A stretch of 64,000 nucleotides of DNA from Streptomyces sp. SN-593 (GTDB taxonomy: Bacteria > Actinomycetota > Actinomycetes > Streptomycetales > Streptomycetaceae), in the NCBI RefSeq assembly GCF_016756395.1, contig NZ_AP018365.1, positions 8,001,501 through 8,065,500 on the forward strand. The letters run 5' to 3'. Made by a program: the position numbers and the translations under genes. The notes under the pieces were generated by a model. It saw only the letters and a program-made list of their open reading frames with translations, ran no database searches and was not told the DNA's origin. Of this stretch, positions 1 through 64,000 are shown piece by piece; the stretch's first letter is position 1; each line of letters begins with the position of its first letter.

Positions 1-1
1 G

Positions 2-400
2 CCGGTCCGCTGGCTCCAGGAGGCCGAACTCTTCTACGCGGCCCACGGGATCGACCCCGCCGTGCGCCACTGCCGCAGCCTGCTGCGCGAGTTGGGCGAG
101 CGGGTGCGGCAACGCCGGCACGGCAGCGGGGACGTGCCCGACCGGCTGTGGCACCTCGGGGTGACCGTGCGCGAGTTCGAGGTGCTGGTCCTGCTCGACC
201 GCCGGCACACCAACCGCGAGATCGCCGCGGAACTCCATCTGTCGCACCGCACGGTCGAACGCCACGTGGCCAACCTCCTGGAGAAGACACAGGCGGGCAA
301 CCGCCGCGAGCTGGCCGCGCTCCTGGCACCGGAGCCGAGGGAGTCGAGGGAGCCGAGGGAGCCCGGGGGGTTCAGGGAGCCGGTCGGGGTGGGCGGGTGA
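2..400 (+). CDS. LuxR-family transcriptional regulator, C-terminal part (5' truncated by window edge)
   Basis: The reading frame is open from the first bases of the window, so only the C-terminal ~132 codons are present. About 45 residues from the end of the domain is a typical LuxR/GerE helix-turn-helix: VREFEVLVLLDRRHTNREIAAEL, then LSHRTVERHVANLLEKTQ. In this family the second helix pair binds DNA. The last ~25 residues are a degenerate Glu/Pro/Arg/Gly tail (repeated ESREPREP-like units). The preceding helical segment (WLQEAELFYAAHGIDPAVRHC) resembles the TPR-like region of large LAL or AfsR-type regulators, but the N-terminus is not visible, so the subclass is open. It lies 1.1 kb upstream of the lanthipeptide genes on the same strand and could regulate them, but a pseudogene lies between. 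Confidence 0.85.
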   Translation, partial: PVRWLQEAELFYAAHGIDPAVRHCRSLLRELGERVRQRRHGSGDVPDRLWHLGVTVREFEVLVLLDRRHTNREIAAELHLSHRTVERHVANLLEKTQAGNRRELAALLAPEPRESREPREPGGFREPVGVGG

Positions 401-514
401 TCCCCGCCCGTGTGCCCGCGCCCACCGTCGCCGGACCGACGGCCCGGGCGCTTCCGGGTGGGCCGTCCGGCGCGACGCCCCTCCAGGTGCTCGCGGTGCT
501 CCAGGCGCCGGGCC

Positions 515-915
515 GGGGCGGTCGGACAGGATCGCCGGGCCGGGCAGCCCGGCGGTCGCCTCGTCCAGGCGGGCGGCGAGGTCCCGTAGCTGCTCGTCGT
601 CCCGCGGGTACGCGGTGATGATCTTGCCGCACTGGGCGCGGTCGTAGGTGCCGGAGGTCATCTGCTCGACGGTCCCCAGGTCACGGGCCGTCTTGAAGGC
701 GCACCCGGCGCGGACCAGACTCCGGCGGCGCGGTGCGGGACCTCCGGCGCGGAGAGCCGGGTCGTCGAGACGTGCAGCTTCCAGCCCTGCACCCGGGACG
801 TGTGCCGCGGCGGGGTGACCCGGCACCAGACGCCGTCGTCCTCGACCTTCCAGTCCCGCTCGTCCAGCGCGGCGAGCACGGAGCGCACCACGTCTTCCAG
901 AGGAAATGTGAGCAA
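515..915 (-). pseudogene. Remnant of a class III lanthipeptide synthetase (LanKC) N-terminal domain, frameshifted
   Basis: On the minus strand an ATG at 915 opens a frame with the LanKC N-terminal signature: a VRSVLAALDERDWKVEDD-type segment, then QGWKLHVSTTRLSAPEV. Near 718-722 the similarity moves to another frame, which continues LVRAGCAFKTARDLG, then a YDRAQCGKIITAYP block and finally DEATAGLPGPAILSDRP. It stops at the point where an intact protein would read YRPGSLVHYRYG. A one-base indel therefore split the gene and everything past roughly residue 135 (kinase, cyclase) is missing. This is a decayed third synthetase beside the functional locus at 1515-7083. It is more like the common actinobacterial LanKC type than like its two neighbours, so it is probably not a recent copy of either. 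Confidence 0.75.
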
Positions 916-1514
916 GTGAACCCACTTCCAACGCCCGGCCGACGGAGCCGGACCCCCGGCTCGCGAACGGCCCCACTGCGGAGGCGCCCGCCGCGACCGA
1001 GCATGGGGGGAAACCCCTGCCCCGACCCTCCCGCCCCCGCGTCGTCCCGTCTCCGTCCCGTCGCCGTCTCCGTCCCCGGGCCCGGCGGGGCGCGCCGGGA
1101 GGGTCCGGTGCGGGAGACGGGGCGACGGGCGGGAGCGGGGGAAGTTGGGTGCTCAGCACCCATGTCCGGGGCGTGGGCCGCTGACATCGTCGGTTCCGGT
1201 CGCGCAGGGCGCCCTGGTCGCCCTGGTCGCCCCGGTCGATCCGGTCGCTCCGGTCCGGTCACGGCGCGGAGCGCCGGGAACCCGACGCGCTCCGCGGCGC
1301 CGCGGCAGCGGCCCCACCGCACGAACGGCGCGCGCCGCGTGTCCACGACGAGGGAGGAGGGTCTCGTGCCGACGCATGACGAGAACGCGGGGAAGCCGCC
1401 CGCGCCCGCCCCCTCCCGGCAGTCCGCCGCCCCGCGGCCCGGCCGCCCCGGTGGCTGTGCCGACCGGAGCGGCCCGACGGTGCCCGCGGTCGGCCGGCGC
1501 GCGGAGGCCACCCC
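916..1514. other. Non-coding region upstream of the lanthipeptide locus
   Basis: No convincing gene is present here; the open frames are high-GC shadows. It contains a near-perfect palindrome at 1146-1162 (listed separately) and a run of degenerate GGTCGCCC/GGTCC units at about 1206-1262. No TTGACA/TATAAT-like promoter could be assigned with confidence. Confidence 0.5.
1146..1162. promoter_or_regulatory. 17-bp palindrome, candidate operator of the lanthipeptide locus
   Basis: The sequence TGGGTGCT-C-AGCACCCA has 8-bp perfect arms around a single base. It lies 350 bp upstream of the first synthetase gene and may be a regulator-binding site. No linked regulator is complete in the window, so the assignment is inferred from symmetry and position only. 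Confidence 0.35.
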
Positions 1515-4103
1515 ATGAGCGTCGACGTGTTCACCTTCGCCGACCCCGACTTCTACGTGCCGCCGTCCGCCGTCGCGGACCGCGGGCCCCACCTGCGGCC
1601 CGCAGCCGCACCGGACGGCTGGACCGCCGTCAGGACCGGGTGGTGGACCGGGTGGACCCCCGCGAGCGGCCCGCGGTTCGGGGACGGCGACCTGCGCGTC
1701 TACGCCTCCGCGGGCCCCGAACCGCTCCAGCCGGTCCTGGACGCCTTCGCGGCGGCGTGCTTCGCGCGCGGCGTCCCCTTCCGGCACGTCGCGAACCAAA
1801 GCGTCCACCACCACCTGAACCACCCGCGCGGATCGCGCGCGCAGGCCGGCAGGTTCTGCGTCGCCGCCCCCGCGGACGCGGCCGCCGCGGAGGACCTGGT
1901 GCGGGCGCTGCACGCGGCGGCGGTCTTCGCGGCCTCGGCCGCCCCGGCGGCCGAGGCGCACCAGCAGGCCGCGCCGACCGTGCGCCACGGCCGCGTCCCC
2001 GCGCCCTCGGCGTCCGCCGTCCGGCCCGACGGCACACGGTCCACCGAGGACTACCTGATGAACGCGCCCGCCCCGACGCCGGTGGCACCGGCGGGCTTCG
2101 AGGTGCGGGGACTGCGGGCGGCGTCCACCGACGGGTACTCCTTCACGGCGCGCAACGTGATGGACGGCTCCGAGGTCTTCGTCAAGCAGGCGCTCCCGCA
2201 GGCGGCGCCGGCCGGGGACGGGCGCTCGGCGGCCGACCGGCTGCGCGCGGAGTGGCGCGTGCTGGCCCGGGTCCACCACGAGGCCCCCGGCCTGTGCCCG
2301 CGCCCGCTGGTCTTCGTCGAGGGGCGTCCGTACCCCTACCTGCTGGCCGAGTTGGTCGCGGGAGTGCCGCTGACGTCCTGGGTGGTGGCGAACAGCCCGG
2401 TGGCCGACCCGGCCGCGTCCGCGGGCGACTGGTCGCGCTACCACCGGCGCGCCGCCGACCTGATCGCCCGGATCGAGCGCGACCTGCGCCGCCTGTGGCT
2501 GCTGGGCTACCCGGTGGACGGCGTCGAGGCCCGCGACGTCCTCGTCGACCGCGACGACGGCATCCGGCTGACCGGCGGCCTCACCCGTGGCACCGCGTCC
2601 GGCGCGGACACCGACGGCGCCGCACGGCGGGGCGGCGCCGACGGCCCGTCCAGGACGGCCGCCCGTCTGGGACTGCTCCTGCTGACCCCGCTCGCGCCGG
2701 TGGCCGAGCGCAACCCCGGCGTCCTCCCGCACATCCTGCGCGACCTCACCGAGCGCGCCCCGGTACCGCCCAGGCTATGGCACGCCGCGACGCGCCCGGC
2801 CGACTCGCGCGCCGGGGCCGGGGTCCCGCTTCCCAGCCCGGAACAGGTGGACGCCGACGAGCGCGGGGCCCTGACCGAGCTGCGCGACCGCGTCGCGGCG
2901 GGCATCCTGGACGCGGCCGCCGACCGCCCGTGGGGTGTCTTCCCCTCCGTCCCGCAGGGCTACGAGACCAACACGCTGGGCGTGGCCTACGGCACCGCCG
3001 GGGTCGTGCACGCCCTGCGCACCGCCGGCGTGGACATCCCCGCATGGATCACCCGGCGGCTGCGCGAGGACGCCCTGCGCCAGGCCGGCTCCCTTCCGCC
3101 CGGGCTGTACTCGGGCCTGGCCGGCATCGCCTGGGTGCTGGCCGACCTCGGGTTCCAGGACGAGGCGCGCGACCTGCTCGGCGCGGCCGACCGCCACCCG
3201 CTGACCCGCGACTCGGCCACCCTCGCGTGGGGCGCGTCCGGCGTCGCCATGGCGCACCTGGCCCTGTACGGGCACAGCCGTGACGCGTCCCACCTCGACC
3301 GTGCCGTGGAACTGACGCGGCTGCCGCAGCGGTCGGCGGCGCTGAGCGCCCGCCTCGGCCCGCACGACATGACCGGCCTGTTCTACGGACGCGCCGGCGT
3401 CGCCCACGCCCTCCAGCAGGTGGGGGCCGTCACCGGCGAGGACCGCCTGCGGCGCGGCGCGCTCCGGCTGCTGCACGCGGAACTCGACCGGGCCAGGCAG
3501 TCGGCCGGCGGCGAACTGGTCTTCCCGGTCTCCGCGAAGGACCGCAGGGGCATGTACTACCTGCACTGCGGCACCGCCGGCTTCCTCACGGCCGCCTCCC
3601 GCGCCCTCGCCGCGGCACCGGACGAGCGGCTGGCGCTGGCCGTGCCCCGGCTGGTGGCGAAGTCGTCGATCACGTACGTCGCCCACGCCGGGCTCTTCCA
3701 GGGGCTGGCCGGGCTCGGGTTCGCGCTGGCCGAGTGCGGCCGGCTGCTCGACGACGAGCGGGCGCGGGCCGCGTCGTGGAGGTCGGCGCGCACGCTGTTC
3801 GCGCACGCGCTGCCCAGCGGCGGCGCGGTCCGGTTCCTCGGCGACCTGCGGCTGCGGCAAAGCTGCGAGTTGTGGAGCGGCGCGTCCGGCGTGCTGCTCT
3901 TCCTCTCTCACCTGCTCGACCAGCGCCCGGACCCGCTCTTCAGCGTCGACTCCCTCGCCCGCGACGCCGCCGCCGCCCGCGGCCGCGCGCCCGCCCGCCG
4001 CGAGCCCCTCGCCCGCCGCGGCACCGCCGCCCGCCGCGCCGCCCCGGCCCCGGCGCGCACCCCCCAGATGTCCGCCCGCCAACCGGCGGCGCGGAAGCCG
4101 TGA
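1515..4103 (+). CDS. Class III lanthipeptide synthetase-like protein with degenerate kinase (LanKC paralogue, pseudokinase)
   Basis: 862 residues with the LanKC order of N-terminal lyase-like region (about 1-200), Ser/Thr-kinase region (about 205-460) and LanC-like cyclase region (about 470-835), then an Ala/Arg/Pro-rich tail. The N-terminus aligns with the second synthetase at 4378 (ADPDFYVP..DRG..PDGW). The kinase keeps the ATP lysine context (VFVKQA, about 221), but the catalytic loop reads DGVEARDVLVD where the paralogue has GDVSPGNVLVG, and the DFE metal motif is replaced by RLTGG. Phosphotransfer is therefore unlikely. The lyase region also lacks the RVVHYRYG-type block. In the cyclase the zinc-ligand positions read FYGRAGV and LHCGTAG, without the Cys/Cys-His set, as in class III enzymes. 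It is the first gene of the locus, 27 nt before the precursor. It may be a partner or scaffold for the active synthetase. Confidence 0.88.
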   Translation: MSVDVFTFADPDFYVPPSAVADRGPHLRPAAAPDGWTAVRTGWWTGWTPASGPRFGDGDLRVYASAGPEPLQPVLDAFAAACFARGVPFRHVANQSVHHHLNHPRGSRAQAGRFCVAAPADAAAAEDLVRALHAAAVFAASAAPAAEAHQQAAPTVRHGRVPAPSASAVRPDGTRSTEDYLMNAPAPTPVAPAGFEVRGLRAASTDGYSFTARNVMDGSEVFVKQALPQAAPAGDGRSAADRLRAEWRVLARVHHEAPGLCPRPLVFVEGRPYPYLLAELVAGVPLTSWVVANSPVADPAASAGDWSRYHRRAADLIARIERDLRRLWLLGYPVDGVEARDVLVDRDDGIRLTGGLTRGTASGADTDGAARRGGADGPSRTAARLGLLLLTPLAPVAERNPGVLPHILRDLTERAPVPPRLWHAATRPADSRAGAGVPLPSPEQVDADERGALTELRDRVAAGILDAAADRPWGVFPSVPQGYETNTLGVAYGTAGVVHALRTAGVDIPAWITRRLREDALRQAGSLPPGLYSGLAGIAWVLADLGFQDEARDLLGAADRHPLTRDSATLAWGASGVAMAHLALYGHSRDASHLDRAVELTRLPQRSAALSARLGPHDMTGLFYGRAGVAHALQQVGAVTGEDRLRRGALRLLHAELDRARQSAGGELVFPVSAKDRRGMYYLHCGTAGFLTAASRALAAAPDERLALAVPRLVAKSSITYVAHAGLFQGLAGLGFALAECGRLLDDERARAASWRSARTLFAHALPSGGAVRFLGDLRLRQSCELWSGASGVLLFLSHLLDQRPDPLFSVDSLARDAAAARGRAPARREPLARRGTAARRAAPAPARTPQMSARQPAARKP

Positions 4104-4130
4104 AGGCACACGAGAGATCAGGAGAACCCC

Positions 4131-4244
4131 ATGAGCCAGGTGCTGAACCTCCAGGAGATGGAAATCCCGGCCCCCGAGCAGGAGCAGGAAGTCGAGGGCA
4201 GCTACTTCATCTGCAGCGACGCCAGCTGGTTCCTCTGCGCCTGA
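4131..4244 (+). CDS. Class III lanthipeptide precursor, RamS/AmfS-like, 37 aa
   Basis: A very short gene between the two synthetases, with GGAG at 4121-4124 six bases before ATG. The product begins MSQVLNLQEMEIP, matching the leader consensus of class III precursors (the LLDLQ-x-M-D/E-x-P element of SapB/AmfS-type peptides). An acidic spacer (PEQEQEVEG) follows, then a core of about 14 residues: SYFIC, SDAS, WFLCA. The core holds Ser24-x3-Cys28 followed directly by Ser29-x2-Ser32-x3-Cys36. The latter is the canonical S-x2-S-x3-C motif that class III enzymes turn into labionin or lanthionine plus dehydroalanine. RamS and AmfS have two complete S-x2-S-x3-C units; here the first lacks its leading Ser-x2, giving an unusually compact two-ring core. 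A SapB-like morphogenetic surfactant role is possible but inferred. Confidence 0.88.
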   Translation: MSQVLNLQEMEIPAPEQEQEVEGSYFICSDASWFLCA

Positions 4245-4252
4245 GGCACCGC

Positions 4253-4285
4253 CGGGGCGACGCGTCCGTGCCACGCGTCGCCCCG
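4253..4285 (+). terminator. Strong stem-loop after the lanthipeptide precursor (attenuator or mRNA 3' stabiliser)
   Basis: A perfect 13-bp inverted repeat, CGGGGCGACGCGT / ACGCGTCGCCCCG, with a 7-nt loop starts 9 bases after the precursor stop codon. There is no U-tract. In lanthipeptide operons such hairpins commonly let the precursor be made in excess over the downstream synthetase; the same is inferred here. Confidence 0.75.
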
Positions 4286-4377
4286 CCCGCCCGCGGGCCG
4301 ACCTCCCCGCCCGCCCGCGGGCGCACCGCCCCACCCGCCCCACCCGCCCGTCCACGCCCGGCAGACGCGAGGCAGCA

Positions 4378-7083
4378 GTGATCGAGCAGACGTACGCGAT
4401 GGCCGACGCCGACTACTACGCGCCCGTCGAGACCCTCAAGGACCGCGGCCGTGAGTACGCCCCGGCGAAGGTCCCGGACGGCTGGCGCTCCTTCGACCGC
4501 TACCTGTGGCGGTCCTGGGGGCGCGCCGGGCTGCCGATGCCCGACCAGGGCTGGAAGGTCCACGTCTCGGCCCGCGCCGAGCGGATCGCCGACGTCCTCG
4601 ACACGGTCGCCGAGGAGTGCTTCGCGCGGGACGTCCCCTTCAAGCACGTCGCGGCCGAGCGGTTCGTGCTGCTGCTCCAGCACAAGCACGCCTCGCGGAC
4701 GCAGAGCGGGAAACTCGTCGTGGCCTACCCGGCCGACGAGCGGGCGGCCGCCGCGCTGATGAGCGCGCTCGCCGCCCGACTGGAGTCCGAACAGGGGCAG
4801 TTCATCCTCACCGACCGCCGCTTCGGCGACTCCCGGGTGGTCCACTACCGCTACGGCTCCTTCACGCCCCGGCGCCGGCTCCTGCCCGACGGCACCGGCA
4901 CGCCGGTGCTGCGCGACGGACGCGCCCGGCTCGTCGCCGACCGGCGCGAGCCGAGGTTCCACCTGCCTGAGGGGATCACCGACCCGTTCGCAGCCGGGGG
5001 CGCGCAGGCGCCCGCGGAAACGTCCGGGACGGCGAAGGCGGCCGGGACGGCGGAAGCCGCGGGCCCCGTGGAATCCGCGGGCACCGCCGAAGCCAAGGGC
5101 CCCATCGAAGCCGCGGGCACCGCCGAAGCCGAGGGCCCCACGGAAGCTGCGAACACCGCGGAACCCTCCTTCCACGGCTTCGCCTTCGACCACGCCGTCC
5201 GGCACAGCAACGGGGGAGGGGCCTACGCGGGCCGTGAACTCGCCACCGGCCGGAAGGTGTTCATCAAGGAGGCCCGCGACCACACCGGGCTCTCCTGGGA
5301 CGGCCTGACCGCCGTCGAGCGCACCCGGCGCGAGTGGGACACCCTGCGGGCGCTGCACGCGGCGCACCCCGGCATCTGCCCCGAGCCGATCGCGTACTTC
5401 CGCGAGTGGGAACACGAGTTCCTGGTCACCGAGTTCGTCCCCGGCACCACGCTCAACACCTGGGTGGCCGCCCGCAGTCCGGTGACCCGGGTGGAGGCGG
5501 AGCCGCCGGAGGCCGAGCGCTACACGGCCGACTGCGAGGCGATCGCCGCCTCGCTGGAGGAGCAGGTGCGGGTCCTGCACGGTCTGGGGTACCTCTTCGG
5601 CGACGTCAGCCCCGGCAACGTGCTGGTCGGCGACGACGGCCGGCCGCGGCTGGTGGACTTCGAGGCGGCGCGCTCCCTGGGGGACAAGGGCGTCTCGGTG
5701 GCCACCGACGGCTACGCGCCCCCGGCCCGTCTGGTGCGGGACGACCCGACCGTCCCGGACCACTACGGGATCTCGGCGCTCGTCCGGCTGATGCTCGGCC
5801 CGACCTTCGCGGTGGCCGACCGCTACCCCCGCTCGCTGGAGCACCTGCGGGCCGACCTCCAGGAGCGGATGGCGGTGCCCCAGGCGCTGTGGGGGCGCGC
5901 CGTCCGCTTCCACCCGGCCGACGGCCCGGCGCTGCTGCCGGGACCGCGGGAGGTGGCGGCCGACCCGGTGCGCCACGTCCGCGACCTGCGGGACGAGGTC
6001 GCGCGGGCGCTGACCTCGATGGCCGACCCGGACCGCGCGGACACGCTGTTCCCGACCGTCCCCGACGGGTACGCGAGCAACACCGTGTGCGTCGCCTACG
6101 GTGCGGCCGGCGTCCTGCACGCGCTGTGGCACGGCGGCGTCGCCGTGGACGAGGCCGTCGTCGCGCGCTTCCGCCGCGACGCGCTGGCCGCCGCGGGGAG
6201 CCTGCCCCCGGGGCTGCACGTGGGACTGGCGGGCGTCGCGTGGGTGCTGGCCGACCACGGGTACCTCGACGAGGCGCGCGACCTGCTCGCCACCGCCACC
6301 GAGCACCCCCTGGCCACCCGGCGGGCCGGCTTCGCCGAGGGCGCCGCCGGGGTGGCCATGGCCCACCTGTCGCTCTTCGCGCACACCGGCGACCACGGGC
6401 ACGTCGACACCGCCGAGCGCCTGCTGTCCGCGCTCCCGCCGGACGGGGAACTGTCCGGACTGCTCGACCGCGACGACCCGACCGGATGGCTGCACGGCAG
6501 GTGCGGCATCGCCTGGGCGCTCCACCCGCTGGCGGCGGTCACCGGCGACGCCCGGTACCTGGAGCGCGGGGTGCGGCTGCTGCACCACGAACTCGACCGC
6601 GCGATGCCCGGCGGGGCGGCGTCACCGCACTTCCCGGTGTCGGCCACCGACCGCCGGTCGATGCCGTACCTGTTCTGCGGGACCGCCGGGACCCTGCGCG
6701 CCGTCTGCCGCTACAACACCGTCTGCCAGGACGAGCGCCTCGCGGGCGTCGAGAGCGACCTCATGCCGCGGCTGCGCACCACGTACACGGTCATGCCGGG
6801 CCTCTACCAGGGCCTGGCCGGACTGGGGTTCGCGCTCGCGGACCACGCGTCCGTCCGCGGCGACGAGGTGTCCTCCCGCGCCGCGCTGCGCACCGCCCGG
6901 GCCCTGTTCAAGTACGCGGTCCCCGGACCCACCGGGGTCCGGTTCCACGGCGAGAAGCTCAAGCGGTTCAGCGCGGACCTGTGGAGCGGCGGGGCGGGCG
7001 TCCTGCTCTTCCTCGACCAGGTACTGGACGGCGGCGCGGACCGGCTGTTCAGCCTCGACCGGCTGGTCCCGGCGGGCTCCTGA
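4378..7083 (+). CDS. Class III lanthipeptide synthetase LanKC (intact kinase)
   Basis: 901 residues from GTG 4378. The N-terminal lyase region (about 1-200) has ADADYYAPVETL, GWKVHVSARA and the conserved VVHYRYGSF end. A low-complexity TAEAxGP linker (about 215-262) precedes the kinase (about 270-530), which retains the lysine (KVFIKEA), the catalytic loop GDVSPGNVLV (about 407) and the metal motif VDFEAA (about 427). The LanC-like cyclase (about 550-890) has WLHGRCGIAW and LFCGTAGT where zinc ligands sit in LanC/LanL. The Cys/Cys-His ligands are absent, which fits class III rather than class IV. The expected activity is NTP-dependent phosphorylation and elimination of Ser in the 4131 precursor, then Cys addition. 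No transporter or leader protease gene is nearby, so export and leader removal must be supplied elsewhere. Confidence 0.93.
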   Translation: MIEQTYAMADADYYAPVETLKDRGREYAPAKVPDGWRSFDRYLWRSWGRAGLPMPDQGWKVHVSARAERIADVLDTVAEECFARDVPFKHVAAERFVLLLQHKHASRTQSGKLVVAYPADERAAAALMSALAARLESEQGQFILTDRRFGDSRVVHYRYGSFTPRRRLLPDGTGTPVLRDGRARLVADRREPRFHLPEGITDPFAAGGAQAPAETSGTAKAAGTAEAAGPVESAGTAEAKGPIEAAGTAEAEGPTEAANTAEPSFHGFAFDHAVRHSNGGGAYAGRELATGRKVFIKEARDHTGLSWDGLTAVERTRREWDTLRALHAAHPGICPEPIAYFREWEHEFLVTEFVPGTTLNTWVAARSPVTRVEAEPPEAERYTADCEAIAASLEEQVRVLHGLGYLFGDVSPGNVLVGDDGRPRLVDFEAARSLGDKGVSVATDGYAPPARLVRDDPTVPDHYGISALVRLMLGPTFAVADRYPRSLEHLRADLQERMAVPQALWGRAVRFHPADGPALLPGPREVAADPVRHVRDLRDEVARALTSMADPDRADTLFPTVPDGYASNTVCVAYGAAGVLHALWHGGVAVDEAVVARFRRDALAAAGSLPPGLHVGLAGVAWVLADHGYLDEARDLLATATEHPLATRRAGFAEGAAGVAMAHLSLFAHTGDHGHVDTAERLLSALPPDGELSGLLDRDDPTGWLHGRCGIAWALHPLAAVTGDARYLERGVRLLHHELDRAMPGGAASPHFPVSATDRRSMPYLFCGTAGTLRAVCRYNTVCQDERLAGVESDLMPRLRTTYTVMPGLYQGLAGLGFALADHASVRGDEVSSRAALRTARALFKYAVPGPTGVRFHGEKLKRFSADLWSGGAGVLLFLDQVLDGGADRLFSLDRLVPAGS
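5041..5166 (+). repeat. Tandem 36-bp repeats encoding the TAEAxGP linker of the synthetase
   Basis: Three successive 36-bp units (5041-5076, 5077-5112, 5113-5148) and a partial fourth encode about 12 residues each of the type AGTAEAxGPxEA. They lie between the lyase and kinase domains of the intact LanKC. The first synthetase gene has no such repeat, so this is a recent linker expansion. Confidence 0.85.
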
Positions 7084-7396
7084 GCCGCGCTGCGGGGCAG
7101 GAACCGTCGTGCGGACGATCGTCCATCAATCCTGGAGGTCGGACGGGCTGAATGGACGTGTTCATCCGCTTTCGATAGGGGCGAACCTTGCCGCCTCGCG
7201 GCCACGGTGTTACGTTCCCACGTGATCTTGTCGGACAATCTTATGCGGGGCGGTTGCCGGTCACGCGGGCCGGTGCCCGGGTCACGGCGCCCTCCGCGGC
7301 AGGCGGCGACGCCCCACCGCGCGGGCACGGGACGGCCCCGCACCTCCGGGGCCGTGACCGGGCGCGCCGCGACCCGCCGCCGGATCGGAGACCCGC
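7084..7396. other. Intergenic region before the carboxylesterase
   Basis: No gene seen. The region holds a 12-bp palindrome GGACGATCGTCC at 7113-7124, a promoter candidate at 7188-7216 and a short near-palindrome TTGTCgGACAA at about 7229-7239. Confidence 0.5.
7188..7216 (+). promoter_or_regulatory. Candidate vegetative promoter of the carboxylesterase gene
   Basis: TTGCCG (7188-7193) and TACGTT (7211-7216) are separated by exactly 17 bases, a good match to the streptomycete HrdB consensus (TTGACn / TAnnnT). The start codon is 180 bases downstream, leaving a long leader that contains the TTGTCgGACAA element. Confidence 0.5.
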
Positions 7397-9055
7397 GTGA
7401 ACGTACCCCCGAGCGACACCCCGCCGTCCGAGCCGTCGCCTCGGCACCGTCGGGAGGCCCCCGGCCGGACGGCCGGCGCCGGGCCCGCCCGCGGGACCGT
7501 CAGGATCGACACCGGACTGGTGTCCGGCGTCCCGGGCGCGCTGCCCGGCGTCACCGTCTACCGGGGCATCCCCTACGCGGCCTCCACCGCGGGGCCCGAC
7601 CGGTGGCGCCCGCCGCGGCCGGCGCCGTCCTGGGAGGGCGTGCGCGCCGCCGACACCTTCGGCGACGCGCCTCCGCAGGCCGGCACCGGTTTCGCCATGA
7701 GCGAGGACTGCCTGAACCTCAACGTGTGGACGGCGGCGTCCGCCGGCGGCGAGCGGCGCCCGGTGTACGTGTGGATCTTCGGCGGCGGGTTCTCCGGCGG
7801 CAGGGGCTCCGACCCGGTGTTCGACGGCTCGGTGCTCGCCGGCAAGGGCCTGGTCGTGGTGACGTTCAACTACCGGCTGGGGGCCCTCGGGTTCCTCGCC
7901 ACGCCCGGTCTCAGCCGGGAGTCCGCGCACCGCGCCTCGGGCAACTACGGCCTGCTCGACCAGATCGCGGCGCTGGAGTGGGTGCGGCGGAACATCTCCG
8001 CCTTCGGCGGGGACCCCGACCAGGTCTCCATCGGCGGCCAGTCCGCGGGGGCGGGCTCCGCCGGCATGCTGTCCCTGTCGCCGCTGGCCGCCGGCCTGTT
8101 CCGGCGCACCGTCGCCCAGAGCCATGCCCGCCACCCCGGCGACCCGGAACTGCGGTACCTGGGCACGTCGTACCGCCGGCTGGACGCCGCCGAGCGGCAG
8201 GGCGCCGCCTACGCCGCCGCCCACGGCGCGACCACCCCCGACGAGTTGCGCGCCCTGCCCTGGCAGGACCTCGACGACGCCGGGACGCTCGGGGACGACG
8301 GCGTGGACACCCGGTCGGCGGCCCGCCCGCCGCTGTTCCGGCCGGTGCTCGACGGCTGGGTGCTGCCGGCCGGCTACCACGACACGTACGCCCGCGGAGC
8401 CCAGAACGACGTGTGGTACCTGGCGGGCAACAACCTCGACGAGACCGGCGCGGTGCCGGAGACCGCCTTCGACCACTGGCGGCGGACCGGCCGCCGGGAC
8501 CGCCCCGGCGCCCCGCCCGTGCACGTGACGCTCGACGACTTCGTCGGCTCCGCGCGGCACACCTACGGTGCGCTGGCCATGGAGTTCCTCCGGCTCTACC
8601 CGGCGGCGACGGACGACGAGGCCGCCCGCGCGGCCAACGACGCCGTGCGGGACCGCTCCCGTGCCACCACCCACCTGTGGGGCACCCAGTGGGTCCGGGG
8701 CTGCGGCCGGCCGGTCCACACCTACTTCTGGACGCACCGGCCCCCCGGCCCGGACCACGACATCCGCGGCGCCGGCCACGGCTCGGAGATCCCCTACTTC
8801 TTCGGCACCCTCCACCCGGCCGACCAGGGCTGGACCGGCCGGGACCGGGAGATCGCCGACACGATGTCCTCCTACCTGGCCAACTACGTCGCCACGGGCG
8901 ACCCGAACGGCCCCGGACTGCCCGCCTGGCCCGCCTACGACCCGCGGACGCCCACCGTGATGGAGGTCGGCGCGCACTTCGGCCCGATCCCGGTCGCCCC
9001 GCCCGCCGAACTCGACTTCTGGAAACGGTACTTCGCCGCGCAACAGCCCTGGTAG
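7397..9055 (+). CDS. Type B carboxylesterase (alpha/beta-hydrolase)
   Basis: 552 residues from GTG 7397, with GGAG six bases upstream. It is a classic type B carboxylesterase: PGVTVYRGIPYA near the N-terminus, the SEDCLNLNVW motif, the oxyanion-hole sequence IFGGGFSGG, and the nucleophile elbow GGQSAGAGS. The acidic residue lies in NNLDETG and the histidine in GAGHGSEIPYFFG, so the triad is complete. No signal peptide is evident, which suggests a cytoplasmic enzyme, although the first ~35 residues are Pro/Arg/Ala-rich and non-homologous. Family members hydrolyse aryl and alkyl esters, and a few act on antibiotic esters. It sits after the lanthipeptide locus but has its own promoter, and a functional link is not shown. 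Confidence 0.92.
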   Translation: MNVPPSDTPPSEPSPRHRREAPGRTAGAGPARGTVRIDTGLVSGVPGALPGVTVYRGIPYAASTAGPDRWRPPRPAPSWEGVRAADTFGDAPPQAGTGFAMSEDCLNLNVWTAASAGGERRPVYVWIFGGGFSGGRGSDPVFDGSVLAGKGLVVVTFNYRLGALGFLATPGLSRESAHRASGNYGLLDQIAALEWVRRNISAFGGDPDQVSIGGQSAGAGSAGMLSLSPLAAGLFRRTVAQSHARHPGDPELRYLGTSYRRLDAAERQGAAYAAAHGATTPDELRALPWQDLDDAGTLGDDGVDTRSAARPPLFRPVLDGWVLPAGYHDTYARGAQNDVWYLAGNNLDETGAVPETAFDHWRRTGRRDRPGAPPVHVTLDDFVGSARHTYGALAMEFLRLYPAATDDEAARAANDAVRDRSRATTHLWGTQWVRGCGRPVHTYFWTHRPPGPDHDIRGAGHGSEIPYFFGTLHPADQGWTGRDREIADTMSSYLANYVATGDPNGPGLPAWPAYDPRTPTVMEVGAHFGPIPVAPPAELDFWKRYFAAQQPW

Positions 9056-9131
9056 CGGCGCCCGTACCGGCATCCTGGGGCCGGCCTGCGGGAATCCGCG
9101 ACGCCGCGCCCGCTCGTGTGCCGGGGAGGCG

Positions 9132-9148
9132 GGACATCCGGAATGTCC
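9132..9148. promoter_or_regulatory. Inverted repeat upstream of the lamin-tail protein gene
   Basis: GGACAT-CCGGA-ATGTCC has 6-bp perfect arms and lies 144 bases before the downstream GTG. It may be an operator; nothing in the window identifies the binding protein. Confidence 0.3.
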
Positions 9149-9291
9149 GGCCGGCGGCGGTCTCCACCGGACTGTGCGAAAACCTCCGCAGCGTCGTAAC
9201 TGCGCGCATATCTTGGGCCCCAGGTGCCCTGGCCGCGCTTCCGGCCGCGGGCACCGCCATGCCCTCCCGCACACGAAGGAGAACCCTTCCG

Positions 9292-10572
9292 GTGACGAGA
9301 TCCCCGAAGACCACGCCGCCCCGCCCCGCGCGAGCCGAGTCCGCCGCCGCGTCAGGACGCACCCCGTCCCGGCTGGGCATGCGGGTCCTGCCCGTCGGTG
9401 CGGCCGGCGCGCTGGTGCTGGCCGGTCTGGTGATGCACTCGGCCTCCGCCGCTCCGTCCCCCGACGGGGTGATCGCCGAGGTGTACGGCGGTGGCGGCAA
9501 CATCGGCGCCACGTACACCAGCGACTTCGTCGAACTGGCCAACGCCGGCACGTCCACGCTCGACCTGAGCGGCTACAGCGTGCAGTACCTGCGCGGTACG
9601 CCGACCCCGACCTCCTCGTGGCGCGCCACCGCGCTGTCCGGCACGCTCGCCGGGGGCGGCCGGTACCTGGTCCAGGAGTGGTCCAACACCGGCGGAGCCG
9701 TCTCCCTTTCGGACCCCGACGCCGTCGGCACCATCAACCTGTCCGCGACCGACGGTACCGTCGCGCTGGTCTCCGGCACCGCCCCGCTCACCTGCCTGAC
9801 CGCGGCCGACTGCGCCGCCGACCCCCGGGTCAAGGACCTGGTGGGGTACGGCTCCGCGGTCGTCCACGAGGGTGCCGGGCCGGCGGCGACGGCGGACAAC
9901 ACCACGTCCGTGGCCCGCGGCGACTCGCTCGCCGACACCGACGACAACGCCGCGGACTTCACCGCGGGCGCGCCCACCCCGCAGAACTCCCTCAGCGCCG
10001 GGGGCGGCACCGCGGGCACCGTCAGTGGGACGTCCAGTGGGACGTCCAGTGGGACGGACGACGGCGGCGGCACCGTGGGTGTCACGAGCGGGACCACTGA
10101 CGGCGGGAGCGCGGACGGCGGTGGCATTGACGGCGGGAGTGCCGACGGCGGTGGCATCGACGGCGGGAGTGCCGACGGTGGGAGCGCGGACGGTGGGGGG
10201 ATTGTCGGTGGGGCCGATGACGGCGGCACCGTGGGGGTCACCGCCGGGACCACCGATGGAGGTGTGACCGGGGGCGGCACCGCGGGCACCGTCAGCGGGA
10301 CGTCCAGTGGGACGGACGACGGCGGCGGCACCGTGGGTGTCACGAGCGGGACCACTGACGGTGGGAGCGCGGACGGCGGTGGTATTGACGGTGGGAGTGC
10401 GGACGGCGGTGGCATCGACGGCGGGAGTGCCGACGGTGGGAGTGCGGACGGTGGGGGGATTGTCGGTGGGGCCGATGACGGCGGCACCGTGGGGGTCACC
10501 GCCGGGACCACCGATGGAGGTGTGACCGGGGGCGGCACCGCGGGCACCGTCAGCGGGACCACCGGCGGCTGA
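9292..10572 (+). CDS. Secreted lamin-tail-domain protein with Gly/Asp/Ser/Thr-rich repeat tail
   Basis: The start is GTG 9292, about eleven bases after AAGGA, giving 426 residues. After a basic N-terminus comes a hydrophobic segment (VLPVGAAGALVLAGLVMHS) ending in SASAA, a Sec signal with a plausible AxA site. The next ~165 residues form a lamin-tail domain: VIAEVYGGGGN, SDFVELANAG, DLSGYSVQYL, GGGRYLVQEWSN, STTNDGTVAL-like and DLVGYGSA elements. In bacteria this domain often precedes an endonuclease/exonuclease/phosphatase domain, but none follows here. The C-terminal ~185 residues are almost entirely G, D, T, S, V and A in repeats, suggesting a wall-spanning or adhesive tail. Function unknown; no sortase LPxTG signal was seen. 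Confidence 0.85.
   Translation: MTRSPKTTPPRPARAESAAASGRTPSRLGMRVLPVGAAGALVLAGLVMHSASAAPSPDGVIAEVYGGGGNIGATYTSDFVELANAGTSTLDLSGYSVQYLRGTPTPTSSWRATALSGTLAGGGRYLVQEWSNTGGAVSLSDPDAVGTINLSATDGTVALVSGTAPLTCLTAADCAADPRVKDLVGYGSAVVHEGAGPAATADNTTSVARGDSLADTDDNAADFTAGAPTPQNSLSAGGGTAGTVSGTSSGTSSGTDDGGGTVGVTSGTTDGGSADGGGIDGGSADGGGIDGGSADGGSADGGGIVGGADDGGTVGVTAGTTDGGVTGGGTAGTVSGTSSGTDDGGGTVGVTSGTTDGGSADGGGIDGGSADGGGIDGGSADGGSADGGGIVGGADDGGTVGVTAGTTDGGVTGGGTAGTVSGTTGG
10001..10560 (+). repeat. Large tandem duplication (about 260-270 bp) in the tail of the lamin-tail protein
   Basis: Unit 1 (10001-10270) and unit 2 (10271-10528) are almost identical, and a third partial unit (10529-10560) ends the gene. 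Unit 1 has an extra 12 bp (one SSGT). Within each unit are smaller repeats encoding SADGGGIDGG. The near identity at synonymous positions indicates a recent in-frame duplication. Confidence 0.92.
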
Positions 10573-10621
10573 CGGTCCGTCATGACGTGAGGCGCGCAGG
10601 GGTGGGGCGTCGGCTCCGTGC

Positions 10622-11824
10622 TCACTCCAGCGTGCGCAGCGCCCGCGCGGCGATCTCCCGGCCGATGGGCAGCGACGCGGTGGCCGCGGGTGACGGGGCG
10701 TTGAGCACGTGGACGAAGGGGCCGGCGCCGGTGAAGAGGAAGTCGTCCACGAGGGTCCCGTCCGCCCGCACCGCCTGGGCCCGGACACCCGCCGGCGCCC
10801 TCACGAGGTCGTTCCGGGTGACGTCCGGCAGCATCCGGCGGACCGCGGCCGTGAACGCCGTCTTGGACGCCGAGCGCCACAACTCGCCGACCTCCCGGCG
10901 CCAGTGGCGGCGGGCGACGCGGCGCAACCCCGGCCAGCCGGCGATGTCCGCGGCCTCGCGGGCCCGGAAGTCCCGCCACCGGTAGCCCTCCCGGGCCGCC
11001 GCGAGGACCGCGTTGGGCCCCACGTGGACCCCGCCGTGCACGTCCCGGGTGAGGTGGACGCCCAGGAACGGGAAGGCGGGGTCCGGCACCGGGTACACCA
11101 GGTTCCGTACGAGCCCGCGGCTCCGCTCCGCCAGTTCGTAGTACTCGCCGCGGAAGGGGATGATGCGCACGCCGGGTTCGTCCCCGGCCATCCGGGCGAC
11201 CCGGTCGCTGTGCAGGCCGGCGCAGTTGACCAGGACCCCGGCCCGGACCTCCCCGGCGGTGGTGTGCACCATGACGCCGTCCGGTGCGCGGGTGAGGGCG
11301 AGCACCTCGCAGCCGAGGTGGACCTCCGCCCCGTCGCGCGCGGCCAGTTCGGCGAACCGGCGGGCGACCGCCGGGTAGTCCGCGACCCCGGTGGTGCCCA
11401 CGTGCACGGCGGCCAGCCCCCGCACGTGCGGCTCGTGCTCGGCGATCTCCCGGACGCCGAGGGTGCGCACCGGGATGCCGTGCTGCTCGCCACGCCGGGC
11501 CAGGTCGGCCAGGCGCGGCAGCTCCGGGGCCGTCGTCGCCACGATCAGCTTGCCGGTGACCTCGTGCGCGATGCCGTGGGCGGCGCAGAACTCCACCATC
11601 TCCCGCGCCCCTCGCAGCGCGAACCGCGCCTTGAACGAGCCGGGGCGGTAGTAGATGCCGCTGTGGATCACCCCGCTGTTGCGCCCGCTCTGGTGGCGGG
11701 CGAGGGCGGGCTCCTTCTCCAGCACCGCCACGGACCTGCCGGGCGCGGCCCGGGTCACGGCGTACGCCGTGGACAGGCCGATGATGCCGCCACCGATCAC
11801 GACCACGTCGTAGTGGCTCCGCAC
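10622..11824 (-). CDS. FAD-dependent L-2-hydroxyglutarate oxidase-like protein (LhgO/DAO family)
   Basis: Read from GTG 11824, because the longer upstream frame has no similarity, giving 400 residues. It opens with a dinucleotide-binding motif (DVVVIGGGIIGLSTAYAV) and has the LhgO signature HQSGRNSGVIHSGIYYRPGSFKA, NCAGLHSDRVA, PFRGEYYEL and FPFLGVHLTRDVHGGVHVGPNAVLA. The family oxidises L-2-hydroxyglutarate (or a related L-2-hydroxy acid) to the 2-oxo acid, using FAD and a quinone or oxygen. It is the last gene of the 13-gene minus-strand array. Alongside the Ldh2-type and D-2-hydroxyacid dehydrogenases it adds a third enzyme acting at the 2-hydroxy/2-oxo level. It could be a repair enzyme or a tailoring oxidase of the pathway; the substrate cannot be told from sequence. 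Confidence 0.88.
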   Translation of the reverse strand: MRSHYDVVVIGGGIIGLSTAYAVTRAAPGRSVAVLEKEPALARHQSGRNSGVIHSGIYYRPGSFKARFALRGAREMVEFCAAHGIAHEVTGKLIVATTAPELPRLADLARRGEQHGIPVRTLGVREIAEHEPHVRGLAAVHVGTTGVADYPAVARRFAELAARDGAEVHLGCEVLALTRAPDGVMVHTTAGEVRAGVLVNCAGLHSDRVARMAGDEPGVRIIPFRGEYYELAERSRGLVRNLVYPVPDPAFPFLGVHLTRDVHGGVHVGPNAVLAAAREGYRWRDFRAREAADIAGWPGLRRVARRHWRREVGELWRSASKTAFTAAVRRMLPDVTRNDLVRAPAGVRAQAVRADGTLVDDFLFTGAGPFVHVLNAPSPAATASLPIGREIAARALRTLE

Positions 11825-11879
11825 GGTCGCCTCCTCGCGTCTCCTCGTCGGCCGCGGGTCCCCGCGCGGGACGTGCGGC

Positions 11880-13208
11880 TCATGCGGCGCCGGCCGGGAA
11901 GCCCCCGTCGAAGGCCGGGACCAGCTCCGAGAACCAGGCCGCGGCGGGGTCGAACTTCGCGTAGAACGGGCGGCCCACCGCGTCCGCGTCACGGCACTGG
12001 ATGTAGTGCAGTGCGAACACCTTCTCACCCGCGACGTCCACGACGCCGTCCACGCAGACCTTTCCCGAGGTCGTGGACATCGACGGCCCGCGCACCGTGC
12101 GGCACAGCCCGCTGACGTCCCGGTAGGCGCGCCGGAAGATGTCGTGGGCGTCGGCGAGGGACACCTTGAAGTACTCCTGCGGGCCGGTGTCCCGCTCGAC
12201 GAACATGTAGTAGGGCACCATGCCCATGCTGACCTGCCTGCTCCACATCGCGGACCAGACCGCGGGGTCGTCGTTGATGTACCGCATCAGCGGCGCCTGG
12301 GTGCGGATGCTCGCCCCCGCGCCGCGCAGCCGCCGTACCGCCTGTTCGACGACCGGGGTCCGCAGTTCCCGCGGGTGGGAGAAGTGGGCCATCACCGAGA
12401 GGTCCTTGCCCGAGCGGGACACCTCCTCGAAGAGCCGCAGCATGTCGTCGGCGTCCGGGTCGGTGGTGAACTTGTAGGGCCAGTAGCTGAGGGCCTTCGT
12501 GCCGATGCGGAGGGATTCCAACTGGTCGAGTTCGAGCAGCGGTTCGACGTAGCGGCGCAGCACGCCCGCCCGCATGATCATCGGGTCGCCGCCGGTGAAC
12601 AGCACGTTGCTCACCTCGGGGTGGTCGGCGAGGTAGCGCTTCAACTGCCCGATGTCGCCGCTGGCCATCTTCAGGTCCGCGTCCCCCACGAACTGGGCCC
12701 AGCGGAAGCAGTACGTGCAGTACGAGTGGCAGGTCTGGCCCTGCTTGGGGAAGAACAGCACGGTCTCGCGGTACTTGTGCTGCATGCCCGGCAGCGGCGC
12801 GCCCGCGTGCCGGGGGACGTTCAGTTCGAGCTGGCCGGCCGGGTGCGGGTTCAGCCGGCGGCGCACCGCGTTCGCCGCGGCTGCCACCTCCTTCGGCGCG
12901 GCGCCCCTCGTCAGCAGGTCGGCGATGCGTGCCACGTCCCCGGCCGGCAGCATGTCCTCTTGAGGGAAGACCAGGCGGTAGATCGGGTCGTCCGGCACCG
13001 CGCTCCAGTCGATCAGCTCCTCGACGACGTAGCGGTTCGTCCGGAACGGCAGCACCTCGGCGACGGCGCGTATCGCGGTGACCTGGCTCCCGGTGAAGCC
13101 GGCCGCGCCGACGAGTTCGGCGAGCCGGCCGGCGGTGACGGCGGAGAACACCGGCGCGGCGGGGAAGCCGGGTACGGCCGGGTCACTCGAGCCCTGGACG
13201 ACGGTCAT
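11880..13208 (-). CDS. KamA-family radical SAM protein (2,3-aminomutase-like), first copy
   Basis: 442 residues if read from ATG 13208, which has AAGGGA just upstream; an in-frame start at 13241 is possible. The radical SAM cluster motif is CHSYCTYC (about residue 158). The protein follows lysine 2,3-aminomutase architecture: LVFPQEDML, a conserved HKYRETVLFFPKQGQ lead-in, FTGGDPMIM, and a late TTSGKV element (about 378) where KamA enzymes carry the PLP-binding lysine. KamA enzymes migrate an alpha-amino group to the beta carbon through SAM cleavage and PLP. The substrate is unlikely to be assumed lysine, as the protein is divergent. Its start overlaps the end of the exporter gene by 26 nt, implying translational coupling. 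Confidence 0.88.
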   Translation of the reverse strand: MTVVQGSSDPAVPGFPAAPVFSAVTAGRLAELVGAAGFTGSQVTAIRAVAEVLPFRTNRYVVEELIDWSAVPDDPIYRLVFPQEDMLPAGDVARIADLLTRGAAPKEVAAAANAVRRRLNPHPAGQLELNVPRHAGAPLPGMQHKYRETVLFFPKQGQTCHSYCTYCFRWAQFVGDADLKMASGDIGQLKRYLADHPEVSNVLFTGGDPMIMRAGVLRRYVEPLLELDQLESLRIGTKALSYWPYKFTTDPDADDMLRLFEEVSRSGKDLSVMAHFSHPRELRTPVVEQAVRRLRGAGASIRTQAPLMRYINDDPAVWSAMWSRQVSMGMVPYYMFVERDTGPQEYFKVSLADAHDIFRRAYRDVSGLCRTVRGPSMSTTSGKVCVDGVVDVAGEKVFALHYIQCRDADAVGRPFYAKFDPAAAWFSELVPAFDGGFPAGAA

Positions 13209-14127
13209 GGACGGTCCCTTCTCTGATGGTGGCTGGACCACTGCTGCCCCCGGTGCGGGTGCGCAGGGTGGCGAGGACGACGACGCCCACCGCGAGGCCC
13301 ACGAGTACGGCGGAGGGCCGCAGCGGTTCGTCGAGGAGGACGGCCGCGAAGAGCATGGTGAGCACCGGTTGCAGGAGCTGGACCTGGCTCACCTTGGCCA
13401 CCCCGCCGGCGGACAGCCCCCGGTACCAGCAGAAGAACGACAGCAGCGAGCTGCCCAGGGCCAGGTAGACGAAGGCGGCCGCACCGCGCGCGTCCAGGGA
13501 CGGCCCTGGCGACGGCCAGGCCAGCGCCACCGCCAGGGCCGCCGGCGGGGTGCCGGCGACCAGGGCCCAGGAGGTGACCACCCAGCCCGGCACGTCCCGG
13601 GCCAGCACGCCCCCCTCCGCGTAGCCGAGGGAGCAGGCCACGACCGCCGCCAGCAGCTCGGCGTCGCCGACGTGCAGTCCGCCGCCGAAGCCCAGCAGGA
13701 CGTAGCCGCACACGAGCGCGGTGCCCAGCGCGCAGCAGACCCAGAACGTGGCCGAGGGCCGCTCCCGGCCCCGCAGGACGGCCATCACCGCGGTCGTGGC
13801 CGGCAGCAGGGCCACCACCACGGCGGCGTGGCTCGCCGAGACCGAGCGCAGGGCGTGCGCGGTCAGCAGCGGGAAGCCGATGACGGTGCCCAGGGACGTG
13901 ACGACCACGCCGCGCACGTGGTGTCTCGGCGGCAGCAGCGGACGCTGCCGGGCGAGCAGCAGCGCTCCCGCGGGGATCACGGCGAGCAGGGACCGCCCCG
14001 GGCCCACGAGTTCGGGCGGGAGCGATTCCGTGCCCACTCGGGTCACCGGCAGGGTGAGGCTGAACCCGAGCACCCCCAGGAAGCCGTAGAGGAATCCCTG
14101 GAGGTCCGGGGGGAGGGTGCGTTTCAT
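13183..14127 (-). CDS. EamA/DMT-superfamily transporter
   Basis: 314 residues with about ten hydrophobic segments arranged as two EamA repeats, for example FLYGFLGVLGFSLTLPVTRV at the start and SQVQLLQPVLTMLFAAVLLDEPL in the second repeat. The latter is the typical conserved end of DMT exporters. These proteins move amino acids and small metabolites across the inner membrane without ATP. Placement within the biosynthetic array, overlapping the next gene, suggests export of the pathway product or protection against it. The C-terminal ~20 residues (RTRTGGSS onward) are polar and non-conserved. Confidence 0.92.
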   Translation of the reverse strand: MKRTLPPDLQGFLYGFLGVLGFSLTLPVTRVGTESLPPELVGPGRSLLAVIPAGALLLARQRPLLPPRHHVRGVVVTSLGTVIGFPLLTAHALRSVSASHAAVVVALLPATTAVMAVLRGRERPSATFWVCCALGTALVCGYVLLGFGGGLHVGDAELLAAVVACSLGYAEGGVLARDVPGWVVTSWALVAGTPPAALAVALAWPSPGPSLDARGAAAFVYLALGSSLLSFFCWYRGLSAGGVAKVSQVQLLQPVLTMLFAAVLLDEPLRPSAVLVGLAVGVVVLATLRTRTGGSSGPATIREGTVHDRRPGLE

Positions 14128-14161
14128 CGGGGGCGGTCATCCGTCCGGTGGGGTGGGCCGG

Positions 14162-15331
14162 TCAGCTCGTCTGGGCGCGCAGCTCGTCGGCGCGCACCGG
14201 TTGCTCCCAGGGCAGGCCGCCGGTGCGTCCGAAGTGGCCGAAGGTCGCGGTGGGCCGGAAGGAGGTGTGGCGCAGGCGCAGTCTGCTGATGGTCGCATCG
14301 ACCCGCAGGTCGGTGAGAGAGCGCAACGCGGAGGTCAGCTTGGCCGGATCGACCCGCTCGGTACCGGAGCAGTCCACCTCGAACCACACCGGCTCGGGGC
14401 GTCCGATCGCGTAGGCCATGCCGACCTGGCAGCGCGCCGCGAGTCCGGCCGCGACGGCGGTCAGGGCGAGCTGGCGCGCCACGTAGGCGCCCGACCGGTC
14501 CACCTTCGTGGCGTCCTTGCCGGAGAAGCAGCCGCCGCCGTGGCGGGCGAGGCCGCCGTAGGTGTCGACCATGAGCTTGCGGCCGGTGAGCCCCGCGTCG
14601 GCCGCGGTGCCCCCGACCACGAACGACCCGGCCGGGTTGACCTCGGCCCATTCCACCGGCAGGTCACGCGCCGCCAGGACGGGCCCGACCACCTGTTCCG
14701 CGCAGAACTCCCGGACCGCGTCGAGCGGCCGGCCCGCGGCGTGCTGGACGGACAGCACGACCCGGCCGCGCGGGGAGCGGTCGCCGCCGGCGACCTCCAC
14801 CTGCACCTTGCCGTCGGGGCCGAGCCCGGAGTCCGGCGACCGCAGCCGCTCCTCGGCCAGGGCCCGGGTCAGCCCGTGGGCCAGCACGCAACTGAGCGGG
14901 AGCAGTTCCGGTGTCTCGTCGCAGGCGTAGCCGTAAACGACGCCGGAGTCGCCGGAGCCGCCCTCGTCGACGCCGGAGCCGATCTCCCGGGACTGGTGGT
15001 CCAGGACGACGGTGACGGGGCTGCGCGCCGCGTCGATGCCGTGCACGGCCACGTCGCGGTACCCGACGTCCGACAGGACGCCGCGCGCCACCGCCTCGAC
15101 GTCCACCGCCCCGGCGGCGGTCACCTGTCCGGTGACCAGGACGTGGTCCCGGGTCACCATGACCTCGCAGTTGACGCGCGCGTACGGGTCGGCGGCGAGG
15201 TAGGCGTCGAGCACGGCGTCGGAGATCTGGTCGGCGACCTTGTCGGGGTGGCCGGGCGTGACGGACTCGGCGATCTGCGACCAGGGCGGGCCGGAGGAGG
15301 GGGACGGCATGGCGGGACTCGCAATCTGCAC
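14162..15331 (-). CDS. Divergent S-adenosylmethionine synthetase (MetK paralogue)
   Basis: 389 residues from GTG 15331; an ATG at 15310 is an alternative start. MetK signatures are present: ESVTPGHPDKVADQISDA, DVGYRD, LDHQSREI, LTGRKLMVDTYGG, RHGGGCFSGKD-TKVDRS and CQVGMAYAIGRPEP. It departs from housekeeping enzymes at known loops. The usual GAGDQG reads GSGDSG, the GGPMGDAGLTGRK context reads GGTAADAGLTGRK, and GGGAFSGKDP reads GGGCFSGKDA. ATP and methionine residues otherwise look retained. A second MetK inside a cluster with two radical SAM enzymes and a methyltransferase most simply means local SAM supply. The altered loop (Gln to Ser) could also mean changed kinetics or an altered methionine analogue. 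Confidence 0.92.
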   Translation of the reverse strand: MQIASPAMPSPSSGPPWSQIAESVTPGHPDKVADQISDAVLDAYLAADPYARVNCEVMVTRDHVLVTGQVTAAGAVDVEAVARGVLSDVGYRDVAVHGIDAARSPVTVVLDHQSREIGSGVDEGGSGDSGVVYGYACDETPELLPLSCVLAHGLTRALAEERLRSPDSGLGPDGKVQVEVAGGDRSPRGRVVLSVQHAAGRPLDAVREFCAEQVVGPVLAARDLPVEWAEVNPAGSFVVGGTAADAGLTGRKLMVDTYGGLARHGGGCFSGKDATKVDRSGAYVARQLALTAVAAGLAARCQVGMAYAIGRPEPVWFEVDCSGTERVDPAKLTSALRSLTDLRVDATISRLRLRHTSFRPTATFGHFGRTGGLPWEQPVRADELRAQTS

Positions 15332-15361
15332 TCGCCGGTGCGGGGTCGGGGTGGGGTGCGG

Positions 15362-16426
15362 TCAGAGCAGGTCGCACAGCAGCGCGAGGACCTCGGCGCG
15401 TTGGGCCGGAGGGCCGACCGACAGGCGGATCAGGTCCGGCCGCCCGGGGGAGTGCACCTGCCGGACGTAGGTCCCGCGCTGCCGCAGGGCGTCGGTCACC
15501 TCCCCGGTGCGCCCGGGATCGCCCGGTACCCGGAAGGTCACGAAGTTCGTCTCGGACGGCAGCGGGCGGCAGCCGAGCGCCGCCAGCCGTTCGCGGTAGT
15601 GGGCGCGGCCGGCCGCGGTGAGGGCAACCGTCCGCTCCAGGTGCCGGTCGTCGTCGAGGGCGGCGAGCGCGGCCGCCTCAGCGATCCGGCCGACCGCGTA
15701 GTGCTCCAGGCCGTGTTCCAGGCCGGACACCGCCGTGCGGTCGTACAGGCAGTAGCCCACCCGCAGTCCCGCCAGGCCGTAGGCCTTGGAGAAGGTGCGC
15801 AGCCACAGCAGGCGGCGCCCCACCACGTCCCGCGCGTCCAGCCGGCGGCCCGCGGCCTGGTACTCCGCGTAGGCCCCGTCCACGACGAGCACGGTCGGCT
15901 CGGGGAGCTGGTCGGCGAGCCGGCGGACCCGCTCGGCGCCGAGCGCGCCGCCCAGCGGGTTGTCGGGTTCGGCGAGGTAGACCAGGGCCGCCCGGTGCCG
16001 GTGCGCTGCCTCGGCCAGCGCCTCGGCGTCGGCGCGGTCCCGGCGGGGGCCGACGGTGTGGACCGCGGCCCCGGCCGCCTCGGCGAAGTAGGCGAACGTC
16101 GGATAGGTGCCCGCCGTGGTGACCACCGCGGCGCCCGGGCGCAGCAGCGCGCGGCACACCTGGGCCAGCAGGCCGTCGATGCCGGTCGCCACCAGGACCG
16201 CGTCCTCGTCCACCCCGTGCCGGCGGGCCAGCGCACCGCGCAGCGCCTGGTGGGCGCAGTCCGGGTAGCGGTGCGCGTCCTGCGCGCAGGAGATCAGGGC
16301 CCGCACGGCGGAGGGCGCGGTGCCGAACTCGTTCTCGTTGGTGGACAGGCGCCACCGCGCGGTACGGCCGGTGGCACGCTGCTGCATCTCGATCGAGGGG
16401 AACGGGTTCGACGCGGGGCCGGCCAT
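15362..16426 (-). CDS. Class I/II PLP aminotransferase, HisC-like
   Basis: 354 residues from ATG 16426. It has the fold-type I pattern of histidinol-phosphate aminotransferase-like enzymes: RLSTNENEFGTAPSAV near the N-terminus, HRYPDCAHQALRGALA, AEPDNPLGG in the substrate/PLP region, VDGAYAEY, the Schiff-base lysine in TFSKAYGLAGLRVGY, and the C-terminal LPSETNFVTFRV. HisC relatives in secondary metabolism transaminate varied 2-oxo acids using glutamate. The next upstream gene ends one base before its start, so the two are co-translated. It probably adds or removes an alpha-amino group on a pathway intermediate, but its substrate is unknown. Confidence 0.92.
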   Translation of the reverse strand: MAGPASNPFPSIEMQQRATGRTARWRLSTNENEFGTAPSAVRALISCAQDAHRYPDCAHQALRGALARRHGVDEDAVLVATGIDGLLAQVCRALLRPGAAVVTTAGTYPTFAYFAEAAGAAVHTVGPRRDRADAEALAEAAHRHRAALVYLAEPDNPLGGALGAERVRRLADQLPEPTVLVVDGAYAEYQAAGRRLDARDVVGRRLLWLRTFSKAYGLAGLRVGYCLYDRTAVSGLEHGLEHYAVGRIAEAAALAALDDDRHLERTVALTAAGRAHYRERLAALGCRPLPSETNFVTFRVPGDPGRTGEVTDALRQRGTYVRQVHSPGRPDLIRLSVGPPAQRAEVLALLCDLL

Positions 16427-16427
16427 C

Positions 16428-17546
16428 TCAGGGCCCCCCGGTGACGGCCGGGAGGTGCTCGACCTCCAGCAGGTCGGCGAGGAACTCGTTGTACCGGCGC
16501 ATGGCGAGCATCCGCAGCGCCGCGCCCTGGGCCAGCTCCATGCCGGCGGCCGGGTCGTGCCGGACGATCGGGGTGACGACGTGGTCCAGCCACTCGGGCC
16601 CGTGCTCGGCGTCGCCGGCGACGTGGTTGACGAAGAACTGGAACCCGTCGTCGGGGTCGAACCCCAGCCGTCGCAGGCCCCGGACGACGATGTCGTCGCG
16701 GTCCACGTCGAACAGCTCGGGCATGGCCAGGCTGCCCAGCGCCTTGAAGTGGTGGCGGCGGTTGGTGCCGAGCGTGAAGTAGAGGTTGAACCCGGCGTAG
16801 GGCCGCCAGTCCTCCCACGGGGGCAGGTGCGGCAGGGCCACGCCGAGCCGGCGCAGCGCACCGGAGAACTGGACGGTGTGGGCGGCCGGCCCGTCACCGG
16901 CGCCGCACTCGTCCCACAAGTGGTGGCCGATCTCCTGCTTGACGCTCTCCATGAAGTGGGTCTGGGCCAGCACCAGGGCGTCGAAGAACCGGTAGTTGAG
17001 GTAGCCGTCGGCCTGGAGGAACCGGGTCATCTGCGCCGCGGACGCCGTGTGCTCCAGGTGCCCTTCCACCGCCCGGTCCAGAGGGCTGCGCTGCCGGGAG
17101 GCGGTGAGGAACCACTGCCGCAGGTAGTGCGCGGCGCGGGCCTCGGCGGCGGACGGAAGGCCGTCGGCCACCGCGGCGAGGTCCGCCGCCAGGAGGGCGT
17201 CCTCGCACTGGGCCCGGAACACGTTGAACCACGCGCTGCGCTCGTGTCGGGCCGCGGGGGCGAGCGGGTGCCCGAGCAGGGTCTCGTACACCGCGTACAG
17301 CGAGCGGTGCACGTCCAGCAGCGCCCCGGGGTCCTGGTCCGCCGCCGCGGCGCCGATCCGGTCGCGCGTGACGCGCAGCAGGGCGGTGCTGTCCTCGCCG
17401 CGGCCGTGCGGGTCGGGCGGGCCGTCCAGGCAGCGGGCGAGCCAGTGCTCGACCGTGTGCGGCTCGGTCTGCGAGGCGGCGCGCAGCGGCGGCCGCATCG
17501 ACGGGATCCGCTGTCCGCTGACGGCGCTACGGCCGGTTTCGCACAT
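16428..17546 (-). CDS. Haem-oxygenase-like di-iron oxidase (HDO; iron-containing redox enzyme family)
   Basis: 372 residues. The last two thirds match haem-oxygenase-like di-metal oxidases: FMESVKQEIGHHLWDECG (about 197-214, with the E-x3-H and following Asp/Glu ligands), FNLYFTLGTNRRHHFKALGSLAMPEL, and FFVNHVAGDAEHGPEWLD (about 305, H-x-x-x-D-x-x-H ligands). Family members use O2 and two irons to fragment amino acids (BesC-type), decarboxylate fatty acids (UndA) or N-oxygenate guanidine groups (SznF central domain). The first 20 nt overlap the end of the radical SAM gene upstream, so it is translationally coupled to it. The N-terminal ~130 residues are a helical extension I cannot assign. 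Fragmentation or N-oxygenation of an amino acid is the likely role. Confidence 0.85.
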   Translation of the reverse strand: MCETGRSAVSGQRIPSMRPPLRAASQTEPHTVEHWLARCLDGPPDPHGRGEDSTALLRVTRDRIGAAAADQDPGALLDVHRSLYAVYETLLGHPLAPAARHERSAWFNVFRAQCEDALLAADLAAVADGLPSAAEARAAHYLRQWFLTASRQRSPLDRAVEGHLEHTASAAQMTRFLQADGYLNYRFFDALVLAQTHFMESVKQEIGHHLWDECGAGDGPAAHTVQFSGALRRLGVALPHLPPWEDWRPYAGFNLYFTLGTNRRHHFKALGSLAMPELFDVDRDDIVVRGLRRLGFDPDDGFQFFVNHVAGDAEHGPEWLDHVVTPIVRHDPAAGMELAQGAALRMLAMRRYNEFLADLLEVEHLPAVTGGP

Positions 17547-18819
17547 GTGTCGGCTCCTGCTGTGGTGGGTCGGTGGGGCGTGCGGGCATGGCCGGGGACT
17601 CCGGTCCGGGGCCGGGCCTCGGGGCGGGACCCGGCTCGGGGTCGGGGTAGGTGACGCGTTCGCCCCGCCAGTTGACGAAGCCGAGCACCCTGGTGCCGTC
17701 GGGGTCCGCCTCGTGCCGGGGGTGTTCGTCCGCGTCGAGCAGTGGCACGGTGTACTTGCCGGTCGGGTGCGGCAGGACGTACTCGGGGACGGCCGGGTTG
17801 GACACGCGCCGTTTCAGGGACCGGACCAGGCTGCGGCCCTCGTCCACGGGAACCCAGAACAGCTCCGCCATGGGGCTGTGGGGCATGAAGTGGTAGAGGT
17901 AGCCGGCGTGCACGCCCAGCCGGTACAGGGCCATGGACAGCTCGCGCAGCGTCTCGGGGCACGCGTTGACGCCGCGCAGCAGCGGCACGTTGGAGAACAC
18001 GAGCGGGACCGCGCCCTGGAGCCGGCGCAGGGCGCCGACGAACTCCGGTGTGATCTCGTGGGGGTGCGTGACGTGCAGGCCCAGGGCCTGCACCCGGTGG
18101 GCCCGCAGTGTCCCGGCCAGTCGCTCGGTGATCCGGAACGGGTTGAAGGTGAGGCTGCGGGTGTGGACGCGGATGACCAGTTCGGGGCGGACCTCGCGCA
18201 GGTCCGCCAGCACCCCGGCGAGCTGGTCGTCGCTGTGCAGGAACGGCTCGCCCCCGCTCAGGATCACCTCCTCGACCTCGGCGTGGTCGGCGAGGTAGTC
18301 CAGGGTCTGCCGCCAGTGCCGCCGCTCGAAGGACGGCTTCGCCGAGTTCCGTTCGAGGGTGCGCAGTGCCTCGTAGCAGAACTGGCAGTAGGCGTGGCAG
18401 ACATTGGAGTACCGGACGATGATCCTGTTGTCGTACTTGTGCTGGGCGATCGGGGTCACCATCTCCCCGTCCAGTTCCCAGTTCTCGCTCTCCCCGTCGT
18501 AGCCGTAGGGGTCGGTGGCGGTGGCGGTGGCGGTGGCCGTGGTAGGGCCGGTGGCCGAAGGGCACACCTGGCGCCACAGCGGGTCGTCGTCGCGGGGGCG
18601 GCGCCGGTCGCCGTCGGTGCGGATCAGGCTGAGGTAGTAGGGCGTCACCTGGAACCGGCGGGTCGAGGCGTGCGCGTCGATGTCCCGGAGCACGCCGGGC
18701 GGGCACTGCGGGAAGTACTCCTTGAGCGCGCCGGCGGTCCGGACGGCGTGGCGCTGCTGCCACGTCCAGTCCTCCCAACCCGCCGGGCGGGCCGCGGCTT
18801 CCTTGTCGGTGAGGGGCAC
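17527..18819 (-). CDS. KamA-family radical SAM protein, second copy
   Basis: 430 residues from GTG 18819. The cluster motif is CHAYCQFC (about residue 139), preceded by HKYDNRIIVRYSNV and followed by EEVILSGGEPFL, RVHTRSLTFNPFRIT, LGLHVTHPHEI and a late PHPTGKYTVPLL element (lysine position expected for PLP). It is clearly homologous to the copy at 11880 but quite divergent, so the two probably act on different substrates or positions, or as a heteromer. An internal TATATATA-like stretch (GGTGGC repeats at about 18515-18545) is an expansion in a loop. The C-terminal ~45 residues are Pro-rich and unique. It starts the part of the array closely coupled to the di-iron oxidase. Confidence 0.87.
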   Translation of the reverse strand: MPLTDKEAAARPAGWEDWTWQQRHAVRTAGALKEYFPQCPPGVLRDIDAHASTRRFQVTPYYLSLIRTDGDRRRPRDDDPLWRQVCPSATGPTTATATATATDPYGYDGESENWELDGEMVTPIAQHKYDNRIIVRYSNVCHAYCQFCYEALRTLERNSAKPSFERRHWRQTLDYLADHAEVEEVILSGGEPFLHSDDQLAGVLADLREVRPELVIRVHTRSLTFNPFRITERLAGTLRAHRVQALGLHVTHPHEITPEFVGALRRLQGAVPLVFSNVPLLRGVNACPETLRELSMALYRLGVHAGYLYHFMPHSPMAELFWVPVDEGRSLVRSLKRRVSNPAVPEYVLPHPTGKYTVPLLDADEHPRHEADPDGTRVLGFVNWRGERVTYPDPEPGPAPRPGPGPESPAMPARPTDPPQQEPTHVRNRP

Positions 18820-18922
18820 GGGGACTCTTCTCTGGACGGATCGGGACCGGTGCTTCCGGGGCCGGGACAGGGGCCGGCCGGGGCGGGGACAGGGCGGCGG
18901 GCGGGGGCGCGCCCCGCCCGGC

Positions 18923-19954
18923 TCACACGACGCGGACCGCCGCGGTCACGGGTTCGCCGCGCAGCACCTGTGCGGCCGCGCGGGCGGACCGGCACCGCAG
19001 TTCGGCCATCGACTCCACGGAGTAGAAGGCGGAGTGCGGGGTGAGGAGCACCCGCGGGTGCTCGCGCAGCCAGGCGGCGACCCCGGGTTCGTGCTCGGCG
19101 ACGTCGAGCGCGACCGCCCCGGGCCGGCCCTCGTCCAGGACCCCGCGCAGTGCCTCCTCGTCCACCACCGCGCCCCGCGAGGTGTTGACCAGGACCGCCC
19201 CCGCGGCCAGCGTCTCCAGGGCGGCCCGGTCCAGCAGGTGCGCGGTCTCCGGGGTGAGGGGCACGTGCACGCTCACGACCGCGCTGGCCGCCAGCAGGTC
19301 GTGCAGGCTCCACAGCCGCGACCAGCCGTGCGCCTTCTCCGTTCCGGGATGCACGTAGGGGTCGTAGAACGCGACGCGCATCCCGAACGACCCGGCGCGG
19401 CGGGCCACCGCCTGCCCGATGCGCCCGCAGCCCACCACACCCCAGGTGGAGCCCCGCAGCCGCCGTATCCCTTCCGCCCGCCGCCACTCCCAGCCGCCGC
19501 CGCGCACGTGCGCGTCGAGCTCCCGGACCCGGCGCACACAGGTCAGCGCCAGGGCCAGCGTGTGGTCCGCGACCTCGTCCACGCCGTAGTCGGGCACGTG
19601 GTAGACGGCCACCCCGCTCGCCCGGGCGGCCTCGGTGTCCACGTGCTCGTGGCCCACGCTCGCGCAGACCACCGCACGGCAGGAGGAGTTGAGTGCGAAG
19701 AACTCGGCGGTCAGGGAGATCCGGTGCCAGAGGATGATGCACTCCGGGGCGTGGCGCGCCAGGTCGGGCACCTCGCTCTGGGACAGCACGCGCAACCGGA
19801 CGTCGATCCCGCTGCCCGCCTCGCGCTGTTCCAGGTCGGCGCTGTCGACGTAGCCGCCGTCCGGGGCGTCGACGACCGCCACGCTCCCGCGCGCGGACGG
19901 ACCGGCGGTGAACGCGCCCGTCGGTTCGAGACGGTCGATCGGTGATCGGCTCAC
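18923..19954 (-). CDS. D-isomer-specific 2-hydroxyacid dehydrogenase (CtBP-like)
   Basis: 343 residues from GTG 19954, with GGGAGG upstream. The NAD-binding fold is evident: WGVVGCGRIGQAVARRAGSFGMRV, VSVHVPLTPETAHL, VNTSRGAVVDEEAL, ALDVAEHEP, and the active-site histidine context LTPHSAFYSVESM. The arrangement and the HSAFYS sequence resemble the C-terminal-binding-protein-like branch rather than PGDH or glyoxylate reductase. It should interconvert a D-2-hydroxy acid and a 2-oxo acid with NAD(H). In the array it lies between the BCAT-like transaminase and the radical SAM gene, consistent with shaping a 2-oxo intermediate before or after transamination. Confidence 0.9.
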   Translation of the reverse strand: MSRSPIDRLEPTGAFTAGPSARGSVAVVDAPDGGYVDSADLEQREAGSGIDVRLRVLSQSEVPDLARHAPECIILWHRISLTAEFFALNSSCRAVVCASVGHEHVDTEAARASGVAVYHVPDYGVDEVADHTLALALTCVRRVRELDAHVRGGGWEWRRAEGIRRLRGSTWGVVGCGRIGQAVARRAGSFGMRVAFYDPYVHPGTEKAHGWSRLWSLHDLLAASAVVSVHVPLTPETAHLLDRAALETLAAGAVLVNTSRGAVVDEEALRGVLDEGRPGAVALDVAEHEPGVAAWLREHPRVLLTPHSAFYSVESMAELRCRSARAAAQVLRGEPVTAAVRVV

Positions 19955-20060
19955 GGCCTGCCTCCCGTGTGATGGGTCCTTCGTCCGCTCCCGGCACCCG
20001 CTGTGCGGGAAGCGCCGCTCCCGGTGCTGTTCCCGGTGCCGCTCCCGCTCCCGGCACCGG

Positions 20061-20984
20061 TCAGACCGGCGTGCACCAGTCGGCGTGGCCGTCCAGCCGC
20101 CCCGAGGTGGCGTCCGCGTACGCCTCGACGACCGTCTTGGTGACCGGCCCGCAGCCCGCCGACGCCGTCGGCCGGTCGTCGACGGAGGCCACCGGCACGA
20201 TGCCGATGGCCGTGCCGGTCAGGAAGATCTCGTCGGCGGTGTACGCCTCGGCCCGCGCGATCCGGCGTTCGACCACCTCCACGCCCGCGTCGGCGGCCAG
20301 CGCCATGGCCGTGGCGCGGGTGATCCCCGGCAGGATGCCCTCGCTGACCGGGGGAGTGTGCAGGACACCGTCCCTGACCAGGAAGAAGTTCGCCGCCGAG
20401 CACTCGGCGATGTGCCCGGTGTCGGTCAGCAGCAGCGCGTCGTCGTAACCGGCCCGCTGCGCACCGATCTTGGCCATGCAGGAGTTGATGTAGGCACCGC
20501 TCGCCTTGGCCTGCGGCGGGATGGCGTCCTGGTGGTTGCGGCGCCAGCCGCTGGTCACCACCCGGCAGCCGCGCGCCAGCGCCTGCCGGTCCACGTAGTC
20601 CGTCCAGGGCCAGGTCGCGATGGCCACCTGGACCGCGGACAGGTCCAGCGCCACGCCCATGCTCCCGTAGCCGAGGTAGACGTTCGGCCGGATGTAGCAC
20701 GGCCGCGCGCCGTTCTCCGCGACCAGGGAGACGATCGCCTCGGCGATCTCCTCGTCGGAGTAGGGGATGTCCATCATGTACACCCGGGCCGAGTTGCGCA
20801 GCCTGGCGACGTGGTCGTCGATCCGGAACACCGACGTGCCCTCGGCCGTCGGATGGGCGCGCATGCCCTCGTAGACGGCCCAGCCGTAGTGCAGGGACGG
20901 CGTCAGGAAGTGGATCCGGGCGTCGTCCCAGGGGACGAACTCGCCGTTCATCCAGATGGACTTGGAGCGGGAGAGGGTTACCAC
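20061..20984 (-). CDS. Branched-chain amino acid aminotransferase-like protein (fold type IV)
   Basis: 307 residues from GTG 20984, with GAGGAGG close upstream. BCAT/IlvE features: MNGEFVPWDDARIHFLTPSLHYG, YEGMRA, CYIRPNVYLGYGSMGV, the catalytic lysine in QAKASGAYIN, LLLTDTGHIAECSAANFFLVRDG, the GILPGITRATAM turn and EIFLTGTAIGIVPV. This is an L-specific BCAT pattern rather than a D-amino acid transaminase or ADC lyase pattern. A second transaminase next to hydroxyacid dehydrogenases suggests a pathway-specific 2-oxo/2-amino conversion of an aliphatic substrate. The last ~20 residues (RLDGHADWCTPV) include a cysteine near the C-terminus that is not typical of the family. Confidence 0.93.
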   Translation of the reverse strand: MVTLSRSKSIWMNGEFVPWDDARIHFLTPSLHYGWAVYEGMRAHPTAEGTSVFRIDDHVARLRNSARVYMMDIPYSDEEIAEAIVSLVAENGARPCYIRPNVYLGYGSMGVALDLSAVQVAIATWPWTDYVDRQALARGCRVVTSGWRRNHQDAIPPQAKASGAYINSCMAKIGAQRAGYDDALLLTDTGHIAECSAANFFLVRDGVLHTPPVSEGILPGITRATAMALAADAGVEVVERRIARAEAYTADEIFLTGTAIGIVPVASVDDRPTASAGCGPVTKTVVEAYADATSGRLDGHADWCTPV

Positions 20985-21002
20985 GGGTCCTCCTCGACGG
21001 CG

Positions 21003-22085
21003 TCAGCCGATGCCGGTGGTGGTCAGCAGGTCGTCCATGCCGTAGCCGGCCGCCAAGCGGCGCAGTTCCCGGCCTGTGCGGGGGTCCAGCGGGATGCCGT
21101 GGGCGGCGTTGCGGGCCGCCCTGATCCGTTCGGGGTCGCCCGGGACGCGCACCGGATCGGCGCCCGAGGCGGGACTGCTGCGGGTGTCGTCCACGAATGT
21201 GCGCATGCGCGCGTCGAACGCCTCCCGCCCGCCGAAGACCGCCGGGTCCAGGCACATCAGGAAGTGCGCCACCTCGCGGCCTCTGCCGTGCGGGGCGCTC
21301 TCGATGTGCTCCAGCTCCCAGTCCAGCGGGGAGTCGGCGAGCACCGCCGTCATCAGCGTGACCACCATCCCCAGGGCCTGGCCCTTGTGTCCGGCGCCCA
21401 GGGGGGTGAGCGTGGAGACCTGCGCGGCGTCCACCGTGGGCCGCCCCGCGGCGTCCTTCGCCCAGCCCTCCTCCAGCGGCACGCCCTGGCGTCCGCGCTC
21501 GCGGATCTCGCCCAGGCAGACCTGGCTGGTCGCCATGTCGAGGACGAACTCGTGGTCCCCGCCACCCGCGGCCACGCTGATCGGGTTGGTGCCCAGGTGC
21601 GCCCGGCTGCCGTTGAACGGCGCCACCCGCGGCGAGCAGGAGGTCATCACCCAGCCGACCATCCCCTCCCGCGCCATGGCCCGGCTGTAGACGGAGGCCG
21701 CGCCGAAGTGGTTGGAGTTGCGGACCACGACGACGGACACGCCGAACCGGGCCGCCCGCCGCACCGCCTCCCGCGTCCCCCCGAGGCCGGCCACGATCCC
21801 GAGGGCCGCGTCGGCGTCCACCACCGCGGTGGGCCCGGTCTCCCGGACCACGGTGCGCAGCGGTCGCGGGTTGGCGATGCCGTGGGCGATGTCGTCCAGG
21901 TACTGCGGGAGCAGGCGCAGCCCGTGGGTGCTGATGCCGCGCAGCGACGTGTGCACCAGCGCGTCCGCCACGGCGGCGCTGTCGGCCGGCGGCACCCCCG
22001 CGTCCGTGAGGGCCCTGGTCGCGATGGACTCCGCGACGTCCGGCGCGATGCGGTCCAGGCCGGCGGCCGGCATGACCTCGTCCAT
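21003..22085 (-). CDS. Malate/L-lactate dehydrogenase family oxidoreductase (Ldh2-type)
   Basis: 360 residues from ATG 22085, preceded by AAAGGGAGA; the frame extends further upstream but without similarity. Typical Ldh2/YbiC motifs are present: HTSLRGISTHGLRLLPQYL near residue 50, NSNHFGAASVYSRAMAREG, TSCSPRVAPFNGSRAHLGTNPI, FVLDMATSQV and PLGAGHKGQALGMVV. These NAD(P)-dependent enzymes reduce 2-oxo acids, cyclic imino acids such as piperideine carboxylate, or ureidoglycolate-type substrates; they are unrelated to classical MDH. In this array an imino or 2-oxo acid substrate would fit equally. It is 18 nt from the transaminase start downstream, forming a tight pair. Confidence 0.93.
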   Translation of the reverse strand: MDEVMPAAGLDRIAPDVAESIATRALTDAGVPPADSAAVADALVHTSLRGISTHGLRLLPQYLDDIAHGIANPRPLRTVVRETGPTAVVDADAALGIVAGLGGTREAVRRAARFGVSVVVVRNSNHFGAASVYSRAMAREGMVGWVMTSCSPRVAPFNGSRAHLGTNPISVAAGGGDHEFVLDMATSQVCLGEIRERGRQGVPLEEGWAKDAAGRPTVDAAQVSTLTPLGAGHKGQALGMVVTLMTAVLADSPLDWELEHIESAPHGRGREVAHFLMCLDPAVFGGREAFDARMRTFVDDTRSSPASGADPVRVPGDPERIRAARNAAHGIPLDPRTGRELRRLAAGYGMDDLLTTTGIG

Positions 22086-22192
22086 GTTCTCCCTTTCGGA
22101 GGCGTTGCGGAGTCGGGGCGGACCCGCGGCAGTGTCGGGGCGGGTCCGCAGTGCGGCTGGGGCGGGATCCCGACGCGGCCGCGGTCCTCGGT

Positions 22193-23191
22193 TCACTGGT
22201 ACGGGACCTCGCCGGACACCCTGACGTTCGACCAGTCGAACTCGATCCGGTCCAGCACCTCCAGATCCTCGAACACCCGGTACAGGCCGCTGTAGTCGCG
22301 CAACAGCGCCTTGCGGCCCGCGCCCTGGACGTCCTTGAGCATCTCCTCGCCGCCCTCGACGCCGACCAGGTCCACCACCGTCTGCCACGTGCCGTAGTCG
22401 TTCGCCGCGTAGGCGTCGAGCGCGTCGCACAGCGCCCGCAGCAGGAAGCGCTGCTGCTCCTTGTTGAGTTGCGGGTAGAGCACCTTGACCAGCTCGCCGT
22501 TGATGGACCCGTGACAGACCTCGTCGTGCCGGTGCAGACGGGCCAGGGCGAGGTTCATCGGCTGGATGCCCGGTGCCTTGGCGATCAGTTCCAGGTAGCC
22601 GCCGATGCACAGCTCCGTGATGGTGGCGAAGGACAGCGTGAGCAGGCTGCGCTGCCAGCGCTCCGGGGCGTCGGCGCTGAGCCGCATGTGAACCCGCGAG
22701 TAGTACGGCAGCGGCAGGTCGGAGTCCTTGTACGGCCGGCCGCGCCGCTTGCGGGTGATCCCGCTCGCGATGTGGTGCATGAGCGTGTGGTACTGCTCGT
22801 CCACCATCGACTCCATCAGCGAGATCTCCAGCGCCTCGCCCCACAGACCGGGGAACTCGCCCTGGAGGATCAGGCTGAAGGCGGGGTTCACGACGCGCTG
22901 TTCGGAGAACATCGTGTTCCGGTTCAGCGCGATCATCGCCCAGGTCAGGATCTCCCCCTGGCGGTCGGGCGACAGCGCGCGGTAGACGGGGTGGTCCGCG
23001 AACGGCACGATCGTGTCCGGGTAGTCCGGAAGAGCCGGATCGAACAGGCCGAGCAGGTCGGGATCGTCGCGCTTGACCGTCGCCCGCTTCTGCCAGTTCA
23101 GCGCCAGCCGCTGGATGACCGGGTTGTCCACGGCGTCGAAGAGCACGGTGCCGAAGGTCGCGGTGCCGTCTTCCCGGGGGTCGGTGATCAC
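22193..23191 (-). CDS. AurF-type di-iron N-oxygenase
   Basis: 332 residues from GTG 23191. It matches p-aminobenzoate N-oxygenase-like di-iron proteins: LNWQKRATVKRDDPD, WAMIALNRNTMFSEQRVVNPAF, the ligand motif MVDEQYHTLMHH (about 125-137), FATITELCIGGYLELIAKA, and LHRHDEVCHGSINGEL (about 216). The E-x-x-H and D-E-x-x-H ligand sets are complete. Characterised relatives (AurF, CmlI) oxidise arylamines to nitro groups in four- or six-electron steps, and others act on aliphatic amines or hydroxylate carbon. No aromatic-amine pathway is visible here, so an aliphatic amine generated by the KamA or transaminase enzymes is the likelier target. Inference only. Confidence 0.92.
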   Translation of the reverse strand: MITDPREDGTATFGTVLFDAVDNPVIQRLALNWQKRATVKRDDPDLLGLFDPALPDYPDTIVPFADHPVYRALSPDRQGEILTWAMIALNRNTMFSEQRVVNPAFSLILQGEFPGLWGEALEISLMESMVDEQYHTLMHHIASGITRKRRGRPYKDSDLPLPYYSRVHMRLSADAPERWQRSLLTLSFATITELCIGGYLELIAKAPGIQPMNLALARLHRHDEVCHGSINGELVKVLYPQLNKEQQRFLLRALCDALDAYAANDYGTWQTVVDLVGVEGGEEMLKDVQGAGRKALLRDYSGLYRVFEDLEVLDRIEFDWSNVRVSGEVPYQ

Positions 23192-23216
23192 GGGGAATGC
23201 GTCCTCTCTGTCGCTG

Positions 23217-24044
23217 CTACCGGCCGGTGCGGTCCGCGCCCTCCTGGGCGCCGACGAAGAAGCGGGTCAGGTGCCGGCGCCGGTCGGTGTACGCGCTGCG
23301 GCCGTGGAACATCCGGCGGTTGTCCCAGATCAGCAGCGCGTGGTCGGGAATGAGCACCGGCAGGTGGTTGTCCGTGAAGAACCTCGTGCCGTGCGCGGCG
23401 AGGTCGATGCCCTCCCGGCCCAGCGGCAGTCGGTCGACGGAGACCTCCCGGCCCAGGTCGGGCGTGTAGTCCCCGAACGTGAGGTGGGTGTAGCTGAACC
23501 GGATCACCTCGCTGCCGGAGGCGTCCCGCGAGACCATGGGCGTGCGGACCGTCCACTCCGCCTCGCCGTCCTTCCCCTGCTTCCCGTAGGCGCCGGGGAA
23601 CTCGAGCTCCACGTCGAACATCAGGGCCCGCTCGCGGTCGCCGAGGTCGGCGAGGAACTTGCGGCCGTCGCAGATCGTCGTGTGGCCGCCGCCGCAGCGG
23701 GCCTGCGCGTGGCAGTACAAGGCCAGGTACTGCGGGACCGGGTCCCAGCCCGGCGCCTCGGTGTGGACGTAGATCTCCCTGGAGGACTTCGAGTGCAGCA
23801 GGCCCTCGAATCCGGGGGTGGCCTCGATCTCGTGCGAGGTGCGGCCGTCGTACTGCGGCAGGATGCGGCCCAGCCGCCCCAGCAGCCCCTCGGCGTCCTC
23901 GCGCGACCCCACGTCCTCGATGACGAAGTACCCGTCCCGGTCGAGCGCCGAGCGAAGTTCGTTGATGTCCCACGCATCGGAAGCGGACAATCGGATCACT
24001 CCTCCTTCACTGTGAACGGCCGCCGGGCCCGGCCCGATGCGCAC
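23217..24044 (-). CDS. TauD/TfdA-like Fe(II)/2-oxoglutarate-dependent oxygenase
   Basis: 275 residues if the ATG at 24044 is used. A GGAGG at about 24002 lies too close to the next GTG, and a TTG about ten bases further is another possible start, so the first ~18 residues are doubtful. The iron ligands are visible as IYVHTEAPGWDP (His-x-Glu in place of the commoner His-x-Asp) and the distal histidine in NRRMFHGRSAY, followed by the 2-oxoglutarate arginine in RRHLTRFFVG. The pattern resembles clavaminate-synthase/TauD-like amino acid hydroxylases. It is 25 nt upstream of the AurF-type gene, so two different oxygenases are co-expressed. Beta- or gamma-hydroxylation of a free amino acid is plausible. 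Confidence 0.87.
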   Translation of the reverse strand: MRIGPGPAAVHSEGGVIRLSASDAWDINELRSALDRDGYFVIEDVGSREDAEGLLGRLGRILPQYDGRTSHEIEATPGFEGLLHSKSSREIYVHTEAPGWDPVPQYLALYCHAQARCGGGHTTICDGRKFLADLGDRERALMFDVELEFPGAYGKQGKDGEAEWTVRTPMVSRDASGSEVIRFSYTHLTFGDYTPDLGREVSVDRLPLGREGIDLAAHGTRFFTDNHLPVLIPDHALLIWDNRRMFHGRSAYTDRRRHLTRFFVGAQEGADRTGR

Positions 24045-24432
24045 GCGGCCGTCAGCGGCACCGCGTTGCCCGGTGATCAGGGCGGAGCAGGGATGACGGC
24101 GGGGTGTGTGCGGCGGGCAGCCGGGTCCCCCCGGGACGGCTGGAATCCGCCTCGGCGGCCTGCGACGTGCGACTCTGGTGCCGGGTTCCGCCCGACGCCC
24201 GACGTCCTGCGATGGCGGCGGCAGAGCCCGTCCAGGCCCTTCCGGTCCGCACCACGGGCAGGATTCTGCTGAGGGCCGCGACGGCTGAACAGAGGTACGC
24301 GGAAACTATGTCAAGTCGGTGGAATACGGGGCCGGTCGGGAGCGGTGGGACGGGGAGGCCCCGGCGCCGTCGGCCGGCGCCGAGCCCGCGTCGTCCGACG
24401 GTGCTCCCGTGCCGGCCGGCGCCGAGCCCGCG
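24045..24432. other. Gap between the methyltransferase and oxygenase genes, with a 21-bp direct repeat
   Basis: No gene seen in 388 bases. A 21-bp direct repeat beginning GGCCGGCGCCGAGCC occurs at 24372-24392 and again at 24414-24434, 42 bp apart. The second copy overlaps the methyltransferase stop codon, so its C-terminus may have been altered by the duplication. The A/T-richer stretch around 24280-24320 may hold a promoter for the oxygenase genes, but no clear -35/-10 pair was found. Confidence 0.45.
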
Positions 24433-25170
24433 TCAGCCGGCGGCGGCGCCCGGCCGGCCGGCGGCGGTGATCCCGAGCAGGAGGTGCGCGATCCGCTCCC
24501 CGCCCTCCAGGAATTCGCGGCGGTCGAACACCCGCAACTCCCGGCCGCACTCCGCGGCGATGTCGTGCAGCAGGGCCAGGTCGCCGCGGTCGCTGAACTG
24601 GAGCAGCGCCGAGCCGCCCTCGGTCAGCAGTTCCGGCGCACCCGTCAGGTACCGCCGGTGTGCCCGGTAGCCCGGGTCCACGTACGCGCGCTCGTGGTCG
24701 GTCGCGTACGGGTAGTCGTCCGGCGCGAGGACGAAGTTGGAGTGCCAGTACACGGTGTCGAAGCGCTCGGCCGGGTCCAGCGCTGCGAACAGGTCGCTGT
24801 GGACGACCCGCACCCGGTCCGCCACGCCGTGCCGCGCGACGTTGGCCTCCGCGTTGCGCACGGCGGCCGGGTTCACGTCGGTGGCGACCACCCGCGGGCA
24901 GCCCGCCAACGCGGCCGAGACCGCGATGACCCCGGTCCCGCACCCGATCTCCAGGAACGACCCCTGGCGCCAGAAGTCCGGCTGCGTGCCGCCGGCGAGC
25001 CCCAGGACCTCCGCCGCCACCCGGGTCGTCGCCGAGTCCGCCGGGGAGAACACCCCGCCGAGCAGGTCCCACTCCCGCCCCGCCAGCGCGAACGTCGCCG
25101 GTCTGTCCGTCCGGTTCAGCGCCCGCCGGCTGCGCTCCAGCGACCGCGTGAAGCTCCTCAGCTCCAGCAT
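24433..25170 (-). CDS. Class I SAM-dependent methyltransferase
   Basis: 245 residues from ATG 25170; the longer frame upstream has no similarity. Rossmann methyltransferase motifs: FLEIGCGTGVIAVSAALAG (motif I), RVVATDVNPAAVRNAEANV (acidic residue after beta 2), RVRVVHSDLF, and FDTVYWHSNFVLAP at the motif IV position. PrmC/HemK-like N-methyltransferases have NPPY there; here the sequence is HSNF, so the acceptor chemistry is unclear. It is the first gene of the minus-strand array, transcribed divergently from the PucR regulator, and would use SAM from the linked MetK. Confidence 0.85.
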   Translation of the reverse strand: MLELRSFTRSLERSRRALNRTDRPATFALAGREWDLLGGVFSPADSATTRVAAEVLGLAGGTQPDFWRQGSFLEIGCGTGVIAVSAALAGCPRVVATDVNPAAVRNAEANVARHGVADRVRVVHSDLFAALDPAERFDTVYWHSNFVLAPDDYPYATDHERAYVDPGYRAHRRYLTGAPELLTEGGSALLQFSDRGDLALLHDIAAECGRELRVFDRREFLEGGERIAHLLLGITAAGRPGAAAG

Positions 25171-25353
25171 CCGTGTCCTATCCCGAGAGCCGTCCGCACC
25201 ACCGTCGTCCCCGTCGACGCCATGGTGATCAGTGCCGTCGCCTGCCGGAAGGTGGTCGCACCACACCGATCGCCCGCCGGGGAGGTGGCCCGGGCACCGG
25301 TCCGGGCGGCCCGGTGGGTGTATGCCCACGGGTGGGCCGGAATGACCTGTTAC

Positions 25354-25378
25354 CTCAGTGTCTGCACGGTACACTGAG
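25354..25378. promoter_or_regulatory. Inverted repeat overlapping a -10 element in the divergent promoter region
   Basis: CTCAGTGT and ACACTGAG form perfect 8-bp arms around a 9-base spacer between the methyltransferase and the PucR regulator. The right arm overlaps TACACT (25370-25375), a TAnnnT -10 hexamer for the regulator 38 bases before its GTG. This is a probable operator for autoregulation or control of both directions. Confidence 0.5.
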
Positions 25379-25412
25379 CAGTTCGACGGGGTCCTGGGAC
25401 GAGGGGCGCTGG

Positions 25413-27323
25413 GTGGATCCGGATCGCACCACGCACGACGAGGACGCGGACTCGCCCGCGCTGACCGTTCTTCGGCTCCTGGCCCAGGAAGCGCCGCCCT
25501 GGCACTTCGAGGACCTGCTCAGGGAGGCGAAGCGGCGTCGGCTGACGGAGCGTCAGCAGGGCGGGCTGCGGCAGGCCGTCCGGCTGGCGCTGGACGTCCG
25601 CGCCTCGCTGGAGCGGCAGCGCGAGCGGCAGGCCGCGACGGCGGCCCTGGTCACCGCCGCCCAGGAGATGGCCGGCAGCGGCGCCGACGTGCTGAGCGCC
25701 GTCACCCGCCACGCGCGGCTGCTGCTGCACCTGGACATGACGTACGCCACCTTCCAGCAGGAGGACGGCAGTTCGTACGTGCGGCACACCCACGGCGAGA
25801 CGACGGCGCTCAGCGTCGGGCTCGCACTGGGCCGGGGCAAGGGCCTGGGCCAGCTGGCCCAGCAGCACAGGGCCCCCTTCTGGTCCCCGGACTACCTGGC
25901 CGACGACCGCTTCCCGCACGCGCGGAACATCGACGAGGTGGTGCGCCTGGAAGGGCTCCACGCCATCCTCGTCGTCCCCATGCACCACGGCGACGAGCCC
26001 ATCGGGGCGCTGTACGGCGCCGCCCGGAGCGTGCGCCACTTCACCGCCGACGAGGTCAGCCTGATGCGGGACCTGGCCAACCTGTCCGCCTCGGCCATCG
26101 CGGCGGTACGGCGGCAGGAGCGGTCCGACGCGCGGGTGGCGGAGGCGGAGCTCGACGCGGCCCGCGCGCGGGCCGGGTGGACGCGCCTGAACGACGTCTG
26201 CGACGTGCAGACCCGGCTGATGGACATGGTGCTCGACGGCTGCGGGCTCGGCGACGTCCTGCACACGGCCGCGGACGCGCTGGGGGGCACCCTGTGCGTA
26301 CGCGACACCCACGGCCGCACCTCGGCGGCCACCGGCCCGCTCCCGGACCTCGAAGAGGCGGTGACGATCAAGGCGTTCGTGGACACGCACGCCGGCGACG
26401 GGCCCGTGGCCGTCACCGACACCGTGTGGGCCACGCGGCTGGGATCGGGCGCCTCGGACCCCGCCGTCCTCCTCTTCGAGACCGCCCACCCGCCGACGCC
26501 CGAGGCGGGGCGGCTGCTGCGGACCGCCGGACAGGCCGTCGCCCTCACCCTCCAGCGGCAGTACGCCGCGTCCTCGGCCGGACCGGTGCGGGACGAGTAC
26601 CTCGACGACCTGCTCTCGCCCGCCGCGCGCTCCACCCGCCGGCTGGCCGAACGCGCCCGGCGGCTGCGGATCGACCCCGAGGACGAGCGCGTCGTCCTGG
26701 TGCTCCACCCCGAGTGCGGCAACCTGGGCGAGGCCAGCAGCTGGGCCGCCTCGTACGCCCACCGACACGGCGGGATACGGACGGTGCGCCGTGAGTGCCT
26801 GGTGCTGCTGCTGCCCGGCGCGGACCCCTCGGCGGTCGCGCGGTCCGCCTCGGCGGAACTGTCCGGCGTCCTCGGGCACCCCGTCACCGCGGGGGCGGCC
26901 GGGCCGACACGGGACCTGTCCTCGGTCCGGGAGACCTACGAGGAGGCGCGGCGGTGTCTGGACACCCTGACCGCCCTCGGCTGCGCGGGCCGCGCGGCGG
27001 CGGCCAGGGACCTGGGCTTCCTGGGGCTGCTGCTGTCGGACGACAGCGACGTCGACGGGTTCGTCACCTCGGCCCTCGGCCCGCTGCTCGACTACGACAC
27101 CCGCCGATCCACCGACCTGGTCGGCACCCTGGAGGCGTACTTCGCCGCCGCCGGCAGCCCGACCCGGGCCGCCCAGCTACTGCACGTCCACACCAACACC
27201 GTCATGCGCCGCCTGGCCCGGATCACCGAACTCCTGGGCCCGACCTGGCACGAGCCCGCCGGCGCCCTGGAGATCCAACTGGCGTTACGGCTGCGGCGGG
27301 TCAAGGAGGCGATGCGTCCGTGA
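25413..27323 (+). CDS. GAF-domain/PucR-family transcriptional regulator with a TTA codon
   Basis: Read from GTG 25413 (GAGGGG upstream), giving 636 residues. Residues of about 70-230 form a GAF-type sensor (AAQEMAGSGADVLSAVTRHA, then ILVVPMHHGDEPIGALYGAAR, then FTADEVSLMRDLANLSASAI). A second, weaker sensor-like region follows, and the C-terminus has the PucR/CdaR helix-turn-helix (AQLLHVHTNTVMRRLARITELLG). Codon 625 (27285-27287) is TTA, the only one in this gene, so production should depend on the bldA tRNA that appears late in streptomycete development. It is divergent from the 13-gene array, with an inverted repeat between, and is the obvious pathway regulator. The ligand of the GAF domain is unknown. 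Confidence 0.88.
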   Translation: MDPDRTTHDEDADSPALTVLRLLAQEAPPWHFEDLLREAKRRRLTERQQGGLRQAVRLALDVRASLERQRERQAATAALVTAAQEMAGSGADVLSAVTRHARLLLHLDMTYATFQQEDGSSYVRHTHGETTALSVGLALGRGKGLGQLAQQHRAPFWSPDYLADDRFPHARNIDEVVRLEGLHAILVVPMHHGDEPIGALYGAARSVRHFTADEVSLMRDLANLSASAIAAVRRQERSDARVAEAELDAARARAGWTRLNDVCDVQTRLMDMVLDGCGLGDVLHTAADALGGTLCVRDTHGRTSAATGPLPDLEEAVTIKAFVDTHAGDGPVAVTDTVWATRLGSGASDPAVLLFETAHPPTPEAGRLLRTAGQAVALTLQRQYAASSAGPVRDEYLDDLLSPAARSTRRLAERARRLRIDPEDERVVLVLHPECGNLGEASSWAASYAHRHGGIRTVRRECLVLLLPGADPSAVARSASAELSGVLGHPVTAGAAGPTRDLSSVRETYEEARRCLDTLTALGCAGRAAAARDLGFLGLLLSDDSDVDGFVTSALGPLLDYDTRRSTDLVGTLEAYFAAAGSPTRAAQLLHVHTNTVMRRLARITELLGPTWHEPAGALEIQLALRLRRVKEAMRP

Positions 27324-27336
27324 CCCGTGGCGCATG

Positions 27337-27372
27337 ATCCGTGGCCTGTGGCCTGTGGCCCGTGGCTTGTCG
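27337..27372. repeat. Short CGTGGCC/TGTGGCC tandem repeat
   Basis: Four to five imperfect 7-bp units follow the PucR gene in the gap between convergent genes. No function is evident; no terminator stem is seen here. Confidence 0.6.
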
Positions 27373-27436
27373 CGGGGCGCGGGGCTGCCGGCCGGGGTGG
27401 ACCGCCCCCGTGGGAGCGGTCCGTGCGCGCCGCCGG

Positions 27437-28723
27437 TCACCCCCAGGGCACGACGGTGCCGGCCAGGGAGGTGGCGGCGTGGGCGGCGGACGCCAGCGTG
27501 ACGTGCCGGTGCCAGCCGCGGAAGGAGCGCCCGTCGAAGTCCTTGAGACCGACGCCCTCCCCGGTCCCGTCCAGCGCCCGCCCCACCCGCCCGGCGAGGT
27601 CGGTGACGCGCAGGAGCGAACGGACCGGGAACGCCTCCATGTTGGTGATCCAGCACCGCGTCGGTTGCAGTCGCGGTTCCTCCAACTCTCCGAGCAGCAG
27701 CAGGTTGCCGCCGTTCCCGCCGGGTATCCCGCTCCCGCACGCGCCGGCGGAGCCGGTCCCGTCACCGGGCCCCGTCTGCCCGGGGCCGGCGAACCGGCCC
27801 GCCGTGCCGACCCGTACCCCGACCGCCCACGACGTGCCGTGGATGCCGGGGGAGCCGGCCGGACCCGGACGGTCGACACGGCGGCGCAGCCCCTTGGCCA
27901 GGGCGAGGATCTGCTGCGCGCCGTACGTCCGGCCGGCGTGCCGGGCGAGCGCGGGGTCGCGGACCGTCAGCGGTGCGGTGCCGCTCACCCGGGCCACGAC
28001 CGGGACGCCCGCCGCGGTGAACCGGCCGAGCGTGTCCGCGATCCGGTCCACGGGCGCGTTCAGCACGACCGGACGCGGCGCCAGCCGCCAGTCGGCCATG
28101 GGCCGCAGGACCGTCGCGGCGGCGCACTGCTCCCAGGTCTCCTCCGGGGCCTCGTCCGGAATCTCGGCCCGGCACCGCCGGGCGGGGTCCCGTAACCACG
28201 GCTCGGGCAGGTAGAGCCGCCAGTGGACCGGGACGTCCAGGGCGTCGGACACGTGCCACAGTCCGAACGCCCGCTGGCCGTGGAACGCCTTCTCGGTGCC
28301 CGGGTCCACGTCCTCGTGGACGCCCACCGACCGGTCGCCGGCCTTCGGGATCGGCATCGGCTGGACCACCCACAGGTGCGGGGAACTGACCGTCCGCACG
28401 TAGCCGGCCAGCGCGCGCCGTACCGGCATCCAGTCCCAGGTGGAACTGCTGATGAAGTGGTGCAAGCTCTGCTCCATGCCCGCCCCGCCGACGTGGGCGC
28501 CGATGTTCCGGATCGTCTTGCGCCCCTCCGCCAGCAGTAGGCCGCGCAGGTACAGCTCCCCCTTGCGGCGCTGGTCCCGCCGTGGGAAGGAGCCGAACAG
28601 CGCGTCGGACAGCCCCCGTACGGCCTGCTCGGGCGCGTCGCGCGGAGGGGCGGCCGACCCGGGTGACCGGCCCGGGCCCGGCGGTGCGTACGCGGCGGTG
28701 TTCTCCTCGGTCCGGATGCTCAC
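27437..28723 (-). CDS. IS701-family transposase homologue lacking the catalytic acids; probable domesticated regulator
   Basis: 428 residues from GTG 28723 with GAGGGGAG upstream. Landmarks of IS701/DDE_5 transposases remain: RRKGELYLRGLLLAEGRKTIRNI, a HHFISSSTWDW block, PVHWRLYLPEPWLRDPARR and DFDGRSFRGWHRHVTLASAAHA. The DDE acids are gone. The usual VIDDTGFPKKG reads WVVQPMPIPKAG, the VVADAGYG position reads VVLNAPVDR, and the RxE-x-D-x-Q segment before the last block reads RVGRALDGTGEG. The frame is otherwise intact, so it is under selection for something other than transposition. Codon 177 (28193-28195) is TTA. No terminal repeats were seen. Dead IS701-like proteins occur in streptomycete clusters, where DNA-binding regulation is suspected. 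Confidence 0.8.
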   Translation of the reverse strand: MSIRTEENTAAYAPPGPGRSPGSAAPPRDAPEQAVRGLSDALFGSFPRRDQRRKGELYLRGLLLAEGRKTIRNIGAHVGGAGMEQSLHHFISSSTWDWMPVRRALAGYVRTVSSPHLWVVQPMPIPKAGDRSVGVHEDVDPGTEKAFHGQRAFGLWHVSDALDVPVHWRLYLPEPWLRDPARRCRAEIPDEAPEETWEQCAAATVLRPMADWRLAPRPVVLNAPVDRIADTLGRFTAAGVPVVARVSGTAPLTVRDPALARHAGRTYGAQQILALAKGLRRRVDRPGPAGSPGIHGTSWAVGVRVGTAGRFAGPGQTGPGDGTGSAGACGSGIPGGNGGNLLLLGELEEPRLQPTRCWITNMEAFPVRSLLRVTDLAGRVGRALDGTGEGVGLKDFDGRSFRGWHRHVTLASAAHAATSLAGTVVPWG

Positions 28724-28810
28724 GGCGGCTCCCCTCACTATGCCGCTGGCAAGACTGACCGCGCCGAACTGCACGGACCAGGTCGGCGGGATCCCGGATG
28801 TGGGCCCCCA

Positions 28811-28831
28811 GAAGGTGGCCCGCCCACCTTC
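28811..28831. promoter_or_regulatory. Inverted repeat upstream of the IS701-like gene
   Basis: GAAGGTGG-CCCGC-CCACCTTC has 8-bp perfect arms and lies 88 bases upstream of the GTG of the IS701-like gene. It could be an operator for autoregulation or the remnant of a transposon end. Confidence 0.4.
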
Positions 28832-28999
28832 CGCCGCGTGCCCGCGGGGGCGTGGGCGGGCGGCGGGTGGGCGTCCGGGGCGGAGGGAGCGGCGCGGGCC
28901 GGGCGGGCCGGGCGGAGGTGAGGGCCGGGCGGAGGTGACGGGGCGACACGGTCCGCGTCGTGCTCCGGCGGTGTCCGGGCGTTTGGTAGCTTCGTCGCC

Positions 29000-29836
29000 G
29001 TGACCGTGGCGTTGATCGACTCAGGGCTGGGGCTCGTGCCCACCGCGGGCTGGCTCCGGCACCTCGCTCCGCAGTGCGATCTGCTGCTGCTCATGGACCC
29101 CGAGGGCGCGCCGTGGGGGTCGCGGACGGCGTCCTACGTCACCGACCGCCTGCTGACCGCCGCCCGCACCGCGGTCGCGCGGGGCGCCCGGGCGCTCGTG
29201 GTGCCCTGCAACACGGCGACCGTCACCGCGATCGACCTGCTGCGCGGCGAGTTCGAGCCCGATCTGCCGGTGGTGGGCACCGTCCCGGCGGTGAAGCCGG
29301 CCGCCGCGGGCGGCCGGAGCGTCGCGGTGTGGGCGACGGTGCGCACCACGGCGAGCGCCTACCAGGAACGCCTGATCGCGGGGTTCGCGCAGGGCATTCC
29401 GGTCGCGCGCGTCGCCTGCCCGGGGCTCGCCGAGGCGATCGACCACGCCGACACCGACGCCACGGCCGCCGCGATCACGGCGGCCGCCGAGCGCACCCCG
29501 GACGACTGCGACGCCGTGGTGCTGGGCTGCACCCACTACCCGCTCGTCGCCCCGCGGATCCTGGAGAGCCTGCCGGCCGGGGTCACGCTGTACGACAGCG
29601 CCGAGGCGGTCGCCCGCCAGACCCTGCGGCGCCTGGACCTGCCCGCGGCACCCGACGGGGGAGCCGAACGGGCCGCGGGCACCGTCGAGGTACGGCTGAG
29701 CGGCCGGCCCGGCGCGCTCCCGGCCGCCGCCCTCGCCTACCCGGTGGGGCGGGCGCTGGCCGCCGGCACCCGGGTGCCGCGCGGGGCCCTCCTGTCCGGG
29801 GCCACCCGCCGACCGATGGCCGCCGCCCCCAACTGA
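29000..29836 (+). CDS. Glutamate racemase (MurI-like)
   Basis: 278 residues from GTG 29000. Features of the aspartate/glutamate racemase family: LIDSGLGLVPTAGW at the N-terminus, the first catalytic cysteine in VVPCNTATVTAI, and the second in VLGCTHYPLVAP, giving the two-base mechanism. The product is D-glutamate for peptidoglycan. It is more divergent than a typical housekeeping MurI, which usually begins IGVFDSGVGG, so it may be a paralogue. A TAGCTT -10 hexamer lies at 28987-28992, about 8 bases before the GTG, and no Shine-Dalgarno is seen. The message is probably leaderless. Confidence 0.88.
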   Translation: MTVALIDSGLGLVPTAGWLRHLAPQCDLLLLMDPEGAPWGSRTASYVTDRLLTAARTAVARGARALVVPCNTATVTAIDLLRGEFEPDLPVVGTVPAVKPAAAGGRSVAVWATVRTTASAYQERLIAGFAQGIPVARVACPGLAEAIDHADTDATAAAITAAAERTPDDCDAVVLGCTHYPLVAPRILESLPAGVTLYDSAEAVARQTLRRLDLPAAPDGGAERAAGTVEVRLSGRPGALPAAALAYPVGRALAAGTRVPRGALLSGATRRPMAAAPN

Positions 29837-29867
29837 CCGGTCCGCGGGCCCGGGGTAGGGTGCGCGC

Positions 29868-30446
29868 GTGGAACGGATCCTGGTGGTGGGGAGCACCGGC
29901 GCGGGCAAGTCCACGCTCGCCCGCGCCCTGGGCGGCCGACTGGGCCTGCCCTTCCACGAGATGGACGCGCTGTACTTCACCGGCCCCGGCTGGGCCGTCA
30001 ACGACAACCTGGCCGGGGACGTGGCACGGCTCGCCGCGGAGCCCCACTGGGTCGTGGACTCCCTCGGCTATCCCGAAGTCCGCGATCTGCTGTGGGGCCG
30101 GGCCGACACCGTGGTCTGGCTGGACTACCCCAGGCGCGTCGTCATGCCGCGCGTCCTCCGTCGTTCCCTGCGGCGCACCGTCACCCGCGAGGTCGTCTTC
30201 GGCGGGAACCGGGAGACCTGGGCGGGCTGGCTGAGCCGGGAGCACCCGGCCTGGTGGGCGTGGTCCCACCACGGGACCCGCCGCCGCGAGGTGGGGAGCC
30301 GTACCCGCGATCCCCGTTTCGCCCCGCTCGACACGCTCCGCTTCGTCCACCCCCACGACACGGCGGCCTGGCTCGCGTCCGTTCCGGCCGGTTCCGGCTC
30401 GCCGGCGCAGCGGTCCGGCCCTGGCGGTGACCCGCGGAAGTGGTAG
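29868..30446 (+). CDS. P-loop nucleotide kinase-like protein (adenylate kinase/FlaR type)
   Basis: 192 residues from GTG 29868. The Walker A motif is VVGSTGAGKSTLARALG at the N-terminus, then LPFHEMDALYF and VVWLDYPRRVVMPRVLRRSLRR, as in the FlaR/topology-modulation-like small kinases of actinobacteria. An R-rich lid follows, with a C-terminal Pro/Gly/Ser tail. The physiological substrate is unknown. TAGGGT at 29856-29861 is seven bases before the start codon with no ribosome-binding site, so this also looks leaderless. Confidence 0.85.
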   Translation: MERILVVGSTGAGKSTLARALGGRLGLPFHEMDALYFTGPGWAVNDNLAGDVARLAAEPHWVVDSLGYPEVRDLLWGRADTVVWLDYPRRVVMPRVLRRSLRRTVTREVVFGGNRETWAGWLSREHPAWWAWSHHGTRRREVGSRTRDPRFAPLDTLRFVHPHDTAAWLASVPAGSGSPAQRSGPGGDPRKW

Positions 30447-30453
30447 CTTGGCA

Positions 30454-30466
30454 TCAAGATACTTGA
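30454..30466. promoter_or_regulatory. TCAAG-ATA-CTTGA operator-like element before the methyltransferase
   Basis: A 5-bp inverted repeat resembling MarR-family sites lies directly downstream of a TAGCTT hexamer (30444-30449), about where transcription would start. It is 34 bases before the methyltransferase start codon. No MarR gene is present in the window. Confidence 0.35.
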
Positions 30467-30499
30467 CGTCGACATATCCTGCGGGCGCGAGGGGGCGCG

Positions 30500-31273
30500 A
30501 TGGAGATCGACTTCCATGACCGGTCGAACCGTATGACGTACGCGCGGCGCACCGCCGCGGACGACTGGGCGCGGCTCATGCGCGCGCTCGGCGGGGGCGA
30601 GGGGCTGCGCGTCGCGGACGTGGGCTGCGGCGGCGGCATCTACAGCGCCGCGTGGCTGGACCTGGGCGCCGCCTCGGTGGTCGGGCTGGACTTCTCGGCG
30701 GCCATGCTCTCCGGCGCGCGCGAGAACTGCGGCGACCGGGACCGCCTCTCCTTCCGCCAGGCCGACGCCTACGCCACCGGCCTGGACGACGCGAGCGTGG
30801 ACGTGGTCTTCGCCCGTGCCCTCATCCACCACCTGGACGACCTGGACGCGTGCTTCGCGGAGGCGGCCCGCGTGCTGGCGCCCTCGGGACGGCTGATCGT
30901 GCAGGACCGCACCATCGAGGACGTGACGCGGCCCGGGTCGCCGTCCCACCTGCGGGGCTACTTCTTCGAGCGGTTCCCCTTCCTGCTGGACTCCGAGCGG
31001 GCGCGCCGCCCCTCGTCGGCCGCCGCCGTGCGCGCCATGACCGGAGCCGGCCTGCACTCCGTCGAGGTGCACACGCTGCGCGAGACCCGCCGGGTGTACG
31101 GCGGTGCCGAGGAGGTCCGGCAGGACCTGCTCGCCCGCACCGGCCGGTCGATCCTGCACCTCCTGGACGACGAACAGCTCGGCGAGCTGGCCGACTTCGT
31201 CGTGGAGCGGCTCGGCGGCGCCGGCGGTGTCCGGGAGTGCGACGACTGGACGGTGTGGGTCGCGACGAAGTAG
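30500..31273 (+). CDS. Class I SAM-dependent methyltransferase
   Basis: 257 residues from ATG 30500, after GAGGGGG. Motif I is VADVGCGGGIYSAAWLDLG, followed by VVGLDFSAAMLSGARENCG, a RQADAYATGL segment and the VVFARALIHHLDDLDACFAEAARVLAPSGRLIVQDR block typical of UbiE/Methyltransf_11 enzymes. The rest (DSERARRPSSAAAVRAMTGAG, then ETRRVYGGAEEVRQDLLARTGRSILHLLDDEQL) matches a group of small-molecule methyltransferases in actinobacteria. The acceptor is not known. It appears monocistronic. Confidence 0.9.
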   Translation: MEIDFHDRSNRMTYARRTAADDWARLMRALGGGEGLRVADVGCGGGIYSAAWLDLGAASVVGLDFSAAMLSGARENCGDRDRLSFRQADAYATGLDDASVDVVFARALIHHLDDLDACFAEAARVLAPSGRLIVQDRTIEDVTRPGSPSHLRGYFFERFPFLLDSERARRPSSAAAVRAMTGAGLHSVEVHTLRETRRVYGGAEEVRQDLLARTGRSILHLLDDEQLGELADFVVERLGGAGGVRECDDWTVWVATK

Positions 31274-31343
31274 CACCGGGGCCGGACCGGTCGCCGCGGT
31301 GCGGCGGAACGTCCCGGCCGGGCGGTGGGATACCGTCGGCACC

Positions 31344-32222
31344 ATGGCGACTGCCGTGACCAGGACGGGCGACGACGTGAGCGTCGGCGCGCTGCTGCGG
31401 GGTTGGCGCACCCGGCGGCACCTCACCCAGCTTGCCCTGGCCCTGGAGGCCGACACCTCCGCCCGGCACATCAGCTTCATCGAGACCGGCCGGTCCGCGC
31501 CGAGCCGTGCCATGGTCCTGCGCCTGGCCGAGCGGCTGGACGTGCCGGTGCCGGAGCGCAACGCGCTCCTGGTGGCCGCGGGCTTCGCCCCGTACTACCC
31601 GCGCACCCCACTGGACGACGCCGCGGTGGAGCCGCTGCGCACGGGCCTCGACGTCCTGCTGACCGCCTACGAACCGTATCCCGCGCTCGTGATGGACGGG
31701 ATGTACGACATCGTGGCCGCCAACAGCGGGCTGTGGGCCCTGCTCGACGGAGTGGACGACCGCCTGCTGCGGCCGCCGGTGAACGGGATGCTGCTGACGC
31801 TGCACCCGAGGGGGCTGGCGCCGAGGATCCGCAACCTCCCGGAGTGGCGTGCGCACCTGCTGGAACGGGTACGACGGCAGGCCGCGCTGCGCTCCGCCGG
31901 AGCGCTGCGCGGCCTGTACGAGGAGATGGCCGCCTATCCGCCCCCGGACGGCCGGGACCGTACCCCCGCGGACCAGGCGGCGGGCCCGCACGACACGGTG
32001 CCCTACCCCCTCGCACTGCCGCTCAGGATCGAGAAGGACGGGCGGCTGCTGTCCTTCGTCTCGACCGTCGCCACGTTCAACACGCCGATGGACGTGACCG
32101 TCTCCGAACTGGCCGTCGAGGCGTTCCTGCCCGCCGACGCGGACACGGCCGCCTTCCTGCGGTCGGCCGACCGGACCGGGCCGTCAGGCTCCCGGCAGCC
32201 GGTCGAGGAAGCCGCTGACTGA
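31344..32222 (+). CDS. XRE/MmyB-family helix-turn-helix regulator
   Basis: 292 residues from ATG 31344. The Cro/C1-type HTH lies at about residues 15-75 (LLRGWRTRRHLTQLALALEAD, then ISFIETGRSAPSRAMVLRLAERL). It is followed by the MmyB ligand-binding domain (PALVMDGMYDIVAANSGLWALLDG, RNLPEWRAHLLERVRRQAALR, VATFNTPMDVTVSELAVEAFLP). In actinobacteria these regulators often sit next to the oxidoreductase they control. TACCGT at 31331-31336 is eight bases before the ATG without a ribosome-binding site, which suggests a leaderless message. The 3' end overlaps the convergent SnoaL-like gene by 39 nt. Confidence 0.92.
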   Translation: MATAVTRTGDDVSVGALLRGWRTRRHLTQLALALEADTSARHISFIETGRSAPSRAMVLRLAERLDVPVPERNALLVAAGFAPYYPRTPLDDAAVEPLRTGLDVLLTAYEPYPALVMDGMYDIVAANSGLWALLDGVDDRLLRPPVNGMLLTLHPRGLAPRIRNLPEWRAHLLERVRRQAALRSAGALRGLYEEMAAYPPPDGRDRTPADQAAGPHDTVPYPLALPLRIEKDGRLLSFVSTVATFNTPMDVTVSELAVEAFLPADADTAAFLRSADRTGPSGSRQPVEEAAD

Positions 32223-32552
32223 GCTGATGCGGCCGTCGTCGGCCAGCGTGATCACGTCGAATCCGGCCGCCGGCGCGGAACCGTCGGCGCCGGAGACGAG
32301 GTCCCAGGTGAAGCGGGCCACGTTGTGGTGCGCGTCCGGCGAACCGGTGAGGGTGAAGGCGAAGCCCGGGAACTGCTGGTGGGCGCCGGCGATCGCGGCG
32401 GCGATGCCCTCGTGCCCGGTCGCCACCCCGAGCGGATCGGTGTAGGTGCCGTCCTCGGTGAACGCCGCGGCGACGGCCTTGGCCAACTCCTCGGGGGCGG
32501 TGGCGTTCCAGGCCGCGAAGTAGCGTTCGACGGCGTCCTCGTGTGCGGTCAC
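32184..32552 (-). CDS. SnoaL-like/NTF2-fold protein
   Basis: 122 residues from GTG 32552, with AAGGGA upstream. The NTF2-like pattern is clear: AVERYFAAWNATAPEELAKAVAAAFTEDGTYTDPLG at the N-terminus, IAGAHQQFPGFAFTLTGSPDAHHNVARFTWDL, then the AGFDVITLADDGRISSVSGFLD end. Such proteins are ketosteroid-isomerase-fold enzymes or ligand-binding proteins, and the reaction cannot be predicted. It converges on the MmyB-type regulator, with overlapping 3' ends, and is the likely regulated partner. Confidence 0.87.
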   Translation of the reverse strand: MTAHEDAVERYFAAWNATAPEELAKAVAAAFTEDGTYTDPLGVATGHEGIAAAIAGAHQQFPGFAFTLTGSPDAHHNVARFTWDLVSGADGSAPAAGFDVITLADDGRISSVSGFLDRLPGA

Positions 32553-32904
32553 GGCGATGGTGTCCCTTCTTCGTACGGGCGCACGCGGTCGGTGCGTTGT
32601 CGCGTTCTCCGGCGACAGCGCACACCCTGCCGCAGCCGTCACGCAGCGTCGATTACCGCGGAGGTAATGCGGGGGGAGCGAAGCCGGAGCGAAGGCCCGG
32701 CGAAGGGGACGGGCGGGGAGCGGGGCGGGCGGGCCCGGACGGGGCACGGCGCCGGAACACCGCGGGCAGGGCGCGGGCAGGGCACCAGCAGGACGCGCGG
32801 GCAGGGCGCCAGCAGGGCGCGCGGGAGAGCCGGCGGGCCGGGCGGCGCGGTCCACGTGCTGGACGAACCGGCCCCCGTGGCACCGATGTTGGGAGCATGC
32901 CGCC
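32553..32904. other. Divergent intergenic region with G/C-rich tandem repeats
   Basis: No gene seen. It contains the ATTACC/GGTAAT inverted repeat (listed separately) and a run of CGGGCAGGGCGC-like imperfect repeats at about 32760-32835. Confidence 0.5.
32652..32668. promoter_or_regulatory. ATTACC-GCGGA-GGTAAT inverted repeat, candidate operator
   Basis: Perfect 6-bp arms around a 5-base spacer with CCGCGG at its centre. It lies 100 bases upstream of the SnoaL-like gene on the minus strand, in A/T-richer sequence than its surroundings. The linked MmyB-type regulator is the simplest candidate ligand. Confidence 0.45.
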
Positions 32905-33549
32905 ATGACCGACGGTGTCCGGAACACGTACCTGCGGGCCGCCGAGAGCGCGGTGCGCCTGTTGGCCACCGAGCCGGTGGCCCGTCGCTGGAGGACCGGG
33001 TCCGTGCTCCCCGGCATGTCGGTGGGCGGGCTGGCCGGCCACCTGGCGCGGAGCGTGCTCCAGGTGGAGTGGTTCCTCGACGGCGCGACGGGCGCCGCCG
33101 CCGAACCGGTGTCGGCGGTGCGGTACTACGCGCGCCTCGTCGACACCGAACGCCCCGACTCCGCGCTGAACGTCGGGGTGCGCTCCCGCAGCGAGGAGAC
33201 CGCGGCGGCCGGCCCGGCCGCCGTGGCGGAGCAGGCCCGCGCGGCGTGGGAGCGGCTGGCGCGGCGGCTGGGGGCGGAGAGCGCCGACCGGCGGGTGGCG
33301 GTTCTGCACCGGCCGGGCGAGGAGATGCTGCTCGACGAGTACCTGCGGACCCGCTGCGTCGAGTTGGCGGTGCACCTGGACGACCTCGCGCTCAGCGTGG
33401 GCGAGCCGTCACAGGTGCCCGAAGGGGCGGTCGCCGTGGCGGTGGACCTGCTGGTCGCGGCCGCCCGGACCCGGCACGGCGACCGGGCGGTGCTGCACGC
33501 GCTCGCCCGGCGCGAGCGGGACGCGGGCAGCGCCCTGCGCGTGCTGTGA
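32905..33549 (+). CDS. Mycothiol-dependent maleylpyruvate isomerase/DinB-like protein
   Basis: 214 residues from ATG 32905. It matches the maleylpyruvate isomerase N-terminal (DinB-like four-helix) family: the PGMSVGGLAGHLARSVLQVEWFLDG segment carries the first metal histidine, and the C-terminal RTRCVELAVHLDDLALSVG segment carries Glu and His ligands. Most actinobacterial members of this family are mycothiol-dependent transferases of unknown substrate. No neighbouring gene suggests aromatic (gentisate) degradation. Confidence 0.85.
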   Translation: MTDGVRNTYLRAAESAVRLLATEPVARRWRTGSVLPGMSVGGLAGHLARSVLQVEWFLDGATGAAAEPVSAVRYYARLVDTERPDSALNVGVRSRSEETAAAGPAAVAEQARAAWERLARRLGAESADRRVAVLHRPGEEMLLDEYLRTRCVELAVHLDDLALSVGEPSQVPEGAVAVAVDLLVAAARTRHGDRAVLHALARRERDAGSALRVL

Positions 33550-33754
33550 CCGCGCCCTCGTCACCGAACCGATCCCCCGCGATCGGGCGGTTGCCCTGTC
33601 CTTCGGTCGCCGGTCGCCGGTCGCCCGTCGCCTTCGCCGGGACGCGCGGTTGCCGGAGACGGCCGGGGGATGGCGCGGCCGTCTCGGTCCGCGCGGCGTG
33701 TCGCGCCGGTCGGGGCACCCGCGCCATCCCGGGCGGACGGGCCGCCGGCCCCGC

Positions 33755-33946
33755 TCAGGCCCGGCGGCCGCCGTCGACCGACAGGGTGGTGCCGGTGACG
33801 TAGGAGGCGTCCGGCGAGCACAGCCACACCGCCGCGGCCGCGACCTCCTCCGACACGGCCGGCTCGCCCAGCGGGGTGACGGCCGCCCGCTGCTCGGCCC
33901 TCCGCGCACCGGCCGCCGCCGCGTCGTCCCGGTCGAAGACCCCGGT
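33755..33946 (-). pseudogene. C-terminal remnant of a short-chain dehydrogenase/reductase
   Basis: The minus strand encodes 63 residues ending in VTPLGEPAVSEEVAAAAVW, then LCSPDASYVTGTTLSVDGGRRA and a stop. This is the diagnostic C-terminal end of classical SDRs (about 250 residues normally). No start codon, cofactor motif or YxxxK precedes it. The frame runs back into the TetR gene, so the first ~190 residues have been deleted, probably when the TetR/oxidoreductase pair arrived. Confidence 0.85.
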
Positions 33947-33966
33947 CGGTAGGCGGCCCCGCGGCC

Positions 33967-34605
33967 TCAGGGCCGCCCAGGGGCGGGGCGCAGCCCGTCC
34001 ATCAGCAGGTCCAGCAGGCGGCCGGCCTTGGCCTCGTGGCCGGGCCGGGGGGCCACGGTGAACGTGCCGACGAGGGCGGCGGCGATGTCGTCGGCGGTGA
34101 CGTCGGAGCGGAGGTCGCCCGCCGCACGGCCGGCGTCGAGGATCGTGGTGATGGCGGTCAGCAGCTCGGTCCGGGTGTGCGCGTGGGCGATCTCGCCCGC
34201 CTCGATCATCGCGAGCAGCGTGTCGAGCATGCCGTTCTTGGCCGCGATCCAGTCGCCGAACAGGTCCATCCAGCGCCGCATCGCCGCAGCCGGCGGCATC
34301 CGGCCGAGCAACGCGTGGGCGCCGGACGTCAGCCGCACCACCTGGTCCCGGTAGACCGCGTCGACCAGCGACTCGCGGGTCGGGAAGTGCCGGTAGAGCG
34401 TGGCGATGCCGACCCCGGCCTCGCGGGCGATCGCCCGCATCGACGGCTCGGTGCCGGCCGACAGGAACACGCGGGTCGCCACCGCGAGCAGTTGGTCGCG
34501 GTTACGGGCGGCGTCCGCCCGTGGCGCACGCGTCGCCGCCGCCTCGGTCTCCGCCGCCGCCTCCGATGAAACGGATCGTGCTCCGTTTGTGTTACGGTCG
34601 TCCAT
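33967..34605 (-). CDS. TetR-family repressor
   Basis: Read from ATG 34605, giving 212 residues. The N-terminal TetR helix-turn-helix is AARNRDQLLAVATRVFLSAG, then SMRAIAREAGVGIATLYRHFPTRESLVDAVY. The C-terminal ligand domain has MDLFGDWIAAKNGMLDTLLAMI. It is divergent from the NADP-dependent oxidoreductase at 34665, with only 59 nt between, and two copies of an AAACGGA-N6-TCCGTTT palindrome lie in and next to its start. Autorepression and repression of the oxidoreductase, relieved by an unknown electrophile or quinone-like ligand, is the usual scheme. Confidence 0.95.
   Translation of the reverse strand: MDDRNTNGARSVSSEAAAETEAAATRAPRADAARNRDQLLAVATRVFLSAGTEPSMRAIAREAGVGIATLYRHFPTRESLVDAVYRDQVVRLTSGAHALLGRMPPAAAMRRWMDLFGDWIAAKNGMLDTLLAMIEAGEIAHAHTRTELLTAITTILDAGRAAGDLRSDVTADDIAAALVGTFTVAPRPGHEAKAGRLLDLLMDGLRPAPGRP
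34569..34588. promoter_or_regulatory. TetR operator copy inside the repressor's 5' coding region
   Basis: AAACGGA-TCGTGC-TCCGTTT, 7-bp arms with a 6-base spacer, repeats the half-sites of the stronger operator 35 bases away. Two sites with identical half-sites and spacing make fortuitous symmetry unlikely. Confidence 0.75.
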
Positions 34606-34631
34606 GGAAACGGAGCATAGTCCGTTTCCAT
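34604..34631. promoter_or_regulatory. Main TetR operator in the divergent promoter
   Basis: ATGGAAACGGA and TCCGTTTCCAT form perfect 11-bp arms around GCATAG. The site overlaps the repressor start codon and precedes the oxidoreductase start by 33 bases, so binding would block both directions. Confidence 0.88.
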
Positions 34632-34664
34632 CCCGGTGGCTCGACCCCAAGGAGGCAGGTGCCC

Positions 34665-35621
34665 ATGCAGGAGCGGCGCGATCGACCGGCGGCGGGCAGG
34701 AGCAGGGCGGTCCGGCTCGACGAGTTCGGCGGCCCCGAGGTCCTCGACGTGCGCGAGGTGCCGGTGCCTCCGGTGGGCCCGGGGCAGATCCGGGTCCGGG
34801 TCGCGGCGGCCGGTCTGAACCCGATGGACTGGGTCATGACCGCCGACGCGGACGCCGCCGCCCGGTTCGGCCTGAGCCTCCCGGCCGGGTTCGGGACCGA
34901 CTACGCGGGAGTGGTCGACCAGGTCGGCGACGGGGTGACCGGGTTCGCCGCCGGCGACCGGGTGTTCGGCAGCGCCCTGTCCCGCGCGGTCGCCGACTTC
35001 GTGGTGGTCGAGTCGGCCGGGGGGATCGCGGCGAACGAGGCATATCGCACCCCCGACGCCGTCGACGACCGCACGGCCGCGACCCTGGCGATCGCCGGCC
35101 GCACGGCGTCCGCCGCCCTCGCCCTGATCCGCCCCGGTCCGCACGACACCGTGCTGATCGGCGGTGCGGGAGGCGGGGTCGGGGTGTTCGCCGTCCAGTT
35201 GGCCCGGATCGCGGGAGCGCGCGTGATCGGGACGGGGTCGGCGTCGTCGTCCGGCTTCCTGCGGGATCTCGGCGCCGAACCGGTCGCCTACGGCGAGGGG
35301 CTGGTCGACCGGGTCCGGGCGCTCGCCCCCGGCGGTGTCACCGCCGCCCTCGACCTGCACGGCACGGAGACGGTGCGGGCCGCAAGAGAACTCGGCGTCC
35401 CGGACGGCCGGATCTGCACCATCGCCGCGCAGGTCGAGGGCGTGTCCGCGGCCAACGGCGCGAACGCGGCCCCCGGCGCCCTGGAAGAGCTCGCCCGCCT
35501 GGTCGCGGCCGGCGACGTGCGGGTACCGGTCGCGGCGAGCTTCCCGGTGGAGCAGATCCGTCGCGCGGTCGAGCTCCAGGCCGGCCGGCACGTACGCGGC
35601 AAGGTCGTCGTCGACCTCTAG
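34665..35621 (+). CDS. NADP-dependent quinone oxidoreductase/zinc-less medium-chain alcohol dehydrogenase
   Basis: 318 residues from ATG 34665, with AAGGAGG ten bases upstream. Medium-chain dehydrogenase features: AVRLDEFGGPEVLDVREVPVP, GQIRVRVAAAGLNPMDW, FGTDYAGVVDQVGDGVTGFAAGDRVFG, and the nucleotide-binding GGAGGGVGVFAVQLARIAGARVIGT. No structural or catalytic zinc cysteines are present, which places it with quinone oxidoreductases. It is controlled by the divergent TetR repressor through the two operators, as in many redox or electrophile stress responses. Confidence 0.93.
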   Translation: MQERRDRPAAGRSRAVRLDEFGGPEVLDVREVPVPPVGPGQIRVRVAAAGLNPMDWVMTADADAAARFGLSLPAGFGTDYAGVVDQVGDGVTGFAAGDRVFGSALSRAVADFVVVESAGGIAANEAYRTPDAVDDRTAATLAIAGRTASAALALIRPGPHDTVLIGGAGGGVGVFAVQLARIAGARVIGTGSASSSGFLRDLGAEPVAYGEGLVDRVRALAPGGVTAALDLHGTETVRAARELGVPDGRICTIAAQVEGVSAANGANAAPGALEELARLVAAGDVRVPVAASFPVEQIRRAVELQAGRHVRGKVVVDL

Positions 35622-35667
35622 GGTCGCCGTTCCTCCGGCGGACCGGCCGGTGCTCGGGAACGCGCGG

Positions 35668-35698
35668 GGCCCGGCGGCACTCGGGGTGCCGCCGGGCC
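35668..35698. terminator. Bidirectional stem-loop between convergent genes
   Basis: GGCCCGGCGGCAC and GTGCCGCCGGGCC form a perfect 13-bp stem around a 5-base loop, followed by TT. It sits between the oxidoreductase and glycosidase stop codons and would serve both transcripts. Confidence 0.85.
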
Positions 35699-35747
35699 TT
35701 CGGGCACCGTCCCGGTGGGACGTCGCCGTGTCGACCGGTCGGAGGGG

Positions 35748-38393
<2,646 letters not shown>

Positions 38394-38455
38394 TGCGGAT
38401 ACACCTCTCCGTGGGAGAACTCGGCGTCCAACGGCGGAGTGTGGGCCCCACCATC

Positions 38456-38471
38456 TTTCCAACGTTGGAAA
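38456..38471. promoter_or_regulatory. LacI-type operator upstream of the GH2 gene
   Basis: TTTCCAACGTTGGAAA is a perfect 16-bp palindrome with the central CG typical of LacI/GalR operators. It lies 62 bases before the glycosidase start codon. The regulator gene is not in the window. Confidence 0.75.
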
Positions 38472-39462
38472 AGTGGACGGCAAGAATGAAAGCAGGGCGC
38501 CGGGGCGGCGTCTACCCCCTGTGCAATGGCTGTGCAAAGTCGTTTTGGTGCGGTTTCGCTGCATTGATCTGTGACGTGGCGGCGGCGAACGGGATGCGAA
38601 TTCGGCCGGGTTGTCGTCCTTGCCGAATGTGCCGGGTGTTTGTCATCCGTTGGGGGGAAGGTCGGCGAAGGCCGCGATGTCCCCTGCCAGGGGCGTCCTT
38701 CTGGGCGCTGGAGGGAGGGACGGCGGGTCGTCGGCTGCGGTCGGGGTCGGCGTGTGGGAGGAAAGCGGCCGGGAGCGGGGTGTTTCGGCCACTCCTCCGG
38801 GCAGGAGCACGCGGCGGGTCGGGGCGTCCTCGGCCCGGATCGGACAGGGCGCGACCGAGTGCGCGGAACGCGTGAGCCGACAGGTTCCCCGGGCGGCGAG
38901 AGGCCGTGCTCATCCCGATCGGTATACGGGCGGAATTGCCGGGCTCTCCCGCCTCCCGCCGCGCCACGGCGGCGAGCCGACCGGATCCATGACGGCGATG
39001 ACCACCGGATCTGCCCTTTTCCCGGTGAATTCCGCGATGTCGGGGATCTGCCGTGGAGTAATCCGCGGCCGCCCGGCCGCGCCCGTTCGAAGGATTCGCA
39101 GCGAGTTCTTCCCGCGGACGCGCCCAGAGTTCGGATCGTCCGCCGGTCGGTCCGGTCGGATCAGGTTCGGTCGGATCGGGTCCGGTCAGGTCCGATTCGG
39201 TCCGGCTCGGTCTCTTCGACGTCGGGCTTCCGGCCGGAGCGGATCACGGCGCACGCGGGTCCGGGCAGGGCCGGCGCGGGATCGGGCGGGTCCGGCGCGG
39301 GACCGGGCGGGTCGGACCGCACCAGGGAACCCCCTGGTCACCAGGGCCCCGGCGGGGACAGAATGGGCCGGCGCCGAACCGATCGCTCGGCGGGGACCTC
39401 GATGACGGGACGTCAGGGCTCGACCGCCGCCCGAAGCGGTCCCGGGGAGGAAGGGCACGGCC
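38472..39462. other. Long intergenic region between the glycosidase and the LAL regulator
   Basis: About 1 kb without a convincing gene on either strand; the open frames have no recognisable domain and unusual composition. It is less GC-rich than its surroundings near 38560-38660 and 38930-39110. A degenerate CGGTCCGGT/CGGTCGGAT array lies at about 39141-39225, followed by a GGCGCGGGACCGGGCGGGTC duplication at 39265-39315. Confidence 0.5.
39141..39225. repeat. Degenerate GGTCCGGTC/GGTCGGATC repeat array
   Basis: Around nine imperfect copies of an 8-10 bp unit of the form CGGTC(C/G)G(G/A)T occur upstream of the large LAL regulator. It may be a multi-site binding region or simple slippage expansion; the period is irregular. 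Confidence 0.55.
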
Positions 39463-42429
39463 TTGGCAGAACACCCCGCGACGCCGGACGGCGAGCCCAC
39501 GGTCCGCGGGCCCCGGCTGGTCGGGCGTTCGGCGGAACTCCGGCGGACCGTGCACGCGCTCACCGCCGCCGCCCCGGCCACCGTCCTGATCGAGGGTGAG
39601 GCCGGCATCGGCAAGACCCGGCTGCTCCAGGAGGCGTTGGCGCAGCCCGCGCTCGCCGGCGCGCTGGTCGCGGGCTGCCCGCCCTTCCGCGAGCCCCTCA
39701 CGCTCGCCCCCGTCGTGGACGCCGTGCGCCAGGCCCGTACCCATGTCACCGACCTGGGCCTGAGCTCCCTGGCCGGCGCCCTGCGGCCGCTGTTCCCGGA
39801 GTGGGCGGACACCCTGCCGCCCGCGCCGGAACCGCTCGACGACGCCGGGGCCGCCCGGCACCGCCTCTTCCGCGCTCTTCACGAACTCCTCGCGGGGTGC
39901 GCCACGACCGTCCTCGTCGTCGAGGACGCCCACTGGGCCGACCCCGCCACCTTGGACTTCCTGCTGTTCCTGGCCACCCGGCCCGCCGCGCACCGGATCA
40001 GCCTGGTGCTGACCTACCGCCCGGAGGACGTGCCGTCCGGCTCCCAACTGCTGCGCCTGACCGCCAAACCGACCGCCGGCACCACCCACCTGCGGATCGT
40101 GCTCCATCCGCTCACCGTCGCCCACACCGGGCAGTTGGTCTCCTCGATGCTCCACGACGAGCACGTCTCCGGGGCCTTCGCGTCGTTCCTGCACGAGCAC
40201 ACCGCGGGGCTCCCGCTCGCCGTCGAGGAGTCCGTGCGCCTGCTGAGCGACCGCGCCGACCTGATCCGGCGCAACGGGGAGTGGCGGCGCAGGACCCTCA
40301 CCCGGATCGCCGTCCCGCCCACCATCCGCGACGCCGTCCTGGAGGGTGCCGCCCGGCTCGCCCCCGACGCCCGACGGGTCCTGAGAGCGGCCGCGGTCCT
40401 CGCCGAGGGCACGGAACCGCAGGTGGTGGTCGCCGTCTCCGGACTGCCCGCGGACCGCGGCCGCAGCGCGCTGGCCGCCGCGGTGAGAGCGAGGGCACTG
40501 GTCGAGGAGCCCACCGGGCGCGTGCGCTTCCGCCACCTGCTGGCCGCCCGCGCAGTCTACGACGACATCCCCGGCGGCGAGCGGCGCGCCTTCCACCTGC
40601 GCGCCGGCCGCGCCCTGGAGGCCCTGCAACCGATTCCGATCGCCCGGCTCCCGCACCACTTCGGCGAGGCCGGCGACACCGAGGGCTGGCGGCACTACAC
40701 CGAACTCGCCGCCGATCTCGCCCTCGCCTCGGGCGACCAGCCGAGCGCGGTCACGGCGCTGCACGCCCTGCTGTCCTCCGGCGGCCTGCCCGCCGGCGCG
40801 GTGGTGCGGATGTGCCGGAAGTTCCCCGTCTACGCCTTCTCCGGCTACCTCCTCAGCTCCGAACTGCTCCAGGTGCTGCGCGCCCTGCTGGACGGCGGCG
40901 CCCTCGCACGCACCGAACGCGGCGAGGTACGCGCCCAGTTGGGTCGCATGCTGCTGCACGCCGGGCAGTACGCGAACGGCGCCGCCGAACTCGAACGCGC
41001 CCTCGCCGACCTCGACGACCGCCCCCACGAGGCCGCCTCGGCGATGAGCGCGCTCGGCCGTCCGGGCGGTGCGGACTGGCCGGTGACCGCCCATCGCCGC
41101 TGGTTGGAGAAGTCGACCGGACTGGTGGAGGCCCGCGTCCGCGTGGAGCGCCGACTCCCCTTCCGCATCGACCGGTTGACCGCCCTGCTGGAGATGGGTG
41201 ATCCCAGCGGCTGGGACCTCCTGGGGGAGATCACCGAGGACGCCGACGGCACGGCCGACATCCTCAGTGTGATCCGGGCCGACCTCAACATCGGTGACGC
41301 CGCGCTGCGGTGGGGGTTCTACCCCGAGGCGCGGCGCCGCCTGCTGCGGGCCGTCGACCTCGCGGAGGGCAGCGGCCACCTGCGGCTGCGGGACATGGCG
41401 GGGATCACGCTGGCCCACCTCGACTGGTTCAGCGGCGCCTGGCAGGGACTCGCCGAGCGCCTCGCCGCCTTCACCGTCATCGAGGCGGAGCCGCTGATCG
41501 CCCTGGAGAGCCTCCTGCTCACCGCCCTGCTCACCTCGGCCACCTCCACCAACCCGGCGGAACTCGCCGCCGCCGACGAGCGGTTGGGGCATGTGCTGGC
41601 CGAGGCCGGCCGGCGCGGCTTCGTCGAACTGCCCCTGGAGCCCACGGCGGCCCTCGCGGCGACCCGGCTCGCCGGGGGCCGCGGCGCCGACGCGCTCGCC
41701 CTCACCGAGGAGGGCATGCGGGTCGTCACCCGCAAGGGCATCTGGCTGTGGGCCACCGAGATCGCCCCGGTCCGGGTCCAGGCGCTGACGGCGGCCGGCC
41801 GCACCGACGAGGCCGACGCACTCGTCACCCGCTACGCCCGGGGGCTCCGGGGGTGCACCGCGCTGACCGCCGCGGCCTCGCTGGCGGTCTGCCGGGCCCT
41901 GGTCGGTGACGCGCGCGAGCCCGCCGAGGTGGCGGCGGACCGCTGGGAGGCGGCGGCCGCCGCGTGGGACCGGCTGCCGCGTCCGCACGCCGCCCTGCTC
42001 GCCCGGGAACGGCAGGCCCGGGCACTGGCCGCGGCCGGCCACGCCGGACGGGCGGCCGACCTGCTCGCTCGCGTCGAAGCCGGGCTGAGGGACCTCGGCG
42101 CCCACCACGACGCCGCCCGGCTCGCCGCCCCGGCCCGCCTCGCCACCCCCGTCCGGCAGCGCGGCCGGAGCGGCCGGCGCGGTTACGGGGACCAGCTCTC
42201 GCCCCGTGAACTGGAGGTGGTGCGGCTGATGTTGACCGGACTGTCCACCCCCGACATCGCCAGGTCGCTGTCCCGCTCGCCCAAGACCGTCGCGGCCCAG
42301 CTCAACTCCGCGATGCGCAAGCACCAGGTCAACTCCCGTACCGCCCTGGCGGTGGCCGCGCTCCGGGCCGGCGTCACCCCCGCCGAGCCCGCGGCCGAAC
42401 CGCCCGGGGGAGCGGAGCCGGACGTGTAA
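39463..42429 (+). CDS. Large ATP-binding LuxR-family (LAL) regulator
   Basis: 988 residues from TTG 39463, with GGAGGAAGGG upstream. The N-terminal AAA-type ATPase has Walker A IEGEAGIGKTRLLQEAL (about 45) and Walker B TVLVVEDAHWADPATLDFLL. A long TPR-like helical middle follows. The C-terminal LuxR helix-turn-helix is QLSPRELEVVRLMLTGLSTPDIARSL, then SRSPKTVAAQLNSAMRKHQV. LAL proteins are common cluster-situated activators and carbon-use regulators in streptomycetes. The flanking secreted glycosidase and proteases suggest a role in extracellular polymer use, but this is inferred from position only. Confidence 0.95.
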   Translation: MAEHPATPDGEPTVRGPRLVGRSAELRRTVHALTAAAPATVLIEGEAGIGKTRLLQEALAQPALAGALVAGCPPFREPLTLAPVVDAVRQARTHVTDLGLSSLAGALRPLFPEWADTLPPAPEPLDDAGAARHRLFRALHELLAGCATTVLVVEDAHWADPATLDFLLFLATRPAAHRISLVLTYRPEDVPSGSQLLRLTAKPTAGTTHLRIVLHPLTVAHTGQLVSSMLHDEHVSGAFASFLHEHTAGLPLAVEESVRLLSDRADLIRRNGEWRRRTLTRIAVPPTIRDAVLEGAARLAPDARRVLRAAAVLAEGTEPQVVVAVSGLPADRGRSALAAAVRARALVEEPTGRVRFRHLLAARAVYDDIPGGERRAFHLRAGRALEALQPIPIARLPHHFGEAGDTEGWRHYTELAADLALASGDQPSAVTALHALLSSGGLPAGAVVRMCRKFPVYAFSGYLLSSELLQVLRALLDGGALARTERGEVRAQLGRMLLHAGQYANGAAELERALADLDDRPHEAASAMSALGRPGGADWPVTAHRRWLEKSTGLVEARVRVERRLPFRIDRLTALLEMGDPSGWDLLGEITEDADGTADILSVIRADLNIGDAALRWGFYPEARRRLLRAVDLAEGSGHLRLRDMAGITLAHLDWFSGAWQGLAERLAAFTVIEAEPLIALESLLLTALLTSATSTNPAELAAADERLGHVLAEAGRRGFVELPLEPTAALAATRLAGGRGADALALTEEGMRVVTRKGIWLWATEIAPVRVQALTAAGRTDEADALVTRYARGLRGCTALTAAASLAVCRALVGDAREPAEVAADRWEAAAAAWDRLPRPHAALLARERQARALAAAGHAGRAADLLARVEAGLRDLGAHHDAARLAAPARLATPVRQRGRSGRRGYGDQLSPRELEVVRLMLTGLSTPDIARSLSRSPKTVAAQLNSAMRKHQVNSRTALAVAALRAGVTPAEPAAEPPGGAEPDV

Positions 42430-42798
42430 CCCCGCCCGCCGCGGCGGGACCGTCGGCCCGGCGCGGCACGTCGGCGCCGCGCCGGAACACGCCGGAACAC
42501 GGCCCGCGACGCACCCGGGATTCCCTCCGAGGCCGTCGGCGGGCCCGGGACAACGCCCTTCGCCCCCCGCCGCTCTCGGCCGCGCCCCGCCGCACCCGAC
42601 CGCCCACCGCCGCCCCCGGCCGCCCCCGGCCGCTCCCGCGTGGGGACGAACCGGTGGGCGCGTGGGCGAACCGCCGGCGCATCCCCGGCGCATCTCCGGC
42701 GAACTTTAGGTCAGTTGACTCATCGCTCGGCGCCCGCCCCGGACCATACTCACCCGGCGTACCGCACGTTCCGCGACAGCAAACGGAGCTCAGCGCCC
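42430..42798. other. Intergenic region before the small Pro-rich ORF and protease pair
   Basis: No gene seen. The first half is CCGCCCCCGG-type low-complexity sequence (42555-42640). An A/T-richer patch at 42703-42750 contains TTGACT (42715-42720) and CATACT (42745-42750), but the 24-base spacing is too wide for a standard promoter. Confidence 0.45.
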
Positions 42799-42996
42799 AT
42801 GAGCAGCCCTGGTGAGGACGCCCCGACCGAGGGGCGTCCGGCCGGACCCGAACCGTCCGACGACCGACCGCCTCCCGACGACCGACCGCCTCCCGAGGAC
42901 CGGCCGCTCCCCGAGGGCCGGCCGGCCGAACTCCCGCCCACCGCGGCCCCCGAGGACCCGGACGACCACCCCTGCACGGGATACGAACCCCTCTGA
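42799..42996 (+). CDS. Small Pro/Asp/Arg-rich hypothetical protein
   Basis: 65 residues from ATG 42799. The centre contains two identical 18-bp units encoding DDRPPP, then a third EDRPLP variant. The C-terminus is PEDPDDHPCTGYEPL. No domain, signal peptide or membrane segment was recognised. It ends 42 nt before the secreted protein at 43039 and is codon-consistent with its neighbours, so it is probably expressed with them. A peptide-precursor or chaperone-like role is possible but there is no evidence for either. Confidence 0.45.
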   Translation: MSSPGEDAPTEGRPAGPEPSDDRPPPDDRPPPEDRPLPEGRPAELPPTAAPEDPDDHPCTGYEPL

Positions 42997-43038
42997 CGCA
43001 CCGGCCCGTGCCCCCGCCCACCGAAAGGTGAACACCCC

Positions 43039-45024
43039 TTGAAACGACCCTCAGCCCCGGCCGGGCTCCGCAGGAGCGCGACGTGGGCCCTGGCGCTCAC
43101 CGCCGCCTGCGGCCTGTTCTTCGTGCCCTCGTCCGCCGCGCAGGGCAGCCCGCCGGCCGCCTTCACCCAGACCTCCGGCGCCCGGGCCGCCACCGCGGAC
43201 TGCCAGGTCACCCTCCCCGGCGGCCTCGGTGCCACCGTCACCGCCGACGGCGCCCACCTCGCCGATCCGGCCGCCGCCGCGGGGCGGACCATGCTCGGCT
43301 TCACCCGCAACGGCCACCAGTACCTCGTCCCCGAGGACGTCGCCGAACAGGGCGGGACCGGCGCCCTCGCCGGCTACGACACCACGGCGCTGGCCCAACG
43401 CACCTGCGGCTCCTCCCCGTTCGCGCCGGCGGATCGGAAGGCGCAGCCGGCCGGCCACGACACGTACACCATGGGCCGGCTGACCACGCACCTGATCGAC
43501 GCGGACGGGCAGCCCGCCTTCCAGGGCCTGCTCTTCCTCGTCGACGCGGACCACACCACGTACACGAACCAGTTGTTCGCCGTCACGAACGGCGTCCTGA
43601 AGCTGGCCGTGCCCACCGGCCACTACACGGCCGTCTACCTCGACGGCGGGCGCGTCACCGTCGCGCCGGAGGTCACGGTCGGGGACGGCACGAGCATCAC
43701 CCTGGACGCCCGCACCGCGACGCACCAGGTCCAGGTCCCGGCCACGCCCCGCCCGGCGACGGTCACCAACACCGCGATCGCCCTCTACCGCAGCGACGGC
43801 TCGACCTCCAGCGACGCCGCGGGTCCCGTCCTCCAGCTCCAGAGTATGGGCTCCTCCCCGCTCGGCAGCCTGCTGAACACCACCGCGCCGGTCGAGCACG
43901 GCCGGTTCGAGGTGGTGACCACCGCCGACCTCGCCTCGCCGGCCGGCACGGCCCGCCCCTACGCGTACCACATAGCCAACTCCTACCAGAGCCTGCCGAG
44001 TTCGTACCCGACCTCGGTCAAGGCGTCCGCGCTGGCGACGGTCACCCGGACCTACTCCGCGCCCGAGGGGCCGACCGGCACCGACCTGCTCGTCAACGAC
44101 GTGACGCCGGTGTGGGCGGCCACCGCCGGCACGCAGACCGCCACCGGATTCGAGTTCCTCACCCCGGGCACGGTCCGTACCGAGTACGTCAGCTCGCCCG
44201 GCGACCTCAACTGGCGCTCCGCGGTCGAGGACGACCAGACCTCGGACACGCTCTACGGAGCGGACACCGTCTACCGTCCCGGCAGCCGGCTCACCGAGAC
44301 CTGGGAGGCGGACGCACCGCACCCGAGCGTCCAACTGGACCGGGGCTCCTCCGCGGTCTACTGCGGTGCCTGCGCCAGCGCGGACACCATGGTGTTCGCC
44401 ATCGGCGACTCCGGCGACACCATGCCCGGCACCCTCGGCCTGGGCTTCGACCAGACCAGCACGGTCACCCTCACCCGCGACGGGCAACTGCTGGCCACCG
44501 GCTCCGACGGCCTGTACGAGGCCGACGTGCCGGTCCCGGCCGGCCGCGCCACCTACCAACTGGCGCAGCACACCGTCCGCGACGGCGTGACGCTGGCGCC
44601 CAGCACCGACACGACGTGGACGTTCACCGCCGACCCGGGCCGGGGCGGGGCGCTGCCGGACCGCGTGCACTGCGCCGGGCCGGTCGACTCCTGCGCCGCG
44701 CTGCCGTTGCTGTTCGCCTCCACCGACACCGACGCCGACCTCCAGCACCGGCTCACCACCGGCCGGCACACCGTGGACCTCCACGTGACCCGCCAGCAGT
44801 ACGCCGCCGCCCCCGCGGTCACCGGTGCCCGGCTCCAGGTGTCCTACGACGGCGGCGGGAACTGGCAGGACCTGCACCTGACCGGCGCCCACGGCGACTA
44901 CCGGGCCGACTACACCGTGCCCGCGCGTGCCGGCGGCGGAACCGTCTCCTTCAAGCTCGCCGCCTGGGACGGCCAGGGCAACCGGATCGACCAGGTACTG
45001 CCCGCCGCCTACCGGGTGCGGTGA
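43039..45024 (+). CDS. Secreted protein of unknown function resembling subtilase C-terminal regions
   Basis: 661 residues from TTG 43039, with GAAAGGTGA upstream. A signal peptide (SATWALALTAACGLFFVPSSAAQG) leads into a beta-rich protein. Segments such as MGRLTTHLIDADGQPAFQGLLFLVDAD, VTNGVLKLAVPTGHYTAVYLDGG and ARLQVSYDGGGNWQDLHLTG resemble the long C-terminal domains of large streptomycete S8 peptidases. No D-H-S catalytic domain is present, however. It is followed after 32 nt by a sedolisin-like protease, so the two may work together outside the cell as a split protease/accessory pair. Function otherwise unknown. Confidence 0.8.
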   Translation: MKRPSAPAGLRRSATWALALTAACGLFFVPSSAAQGSPPAAFTQTSGARAATADCQVTLPGGLGATVTADGAHLADPAAAAGRTMLGFTRNGHQYLVPEDVAEQGGTGALAGYDTTALAQRTCGSSPFAPADRKAQPAGHDTYTMGRLTTHLIDADGQPAFQGLLFLVDADHTTYTNQLFAVTNGVLKLAVPTGHYTAVYLDGGRVTVAPEVTVGDGTSITLDARTATHQVQVPATPRPATVTNTAIALYRSDGSTSSDAAGPVLQLQSMGSSPLGSLLNTTAPVEHGRFEVVTTADLASPAGTARPYAYHIANSYQSLPSSYPTSVKASALATVTRTYSAPEGPTGTDLLVNDVTPVWAATAGTQTATGFEFLTPGTVRTEYVSSPGDLNWRSAVEDDQTSDTLYGADTVYRPGSRLTETWEADAPHPSVQLDRGSSAVYCGACASADTMVFAIGDSGDTMPGTLGLGFDQTSTVTLTRDGQLLATGSDGLYEADVPVPAGRATYQLAQHTVRDGVTLAPSTDTTWTFTADPGRGGALPDRVHCAGPVDSCAALPLLFASTDTDADLQHRLTTGRHTVDLHVTRQQYAAAPAVTGARLQVSYDGGGNWQDLHLTGAHGDYRADYTVPARAGGGTVSFKLAAWDGQGNRIDQVLPAAYRVR

Positions 45025-45056
45025 CCGCGACCATGACAGCCTCTCAGGAGTCCTCC

Positions 45057-46382
45057 GTGACGAAGACCCGCCTCATCCGGCCCGTGGTGGCCGCGGCCGG
45101 CGTCGCCGCGACCGTCCTCGGCCTCATCACCGCCGCCTCGCCCTCCTCCTCGGGAGCCGACGGCACGGACAGCGCCGCCACCGCGCCGGTGGCCGTGTGC
45201 TCCTCCCCGCCTCCCGGCCAACTCGCCTGCCAGGCAGAGGTGATGACGGACGGTTCGGCGGGCGCCCGGTCCTTCGGCGCCAAGAACAGCGCCGTGCTGC
45301 CCGGCGGCTACGGTCCGGCGGACCTCCAGTCCGCCTACGCCCTCGCCTCCGCGGTGGCGGCGCACGCCGGCAGGGGCCGCACCGTCGGCATCGTCGACGC
45401 CTACGACGCGCCCACCGTCGAGGCCGACCTCGCGGTCTACCGCTCCACCTACGGCCTGCCGGCCTGCACCACCGCAGGCGGCTGCTTCCGCAAGGTCGAC
45501 CAGCGCGGCGACGCCGGCCCGCTGCCCGCGGCCGACGCCAGTTGGGCGGTGGAGACCAGCCTCGACGTGGAGGCCGTCTCCGCGGCCTGCCCCGACTGCG
45601 ACATCCTCCTGGTCGAGGCCGACGGGGCCTCCGCCGACGCCCTCGCCGACGGCGTCGACACCGCGGTCCGACTCGGCGCCGACGCGGTGTCCAACAGCTA
45701 CAGCACCACCGAGAGCACGGTCACCGACAACAACGTCACGGCGAAGGGCGGCCTGCCGCCGCGCCGCGCCTCCTACGACCACCCCGGCGTGCCGATCCTC
45801 GCCGCGTCCGGGGACTCCGGCTTCCAGTTGGACGCGCCCTACCCGGCCGACCTCACCTCGGTCATCGCGGTCGGCGGCACCTCGCTCAGCCGCAGCGACA
45901 CCGCGCGCGGCTGGACGGAGACCGTCTGGGGCCCGGCCCAGGGCCCCGGCGGTGCCGGTGCGGCCTGCTCGGCGCACATCGACAAGCCGGCCTGGCAGCA
46001 TGACACCGCCTGTCCCGGCCGGACCGTCGCCGACGTCTCCGCCGTCGCCGATCCCCACACCGGCCTCGCCGTCTACGACAGCACCCCCGACACGGCCGAC
46101 GGCCTGCCCGGCGGGTGGCTGCACGCCGGCGGGACCAGCGCGGCCACGCCACTGGTCGCGGCCATGTACGTGATGGCCGGCCCCGCGCCCGGCATCGACG
46201 GCGCCTCGGGCCTGTACGCCCACCGCGGCGAACTCAACGACGTCGTGGGCGGTCCGGGCGTCAGCATCCCCGGCAGCGGCCAGGAGTGCCCCGCCACCAG
46301 CGGGATGTGCGCCGCCCTCAAGGGCTACGACGCCCCCACCGGGCTCGGCTCCCCGAACGGCCTCGCCGCCCTGCGCTCCTGA
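45057..46382 (+). CDS. Secreted sedolisin-like (S53) serine protease
   Basis: 441 residues from GTG 45057; CAGGAG lies six bases upstream. A signal peptide (VVAAAGVAATVLGLITAASPSSSG) precedes the catalytic domain directly, so the long S53 pro-domain is absent or replaced. Sedolisin hallmarks: TVGIVDAYDAPTVEADLAVY, the Glu-x3-Asp pair in DASWAVETSLDVEAV, the oxyanion aspartate in ILAASGDSGFQLDAPYPA, and the nucleophile in HAGGTSAATPLVAAMY. The late YDAPTGLGSPNGL motif is typical of actinobacterial S53-like proteases. Four to six cysteines suggest disulphides. Confidence 0.9.
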   Translation: MTKTRLIRPVVAAAGVAATVLGLITAASPSSSGADGTDSAATAPVAVCSSPPPGQLACQAEVMTDGSAGARSFGAKNSAVLPGGYGPADLQSAYALASAVAAHAGRGRTVGIVDAYDAPTVEADLAVYRSTYGLPACTTAGGCFRKVDQRGDAGPLPAADASWAVETSLDVEAVSAACPDCDILLVEADGASADALADGVDTAVRLGADAVSNSYSTTESTVTDNNVTAKGGLPPRRASYDHPGVPILAASGDSGFQLDAPYPADLTSVIAVGGTSLSRSDTARGWTETVWGPAQGPGGAGAACSAHIDKPAWQHDTACPGRTVADVSAVADPHTGLAVYDSTPDTADGLPGGWLHAGGTSAATPLVAAMYVMAGPAPGIDGASGLYAHRGELNDVVGGPGVSIPGSGQECPATSGMCAALKGYDAPTGLGSPNGLAALRS

Positions 46383-46389
46383 CCCCGCC

Positions 46390-46425
46390 CCGGCCCCGGG
46401 GTGCGCTTCCCCGCCCCGGGGCCGG
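46390..46425 (+). terminator. Stem-loop terminator after the sedolisin-like gene
   Basis: CCGGCCCCGGGG and CCCCGGGGCCGG form a perfect 12-bp stem with a 12-base loop, beginning 8 bases after the stop codon. There is no U-tract, as is usual in high-GC actinobacteria. Confidence 0.75.
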
Positions 46426-46558
46426 ACCCGGGGCGGGCGGCGCGAACCCATCCCCTGCGCGCCCGCCGCGGGTGCGGGCTGGTGGGGGTGGGCGGGGGGA
46501 CGTAGGGTGACGGCGTTCGTGGGCGGACGGGTGCGGGTGGGCAGGGGGAGGCTGGGGA

Positions 46559-47596
46559 ATGCGCTCGGTACTGGTGCTCGGCGGCACGGTCTTCGTCGGA
46601 CGGGCCCTGGTGGACGCGGCGGTCGGCCGGGGGTGGCGGGTCAGCGCCTTCACCAACGAGCCGGACCCGGTGCTGCCCCCGGCTGTCGAGCACCTCCTCG
46701 GAGACCGCACCGACCCGCGGACCCTCGACGTGCTCCGGGGACGCGAGTGGGACTGCGTCGTCGACACCTGGGCGGGCCGGGCCGAAGCGGTGCGGGACAC
46801 CGTCGCCCTGCTCCGCGACACCGTCGGCCGCTACGGCTACGTCTCGACGCTGATGGCCCATCAGTGGCCGGTGGCCGAACGGCCGCTGCGCGAGTCGTCC
46901 CCCTTGCGCCCCGCCTCGCCGGGCGGGCGCACCGAGGGCTACCCGGCCCGCAAGGCCGCCGGTGAACGGGCCGTGGCCGAGGGGTTCGGCGACCGGGCCG
47001 TGGTGGCCCGGCCCGGTCTCGTCCTCGGGCCGCACGAACGGCCGGGGCGGCTCCCGCGCTGGCTGCTGCGCCACCGGGCGGCCGGCCCGGGGGAGGCCCT
47101 GCTGGCACCCGGGCGCCCGGGGCGCCGTATCCAGTACGTCGACGCCCGTGACCTGGCGGGGTGGCTGCTGGACGCGCTGGAGGGAGCCGTGGCGGGTGCG
47201 TACAACCTGGCCTGTCCGGCCGGGCACGCCACCATGGGAGGGCTGATGGAGGCGTGCGCCGAGGCCACCGGCTCCGCGGCCCGCCCGGAGTGGGTCCCCG
47301 AGCCGTGGCTGCTGTCCGCCGGCGCCCGGAGCTGGACCGAACTGCCGGTGTGGGTACCGGAGGAGGGGGACGGCGCGGCGCTGTACGACCTCGACGTGTC
47401 CGCGGCGCTCTCGGCCGGCTTCACCCCGCGTCCCCTCGCCGAGACGGTCGCGGACACCTGGGACTGGCTCGCCGGCGTCGCGCCCGGCGACCTTGACCGG
47501 GCGGTACGCCGCGCCGACTGGATCACGCCCGAGCGTGAGGCCGCGCTGCTGGAGGGCTGGGCCGCCGACCGCGCCCGGTCGCCCCGGGCGTCCTGA
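46559..47596 (+). CDS. NAD-dependent epimerase/dehydratase (extended SDR)
   Basis: 345 residues from ATG 46559, after GGGGGAGG. The N-terminus VLVLGGTVFVGRALVDAAVGRGWRVSAFT is the extended-SDR nucleotide motif. CVVDTWAGRAEAV, YVSTLMAHQWPV, EGYPARKAAGERAV (the YxxxK catalytic pair) and RIQYVDARDLAGWLLDALEG follow. These proteins act on sugar nucleotides or flavonol-like ketones, and the substrate here is not evident. TAGGGT at 46503-46508 is a possible -10 element with a leader of about 45 bases. Confidence 0.9.
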   Translation: MRSVLVLGGTVFVGRALVDAAVGRGWRVSAFTNEPDPVLPPAVEHLLGDRTDPRTLDVLRGREWDCVVDTWAGRAEAVRDTVALLRDTVGRYGYVSTLMAHQWPVAERPLRESSPLRPASPGGRTEGYPARKAAGERAVAEGFGDRAVVARPGLVLGPHERPGRLPRWLLRHRAAGPGEALLAPGRPGRRIQYVDARDLAGWLLDALEGAVAGAYNLACPAGHATMGGLMEACAEATGSAARPEWVPEPWLLSAGARSWTELPVWVPEEGDGAALYDLDVSAALSAGFTPRPLAETVADTWDWLAGVAPGDLDRAVRRADWITPEREAALLEGWAADRARSPRAS

Positions 47597-47674
47597 GCGA
47601 GCCGATCGCCTCCGCCGCCCCGGTCGCCCTGATCGGGTGACCGGGACGAAGCACCGGGCCGCACCGCCGGCGGT

Positions 47675-48517
47675 TCACGCGCGCTCGGCCGCCTCCACGG
47701 TGTGCCGCAGCAGGAGGGCCGTGGTCACCGGGCCCACTCCGCCGGGCACCGGGGACAGGCCCCCGGCGTGCTCGGCGACGGCCGGGTCCACGTCGCCGAC
47801 CAGGCGTCCGTCCGGCGTCGGGTTGGTGCCCACGTCGACGACGAAGGCCCCCGCCGCGATGTGCCCGGGCGTCAGCAGGGCGGCGCGGCCGACGGCGGCC
47901 ACCACCACCTCCCCCTCCCGGACGACCGCGGCGAGGTCGGCGGTGCGGGAGTGGCAGACGGTCACGGTGGCGTTGCGGTCCAGGAGCAGGTGCGCCAGGG
48001 GCTTGCCGACCACCGTCGAGCGGCCGACGACCACCGCCCGGCGGCCCGACAGCGGCACCTCGTGATGCTCCAGCAGCGAGACGACCGCCTCCGCCGTGGC
48101 GGGGGCGAAGGCCGGCAGGCCGGCGGCGAGCAGGCCGAGGGACAGCGGGTTGGCGCCGTCGACGTCCTTGCCCGGGCCGATCGCGCGGGCGAGCTCCTCG
48201 GCGCGGGCGCCGGCCGGCAGCGGCGTCTGGAGGATGACGCCGTGCACGGCCGAATCCGCGTCGAGCCGCGCGAGTTCGGCGCGGATCCGCTCGACCGTGG
48301 CGTCCGCGCCCAGGTCGCGCACGTCGCACTCCAACCCCGCCTTGCCCGCCGCGGAGGCGATCGAGCGCACGTACCAGGCGCTGGCCTCGTCCGCGGTGGC
48401 GGTGACGACGGCGAGCCGGGCCGGGGTGCCGCGGTCGGCCAGCACGGCGGCGCGCTCGCGCACGTCGGCCCGGATGCCGGCGGCGAGCTCCTTGCCGGAG
48501 AGCACGGCGGCACTCAT
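47675..48517 (-). CDS. folD: FolD-family methylene-THF dehydrogenase lacking the cyclohydrolase lysine
   Basis: 280 residues. FolD motifs are clear: SGKELAAGIRADV, GVILQTPLPAGA, the GKDVDGANPLSLGLLAAG signature, VVVGRSTVVGKPLAHLL, VDVGTN, and SPVPGGVGPVTTALLL. The catalytic Tyr-x3-Lys pair reads ASAWYVRSIAS: the tyrosine is present but the lysine (E. coli Lys54) is isoleucine. That lysine is required for the cyclohydrolase step, while the glutamine and aspartate of the active site remain. A dehydrogenase-only enzyme is predicted. Its start codon overlaps the stop of the upstream cyclodeaminase/cyclohydrolase gene (ATGA), so the two are translated together. Confidence 0.9.
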   Translation of the reverse strand: MSAAVLSGKELAAGIRADVRERAAVLADRGTPARLAVVTATADEASAWYVRSIASAAGKAGLECDVRDLGADATVERIRAELARLDADSAVHGVILQTPLPAGARAEELARAIGPGKDVDGANPLSLGLLAAGLPAFAPATAEAVVSLLEHHEVPLSGRRAVVVGRSTVVGKPLAHLLLDRNATVTVCHSRTADLAAVVREGEVVVAAVGRAALLTPGHIAAGAFVVDVGTNPTPDGRLVGDVDPAVAEHAGGLSPVPGGVGPVTTALLLRHTVEAAERA

Positions 48518-49134
48518 CGGGTGATCTCCTCGCGGACCGCGGCCGAGACCGCGTCGGCCCGGACCATGACCTCCCCGGCCGTCCGCACCGCCTCCAGCAG
48601 CGGGCCGCGGACGGACTCGTCCTTGATGCCGCCCAGGTTGACCTCGATGTTGATACGGGCCACGCCGGCCGCGGCGCGCAGCGACTCGGCCGCCGCTCCC
48701 ACGTCGCTGAGCACGTTGCGGTTGCCGACCGGCAGGAGCCGCTCGGCCAGACCCGCCAGTTCTGCGGCGACCGCGACCGTGTCGGCGGGCGGCTCCGCCG
48801 CACCCCGCAGCGCGGCGGCGATGGCGGCGGAGCGGGCCGACTTCTCCGCGTCGGTGGACTTGGGCAGCCGGTAGGCGTCGGCGACCGCGCCGAACGCGGC
48901 CGCGTCCTCCTCGGCCAGCCGCAGCGCCCGGTCCCGTACCCGGTCCGCGCCGGCCACGACGTCGTCGACCAGCGCGCGGTGCGGGTCGTAGGCGGGGCCG
49001 TCGCTGTACCGGCCGACCATGGCCAGCAGGGCCGCGGCCTGGGCCGCGTGCAGCGCGCCGCTGGCACCGCCGCCGGGCGCCGGTACGCGGGCAGCGAGCT
49101 GCTCCAGAAAAGCACTGATGGATTGGTCCCGCAC
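48514..49134 (-). CDS. Cyclodeaminase/cyclohydrolase family protein (FchA/FTCD-like)
   Basis: 206 residues from GTG 49134, with GGAGGG seven bases upstream. It matches the formiminotetrahydrofolate cyclodeaminase domain family, to which the single-domain methenyl-THF cyclohydrolases (FchA) also belong: FLEQLAARVPAPGGGASGALHAAQAAALLAMV at the N-terminus, LRLAEEDAAAFGAVADAYRLPKST, and LLPVGNRNVLSDVGAAAESLRAAAGVARINIEVNLGGI. Coupled to a FolD that has lost its cyclohydrolase lysine, it most likely supplies that missing activity (5,10-methenyl-THF to 10-formyl-THF or the reverse). The pair could feed a formyl or methylene unit to the nearby biosynthetic region. Confidence 0.87.
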   Translation of the reverse strand: MRDQSISAFLEQLAARVPAPGGGASGALHAAQAAALLAMVGRYSDGPAYDPHRALVDDVVAGADRVRDRALRLAEEDAAAFGAVADAYRLPKSTDAEKSARSAAIAAALRGAAEPPADTVAVAAELAGLAERLLPVGNRNVLSDVGAAAESLRAAAGVARINIEVNLGGIKDESVRGPLLEAVRTAGEVMVRADAVSAAVREEITR

Positions 49135-49533
49135 CGGGTGTCCCTCCGTGACGTTCCGCCGACGAACGCGCCCAGCCCCAAGGCCGCCACGCACCGTCAC
49201 CCTATCGAACCCGGGGGCCGCTGCCGGGCGAGCACGGCCCCAGGCGTTTTTCCCGCCGGGCCGTTCGAACGTCCCTGCCGCCTTGGTCTGGGAGCCTCGG
49301 CTCTGACGGCTCGGTCGCTGCGCCTCGGCCAGGTCCCTCGGGTACGACCGGCTCGGCCCGGGCGCCTCGGGCCTGACGGCTCAGCCCGACCGGCTCGGGC
49401 CTGACGGTTCGGCCCGCGACGCCTCGGTCCCGGCGCACCGCGCCTGCCCCCCCGCCCTTCCCGACCCGAGGCCCCGTGCCCCCATTGCTCCGTGCCCCCG
49501 TGCCCGGCGCCCCGGACCTGCCGGGGCGCCGGT
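49135..49533. other. Intergenic region with degenerate GCCTCGG/ACGGCTCGG repeats
   Basis: No gene seen in about 400 bases between two minus-strand genes. Much of 49285-49435 consists of imperfect repeats of GCCTCGG, CTGACGGCTC and CCGGCTCGG. No promoter hexamers were convincing. Confidence 0.5.
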
Positions 49534-51021
49534 TCACCGCGACGGCGCAGCGCCGAGCAGGTCCGCCACCGGCCGCTCGGCCGCCGCGGCGTCCAGGCGT
49601 GCGGCCCCTTCGGCGAGGCACCTGCACAGCGCGGCCACCGCGCGGTCCTCCACCACCGTCCGGTCCTGGTGGACGTAGAACGCGGGGGCCGGGTCGGAGG
49701 TGACGATCACCCACAACTGGCCGCGATAGCGGGCCTGCCGCTCGCGCCCGGGGCCGCCTCCGGCCAGCGGCCCGACCTCCAGGTCCGGCGGCGGTCCGCT
49801 CCCCGGGCCGCCGCGCATCGCGCCGGGCACGATGTTGATCGTCACGGGGGACACCGCGGGATGCCGGGCCGGAGCGGGCTCCGCCCCCGGGCCCGCCGCC
49901 CCCGAGCCCTCGGCTCCCGTGCCCCCGGCCTCGGGGCTGCCACCCCCCGGACCTTCCGCCGACCCGTCCGTCGCCGTCGCCGCCGCCGCGTCCTCCGCCT
50001 CCAGCAGCCGGCGCAGCCGGGGCAGGGTGAAAGGCGCGGCGGACCGGGCCGCGCCGTCCACCAGCCCCTGCTGGGTGCGCCGGGCCAGTTCGCCCCAGGT
50101 CACCTCGGGGCCCAGATCCGCGCGGACCAGGAACCGGCGGCAGTACATGCCGATCACGTCCCAGTCCGCCGCCGTGTCCCGGCCGTGGTACTGGTAGCAG
50201 GCGCGTACCGACGGCGTGTCGAAGGCGCGGGCCAGCGCGGCCAGGCACAGCGCGGTGACCGCGCTGGCGGACGTCACCCGCGCGGCCCGCGCGAACTCCG
50301 CCAGCCGCCGGGGGAAGCCGGCGTCCGGGCGGGCCGCCTCGATCTCGGCGCCGCCCCACCCGTCGGACGCCTGCGGCAGCGGGGGAGCGGTGCCGGCCGG
50401 CGGCCACAGCACCGGCTCGCGGCCGGCGACCGCGCGCCAGTAGGCGGCCTGTTCCCCGGTCAGCACCGGCCCCGACGCGGCCTGTTCGGCCGCGCGCACG
50501 GCGTACCGCCCCGGGGACGGCGGCAGGTGCGCGGGCGGGGCCTGCCGCTCCCGCCGGTAGGCATGCCACAGTCCCTTCCACAGCAGCCCGCCCGACCAGG
50601 CGTCCCAGGCCATGTGGTGCACCGTCAGCAGCAGTACGTGGTCGTCCGGGCCGGCGCGCAGCACCGTCGCGCGCAGCGGCGGCTCCCGGAAGGGGTCGAG
50701 TTCGGCGGCCCGCACCTGGGAGACCGCCCCGTCCAGTTCCTCCGGGGCGATCTCGCGGACGTGCAGGACCGCCGAGGCGGGCTCCCACGGCGGGAAGACC
50801 TGCCCGACCTCCCCGTCGTCGTCCCGCAGGCGCATCCGCAGGGCTTCGTGCCGCTGTGTCACCTCGGCCAGCGCGTCCCGCAGCCGCCCGGTGTCGAGGG
50901 GGCCGCGCACCCGCCAGCCGTGGGTCAGGACCCAGCGCTTCAACTTGTACGGGCTCAGGCCCATGCGCTGTTCGAGGGTCAGAGGCACCGGGACCGGCTC
51001 CCGGTCCGCCCCGCCGGTCAC
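49534..51021 (-). CDS. Free-standing NRPS condensation domain
   Basis: 495 residues from GTG 51021. The condensation motifs include TLEQRMGLSPYKLKRWVL at the start, RLRDALAEVTQRHEALRMRL, and the active-site LLLTVHHMAWDAWSGGLLW (HHxxxDxW). A late INIVPGAM/QLWVIVTSD segment and a second-half EIEAARPDAGFPRRLAEFARAARVTSAS region belong to the acceptor lobe. There is no adenylation or carrier domain, so it must act in trans. A low-complexity Glu/Gly/Ala insert (about 345-390) interrupts the second lobe. It could join an acyl or aminoacyl chain to an amine or alcohol in the neighbouring pathway. Confidence 0.9.
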   Translation of the reverse strand: MTGGADREPVPVPLTLEQRMGLSPYKLKRWVLTHGWRVRGPLDTGRLRDALAEVTQRHEALRMRLRDDDGEVGQVFPPWEPASAVLHVREIAPEELDGAVSQVRAAELDPFREPPLRATVLRAGPDDHVLLLTVHHMAWDAWSGGLLWKGLWHAYRRERQAPPAHLPPSPGRYAVRAAEQAASGPVLTGEQAAYWRAVAGREPVLWPPAGTAPPLPQASDGWGGAEIEAARPDAGFPRRLAEFARAARVTSASAVTALCLAALARAFDTPSVRACYQYHGRDTAADWDVIGMYCRRFLVRADLGPEVTWGELARRTQQGLVDGAARSAAPFTLPRLRRLLEAEDAAAATATDGSAEGPGGGSPEAGGTGAEGSGAAGPGAEPAPARHPAVSPVTINIVPGAMRGGPGSGPPPDLEVGPLAGGGPGRERQARYRGQLWVIVTSDPAPAFYVHQDRTVVEDRAVAALCRCLAEGAARLDAAAAERPVADLLGAAPSR

Positions 51022-51063
51022 TGCGGGCCCGCCTCTCCGGTCACCATGTGCCCGCCTCCCGGG

Positions 51064-52242
51064 TCACCACGTGACGGGCAGTTCGTGGATGCCGTAGATC
51101 CGCATGGCGTGGCGGAACGGGATCTCCTCCTCCGGCACCGCGAGCCGCAGCCCGGGGAAGCGGCTCATCAGCGAGCCGAGCACCACGCGCATCTCCATCC
51201 GTGCCAGCAGCATGCCCAGGCACAGGTGCGGGCCGTGGCCGAAGGCCAGGTGGCGGTGCGCGTCGCGGTGGATGTCGAAGCGGTCGGGCTCGGGGAACTC
51301 GCGCGGGTCGCGGTTGGCCACGGAGTGCAGGACCAGCACCCCCTGGCCCTTGCGGATGAGCCGTCCGGCCACCTCGACGTCCTCGGTCGCCACCCGGGCC
51401 ACCCCGCCGGTGATGGACAGGTAGCGCAGGAGTTCGTCGACCGCGCCGGGTATCAGCCGCGGCTCGGCGCGCAGTTCGGCCAGCGCCCGCGGGTTCCGGA
51501 GCAGGACGAGCACCCCGAGGCCGATCATGTTGACGGTGGTGACGTGTCCGGCGACGAGCAGCAGCCGGGCGATGTCGACCGCGTCCTCGAAGGTGCAGGT
51601 GCCGTCGTGCACCTGCTTGACGACGAACCGGCTGAGCAGGTCGTCGGTGGGGTGGTCCATCTTGCCGCGGACGATCTGTTCCAGGTAGTCGCCGAGGTCG
51701 TCGATGGCCTGGTCGATCTGCTGGTTGGTGGACTCCTTGCTCAGCGCGGCGGCGGTGCGCTCCTGGAGGTACTCGTGCTGGTCGTAGGGCACGCCCAGGA
51801 GCCGGCAGATGACCAGCGAGGGCAGCGGCATGGCCAGTTCGCGTACGAGATCCACGGGCGCGGGCCTCGCGGCCAGCCCGTCCAGCAGGTCGTCGGTGAG
51901 CCGCTGGACGTCCTCCTGGAGCTCGGTCACCCGCCGGCCCAGGAACTCGGAGGTGAGCATCTGCCGGAACCTGGTGTGGTCCGGCGGGTCGTCGCGGATC
52001 ATCCGGGTGAAGGCCCGCACCAGCGGATAGCCCGGGGCGCGGGAGTCGGAGCTGAACCGGGTGTCCGCCAGGACCTCCCGGGCCTCCTGGTAGCGGGTCA
52101 CCAGCCACACGTCCTGCCGCTTGCCCACCGTCATCCGGGCCAGCGTCAGCGGCTCCTCCTCCTGGAGGGCGACGTAGCCCGGGGCCGGATCGAAGGGATT
52201 CGTCCTGGCCATCGGGAAAGCGACGAGCTCTTCGGTGCCCAA
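51064..52242 (-). CDS. Cytochrome P450
   Basis: Read from TTG 52242 because AGGAGG lies six bases upstream; an ATG at 52311 in the same frame is the alternative. 392 residues with the I-helix LLLVAGHVTTVNMIGLG, the K-helix ExxR in GAVDELLRYL, and the haem loop AFGHGPHLCLGMLLARMEM. The length and motifs fit soluble bacterial class I P450s of the CYP105-like type used in secondary metabolism. It is divergent from the SDR at 52437 and followed by the condensation-domain gene 42 nt downstream, probably in one transcript. Ferredoxin is not encoded nearby. Confidence 0.95.
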   Translation of the reverse strand: MGTEELVAFPMARTNPFDPAPGYVALQEEEPLTLARMTVGKRQDVWLVTRYQEAREVLADTRFSSDSRAPGYPLVRAFTRMIRDDPPDHTRFRQMLTSEFLGRRVTELQEDVQRLTDDLLDGLAARPAPVDLVRELAMPLPSLVICRLLGVPYDQHEYLQERTAAALSKESTNQQIDQAIDDLGDYLEQIVRGKMDHPTDDLLSRFVVKQVHDGTCTFEDAVDIARLLLVAGHVTTVNMIGLGVLVLLRNPRALAELRAEPRLIPGAVDELLRYLSITGGVARVATEDVEVAGRLIRKGQGVLVLHSVANRDPREFPEPDRFDIHRDAHRHLAFGHGPHLCLGMLLARMEMRVVLGSLMSRFPGLRLAVPEEEIPFRHAMRIYGIHELPVTW

Positions 52243-52361
52243 TCCCGGCCTCCTGAATCGGTCGTCGACTGCACGACTGTCCAGTGAAGCGGACCGCGGG
52301 GAGGAAGGCAATGGCGGATCCGTGCACGGGAGTTGGCGACCCCAAGACGGGCGGAAGGGAG

Positions 52362-52390
52362 TTTACAGTGACTATCCGCTGGGGTAGCGT
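52362..52390 (+). promoter_or_regulatory. Vegetative-type promoter of the SDR-CoA operon
   Basis: TTTACA (52362-52367) and TAGCGT (52385-52390) are separated by exactly 17 bases, matching the streptomycete housekeeping consensus. The predicted start site is about 40 bases before the GTG of the SDR gene. Confidence 0.65.
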
Positions 52391-52436
52391 CTGCCCGTCA
52401 CGGACGGGCTCGGCGTTGTGCACCGCGGAGGTTCAC

Positions 52437-53249
52437 GTGTTACAGGGGCGGGTCGCCGTCGTCACCGGCGGGGCACAGGGTATCGGAGCGGCGGTCGTCC
52501 GATTGCTGGTTTCCCAGGGCGCGCGGATTTGCGCGGCGGACCTCGACGCGGAACTCCTGGAGGATTTGCGCGCGGAGGTCGGCGGGGACCGCGTCCTCAC
52601 GGTCGCGGGCGACCTCGCGGATCCGCTCCAGCCGCGGCGGGTGTTCGAGCGTGCCGTCGACCATTTCGGGGATGTCGACATCCTGGTGAACAACGCGGGG
52701 TATTTCTGGGACGCTCCGGTGCACCGCATGACCGACGACCAATTCACGGCGATGCTGGAAATCCACGCGCTGGTGCCCTTCCGGCTGATGCGCGAGGCGC
52801 TGTCGCGGTGGCGGCCGGTGGCCAAGAAGGAAGCGGAGTCCGGTGCGCCGCGCCGGCGCAAGATCGTCAACGTGTCGTCGCGGGCGGCCCTGGTGGGTCT
52901 GCCCGGCGCGGCCAACTACGCGGCGGGCAAGGCGGCACTGATCGGGCTGACCCGCTCCGCGGCCCGGGAGAACGCCCGCCTGGGCGTCAACGTCAACGCG
53001 GTCGCCTTCGGTGCGGTGGACACCCGGTTCGGCCGGCCGGTCCAGGAGGGGACCGTACTGGAGACCGGCGGACGGAGCGTCCCGCTGGGCCTGGGGGAGA
53101 ACGCCCAGGCCCAGGCCGGCGCGCAGCGCAGGTACCGCAGCCAGAGCGGCCGGGCGGCCACGCCGGAGGAGGCCGCGGCGGCCGTGTTCCACCTCTGCTC
53201 ACCCCTGTCGGACCTGATCAACGGCGAGGTCGTGCAGGTCAACGGCTGA
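52437..53249 (+). CDS. Short-chain dehydrogenase/reductase with a TTA second codon
   Basis: Read from GTG 52437 (GCGGAGG five bases upstream), giving 270 residues. Classical SDR motifs: VAVVTGGAQGIGAAVVRLL, DILVNNAGYFWDAP, the serine in KIVNVSSRAALVG, and YAAGKAALIGLTRSAARENA. The C-terminus LINGEVVQVNG is FabG-like. The second codon (52440-52442) is TTA, which would make initiation of this operon bldA-dependent. A 20-residue insertion (QEGTVLETGGRSVPLGLGEN) sits in the substrate loop. It heads a plus-strand operon with enoyl-CoA hydratase, acyl-CoA ligase and OB-fold genes, so its substrate is probably a beta-hydroxyacyl or ketoacyl thioester. Confidence 0.92.
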   Translation: MLQGRVAVVTGGAQGIGAAVVRLLVSQGARICAADLDAELLEDLRAEVGGDRVLTVAGDLADPLQPRRVFERAVDHFGDVDILVNNAGYFWDAPVHRMTDDQFTAMLEIHALVPFRLMREALSRWRPVAKKEAESGAPRRRKIVNVSSRAALVGLPGAANYAAGKAALIGLTRSAARENARLGVNVNAVAFGAVDTRFGRPVQEGTVLETGGRSVPLGLGENAQAQAGAQRRYRSQSGRAATPEEAAAAVFHLCSPLSDLINGEVVQVNG

Positions 53250-53373
53250 CACCGCGTCGAGCGGCCCGACACCGCCGGGAGCCGTCCGACGCCGCCTGGA
53301 GCCCGACTCCGCCGCAGGTGCCGCGGCATCCCGCCGCGAGGCGGCCCGCCGAAGTCCGGAAACGAGGTGCCCC

Positions 53374-54183
53374 ATGCCCGACGAACTCCGCCCGCCCACG
53401 GCCGGCGACGACACCGTGCTCTACGCGCAGGACGGCCGGGTCGCCGTCCTGACGCTCAACCGACCGCACCGCGCGAACGCCTTCGACGCGGCCCTGCGCC
53501 GCCGGCTGCGCGAACTCACCGATCGGGTGGCCGGCGACGAGACGGTCGGGGCCGTGGTGCTCACCGGAGCGGGGCGGCACTTCTCCGGCGGGGCTGACCT
53601 GCGGGAGACACCCGAGCAGCGCGCGGCGGAGCGCGGCCGGCCGATCGGCCTGGACCAACTGCCGAAGCCGGTGATCGCCGCGATCAACGGCGCGGCCCTG
53701 GGCGGCGGTTGCGAGATCGCGCTGACCTGCGACTTCCGCTTCGTCGCCGAGGGGGCGACGCTCGGGCTCCCCGAGATCCGCTTCGGCGCGCTGCCCCAGG
53801 GCGGCGGCACCGCGCGCCTGCCCCGGCTGGTGGGGCCGGGACCGGCCCGCCGCATGATCATGACGGGCGATCCGGTGAGCGCCGACGAAGCCCTGCGGAT
53901 CGGGCTGGCGGACCAGGTGCTGCCGCCCGGCGAACTGCTGCCCGCCGCGGTCGCGTTCGCCGCGCACCTGGCCGAACGCCCCGGATACGCCCTCGGCACC
54001 GCCAAGGCGCTGCTCAACGCCTCGCTGGAGACCGACCTGCGGACGGCGCTGGCCGCCGAACGCAGGCTGGCGGCGGAGATGGCCGGGCCCCGGGAACACG
54101 CCGCGGCCCGCGCGCGGGCGGCGCGGACCGCGGACGTCTACGCCCGTGCCTTCCGCACCGGCGCCCCGTCGCCGGAGGACTGA
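53374..54183 (+). CDS. Enoyl-CoA hydratase/isomerase family protein
   Basis: 269 residues from ATG 53374. Crotonase-fold motifs: VAVLTLNRPHRANAFDAALRRRL, VVLTGAGRHFSGGADLRE, and PVIAAINGAALGGGCEIALTCDFR with the oxyanion-hole glycines. LGLPEIRFGALPQGGGTARLPRLVG follows. One of the two hydratase glutamates aligns with PEIRFGA; the other position reads ALPQGG, so a hydratase is not certain and an isomerase or hydrolase is possible. It is part of the SDR-to-OB-fold operon acting on CoA thioesters. Confidence 0.92.
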   Translation: MPDELRPPTAGDDTVLYAQDGRVAVLTLNRPHRANAFDAALRRRLRELTDRVAGDETVGAVVLTGAGRHFSGGADLRETPEQRAAERGRPIGLDQLPKPVIAAINGAALGGGCEIALTCDFRFVAEGATLGLPEIRFGALPQGGGTARLPRLVGPGPARRMIMTGDPVSADEALRIGLADQVLPPGELLPAAVAFAAHLAERPGYALGTAKALLNASLETDLRTALAAERRLAAEMAGPREHAAARARAARTADVYARAFRTGAPSPED

Positions 54184-54265
54184 CCGCACCACCGGCCCCG
54201 AACACCGGCTCCGGGCGGGGCCCGCGACGCCGCGACCAGAAGGCACAGGCAGGAGAAGCAGGCGT

Positions 54266-55828
54266 ATGACCGATGGAAACCCGACCGCGGGCGGACGGAT
54301 GCGGCGGCCCGAGGCATGGGTGCGCGACTGTCCCGACAAGCCGGCCGTCGTCGACGGCGAGCGCACCCTCACCTGGCGGGAGTGGAACAGCGCCGCGGAC
54401 CGGCTCGCCGACTGGCTGGACCGCACCGTCCCGGACAACCCGGTGGCGGCGGTCTACCTGCACTCCCGCGTGGAGTGGTTCGTCGTCAACCTCGCGCTGG
54501 CCAAGCTCGACCGCCAGCAGGTCGCGGTCAACTGGCGGCTGTCGGTGTCCGAGGTACGGCACGTCCTGGCCGACAGCGGCGCCGGGGTGCTCTTCCTCGA
54601 CGCCCCCGACCCGCTCGCGGGCGCCCGGCTGTGCGAGGGCCTCGACACGCTGGCGGTGCCGCTGCGGGGCGACGGCGCCGGCGTCGACCTGCCCACCGCG
54701 ATCCGGCTTGGGCGCGACACGCCCCGGGTCAGCACCGGCCGCGCCCGGCCGGTGATCTACACCTCCGGCACCACCGGCCGCCCCAAGGGGGTGGTCAAGG
54801 CCAACGGCCGCGACGACACCGCGCCGCCCGCCGTCCTGGCCTACCTCGCCGCCCGGCGCAGGCGCTACCCGGCGACGGCGGACAACCGCACCCTGGTCTC
54901 CCTGCCCCTGCACCACGGGGCGGGGGAAGGCCAGGCCCAGCGCGCGCTGGCGGCCGGGGGCACCGTGTACCTGATGGACCGGTTCGACCCCGAGGGGGCG
55001 CTGGAGCTGATCCAGCGGCACCGGATCACCGAGTGGAGCACGGTGCCGACCATGCTCTTCCGCCTCCGCGCCCTTCCCGCGGAGGTGCTGGAGCGCTACG
55101 ACGTCTCCTCGCTGGAGCGTGTCGGGGTGGGCGGGGCGAGCGTGCCGTACGCGCTCAAGGACTGGGCGATCGACTTCTTCGGCGAGGGCCGCCTCCACGA
55201 GGCGTACGGCGCCACCGAGGTCGGCACCATCACCTCCATGCCCCCGCACCTGCACCGGGAGAAGCCGTACTCCTGCGGGAAGGCGCTCGACCTGGTGGAG
55301 CTGCGCGTGGTGGACCGCCAGGGGAACACGGTGCCTGCCGGCACCGAGGGAGAACTCCAGGTACGCACACCGCTCACCATCGACCGCTACGTGGGCGGTC
55401 CCGAACTGGGCGGCGACGACCTCACCGAGGACGGCTTCTTCCGGGTCGGCGACCTCGGCCGGCTCGACGAGGACGGGTTCCTCTACGTCACCGGCCGGGC
55501 CAAGGACATGGTGGTCAGCGGCGGGGTGAACATCTACCCGGCCGAGGTGGAGCAGGCGCTGCGCGAGTGCCCCGGGGTGGTCGACGCCGCGGTGGTCGGG
55601 GTCCCGGACGAGGAGATGGGCGAACTGGTGGTCGCCTACTGCGAGGTGGGGCCGGGGTCGGACCTGACGCGGGAGGCGCTGCTGGAGCACGCCGCCGAGC
55701 GCCTCGCCGCCTTCAAGCTGCCCCGCCGGGTGCACCTGGTGCCGGAACTGCCGCGCAACGCGATGCTCAAGGTGGTCAAGAACACCCTGCGCGCGTGGGC
55801 GGCGGAGGAGCCGGAGTCCGCGCGGTGA
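54266..55828 (+). CDS. AMP-dependent acyl-CoA synthetase
   Basis: 520 residues from ATG 54266. ANL-superfamily core motifs: PVIYTSGTTGRPKGVVK (A3/P-loop), WSTVPTMLFRL, LHEAYGATEVGTITSM, GFFRVGDLGRLDEDGFLYVTGRAKDMVVSGGVNIYPAEVE (A7-A8), and a C-terminal LPRNAMLKVVKNTLR with the catalytic lysine. It resembles medium/long-chain or aryl-CoA ligases rather than NRPS adenylation domains, as no carrier domain follows. It would activate a free acid for the hydratase, SDR and thiolase steps. Its stop overlaps the next gene's GTG (GTGA). Confidence 0.94.
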   Translation: MTDGNPTAGGRMRRPEAWVRDCPDKPAVVDGERTLTWREWNSAADRLADWLDRTVPDNPVAAVYLHSRVEWFVVNLALAKLDRQQVAVNWRLSVSEVRHVLADSGAGVLFLDAPDPLAGARLCEGLDTLAVPLRGDGAGVDLPTAIRLGRDTPRVSTGRARPVIYTSGTTGRPKGVVKANGRDDTAPPAVLAYLAARRRRYPATADNRTLVSLPLHHGAGEGQAQRALAAGGTVYLMDRFDPEGALELIQRHRITEWSTVPTMLFRLRALPAEVLERYDVSSLERVGVGGASVPYALKDWAIDFFGEGRLHEAYGATEVGTITSMPPHLHREKPYSCGKALDLVELRVVDRQGNTVPAGTEGELQVRTPLTIDRYVGGPELGGDDLTEDGFFRVGDLGRLDEDGFLYVTGRAKDMVVSGGVNIYPAEVEQALRECPGVVDAAVVGVPDEEMGELVVAYCEVGPGSDLTREALLEHAAERLAAFKLPRRVHLVPELPRNAMLKVVKNTLRAWAAEEPESAR

Positions 55829-56322
55829 GGCCCTGGGAGTACGCGGACGCGCCCGCCGCCGAGACGGCGGACCCGGGTGGGTCGGCGGCCGGGGCGGGAA
55901 CGGCGGACCCGGGTGGGTCGGCGGCCGGGGCGCAAACGGCGCCCGGCCCCGTACCGGACTCCGGCGCCGAGCCGCCCGCGGGCGGCCGGGAGGTCGTCCT
56001 GCGCGCGGTACGCTGCCTGACCTGCCGGCACCTTTCCTTCCCCCCGCAGACCTACGGCTGTGAGCTGTGCGGTGCGTACGGCGACGCCCTCCAGCCCACC
56101 CTCCTCCCCGGGCGCGGCACGGTCCTGGCCGCGGTGGCCCTGCCCGGCGACTCCGACGCCGGACGCCCGGCGGCGCTGCTGGCCGAGGTCCGGCTCGCCG
56201 AGGATGTCGTGGTCCGTGCGCTGGCGGGAGCCCCGGCCGCCCCCGGCACGCCGGTCCGCGCGGTCGCCGGCACCTTCATGGGACGCGACACCGTCCTCAT
56301 GGTGCCGGAGGAGGGCGTATGA
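55825..56322 (+). CDS. OB-fold protein with rubredoxin-like zinc ribbon (DUF35 type)
   Basis: 165 residues from GTG 55825, translationally coupled to the ligase by a GTGA overlap. The zinc ribbon is CLTCRHLSFPPQTYGCELCG, followed by an OB-fold (GRGTVLAAVALPGD, LLAEVRLAEDVVVRALAG, VRAVAGTFMGRDTVLMV). The N-terminal ~50 residues hold a duplicated ADPGGSAAGA unit. DUF35 proteins form complexes with SCPx-type thiolases and stabilise acyl-CoA or retro-aldol steps in steroid side-chain degradation. The partner thiolase would be the gene at 57883, now separated by the IS110 element, which inserted right at this gene's stop codon. Confidence 0.9.
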   Translation: MRPWEYADAPAAETADPGGSAAGAGTADPGGSAAGAQTAPGPVPDSGAEPPAGGREVVLRAVRCLTCRHLSFPPQTYGCELCGAYGDALQPTLLPGRGTVLAAVALPGDSDAGRPAALLAEVRLAEDVVVRALAGAPAAPGTPVRAVAGTFMGRDTVLMVPEEGV

Positions 56323-56339
56323 GTTTCCTGAGTCAACCT

Positions 56340-57593
56340 CTATGCCGCCAGGGGGGCGTCGGCGGTCGTGTTGATCTTGTTGTTGGCTTGGTGGATGTCG
56401 GGGTCGTAGCAGGTGCCGGTGCGCCAGCAGGCCCACATCACCCGGAGCCAGGATCGGGCGAGGATTCGGACGGCGTGGGGGTGCCGCTTTTTGCGGGCCC
56501 GGGCGTCGTCGTAGATCTTGGCGGCCCACTGGCTGCCGTGTCGGCTGTTGTCGGCGAAGGTCGTGAGCGCGACGCGGGCTCTGCGGTTGGTCGCGAAGCG
56601 GAAAGCGACTGTGCGGGACTTGCCCGAGGCGCGGGTCACGGGGACGACGCCGGCTTCGGCGATCAGCTGTTCGCAGGTCTGGGCGCGTTCCAGGAGCGGG
56701 CCGATCTCGCCGATGACCTGGCCGAGGCTGATCGTGCCGATGCGCGGCAGGGTGGCGAACAGCGGCGCGTAAGGGTGCGTGGCGGTGGCCTCGGTGATGG
56801 CCTTGTCCAGGGCGCGGATGGTCGCGCGTATGCCGTGCACGAGCTGGACCTGGACACGGATGAGGTGCTCGACGACCGTCTCGCTGAGGCGGGAGGCGGC
56901 TGTGGGGGCCGAGCGCAGGCGTTCGATGAGGACGCTGCCGGGCTTCTTGCCGCAGTAGCCACGGCGTTTGCACCAGGTTTCCAGGCGCCCCGCGGTGAGC
57001 TTGGCGGCGGAGGCCGGGGTCGGGTAACGCTCCAGGAAGGCCTGGGCGATGTCGCTGTCGAGCTTGCCGAAGACTGCCTTGCCGCCGGGCCAGTGTTCGT
57101 CCAGGAGCGCGGCGAGTTGGTTGACGGCGGCGATGCGGGCCTCGATGTGGTCGGCGCGCTGGCGGGTGAGGGCCTGCAGGTCGAGAGTGGCCGGCTCGGT
57201 GGGCTCCAGCCGGGGCAGCAGGTGGCCGTCGGTGCGCAGGTAGTCGGCGAGTTTCATGCTGTCGCCGGCGTCGGTCTTGGCTTTGGAAGCGCCCCAGCGT
57301 GCCCGCATCGCGTGAAAGGCGTTCGGGTGCACCGGCACCACCGGGTGCCCGGCGGCCAGGAGCCGGTCGACGGCCAGGCCCCTGGTGGTCTCGATGGCGA
57401 CCGGCAGGTCCGCGGGATCTCCGTGCTTGCGCAGCCGGGCCAGGGTCTTGGCGAACCCTTCCTCGGTGTGGGTCAGTTCCCACCGGTCGATGCGTTTGCC
57501 GGTGTCGTCCATGACCGTCACGTCGTGCGTTTCGGTCGCCCAGTCCCATCCGATGAACACGTGCGTCGTACTCCTGTACCGCTGGCGGAGCAC
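56340..57593 (-). CDS. IS110-family transposase (DEDD/Ser recombinase)
   Basis: 417 residues from GTG 57593. The N-terminal RuvC-like DEDD domain has FIGWDWATETHDVTVMDD, the glutamate in VAIETTRGLAVDRLL and KTDAGDSMKLADYLR. The C-terminal Tnp_IS116/IS110/IS902 domain has LPRIGTISLGQVIGEIGPL, then LIAEAGVVPVTRASGKSRTV with the expected serine, and SQWAAKIYDDARARKKRHPHAVRILARSWLRVMWACW. The gene is full length and without frameshifts, so the element may be active. Its 3' end is only 16 bases from the inferred right end of the element. Confidence 0.95.
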   Translation of the reverse strand: MLRQRYRSTTHVFIGWDWATETHDVTVMDDTGKRIDRWELTHTEEGFAKTLARLRKHGDPADLPVAIETTRGLAVDRLLAAGHPVVPVHPNAFHAMRARWGASKAKTDAGDSMKLADYLRTDGHLLPRLEPTEPATLDLQALTRQRADHIEARIAAVNQLAALLDEHWPGGKAVFGKLDSDIAQAFLERYPTPASAAKLTAGRLETWCKRRGYCGKKPGSVLIERLRSAPTAASRLSETVVEHLIRVQVQLVHGIRATIRALDKAITEATATHPYAPLFATLPRIGTISLGQVIGEIGPLLERAQTCEQLIAEAGVVPVTRASGKSRTVAFRFATNRRARVALTTFADNSRHGSQWAAKIYDDARARKKRHPHAVRILARSWLRVMWACWRTGTCYDPDIHQANNKINTTADAPLAA

Positions 57594-57802
57594 CTGCCCG
57601 GTGGTGAGGTCGTCTGCCGGGAGCTCATTAATCGGCCCTCTGCGGGGCGTGTCCCTGAAGCCGATCAGACGGCCTCGGCCCGGCAGGGCTGGCAGAACTC
57701 ACGCTGGCCGTCGAACGGCTCGCGACGATGGCCATGCACCCGCCGGGACCGAGAGGTCACAACCCTACCGAAGAGGGCTGCAGAAGGGATGGTCCTCTAA
57801 TG
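57594..57802 (-). ncRNA. Putative IS110 bridge RNA locus (5' non-coding end of the element)
   Basis: IS110 recombinases are guided by a structured RNA from the non-coding end next to the transposase start. This 209-bp region is on the same strand and of the right size. It contains TAATGAGC (as RNA strand; plus 57623-57630 is GCTCATTA), the exact complement of the element junction GCTCATTA, which includes the CT core and first bases of the element. That is what a donor-binding guide would look like. Short stems such as CCCTcttcggtAGGG-like at about 57765-57780 are also visible. The RNA ends are not defined. Confidence 0.6.
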
Positions 57803-57882
57803 AGCGGCCGGCCCGTCATGGGGGCCGGCCGGTTCCGCACCGGGCACGCACGTCCCCGGCGACCGCGCGAGAAGGAGTGACC

Positions 57883-59051
<1,169 letters not shown>

Positions 59052-59118
59052 GGAGCCGGCACGCGTGAGCCGGCACGCGCACCACGGCCGCCCGCGGCGC
59101 CCCTCCCGTCCAGGGGCG

Positions 59119-59499
59119 TCAGTCCGAGGTGACGGCGTTCAACTGCCGCAGCACCTCGATGGCCGCCGGCGTCTGGAGCACCGAGACCAGGGGGAGCAGC
59201 CGGTTGAGGTCCCCCTCGACCGTGATCCGCCCGCTGATGACCCCGCTCACCGCGTCGATCTCGCCGCACAGCATGGCGAGTTCGACCGAGCGCTGGTACC
59301 GGATCACCGCGTGCGGCGTCGGGTGGACGCCCAGCCGGCTGTCGGTGAGCCGGCCCTCCCGGATGTCGTCGAAGTACCGGGCCGGGCCCGCGTCGCCGTG
59401 CACCTCGTGCTGCACGACGGCGGTGGCACCGGGGACGACGGGCAGGGCCGAGCCCAGGCGCAGGCGTTCGGCCAGCCACTCCTCGGACAGCAGCCGCAT
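59119..59499 (-). CDS. SCP2 sterol-transfer-like small protein
   Basis: 126 residues from ATG 59499. The pattern GATAVVQHEVHGDAGPARYFDDIREGRLTDSRLG, then DAVSGVISGRITVEGDLNRLLPLVSVLQ, fits the SCP2 sterol-binding fold (beta sheet, then a hydrophobic tunnel helix). Such stand-alone proteins bind acyl-CoA or lipids. Its start is 12 nt from the P450 stop, so the two are co-transcribed. It probably presents or sequesters a hydrophobic intermediate for that P450. Confidence 0.75.
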   Translation of the reverse strand: MRLLSEEWLAERLRLGSALPVVPGATAVVQHEVHGDAGPARYFDDIREGRLTDSRLGVHPTPHAVIRYQRSVELAMLCGEIDAVSGVISGRITVEGDLNRLLPLVSVLQTPAAIEVLRQLNAVTSD

Positions 59500-59510
59500 G
59501 ACCGCCCCCG

Positions 59511-60755
59511 TCAGGACAGCGAGTTGAGCGTGAAGGAGGAGGTGCCCAGCCTGGCGCCGGGGGTGAACCCCACCTCCAGGCCGCGGGAGATCCGCGCCTC
59601 CCAGTTGGGCGCCGGCCGTTCCTTCCCGTCCTCGGCCCGCCAGTTGTCCTCGACGATGCGGTAGTCCGGAATCCGGGCCAGCACCTGCTGGACCATGGTG
59701 GTCGCCTCGGACTTCCCCAGGGAGCCGCCGATGCAGAAGTGCGCCCCGTGGCCGAGGCCGACGTGCCGGTTGGGCGACCGGTCCATCCGCACCGCCTTGG
59801 GCTCCTCGAAGACCGCGGGGTCGCGGTTGGCCGCCGCGTAGGCGATGGCGACCCGGTCGCCGGCCTTGATGTCCTTGCCGTAGAAGCAGACGTCCTTGGT
59901 GGCCGTACGCGACAGGAAGGGCACCGGGCTGTAGTAGCGCAGGAACTCCTCCATGGCGGCCGGCAGCCGGGACGGGTCCGCGACCAGGGCCGCACGGCGG
60001 TCCGGGTGGGCCGCCAGGTAGGACAGCGCTCCGAGCGCCAGCCGCGCGGTGGTGGCCATGCCGCCGATGACGAAGGTGAAGCAGATCTCCACGAGCTCCA
60101 TGTCGGTGAACTTGCGGCCGTCCACCTCGGAGGCCAGCAGGTAGGAGACGAGGTCGTCCTCGGGCTTCTGCCGGCGGGCGACCACGGTCTGCGTGGTCCG
60201 GGTCAGCAGCAGCGACCAGGCGCTGTTGAGCTCGAAGCGGTCCTCGCCGCGCACGTGGACGGCGTCGGCGAAGATCTCGGCGTCCTCCACCGGCAGCCCG
60301 AGCAGGTGCAGGGTGGTCATGGCCGGTACCAGCTTCGCCAGGCCGTGGAAGAGGTCCGCGCGTCCGGACTCGATGAACTCGTCGATGCACCAGTCGGTGT
60401 ACTCCAGGAAGCGCGGGGCCAGCTTGCGCACCGCGCCGGGGCCGAACCGGTTGTTCAGGAGCTTGCGGTACTCCTGGTGCAACGGCGGGTCTATCTCGAT
60501 CGGGACCGCGCGCACGGGGGTGGAGGGGACCATGACGCCGGCGTAGGGGCTGCCCCCGTTGGGCAGTTCGTGCCGGGAGGAGAAGGTCTCCGGGTCGCGC
60601 GCCGCGGCGCAGACCGCCTCGTAGCCGGAGACGATCCAGCGCCCGCCCTCGTAGTCCCACCAGGTGACGGGTTCGTCGCCCTGCGGGCCCTCGTGGAACC
60701 GGTCGTACCGCTCATCCTTGACGAACTCCTGGGTGGACATCCCTGCGTCAGTCAT
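59511..60755 (-). CDS. Cytochrome P450
   Basis: Read from ATG 60755 with AAAAGG upstream, 414 residues. I-helix ICFTFVIGGMATTARLALG (the acid of the usual AGxE/DT is absent; GGMATT is seen), K-helix AAMEEFLRYYSP, and the haem loop HVGLGHGAHFCIGGSLGKSEA. GGMATT and LGHGAHFCIGG are seen in P450s of the CYP107/CYP125-adjacent groups acting on acyl or sterol-like substrates. Together with the SCP2 protein and the CoA-module genes it fits hydroxylation of a lipid-like chain. The missing acidic residue suggests altered proton delivery. Confidence 0.93.
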   Translation of the reverse strand: MTDAGMSTQEFVKDERYDRFHEGPQGDEPVTWWDYEGGRWIVSGYEAVCAAARDPETFSSRHELPNGGSPYAGVMVPSTPVRAVPIEIDPPLHQEYRKLLNNRFGPGAVRKLAPRFLEYTDWCIDEFIESGRADLFHGLAKLVPAMTTLHLLGLPVEDAEIFADAVHVRGEDRFELNSAWSLLLTRTTQTVVARRQKPEDDLVSYLLASEVDGRKFTDMELVEICFTFVIGGMATTARLALGALSYLAAHPDRRAALVADPSRLPAAMEEFLRYYSPVPFLSRTATKDVCFYGKDIKAGDRVAIAYAAANRDPAVFEEPKAVRMDRSPNRHVGLGHGAHFCIGGSLGKSEATTMVQQVLARIPDYRIVEDNWRAEDGKERPAPNWEARISRGLEVGFTPGARLGTSSFTLNSLS

Positions 60756-61389
60756 GTTGGGCACCTTTTCTGGGCGGTTCCGGAAGGGGTCCGCCGCCGG
60801 CCTGGACCAGCCGGGACGCGCAGCCGTCCGGGCCGGTCGACGGGAGGAGGAATGGTCGGTCCCGGTGAACGTCCGTGCAAGATCACGCGTGCGGGAAGGA
60901 AGGAGGAGAAGCGCTTGCCGGCCTGGAAATGCGGGGGAATCCCCGTCCGCCCGGACTACGTCTGACGGAAACCATGGTGCACACGGCTTGTGGCTCCGAA
61001 TACGGTATCCGGGCACTTCTTCGGCGTCAAGAAGCCCAGTGGGAAGGTGAATTGTGAAATGGCGTCGATTCGCCTCGGGAGACCGGGCCCGCCGATATCG
61101 GCAAAGGAAAGGCAAAGCCCGTGAGTTGGGGGCCCGTGGGTGCTACACGGGTGAACCGGACGGGTGTTGACTTCCCGTTTGTGTTCGATTACGCTGACAT
61201 CCGCACTGGTCAGTACCATGTCTGCCCCATTGAACAGCAAGTCGAACGGTTCTCTGCCCTTCGGATCTGCCGGGGCGACGCGCACGGGATTCACCCGAAG
61301 CCGTTCCCTCACCCTTTTCCCGCCGAGCCACGCCATGAACTGGCCGGCCGTTCAGAGTTGCAGGAATTGCGTTTCGAGCGGAGGTTCAC
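60756..61389. other. Divergent regulatory region before the carbamoyltransferase
   Basis: No convincing gene in 634 bases, although a 126-codon minus-strand frame is open. The stretch 60985-61340 has clearly lower GC than anything else in this half of the window and contains the promoter listed at 61167. A long leader of about 190 bases results. Confidence 0.55.
61167..61195 (+). promoter_or_regulatory. Strong housekeeping-type promoter of the carbamoyltransferase-NRPS operon
   Basis: TTGACT (61167-61172) and TACGCT (61190-61195) with a 17-base spacer match the HrdB consensus well. The start codon is 195 bases downstream, leaving room for leader regulation. Confidence 0.7.
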
Positions 61390-63273
61390 GTGCGGGGACG
61401 GGTTCTCGGGTTCAGCGGCTTCGACGGCTCGCGTGACTTCAAGCGCCGGCGCCTCGCCGGCCTCACCGACCAGGAGTACGCCGTTTTCCAGGGCGCGGAC
61501 GCCGCCGCCGCGCTGGTGGCCGACGGGCAGGTGGTGGCCGCCGCGGCCGAGGAGCGCTGGGACGGGCTCAAGCACTCGGAGCGCTTCCCGAGCGGAGCCG
61601 CCGACTACTGCCTGCGCGCCGGCGGACTGGACCCCGCCGCCCTCGCGTCGGGCGCCACGGACCTGCTGGTGGCCCACAGCTTCGATTTCGCCCCCGAACG
61701 CGACTTCCTGGTCGGCCAGTCCGACTACTACCGCGAGCTGTACGACGCCGTGCTCGACCCCGCCGCGGTGCAGGAGGTGGCCCAGCGGGCGCTGGGCTGC
61801 GACCTCACCGACCGCTTCGTGCCGGTGCCCCACCACCTGGCCCACGCCACGGGCGCCTACCTGCCCAGCGGCTACCGGGACGCGCTGGTGGTCGTCTCCG
61901 ACGGCCTGGGCGAACGCTGGTCGGCCACCGCGCTGGCCGCCACCCCGGAGGGCTTCGAGACGGTCTGCGAGATACCCGCCCACGACTCCCTCGGGCTGCT
62001 CTACGGGCTGTTCACCATGTACCTCGGCTTCCGCTTCGGCGACGGCGAGTACAAGGTGATGGGCCTGGCGCCGCACGGCGACCCCGAGCGCCACCTCGCG
62101 GTGCTGACCGACCAGGTCCTCCAACTCGACACCGCGGGCCGCTACCGCACGCCGATCCTGCTCAGCAACGTCAGCACGCTCGACAAGGAGACCTACCGGC
62201 CCGCGCTGGCCCGGCTGGAGGAGCTGTTCGGCCCGCGACGCGCCCCGGGCGACCCGCTCGACCAGCGGCACAAGGACATCGCCGCCTCCCTCCAGGCCGC
62301 GCTCCAGGCCGCCCAATACCACTTCCTGTCCCATCTGCGCGAGTCGACCGGGCTGGACCGCCTCTGCCTGTCCGGGGGGGTCGCCCTCAACTGCGTCGCC
62401 AACGGGACGCTGCTGCGCAGCGGGCTCTTCTCCGACATCCACGTGCAGCCCGCCGCCGCCGACGACGGAGCGGCGCTGGGGGCCGCGCTCTGGGCCGGCT
62501 GGCAGCGGGGCGAGAGGGCCCGGCCGGTCCGGCACACCCTGCTCGGCCCCGGCTACGGTCCCGCGGAGTGCGAGGCCGCCGCCGCGTCCGTCCAGGGGGT
62601 GACCGTCACCCGCTTCACCGACGACAAGGCCCTCACCGACCACGTCGCCGGACTCATCGACGAGGGCGCGGTGGTCGGCTGGTTCCAGGGGCGGATGGAG
62701 TTCGGGCCGCGGGCGCTCGGCAACCGCAGCATCCTCGCCGACCCGCGCCGGCCCGACATGCGCGCGCGGATCAACGCCCTCGTCAAGAAGCGCGAGTCCT
62801 TCCGCCCGTTCGCGCCGGCGGTCACCGCCGAGGCCGCCGCGGAGCTGTTCGAGATCGACCCCGAGGACGTGTCCCGCTTCGCCGAGATGCTCTTCGTCTG
62901 CTACGTGCGGCCCGAGCACGCCGACCGGATGCCCGCCACCACCCACGTCGACGGGTCGGCCCGGACGCAGACCGTCAGCAGCGCCGACAACGCGCTCTTC
63001 CACCAGCTCATCCAGGCGTTCGAGCACCGCACCGGGCTGCCGGTCCTCCTCAACACCTCCTTCAACCAGGCGAACCAGCCGATCGTGCGGACCCCGCAGG
63101 AGGCCGTCGACACCTTCCTGGCGGCGGGGCTGGACGCCCTCGTGCTGGGCGACCTGCTGCTCCTGCCCGACGGCCGGCCGGACGCCGCCGACGCCTCTGA
63201 CGCCGCCGATGCCGCCGATGCCGCCGCCGCCAGCGCCGAGGGGAAGGCCGAGGAGCGCCATGCCGACCGCTGA
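61390..63273 (+). CDS. Carbamoyltransferase (NodU/TobZ/CmcH family)
   Basis: 627 residues from GTG 61390, with GGAGG five bases upstream. The N-terminal Kae1-like domain has VLGFSGFDGSRD, AAAAEERWDGLKHSERFPSGA, VPVPHHLAHATGAYLPSGY and FRFGDGEYKVMGLAPHGDPE. The C-terminal YrdC-like part has LCLSGGVALNCVANG, VGWFQGRMEFGPRALGNRSIL, KKRESFRPFAPAV and LLNTSFNQANQPIV. All ATP/carbamoyl-phosphate residues visible by eye are retained. The enzyme O-carbamoylates an alcohol using carbamoyl phosphate. The last ~30 residues are an Ala/Asp repeat tail. It overlaps the following NRPS gene by 14 nt, so the NRPS product or a building block is probably carbamoylated. Confidence 0.95.
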   Translation: MRGRVLGFSGFDGSRDFKRRRLAGLTDQEYAVFQGADAAAALVADGQVVAAAAEERWDGLKHSERFPSGAADYCLRAGGLDPAALASGATDLLVAHSFDFAPERDFLVGQSDYYRELYDAVLDPAAVQEVAQRALGCDLTDRFVPVPHHLAHATGAYLPSGYRDALVVVSDGLGERWSATALAATPEGFETVCEIPAHDSLGLLYGLFTMYLGFRFGDGEYKVMGLAPHGDPERHLAVLTDQVLQLDTAGRYRTPILLSNVSTLDKETYRPALARLEELFGPRRAPGDPLDQRHKDIAASLQAALQAAQYHFLSHLRESTGLDRLCLSGGVALNCVANGTLLRSGLFSDIHVQPAAADDGAALGAALWAGWQRGERARPVRHTLLGPGYGPAECEAAAASVQGVTVTRFTDDKALTDHVAGLIDEGAVVGWFQGRMEFGPRALGNRSILADPRRPDMRARINALVKKRESFRPFAPAVTAEAAAELFEIDPEDVSRFAEMLFVCYVRPEHADRMPATTHVDGSARTQTVSSADNALFHQLIQAFEHRTGLPVLLNTSFNQANQPIVRTPQEAVDTFLAAGLDALVLGDLLLLPDGRPDAADASDAADAADAAAASAEGKAEERHADR

Positions 63274-64000
63274 CCGCGCGCCCGCCGGCACCGACGAGGG
63301 GCAGCTCTCCTTCCCCGCCCTCGGCGCGCACGTCTCCGTCCCCACCCGCCGGCGCGGCACCCACACCGCGCCCGGACCCTCCGATCCGGCCGAACTGGTC
63401 GCGGCGCTCGCCCTGTTGCTCGCCCGCCACACCGATGCGGACACCGTGACCGTCGGCCTCGTACGGCGCGAGGACGGGCGGTGGGTGCTCCGCCCGGTGC
63501 GGCTCGACCTGTCGGAGCCCTCCTGGGCCCGCGCCCTGGCCGCGGTCCGGGACCAGGCCGCGGCGGCGCCGTCCGCCGCAGCCGACCGGCCGCTCCCCGC
63601 CGCGGTCCCGCCCGTCGTGGTGGTGGAGGGCGCACCCGGCGCGGGCGAGACGCCCGAGGTCCGCCGGGCGGTCCGCGCCGCGCAGGTGGCGGTGCGTACC
63701 GAACCCGGCGGCGGGGACGCCCGGTGGGAACACGACGCCGACCGCCACAGCACGACGGACATCGCCCGGCTGGCCGCGCAACTGCGCCGCGTGGCCGCCG
63801 CGGGCCGTGCGGAGCCGGACCTCCCGGTCGGCGCCATGGACCTGCTGGAGGAGCCCGAGCGGGCCGAGGTGCTCGCCGCGTCCGGCCCGCGCACCCCCTC
63901 CGACGGCCGGGACCGGCTCGACCTGATGTTCGCCCGGCAGGCGGCACGCCACCCCGAGCACATCGCCGTCACCACGGCCGAGGGCGATCTCACCTACGGC
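63260..64000 (+). CDS. NRPS, N-terminal part (runs off the window)
   Basis: 247 codons from ATG 63260, with AGGAG upstream, open to the last base. The first ~200 residues are a shortened condensation-like or linker region without a visible HHxxxDG motif (LVAALALLLARHTDADTVTVGLVR, then LDLSEPSWARALAAVRDQ). Adenylation-domain start sequence follows: LDLMFARQAARHPEHIAVTTAEGDLTYG. This matches the first motif of A domains, so a full NRPS gene continues beyond the window. The degenerate N-terminal lobe resembles the half-condensation openings of some loading modules, which would let this be the first module of the assembly line. Confidence 0.85.
   Translation, partial: MPTADRAPAGTDEGQLSFPALGAHVSVPTRRRGTHTAPGPSDPAELVAALALLLARHTDADTVTVGLVRREDGRWVLRPVRLDLSEPSWARALAAVRDQAAAAPSAAADRPLPAAVPPVVVVEGAPGAGETPEVRRAVRAAQVAVRTEPGGGDARWEHDADRHSTTDIARLAAQLRRVAAAGRAEPDLPVGAMDLLEEPERAEVLAASGPRTPSDGRDRLDLMFARQAARHPEHIAVTTAEGDLTYG

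Follow-up and report, generated by a model that had tools for sequence, protein, structure and literature searches.

SapB-type class III lanthipeptide systems work with one enzyme, a precedent that counts against a partner role for a second synthetase. Class III enzymes carry kinase, lyase and cyclase in one chain, and a mutation in one domain disturbs the others (PMC10604976), which leaves the choice between lanthionine and labionin rings in class III unsettled. The cyclase domain of ThurKC remains functional in trans when supplied separately from the lyase-kinase part (PMC10604976). Kinase-fold proteins lacking the Asp/Mg motifs, namely RosX and TvaE-S-87, have been given a cyclisation or intermediate-protecting role in lanthipeptide and thioamitide pathways (PMC12291118), and the class V LanK-LanY pair (CaoK-CaoY) forms a heterodimeric lanthipeptide dehydratase (PMC9486802).

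Here, we describe a triad of genes in a 64,000-nucleotide stretch of the Streptomyces sp. SN-593 genome (the window), consisting of a LanKC-like pseudo-synthetase (ps), a short precursor and a LanKC (KC). Sequence comparison suggests that ps is probably a helper or ring-closing partner, not a broken leftover. Searches of open-access papers turned up no LanKC paired with a second LanKC that is kinase- and lyase-dead.

Gene content and distribution of the triad

The three open reading frames described in the first-pass annotation are present and encode 862, 37 and 901 residues, and the frame of ps is full-length (Table 1). With 696 bits against NF038151, the NCBIfam model of class III synthetases, KC passes the curated LanKC cut-off of 575 bits, and it contains all tested kinase and lyase catalytic residues when aligned to ThurKC, confirming the downstream synthetase as intact. 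By contrast, ps belongs to the same family but falls far below the cut-off with 385 bits, as do its three orthologs with 387, 365 and 317 bits (the last from a C-terminal part). The two proteins share 43% identity across 624 residues, with 40% across the first 121, and KC is ~50–55% identical to the window genome's own AmfT-like enzyme. A canonical AmfT/RamC-like class III synthetase is encoded elsewhere in that genome (G000:C1:736621-739173). Only the window copy of KC has an Ala/Glu/Gly/Thr-rich repeat insertion in the lyase-kinase linker (residues 208–259, window 4999–5154), modelled with low confidence.

Table 1 Features of the triad and its left flank, in window coordinates
Feature	Position	Strand	Basis
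Truncated, frameshifted 5′ remnant of a LanL (class IV synthetase) gene	430..1047	-	Locus comparison
Residual LanM2-LanT intergenic (promoter) region, now lying 5′ of ps	1130..1432	.	Locus comparison
Right-hand deletion end; similarity to relatives resumes ~37 bp before the ps start, LanT gone	1478..1514	.	Locus comparison
ps, LanKC-like pseudo-synthetase, 862 aa, first triad gene	1515..4103	+	ORF, family score, omega, alignment, AlphaFold2 model
Lyase-domain remnant, ps residues 1–135; further downstream the D152/R163/R191 segment is lost	1515..1919	+	Partial Pfam RamC_N match, ThurKC alignment
Pseudokinase domain, ps residues 196–425	2100..2789	+	Predicted kinase fold (Z 13.4 to the kinase domain of CurKC); retains the AxK Lys and the Glu of helix C
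ps catalytic loop PVDGVEARDVL where KC has LFGDVSPGNVL	2511..2543	+	Sequence and alignment
ps TGGL where KC has VDFE; metal-binding motif lost	2571..2582	+	Alignment
LanC-type cyclase domain, ps residues 440–818	2832..3968	+	Almost all class III invariants kept; omega 0.06–0.11
ps Tyr624 in place of the xHGRxG His (ThurKC D667 / NisC H212 position)	3384..3386	+	Alignment
GGAGAA ribosome-binding site of the precursor gene	4121..4126	+	Sequence, compared between loci
Precursor MSQVLNLQEMEIPAPEQEQEVEGSYFICSDASWFLCA, 37 aa, SapB/RamS-like	4131..4244	+	ORF, Pfam/NCBIfam near-miss, orthologs
Hairpin directly 3′ of the precursor stop (GGGGCGACGCGT / ACGCGTCGCCCC)	4254..4284	+	Kept in 4/4 loci
KC, intact 901-aa LanKC (class III lanthipeptide synthetase)	4378..7083	+	ORF, NCBIfam, residue alignment

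The same triad in the same gene order occurs in four of 35 genomes of the genus, the window genome and three others (G003, G023 and G026). The ps orthologs in these three are 81, 76 and 72% identical to ps, and in each case a gene for a 37-aa precursor and then a KC ortholog come next. Close KC orthologs (83–87% identity) are present in exactly the same genomes as ps and never without it among the 35, and no other class III enzyme of the genus exceeds 57% identity to KC. The search proposed in the first-pass annotation, for further genomes with a LanKC pair and a precursor, yielded three more within these 35 genomes, and the degenerate copy is devoid of the catalytic Asp and the DFE motif in all four. 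No ps was detected in the sampled 36 genomes from 16 other genera of the family or 37 genomes from other families of the class; family relatives outside the genus, at 31–43% identity, have intact catalytic loops wherever the motifs are readable. A pattern scan of 85 thousand species genomes returned a single match, short and unrelated, and plasmids carry no ps relative above 34% identity.

A compact precursor core followed by a conserved hairpin

The precursor falls just under two family thresholds, with 23.5 bits against Pfam RamS (cut-off 24.3) and 20.4 bits against NCBIfam SapB_AmfS (cut-off 25). The compact S-x3-C / S-x2-S-x3-C core read from the window holds across the four species, with every core Ser and Cys conserved. 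This core has three Ser and two Cys, and three genomes share the sequence SYFICSDASWFLCA while the remaining one has SWFICSDASWFLCA; rather than the two S-x2-S-x3-C motifs characteristic of SapB/AmfS, all four species have one full motif plus S-x3-C. A role for ps as a RosX-like AviCys cyclase was rejected, as the core lacks a C-terminal Cys and ends in Cys-Ala in all four orthologs. In G026, a second precursor, MDQVIALQSLPDAPRHDPAPENGEIAISELSFAICGPFPSEFSVSVCI, overlaps the end of KC (L026:13180-13326, + strand) and has two full S-x2-S-x3-C motifs and no NCBIfam match.

A hairpin after the precursor stop is seen in many lantibiotic operons. The hairpin here is strong and stable and conserved across the four loci with few compensatory changes, and is probably an attenuator that sets the precursor:KC ratio; it may hold KC transcription under that of the precursor.

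Loss of the kinase and lyase sites in ps

Guided by the mutational map of ThurKC (PMC10604976), whose numbering is used in this section, we read out aligned positions in 30 sequences (four ps and 26 other rows). GDVSPGNV of KC aligns with DGVEARDV of ps, replacing the catalytic Asp by Gly and the Asn by Asp, which corroborates the reported loss of the kinase catalytic loop, and the equivalents of D364 and D382 are absent from all four ps while present in 26 of 26 other rows. The D, F and E of the DFE motif are indeed all gone, although the substitute given as TGG was off by one column (VDFE aligns with TGGL). Decay of the lyase region is likewise real, but its extent had been understated (K65, K94, K117 to Arg; D152, R163, R191 missing; four orthologs): the seven positions K65, H67, K94, K117, D152, R163 and R191, invariant in 26 of 26 other rows, are replaced or lost in ps save H67, which two orthologs keep. 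In addition, K108 is Pro in ps.

Judged by these residues, two of the three active sites of ps, kinase and lyase, are gone, and ps has no dehydration residues. The pseudokinase keeps the equivalents of the ATP-binding Lys257 and of Glu279 in helix C, and its activation segment is replaced by a variable linker modelled with low confidence. The leader groove is changed as well, with Trp302 replaced by Arg, Arg, Pro or Gly depending on the ortholog and Glu258 by Gln in all four, whereas KC keeps both. As these two residues grip the leader in ThurKC, their loss weakens the earlier suggestion that ps positions the leader, and with it ps as a leader-binding platform. Against columns invariant in four KC and seven AmfT-type enzymes, ps shows 26 fixed changes, 23 in the lyase, linker and kinase regions and three in the cyclase.

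Preservation of the cyclase domain

The AlphaFold2 model of ps is a full LanKC-like protein (mean pLDDT 79.8, pTM 0.81). Among solved structures, ThurKC fits it best (Z 38.9 across 733 residues), and its cyclase domain matches LanCL and NisC. The predicted model has the three-domain LanKC fold with a Zn-independent LanC-type cyclase, lacking a Cys-Cys-His zinc set. The three fixed cyclase changes from KC to ps are H706 to Y624, P763 to Y681 and A836 to S754. Position 624 is Tyr in all four ps but His in all four KC and the seven AmfT-type enzymes, and corresponds to a known acid/base position, while Y681 lies beside an active-site loop. Of 65 cyclase loop columns, 54 are invariant among ps and 61 among KC. 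Because class III cyclases conserve their catalytic residues poorly, activity is unreadable from sequence.

Beyond a variable linker, the C-terminus of each of the four ps is a conserved ART(P/S)QMSARxP tail (window about 4050–4100) that KC lacks; it is a possible docking peptide or a DNA-level signal ahead of the precursor.

A candidate partner for KC in ring formation

We tentatively favor a reading of ps as a retained pseudo-synthetase working alongside KC on the 37-aa precursor through an intact cyclase, closing or steering a ring, as KC has all leader-binding and dehydration residues and ps none for dehydration. KC alone would bind the leader, phosphorylate the three core Ser and eliminate the phosphates, whereas ps would perform neither dehydration step, its lyase and kinase domains persisting as a folded scaffold. 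It would contribute through its toroidal cyclase domain and, most probably in partnership with KC, close or steer one ring of the compact core. The changed leader groove, together with a preserved cyclase with fixed Tyr residues near the active center, suggests that ps may handle the dehydrated core. We infer a physical complex of ps with KC, its action on the 37-aa precursor and the cyclase as its working part.

The partner role put forward in the first-pass annotation survives insofar as ps is maintained and tied to KC and the precursor, making a partner likely and decay very unlikely; it is the leader-positioning version that has lost ground. Gating of the cyclase and ring specificity remain the best candidates for the role of ps, given that the cyclase is its best-kept part and the fixed changes sit at active-site loops. 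A more specific version, which we advance with greater reserve, is a heteromeric class III synthetase in which the LanKC would bind the leader and dehydrate, while an obligate ps with a re-tuned pocket (His to Tyr) would determine how the two rings of the unusually compact core close. Against a cyclase partner, KC already has a complete cyclase domain, and the His to Tyr change could mean that the ps cyclase is inactive.

The latter point leads to the main rival, a purely structural subunit: ps may be dead in all three active sites and pair with KC to stabilize it or to alter the order or processivity of modification. This is somewhat unlikely in our judgment, although the kinase and lyase residues are lost, Tyr replaces the conserved His of the cyclase in four of four orthologs, and the pseudokinase retains its Lys-Glu pair and fold and is itself under purifying selection. 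PneKC structure entries with two chains, one of them titled with substrate on chain A only, are also consistent with such pairing, which is known there from entry titles alone. However, a scaffold offers no obvious reason for a cyclase center kept as well as the loop columns indicate.

A surviving part of a larger lanthipeptide island

In G003 and G023 the triad lies within a larger lanthipeptide island, and in G026 the island is split around it. This class II/III/IV island has several precursors and three kinds of synthetase (loci L052, L027, L054, L028, L050, L026, L051 and L064), comprising a LuxR-type regulator, a 70–73-aa class II-like precursor, LanM1, further regulators, two ABC half-transporters, ALQxL class IV precursors, LanL, 60–61-aa precursors with a double-Gly site, and LanM2. 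One 61-aa island peptide ends in WSFSCCDTTLCSDCSI and is near-identical there between species. Apparently complete LanL copies are found in G003 (L052, 1031 bits) and G026 (L064:1195-4002). G026 and G003 also encode a C39-ABC exporter, LanT, the stop of which overlaps the ps start (ATGA).

The window genome has lost the block that runs from the second regulator to LanT, save the LanL 5′ end and scraps of the LanM2-LanT intergenic region; these deletions took LanT, LanM2 and most of LanL and left ps, the precursor and KC intact. With the surrounding block deleted here and LanT mostly missing in G023 too, the triad appears as the surviving part of the island. LanT is not a required part, being lost in two of the four genomes that keep ps, and no RamAB-type exporter genes lie directly beside the triad in the window. 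To the left of the window (G000:C1:7993508-8001900, L029) are a LAL/LuxR regulator, a 72-aa class II precursor (MSDNPLVNAWKNP...) and LanM1, followed by a LuxR regulator ending at window position 400. Downstream, a minus-strand run includes a weak radical-SAM protein by an EamA transporter gene (window 11880–13241, - strand), which is not triad-adjacent in relatives.

This neighborhood bears on two further roles. First, ps could act after or beside modification, binding the modified peptide as a chaperone, self-protection factor or export adaptor, to which its leader groove, unlike that of KC, and its translational coupling to the LanT exporter gene in G026 and G003 would be suited; we regard this as improbable because ps is kept where LanT is gone, and the double-Gly LanA61 peptides suit LanT better than the 37-mer. 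Second, ps could serve another island precursor, such as that of LanM2 or LanL, as three relatives carry the triad inside or close to an island that encodes LanM1, LanM2 and LanL along with several precursors. This has little chance of being correct, for LanM2, its precursor and LanL are gone from the window genome, where ps is intact, has low omega and adjoins the 37-mer gene.

Purifying selection on ps

Under a codon model of the four orthologs, the pairwise omega of ps is 0.10–0.15 at dS 0.64–1.49 (values of dS near 1 being approximate), compared with 0.08–0.12 for KC. By domain, omega is 0.09–0.18 for the lyase remnant, 0.09–0.19 for the pseudokinase and 0.06–0.11 for the cyclase, the KC cyclase giving 0.07–0.11. 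Tested against an omega of 1, every ps domain is far below it (2dlnL 220–400, dS 0.6–1.5). Changes in ps confined to the window lineage comprise 32 silent and 16 amino-acid-changing ones. When ps was drifted neutrally to the observed divergence in simulation, in-frame stops averaged 6–8 and none of 300 runs was stop-free. A tree of the cyclases places ps and KC in two clades of their own, each with 100/100 support, among SapB/AmfT-type enzymes, and the four species are nested within each, indicating that the ps/KC split predates the four species and ruling out ps as a recent tandem duplicate of KC.

Frequent frameshifts in the first gene, which had been named as evidence against a partner role, were not observed, as one of four orthologs is broken, and in the variable linker. 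In that ortholog (G023), a frame change splits ps after residue about 176 with a TGATG stop/ATG overlap (L028:6648-9244). The LanL and LanM2 genes of the same assembly (95% complete, two contigs) also contain frame breaks. Similar breaks in two neighboring conserved genes and the incomplete genome make an assembly error the likely cause, a real two-protein split gene being possible.

Together, the strong purifying selection and the nearby deletions that spared ps, precursor and KC argue that ps is no dying pseudogene, a status ruled out by omega, the stop simulation and the conserved gene order. The least probable reading of all, that ps is a decaying KC duplicate kept open by high GC content, could draw on the G023 frame break and the deletions in the neighborhood but is opposed by omega in every domain, by the stops that always arose under neutrality and by clades older than the four species, which leave no fresh copy.

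Comparison with known systems

A kinase- and lyase-dead natural partner with a preserved cyclase would offer a route to separate dehydration from cyclisation, and the triad provides a defined small test set of three Ser, two Cys and two genes.

Compared with the SapB/AmfS-type systems (RamC/AmfT), the triad shares the lyase-kinase-cyclase order, the Zn-independent cyclase and a small precursor with a Leu-x-Leu-Gln-type leader and an S-x2-S-x3-C motif, but here two synthetase genes, one without kinase and lyase residues, flank one precursor, which has 37 residues with a 14-residue SYFICSDASWFLCA segment. ThurKC from Bacillus thuringiensis (PDB 8SAM, 8SAO and 8SAP; PMC10604976), the closest fold to ps and the source of the residues tested, is a single enzyme, whereas ps lacks the equivalents of its K65, K94, K117, D152, R163, R191, D364, D382, W302 and E258. 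Like RosX and TvaE-S-87, ps is a kinase-fold relative without Asp/Mg motifs; those proteins, however, are single kinase-fold domains of class V or thioamitide pathways linked to AviCys formation, whereas ps has three domains, one of them a LanC-type cyclase. CaoK-CaoY provides the precedent for a heterodimeric enzyme, but both of its subunits are catalytic, with one activity each.

What the first reader, a model, noticed from the sequence alone, without database searches (positions are those of the whole stretch)
56324..57802. IS110 insertion precisely at a gene junction, with a readable donor guide in the putative bridge RNA
Minus-strand CTCAT occurs at both junctions; excision restores GGGCGTATG-AG-CGGCCGG, a TGA/ATG overlap at the OB-fold stop. 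The 5' non-coding end contains TAATGAGC, the complement of the junction GCTCATTA including the CT core, as expected for donor recognition by an IS110 bridge RNA. The element is intact and probably recent, and it may be polar on the thiolase.
Basis: partly seen in the sequence, partly recalled or inferred. Interest (0 to 1): 0.6.

Follow-up and report, generated by a model that had tools for sequence, protein, structure and literature searches.

The report
RNA-guided insert that restores start codons
A small jumping gene in a soil-type bacterium uses an RNA guide to insert into the start signal of host genes, and its own end supplies a replacement start codon, which suggests that it can land without silencing the gene it interrupts.

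Summary
56324-57802 is an intact IS110-group element (minus strand). Five near-identical copies in the host genome have identical ends and a CT core. Its 5' non-coding end folds into a two-loop bridge RNA. I also found the left and right target guides; both covary with the flanks of their own copies across relatives (0 of 20,000 permutations for each side).

In every relative the right target guide keeps RTGAG, a start codon plus AG that contains a TGA stop. By a codon model, 25 of 33 insertions lie at a gene start and/or stop, against 21 of 239 background RTGAGC sites. The element's end supplies ATG or GTG in 40 of 40 copies, so the start codon is given back. An antisense frame running from the host start codon through the whole element stays open in 39 of 40 copies; the exception has a frameshifted transposase. 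Transposase codons that would put stops in that frame are absent.

This matches the start-site targeting and 'hed' frame reported for IS900, now tied to a bridge RNA. Polarity on the thiolase is untested, but the anatomy argues against it. New variant of a known kind.

The parts
56324..57802 (-). IS110-group insertion sequence, 1479 bases (core CT not counted)
   Evidence: five copies with the same ends in the host genome; 37 full-length copies and relatives
56322..56323 (.). core dinucleotide (AG plus / CT minus), copy at the right end (RE) side
57803..57804 (.). core dinucleotide (AG plus / CT minus), copy at the left end (LE) side
56340..57593 (-). DEDD transposase/recombinase (417 aa from the first GTG; annotators start the relatives about 33 bases later)
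   Evidence: Pfam DEDD_Tnp_IS110 1.1e-31 and Transposase_20 2.6e-9; annotated relatives
57675..57752 (-). bridge RNA target-binding stem-loop
   Evidence: fold z -4.1 for 57675-57762; pair counts
57722..57729 (-). left target guide ATCGTCGC
   Evidence: covaries with left flanks, 0 of 20000 permutations
57698..57705 (-). right target guide AGCGTGAG (reads RTGAG of the host start)
   Evidence: covaries with right flanks, 0 of 20000 permutations
57608..57674 (-). bridge RNA donor-binding stem-loop
   Evidence: (z -1.1, not significant alone)
57652..57659 (-). left donor guide TTCAGGGA, resembling the right end TCAGGAAA
   Evidence: changes together with the right end in L066, L069, L061
   Evidence: pairs with LE CTCATTA; LE CTCACTA goes with guide TTAGTGAG in L066 and L061
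56319..57800 (+). antisense (hed-like) open frame: starts at the host-side ATG, runs through the whole element, stops at TAA (next codon TGA)
57800..57802 (+). element-supplied ATG that replaces the host start codon (TAATG, then ATGA with the core)
   Evidence: ATG or GTG here in 40 of 40 loci
57800..57880 (+). 26-codon frame opened by the restored ATG, ending 2 bases before the thiolase start
   Evidence: sequence
57883..59019 (+). thiolase-like lipid-transfer protein gene
   Evidence: Pfam Thiolase_C_1 2.1e-32, NCBIfam

Best explanation
This is an IS110-group element whose bridge RNA target loop is written to read the beginning of host genes. The right target guide pairs with a start codon plus AG (RTGAG, which also contains a TGA stop). 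The left guide pairs with GAGC and the next few bases, i.e. the Ser codon after Met and what follows. The recombinase joins target and circular donor at the CT core. Because the donor's right half also reads CTCAY, the left end of the element puts a fresh ATG or GTG in front of AGC, so the downstream coding sequence gets a start codon back, and an upstream gene that ends in RTGA keeps its stop. The host ribosome-binding site and original start codon now open an antisense frame that runs through the whole element and stops on the new start codon. The steps from sequence to insertion site and start-codon return are shown by comparison. That ribosomes translate this frame and re-initiate on the host gene, making the insertion largely non-polar, is inferred.
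For: Guide-target match: 33 left sites 188 of 264 against a permuted mean of 143.9, 37 right sites 252.5 of 296 against 212.0, 0 of 20000 permutations each; one site per distinct guide, 0 of 20000 (16 left guides) and 5 of 20000 (9 right guides). Compensatory donor changes in L066 and L061. Gene boundaries: 25 of 33 sites against 21 of 239 background RTGAGC sites (Fisher 3e-16). Restored frames with a Pfam family over its cut-off: 16 of 27 submitted. In all 6 loci whose records list genes there (L079-L083, L085; 4 independent sites) the annotated gene starts exactly on the element-supplied ATG. Empty sites. Antisense frame open in 39 of 40 loci. No TTA, CTA or TCA codon in 6480 transposase codons of 16 lineages, against 35 in 21 other IS110 transposases. 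0 changes to or from an A ending in 48 TCN/CTN columns against 156 in 219 other fourfold columns. Frame free of stops through the bridge RNA gene in 29 of 29, with paired -1/+1 indels in L085 and +3/+6 indels elsewhere.
Against: No transcript, translation or transposition data. Eight of 33 sites are not boundaries by the model (L003, L004, L037, L043, L067, L059, L048, L069). Some guides fit poorly (L082 4 of 8 left and 5 of 8 right; L040 3.5 of 8 left). The antisense amino-acid sequence is poorly kept (59-74% identity against 76-89% for the transposase), so only openness looks selected. The codon-aligned antisense frame is easily open in GC-rich genes: 9 of 21 control IS110 transposases also lack such codons. 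The donor stem-loop alone is not unusually stable.
Confidence: 0.72

Rival explanations
1. The guide-directed insertion is real, but start-site preference is mostly survivorship: the guide hits many sites, and only copies at harmless places last.
For: In the host genome 16 of 30 fetched guide-like sites keep RTGAGC, and 7 of these 16 are gene boundaries, fewer than the 25 of 33 seen for insertions; so selection may add to guide choice.
Against: Guide-like sites are already far richer in boundaries than plain RTGAGC sites (21 of 239), so the guide itself encodes start-like sequence; the RTGAG part never drifts while its neighbours do.
Confidence: 0.35
2. The antisense frame encodes a functional protein (Hed, as proposed for IS900), and start-site targeting serves to express it.
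For: The frame is kept open through 486-494 codons, including the RNA gene; IS900 is described with a hed frame that spans the element and lacks its own start (passages of PMC8141618).
Against: Antisense amino-acid identity is well below that of the transposase, and fourfold sites of the transposase, which are first codon positions of the antisense frame, differ at 25-42%.
Confidence: 0.2
3. The open antisense frame is a by-product of GC-rich codon use and has no role.
For: Codon-aligned antisense frames are often open in such genomes; 9 of 21 control transposases have none of the three codons.
Against: 0 against about 11.6 expected changes after scaling by the control ratio; openness extends through the non-coding RNA gene with frame-keeping indels.
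Confidence: 0.15

Closest known systems
IS621 / IS110-group bridge RNA system (PMC11208160, passages read)
   Same: DEDD recombinase, long non-coding left end, two-loop RNA with left and right guides for target and donor, CT core, core included in all pairings
   Different: target is a start codon context; donor and target share CTCAY so the start codon is regenerated; an antisense frame crosses the element. The term counts for that paper give no IS900 and no start codon
IS900 of Mycobacterium avium subsp. paratuberculosis (passages of PMC8141618; Doran 1997 seen only as a reference entry)
   Same: IS110 family, inserts at translation start signals, complementary-strand hed frame spans the element and borrows the host start
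   Different: reported target CATGNNNNNNTCTCCTT, reaching into the ribosome-binding site, against CTCAY here; regeneration of the start codon and a bridge RNA for it were not stated in the passages seen; IS900 sequence was not compared here
seekRNA elements of IS1111/IS110 type (PMC11187229, passages read)
   Same: non-coding RNA that selects the target
   Different: no start-codon targeting in the passages seen and no mention of IS900 in the term counts

Membership tests
IS110 family, IS110 group | DEDD (RuvC-like) transposase with Transposase_20 C-terminal domain | tested here: met
   Pfam 1.1e-31 and 2.6e-9, both over cut-off. A solved-structure sequence search found nothing at E 0.01
IS110 family, IS110 group | long left non-coding end upstream of the gene, short right end | tested here: met
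   209 bases before the gene, 16 after it
IS110 family, IS110 group | dinucleotide core, exact ends in all copies | tested here: met
   CT core, five copies
IS110 family, IS110 group | no long terminal inverted repeats | not tested
   no inverted-repeat search was run
bridge RNA system | two-loop RNA structure supported by comparison | tested here: met
   98.3% of 800 cells paired, 4 of 40 pairs with changes on both sides, 0 of 500 shuffles as high
bridge RNA system | guides covary with target | tested here: met
bridge RNA system | guides covary with donor ends | tested here: met
   few lineages vary: L066 and L061 right donor guide, L066, L069 and L061 left donor guide; L043 is an exception
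bridge RNA system | RNA expressed and required for recombination; circular form | not testable with these tools
   -
IS900-like start-site elements | insertion at translation start signals | tested here: met
   20 of 33 sites are gene starts by the model against 16 of 239 background
IS900-like start-site elements | complementary-strand frame spanning the element, opened by the host start | tested here: met
   39 of 40 loci
IS900-like start-site elements | common descent with IS900 | not tested
   IS900 sequence was not fetched

The most novel reading that the evidence does not exclude
A clade of bridge-RNA transposons that aims at translation starts and behaves as a translated, start-codon-returning cassette: host ribosomes enter at the old start codon, cross the element in an antisense frame kept open by selection even inside the guide-RNA gene, and re-initiate on a new start codon supplied by the element, so operons keep working. 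One stretch of DNA would then serve as guide-RNA gene, transposase gene and antisense translation path.
Probability: 0.45. Interest if true: 0.78.

Novelty: new variant of a known kind. Interest (0 to 1): 0.62.

Why it matters
It connects a 1997 report (IS900 targets translation starts and has a hed frame) to the 2024 bridge RNA mechanism, through guides that can be read directly. It shows how an RNA-guided transposon can choose a target class that is abundant and nearly harmless, with a wobble position that lets one guide read both ATG and GTG starts. It also makes the long-standing question of what the hed frame is for directly testable: put stops into it and measure the host gene. For genome engineering it offers a bridge recombinase whose natural sites are gene starts and whose insertion returns the start codon.

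Tried and rejected
Rfam search gave only a sub-threshold Twister-sister match across the left junction (21.8 bits against a cut-off of 34, E 0.13); rejected as chance. A sigma-70 and terminator scan of 57500-57900 found nothing. A solved-structure sequence search found no match. The empty site of the window copy was sought in 394 genomes and not found. A Mycobacterium avium plasmid relative (L119) has the codon-aligned antisense frame open, but I could not define its ends from the one stretch read. Distant relatives at 36-40% identity have this frame free of stops within the transposase frame in 4 of 5 (L123-L126 yes, L122 no), which is weak because such frames are often open by chance. L069 breaks the pattern, but its transposase frame is itself split. 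The codon count and the parsimony test rest on 24 of 30 distinct elements, because my motif missed 6 (L083, L059, L053, L066, L069, L061); reduces these 24 to 16 lineages. The full-length antisense reading covers all 40 loci.

Full report
CHECK. The sequence shows a minus-strand IS110 element at 56324-57802 with CT (AG on plus) on both sides. The protein matches Pfam DEDD_Tnp_IS110 and Transposase_20. Thirty-seven loci, these five included, carry a full-length copy or relative at about 82% identity or more, ending in the same way. With L066, L069 and L061 from more distant genera added, 40 loci and 30 distinct sequences were analysed. At the L002 site a relative carries the uninterrupted sequence at 93% identity; at the L005 site the relatives have RTGAG^C at the same place, with ATG and GTG alternating. 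The window copy has no empty counterpart in 394 genomes.

BRIDGE RNA. The 209 bases before the gene fold at -97.7 kcal/mol, z -2.7. The target stem-loop alone gives z -4.1; the donor stem-loop alone gives z -1.1, which is not significant. On 20 distinct sequences a two-loop structure pairs 98.3% of 800 cells, with 4 of 40 pairs changed on both sides (12 cells, 0 of 500 shuffles as high) and 31-52% paired when slid. The shuffle test ignores relatedness, so this is support, not proof. The guides sit in the two internal loops. Left target guide ATCGTCGC and right target guide AGCGTGAG in the window copy are replaced by other words in relatives, and the flanks change with them. Own guides fit own flanks better than any of 20,000 permutations, left (33 sites) and right (37 sites). 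With one site per distinct guide the counts are 0 of 20,000 (16 left guides) and 5 of 20,000 (9 right guides). Clear cases: guide CTGTGAG with targets CTCACAG (L067, L047, L046, L048, L059, L053, L069); guide AAGTGAG with CTCACTT (L084); guide CAATGAG with CTCATTG (L066). Poor cases: L082 and L040. On the donor side, left end CTCATTA goes with guide TTAATGAG and CTCACTA with TTAGTGAG (L066, L061); L043 is an exception.

WHAT IS TARGETED. Every right target guide keeps RTGAG. Where the guide has A at the R position the target is ATG in 24 of 24 loci; where it has G the target is GTG in 12 of 16 and ATG, by a G-T wobble, in 4 of 16, all in the window's lineage and its nearest relative (counted). 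A codon-model test on the 33 events with enough flank (two repeats of one plasmid site and five contig-end loci left out) gene starts and 16 gene stops, 11 of them both; 25 of 33 are boundaries, against 21 of 239 RTGAGC sites in the window and three annotated plasmid stretches (Fisher 3e-16). In the three plasmid stretches 7 of 185 RTGAGC sites are annotated starts. In the six loci whose records list genes there (four independent sites), the annotated gene starts exactly on the element's own ATG. Of 27 restored frames given to Pfam, 16 match a family over its cut-off and L063 falls just short; short-chain dehydrogenase (L002, L041), galactokinase (L073) and a hydroxyisobutyrate-dehydrogenase type (L066) match from residues 3-9 on. 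Part of the preference is in the guide: 30 of 283 guide-like sites of the host genome were fetched, 16 of these keep RTGAGC, and 7 of the 16 are boundaries. Survivorship may add the rest.

START CODON RETURNED. The left end of the element reads, on the host strand, TAATG in 37 of 40 loci, TAGTG in 2 and CAATG in 1. With the AG core this gives RTGAG again, so the downstream coding sequence regains a start codon and the upstream gene keeps its TGA. The change from TAATG to TAGTG keeps both a stop and a start, and its donor guide changes with it.

ANTISENSE FRAME. From the host start codon a frame runs through the entire element and ends at the new start codon; it is open in 39 of 40 loci. The exception, L069, has a split transposase frame too. 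Because this frame is codon-aligned with the transposase, its stops would come from sense TTA, CTA and TCA, which are rare in GC-rich genes, so I tested it. None occurs in 6480 codons of 16 lineages, whereas 21 other IS110 transposases hold 35 and 12 of those 21 have at least one. Codons ending in A are otherwise common in this clade: 156 parsimony changes in 219 fourfold columns against 0 in 48 TCN/CTN columns, where 34 are expected naively and about 11.6 after scaling by the control ratio of 0.34. In the RNA gene region the same frame has no stop in 29 of 29 sequences, while the next antisense frame has 0-2 and the third 2-4. Its indels keep the frame: -1 and +1 in L085, +3 in L052, +6 in L061. 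Amino acids are not kept: 59-74% antisense identity against 76-89% for the transposase. The parsimonious reading is selection to keep ribosomes moving rather than for a protein.

HOW IT WORKS. Shown by comparison: guides, core, site class, returned start codon, open frame. Known from the literature passages read: bridge RNA pairing and core logic (PMC11208160), and an IS900 hed frame spanning that element (PMC8141618). Inferred: translation of the antisense frame and re-initiation. In the window copy the chain would be: upstream gene, stop TGA 56320-56322 overlapping ATG 56319; antisense frame 56319-57800; new ATG 57800; 26-codon frame to 57880; thiolase GTG 57883. Polarity on the thiolase is therefore not the expected outcome, but it has not been measured.

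KNOWN OR NEW. The passages and listings seen contain no link between bridge RNAs and start-codon targeting or IS900. This covers only the held open-access library, without preprints, so it is not a claim of priority.

Noticed in passing
L005 and L038 (1272-2273 -): Copies in the window's genome and in Actinopolymorpha pittospori sit at what looks like the same junction of two ABC transporter genes (both downstream frames match ABC_membrane, similar leaders by eye), so the same site may have been hit twice independently.
   Followed up: partly
L083: On a Streptomyces plasmid the element sits at the start of another mobile element's integrase-type gene (rve domain), and the annotated gene uses the IS110 element's ATG.
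   Followed up: no
window's genome, other places: The host carries 15 strong DEDD_Tnp_IS110 matches, five of them this element; two other IS110 types (423 and 420 aa frames) appear four times each and could be read for guides in the same way.
   Followed up: no
L046, L047, L059, L067: Copies of the CTGTGAG-guide lineage (Streptomyces olivoreticuli, S. diacarni) open only 4-29 codons downstream; L046 and L047 are scored as gene stops (CTG TGA) rather than starts, so this lineage may have drifted to gene ends.
   Followed up: partly
L119 (1144-3126): An IS110 relative on a Mycobacterium avium plasmid also has the codon-aligned antisense frame open beyond both ends of its transposase gene.
   Followed up: partly
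57789-57875 (-): Sub-threshold Twister-sister ribozyme match across the left junction, probably chance.
   Followed up: no
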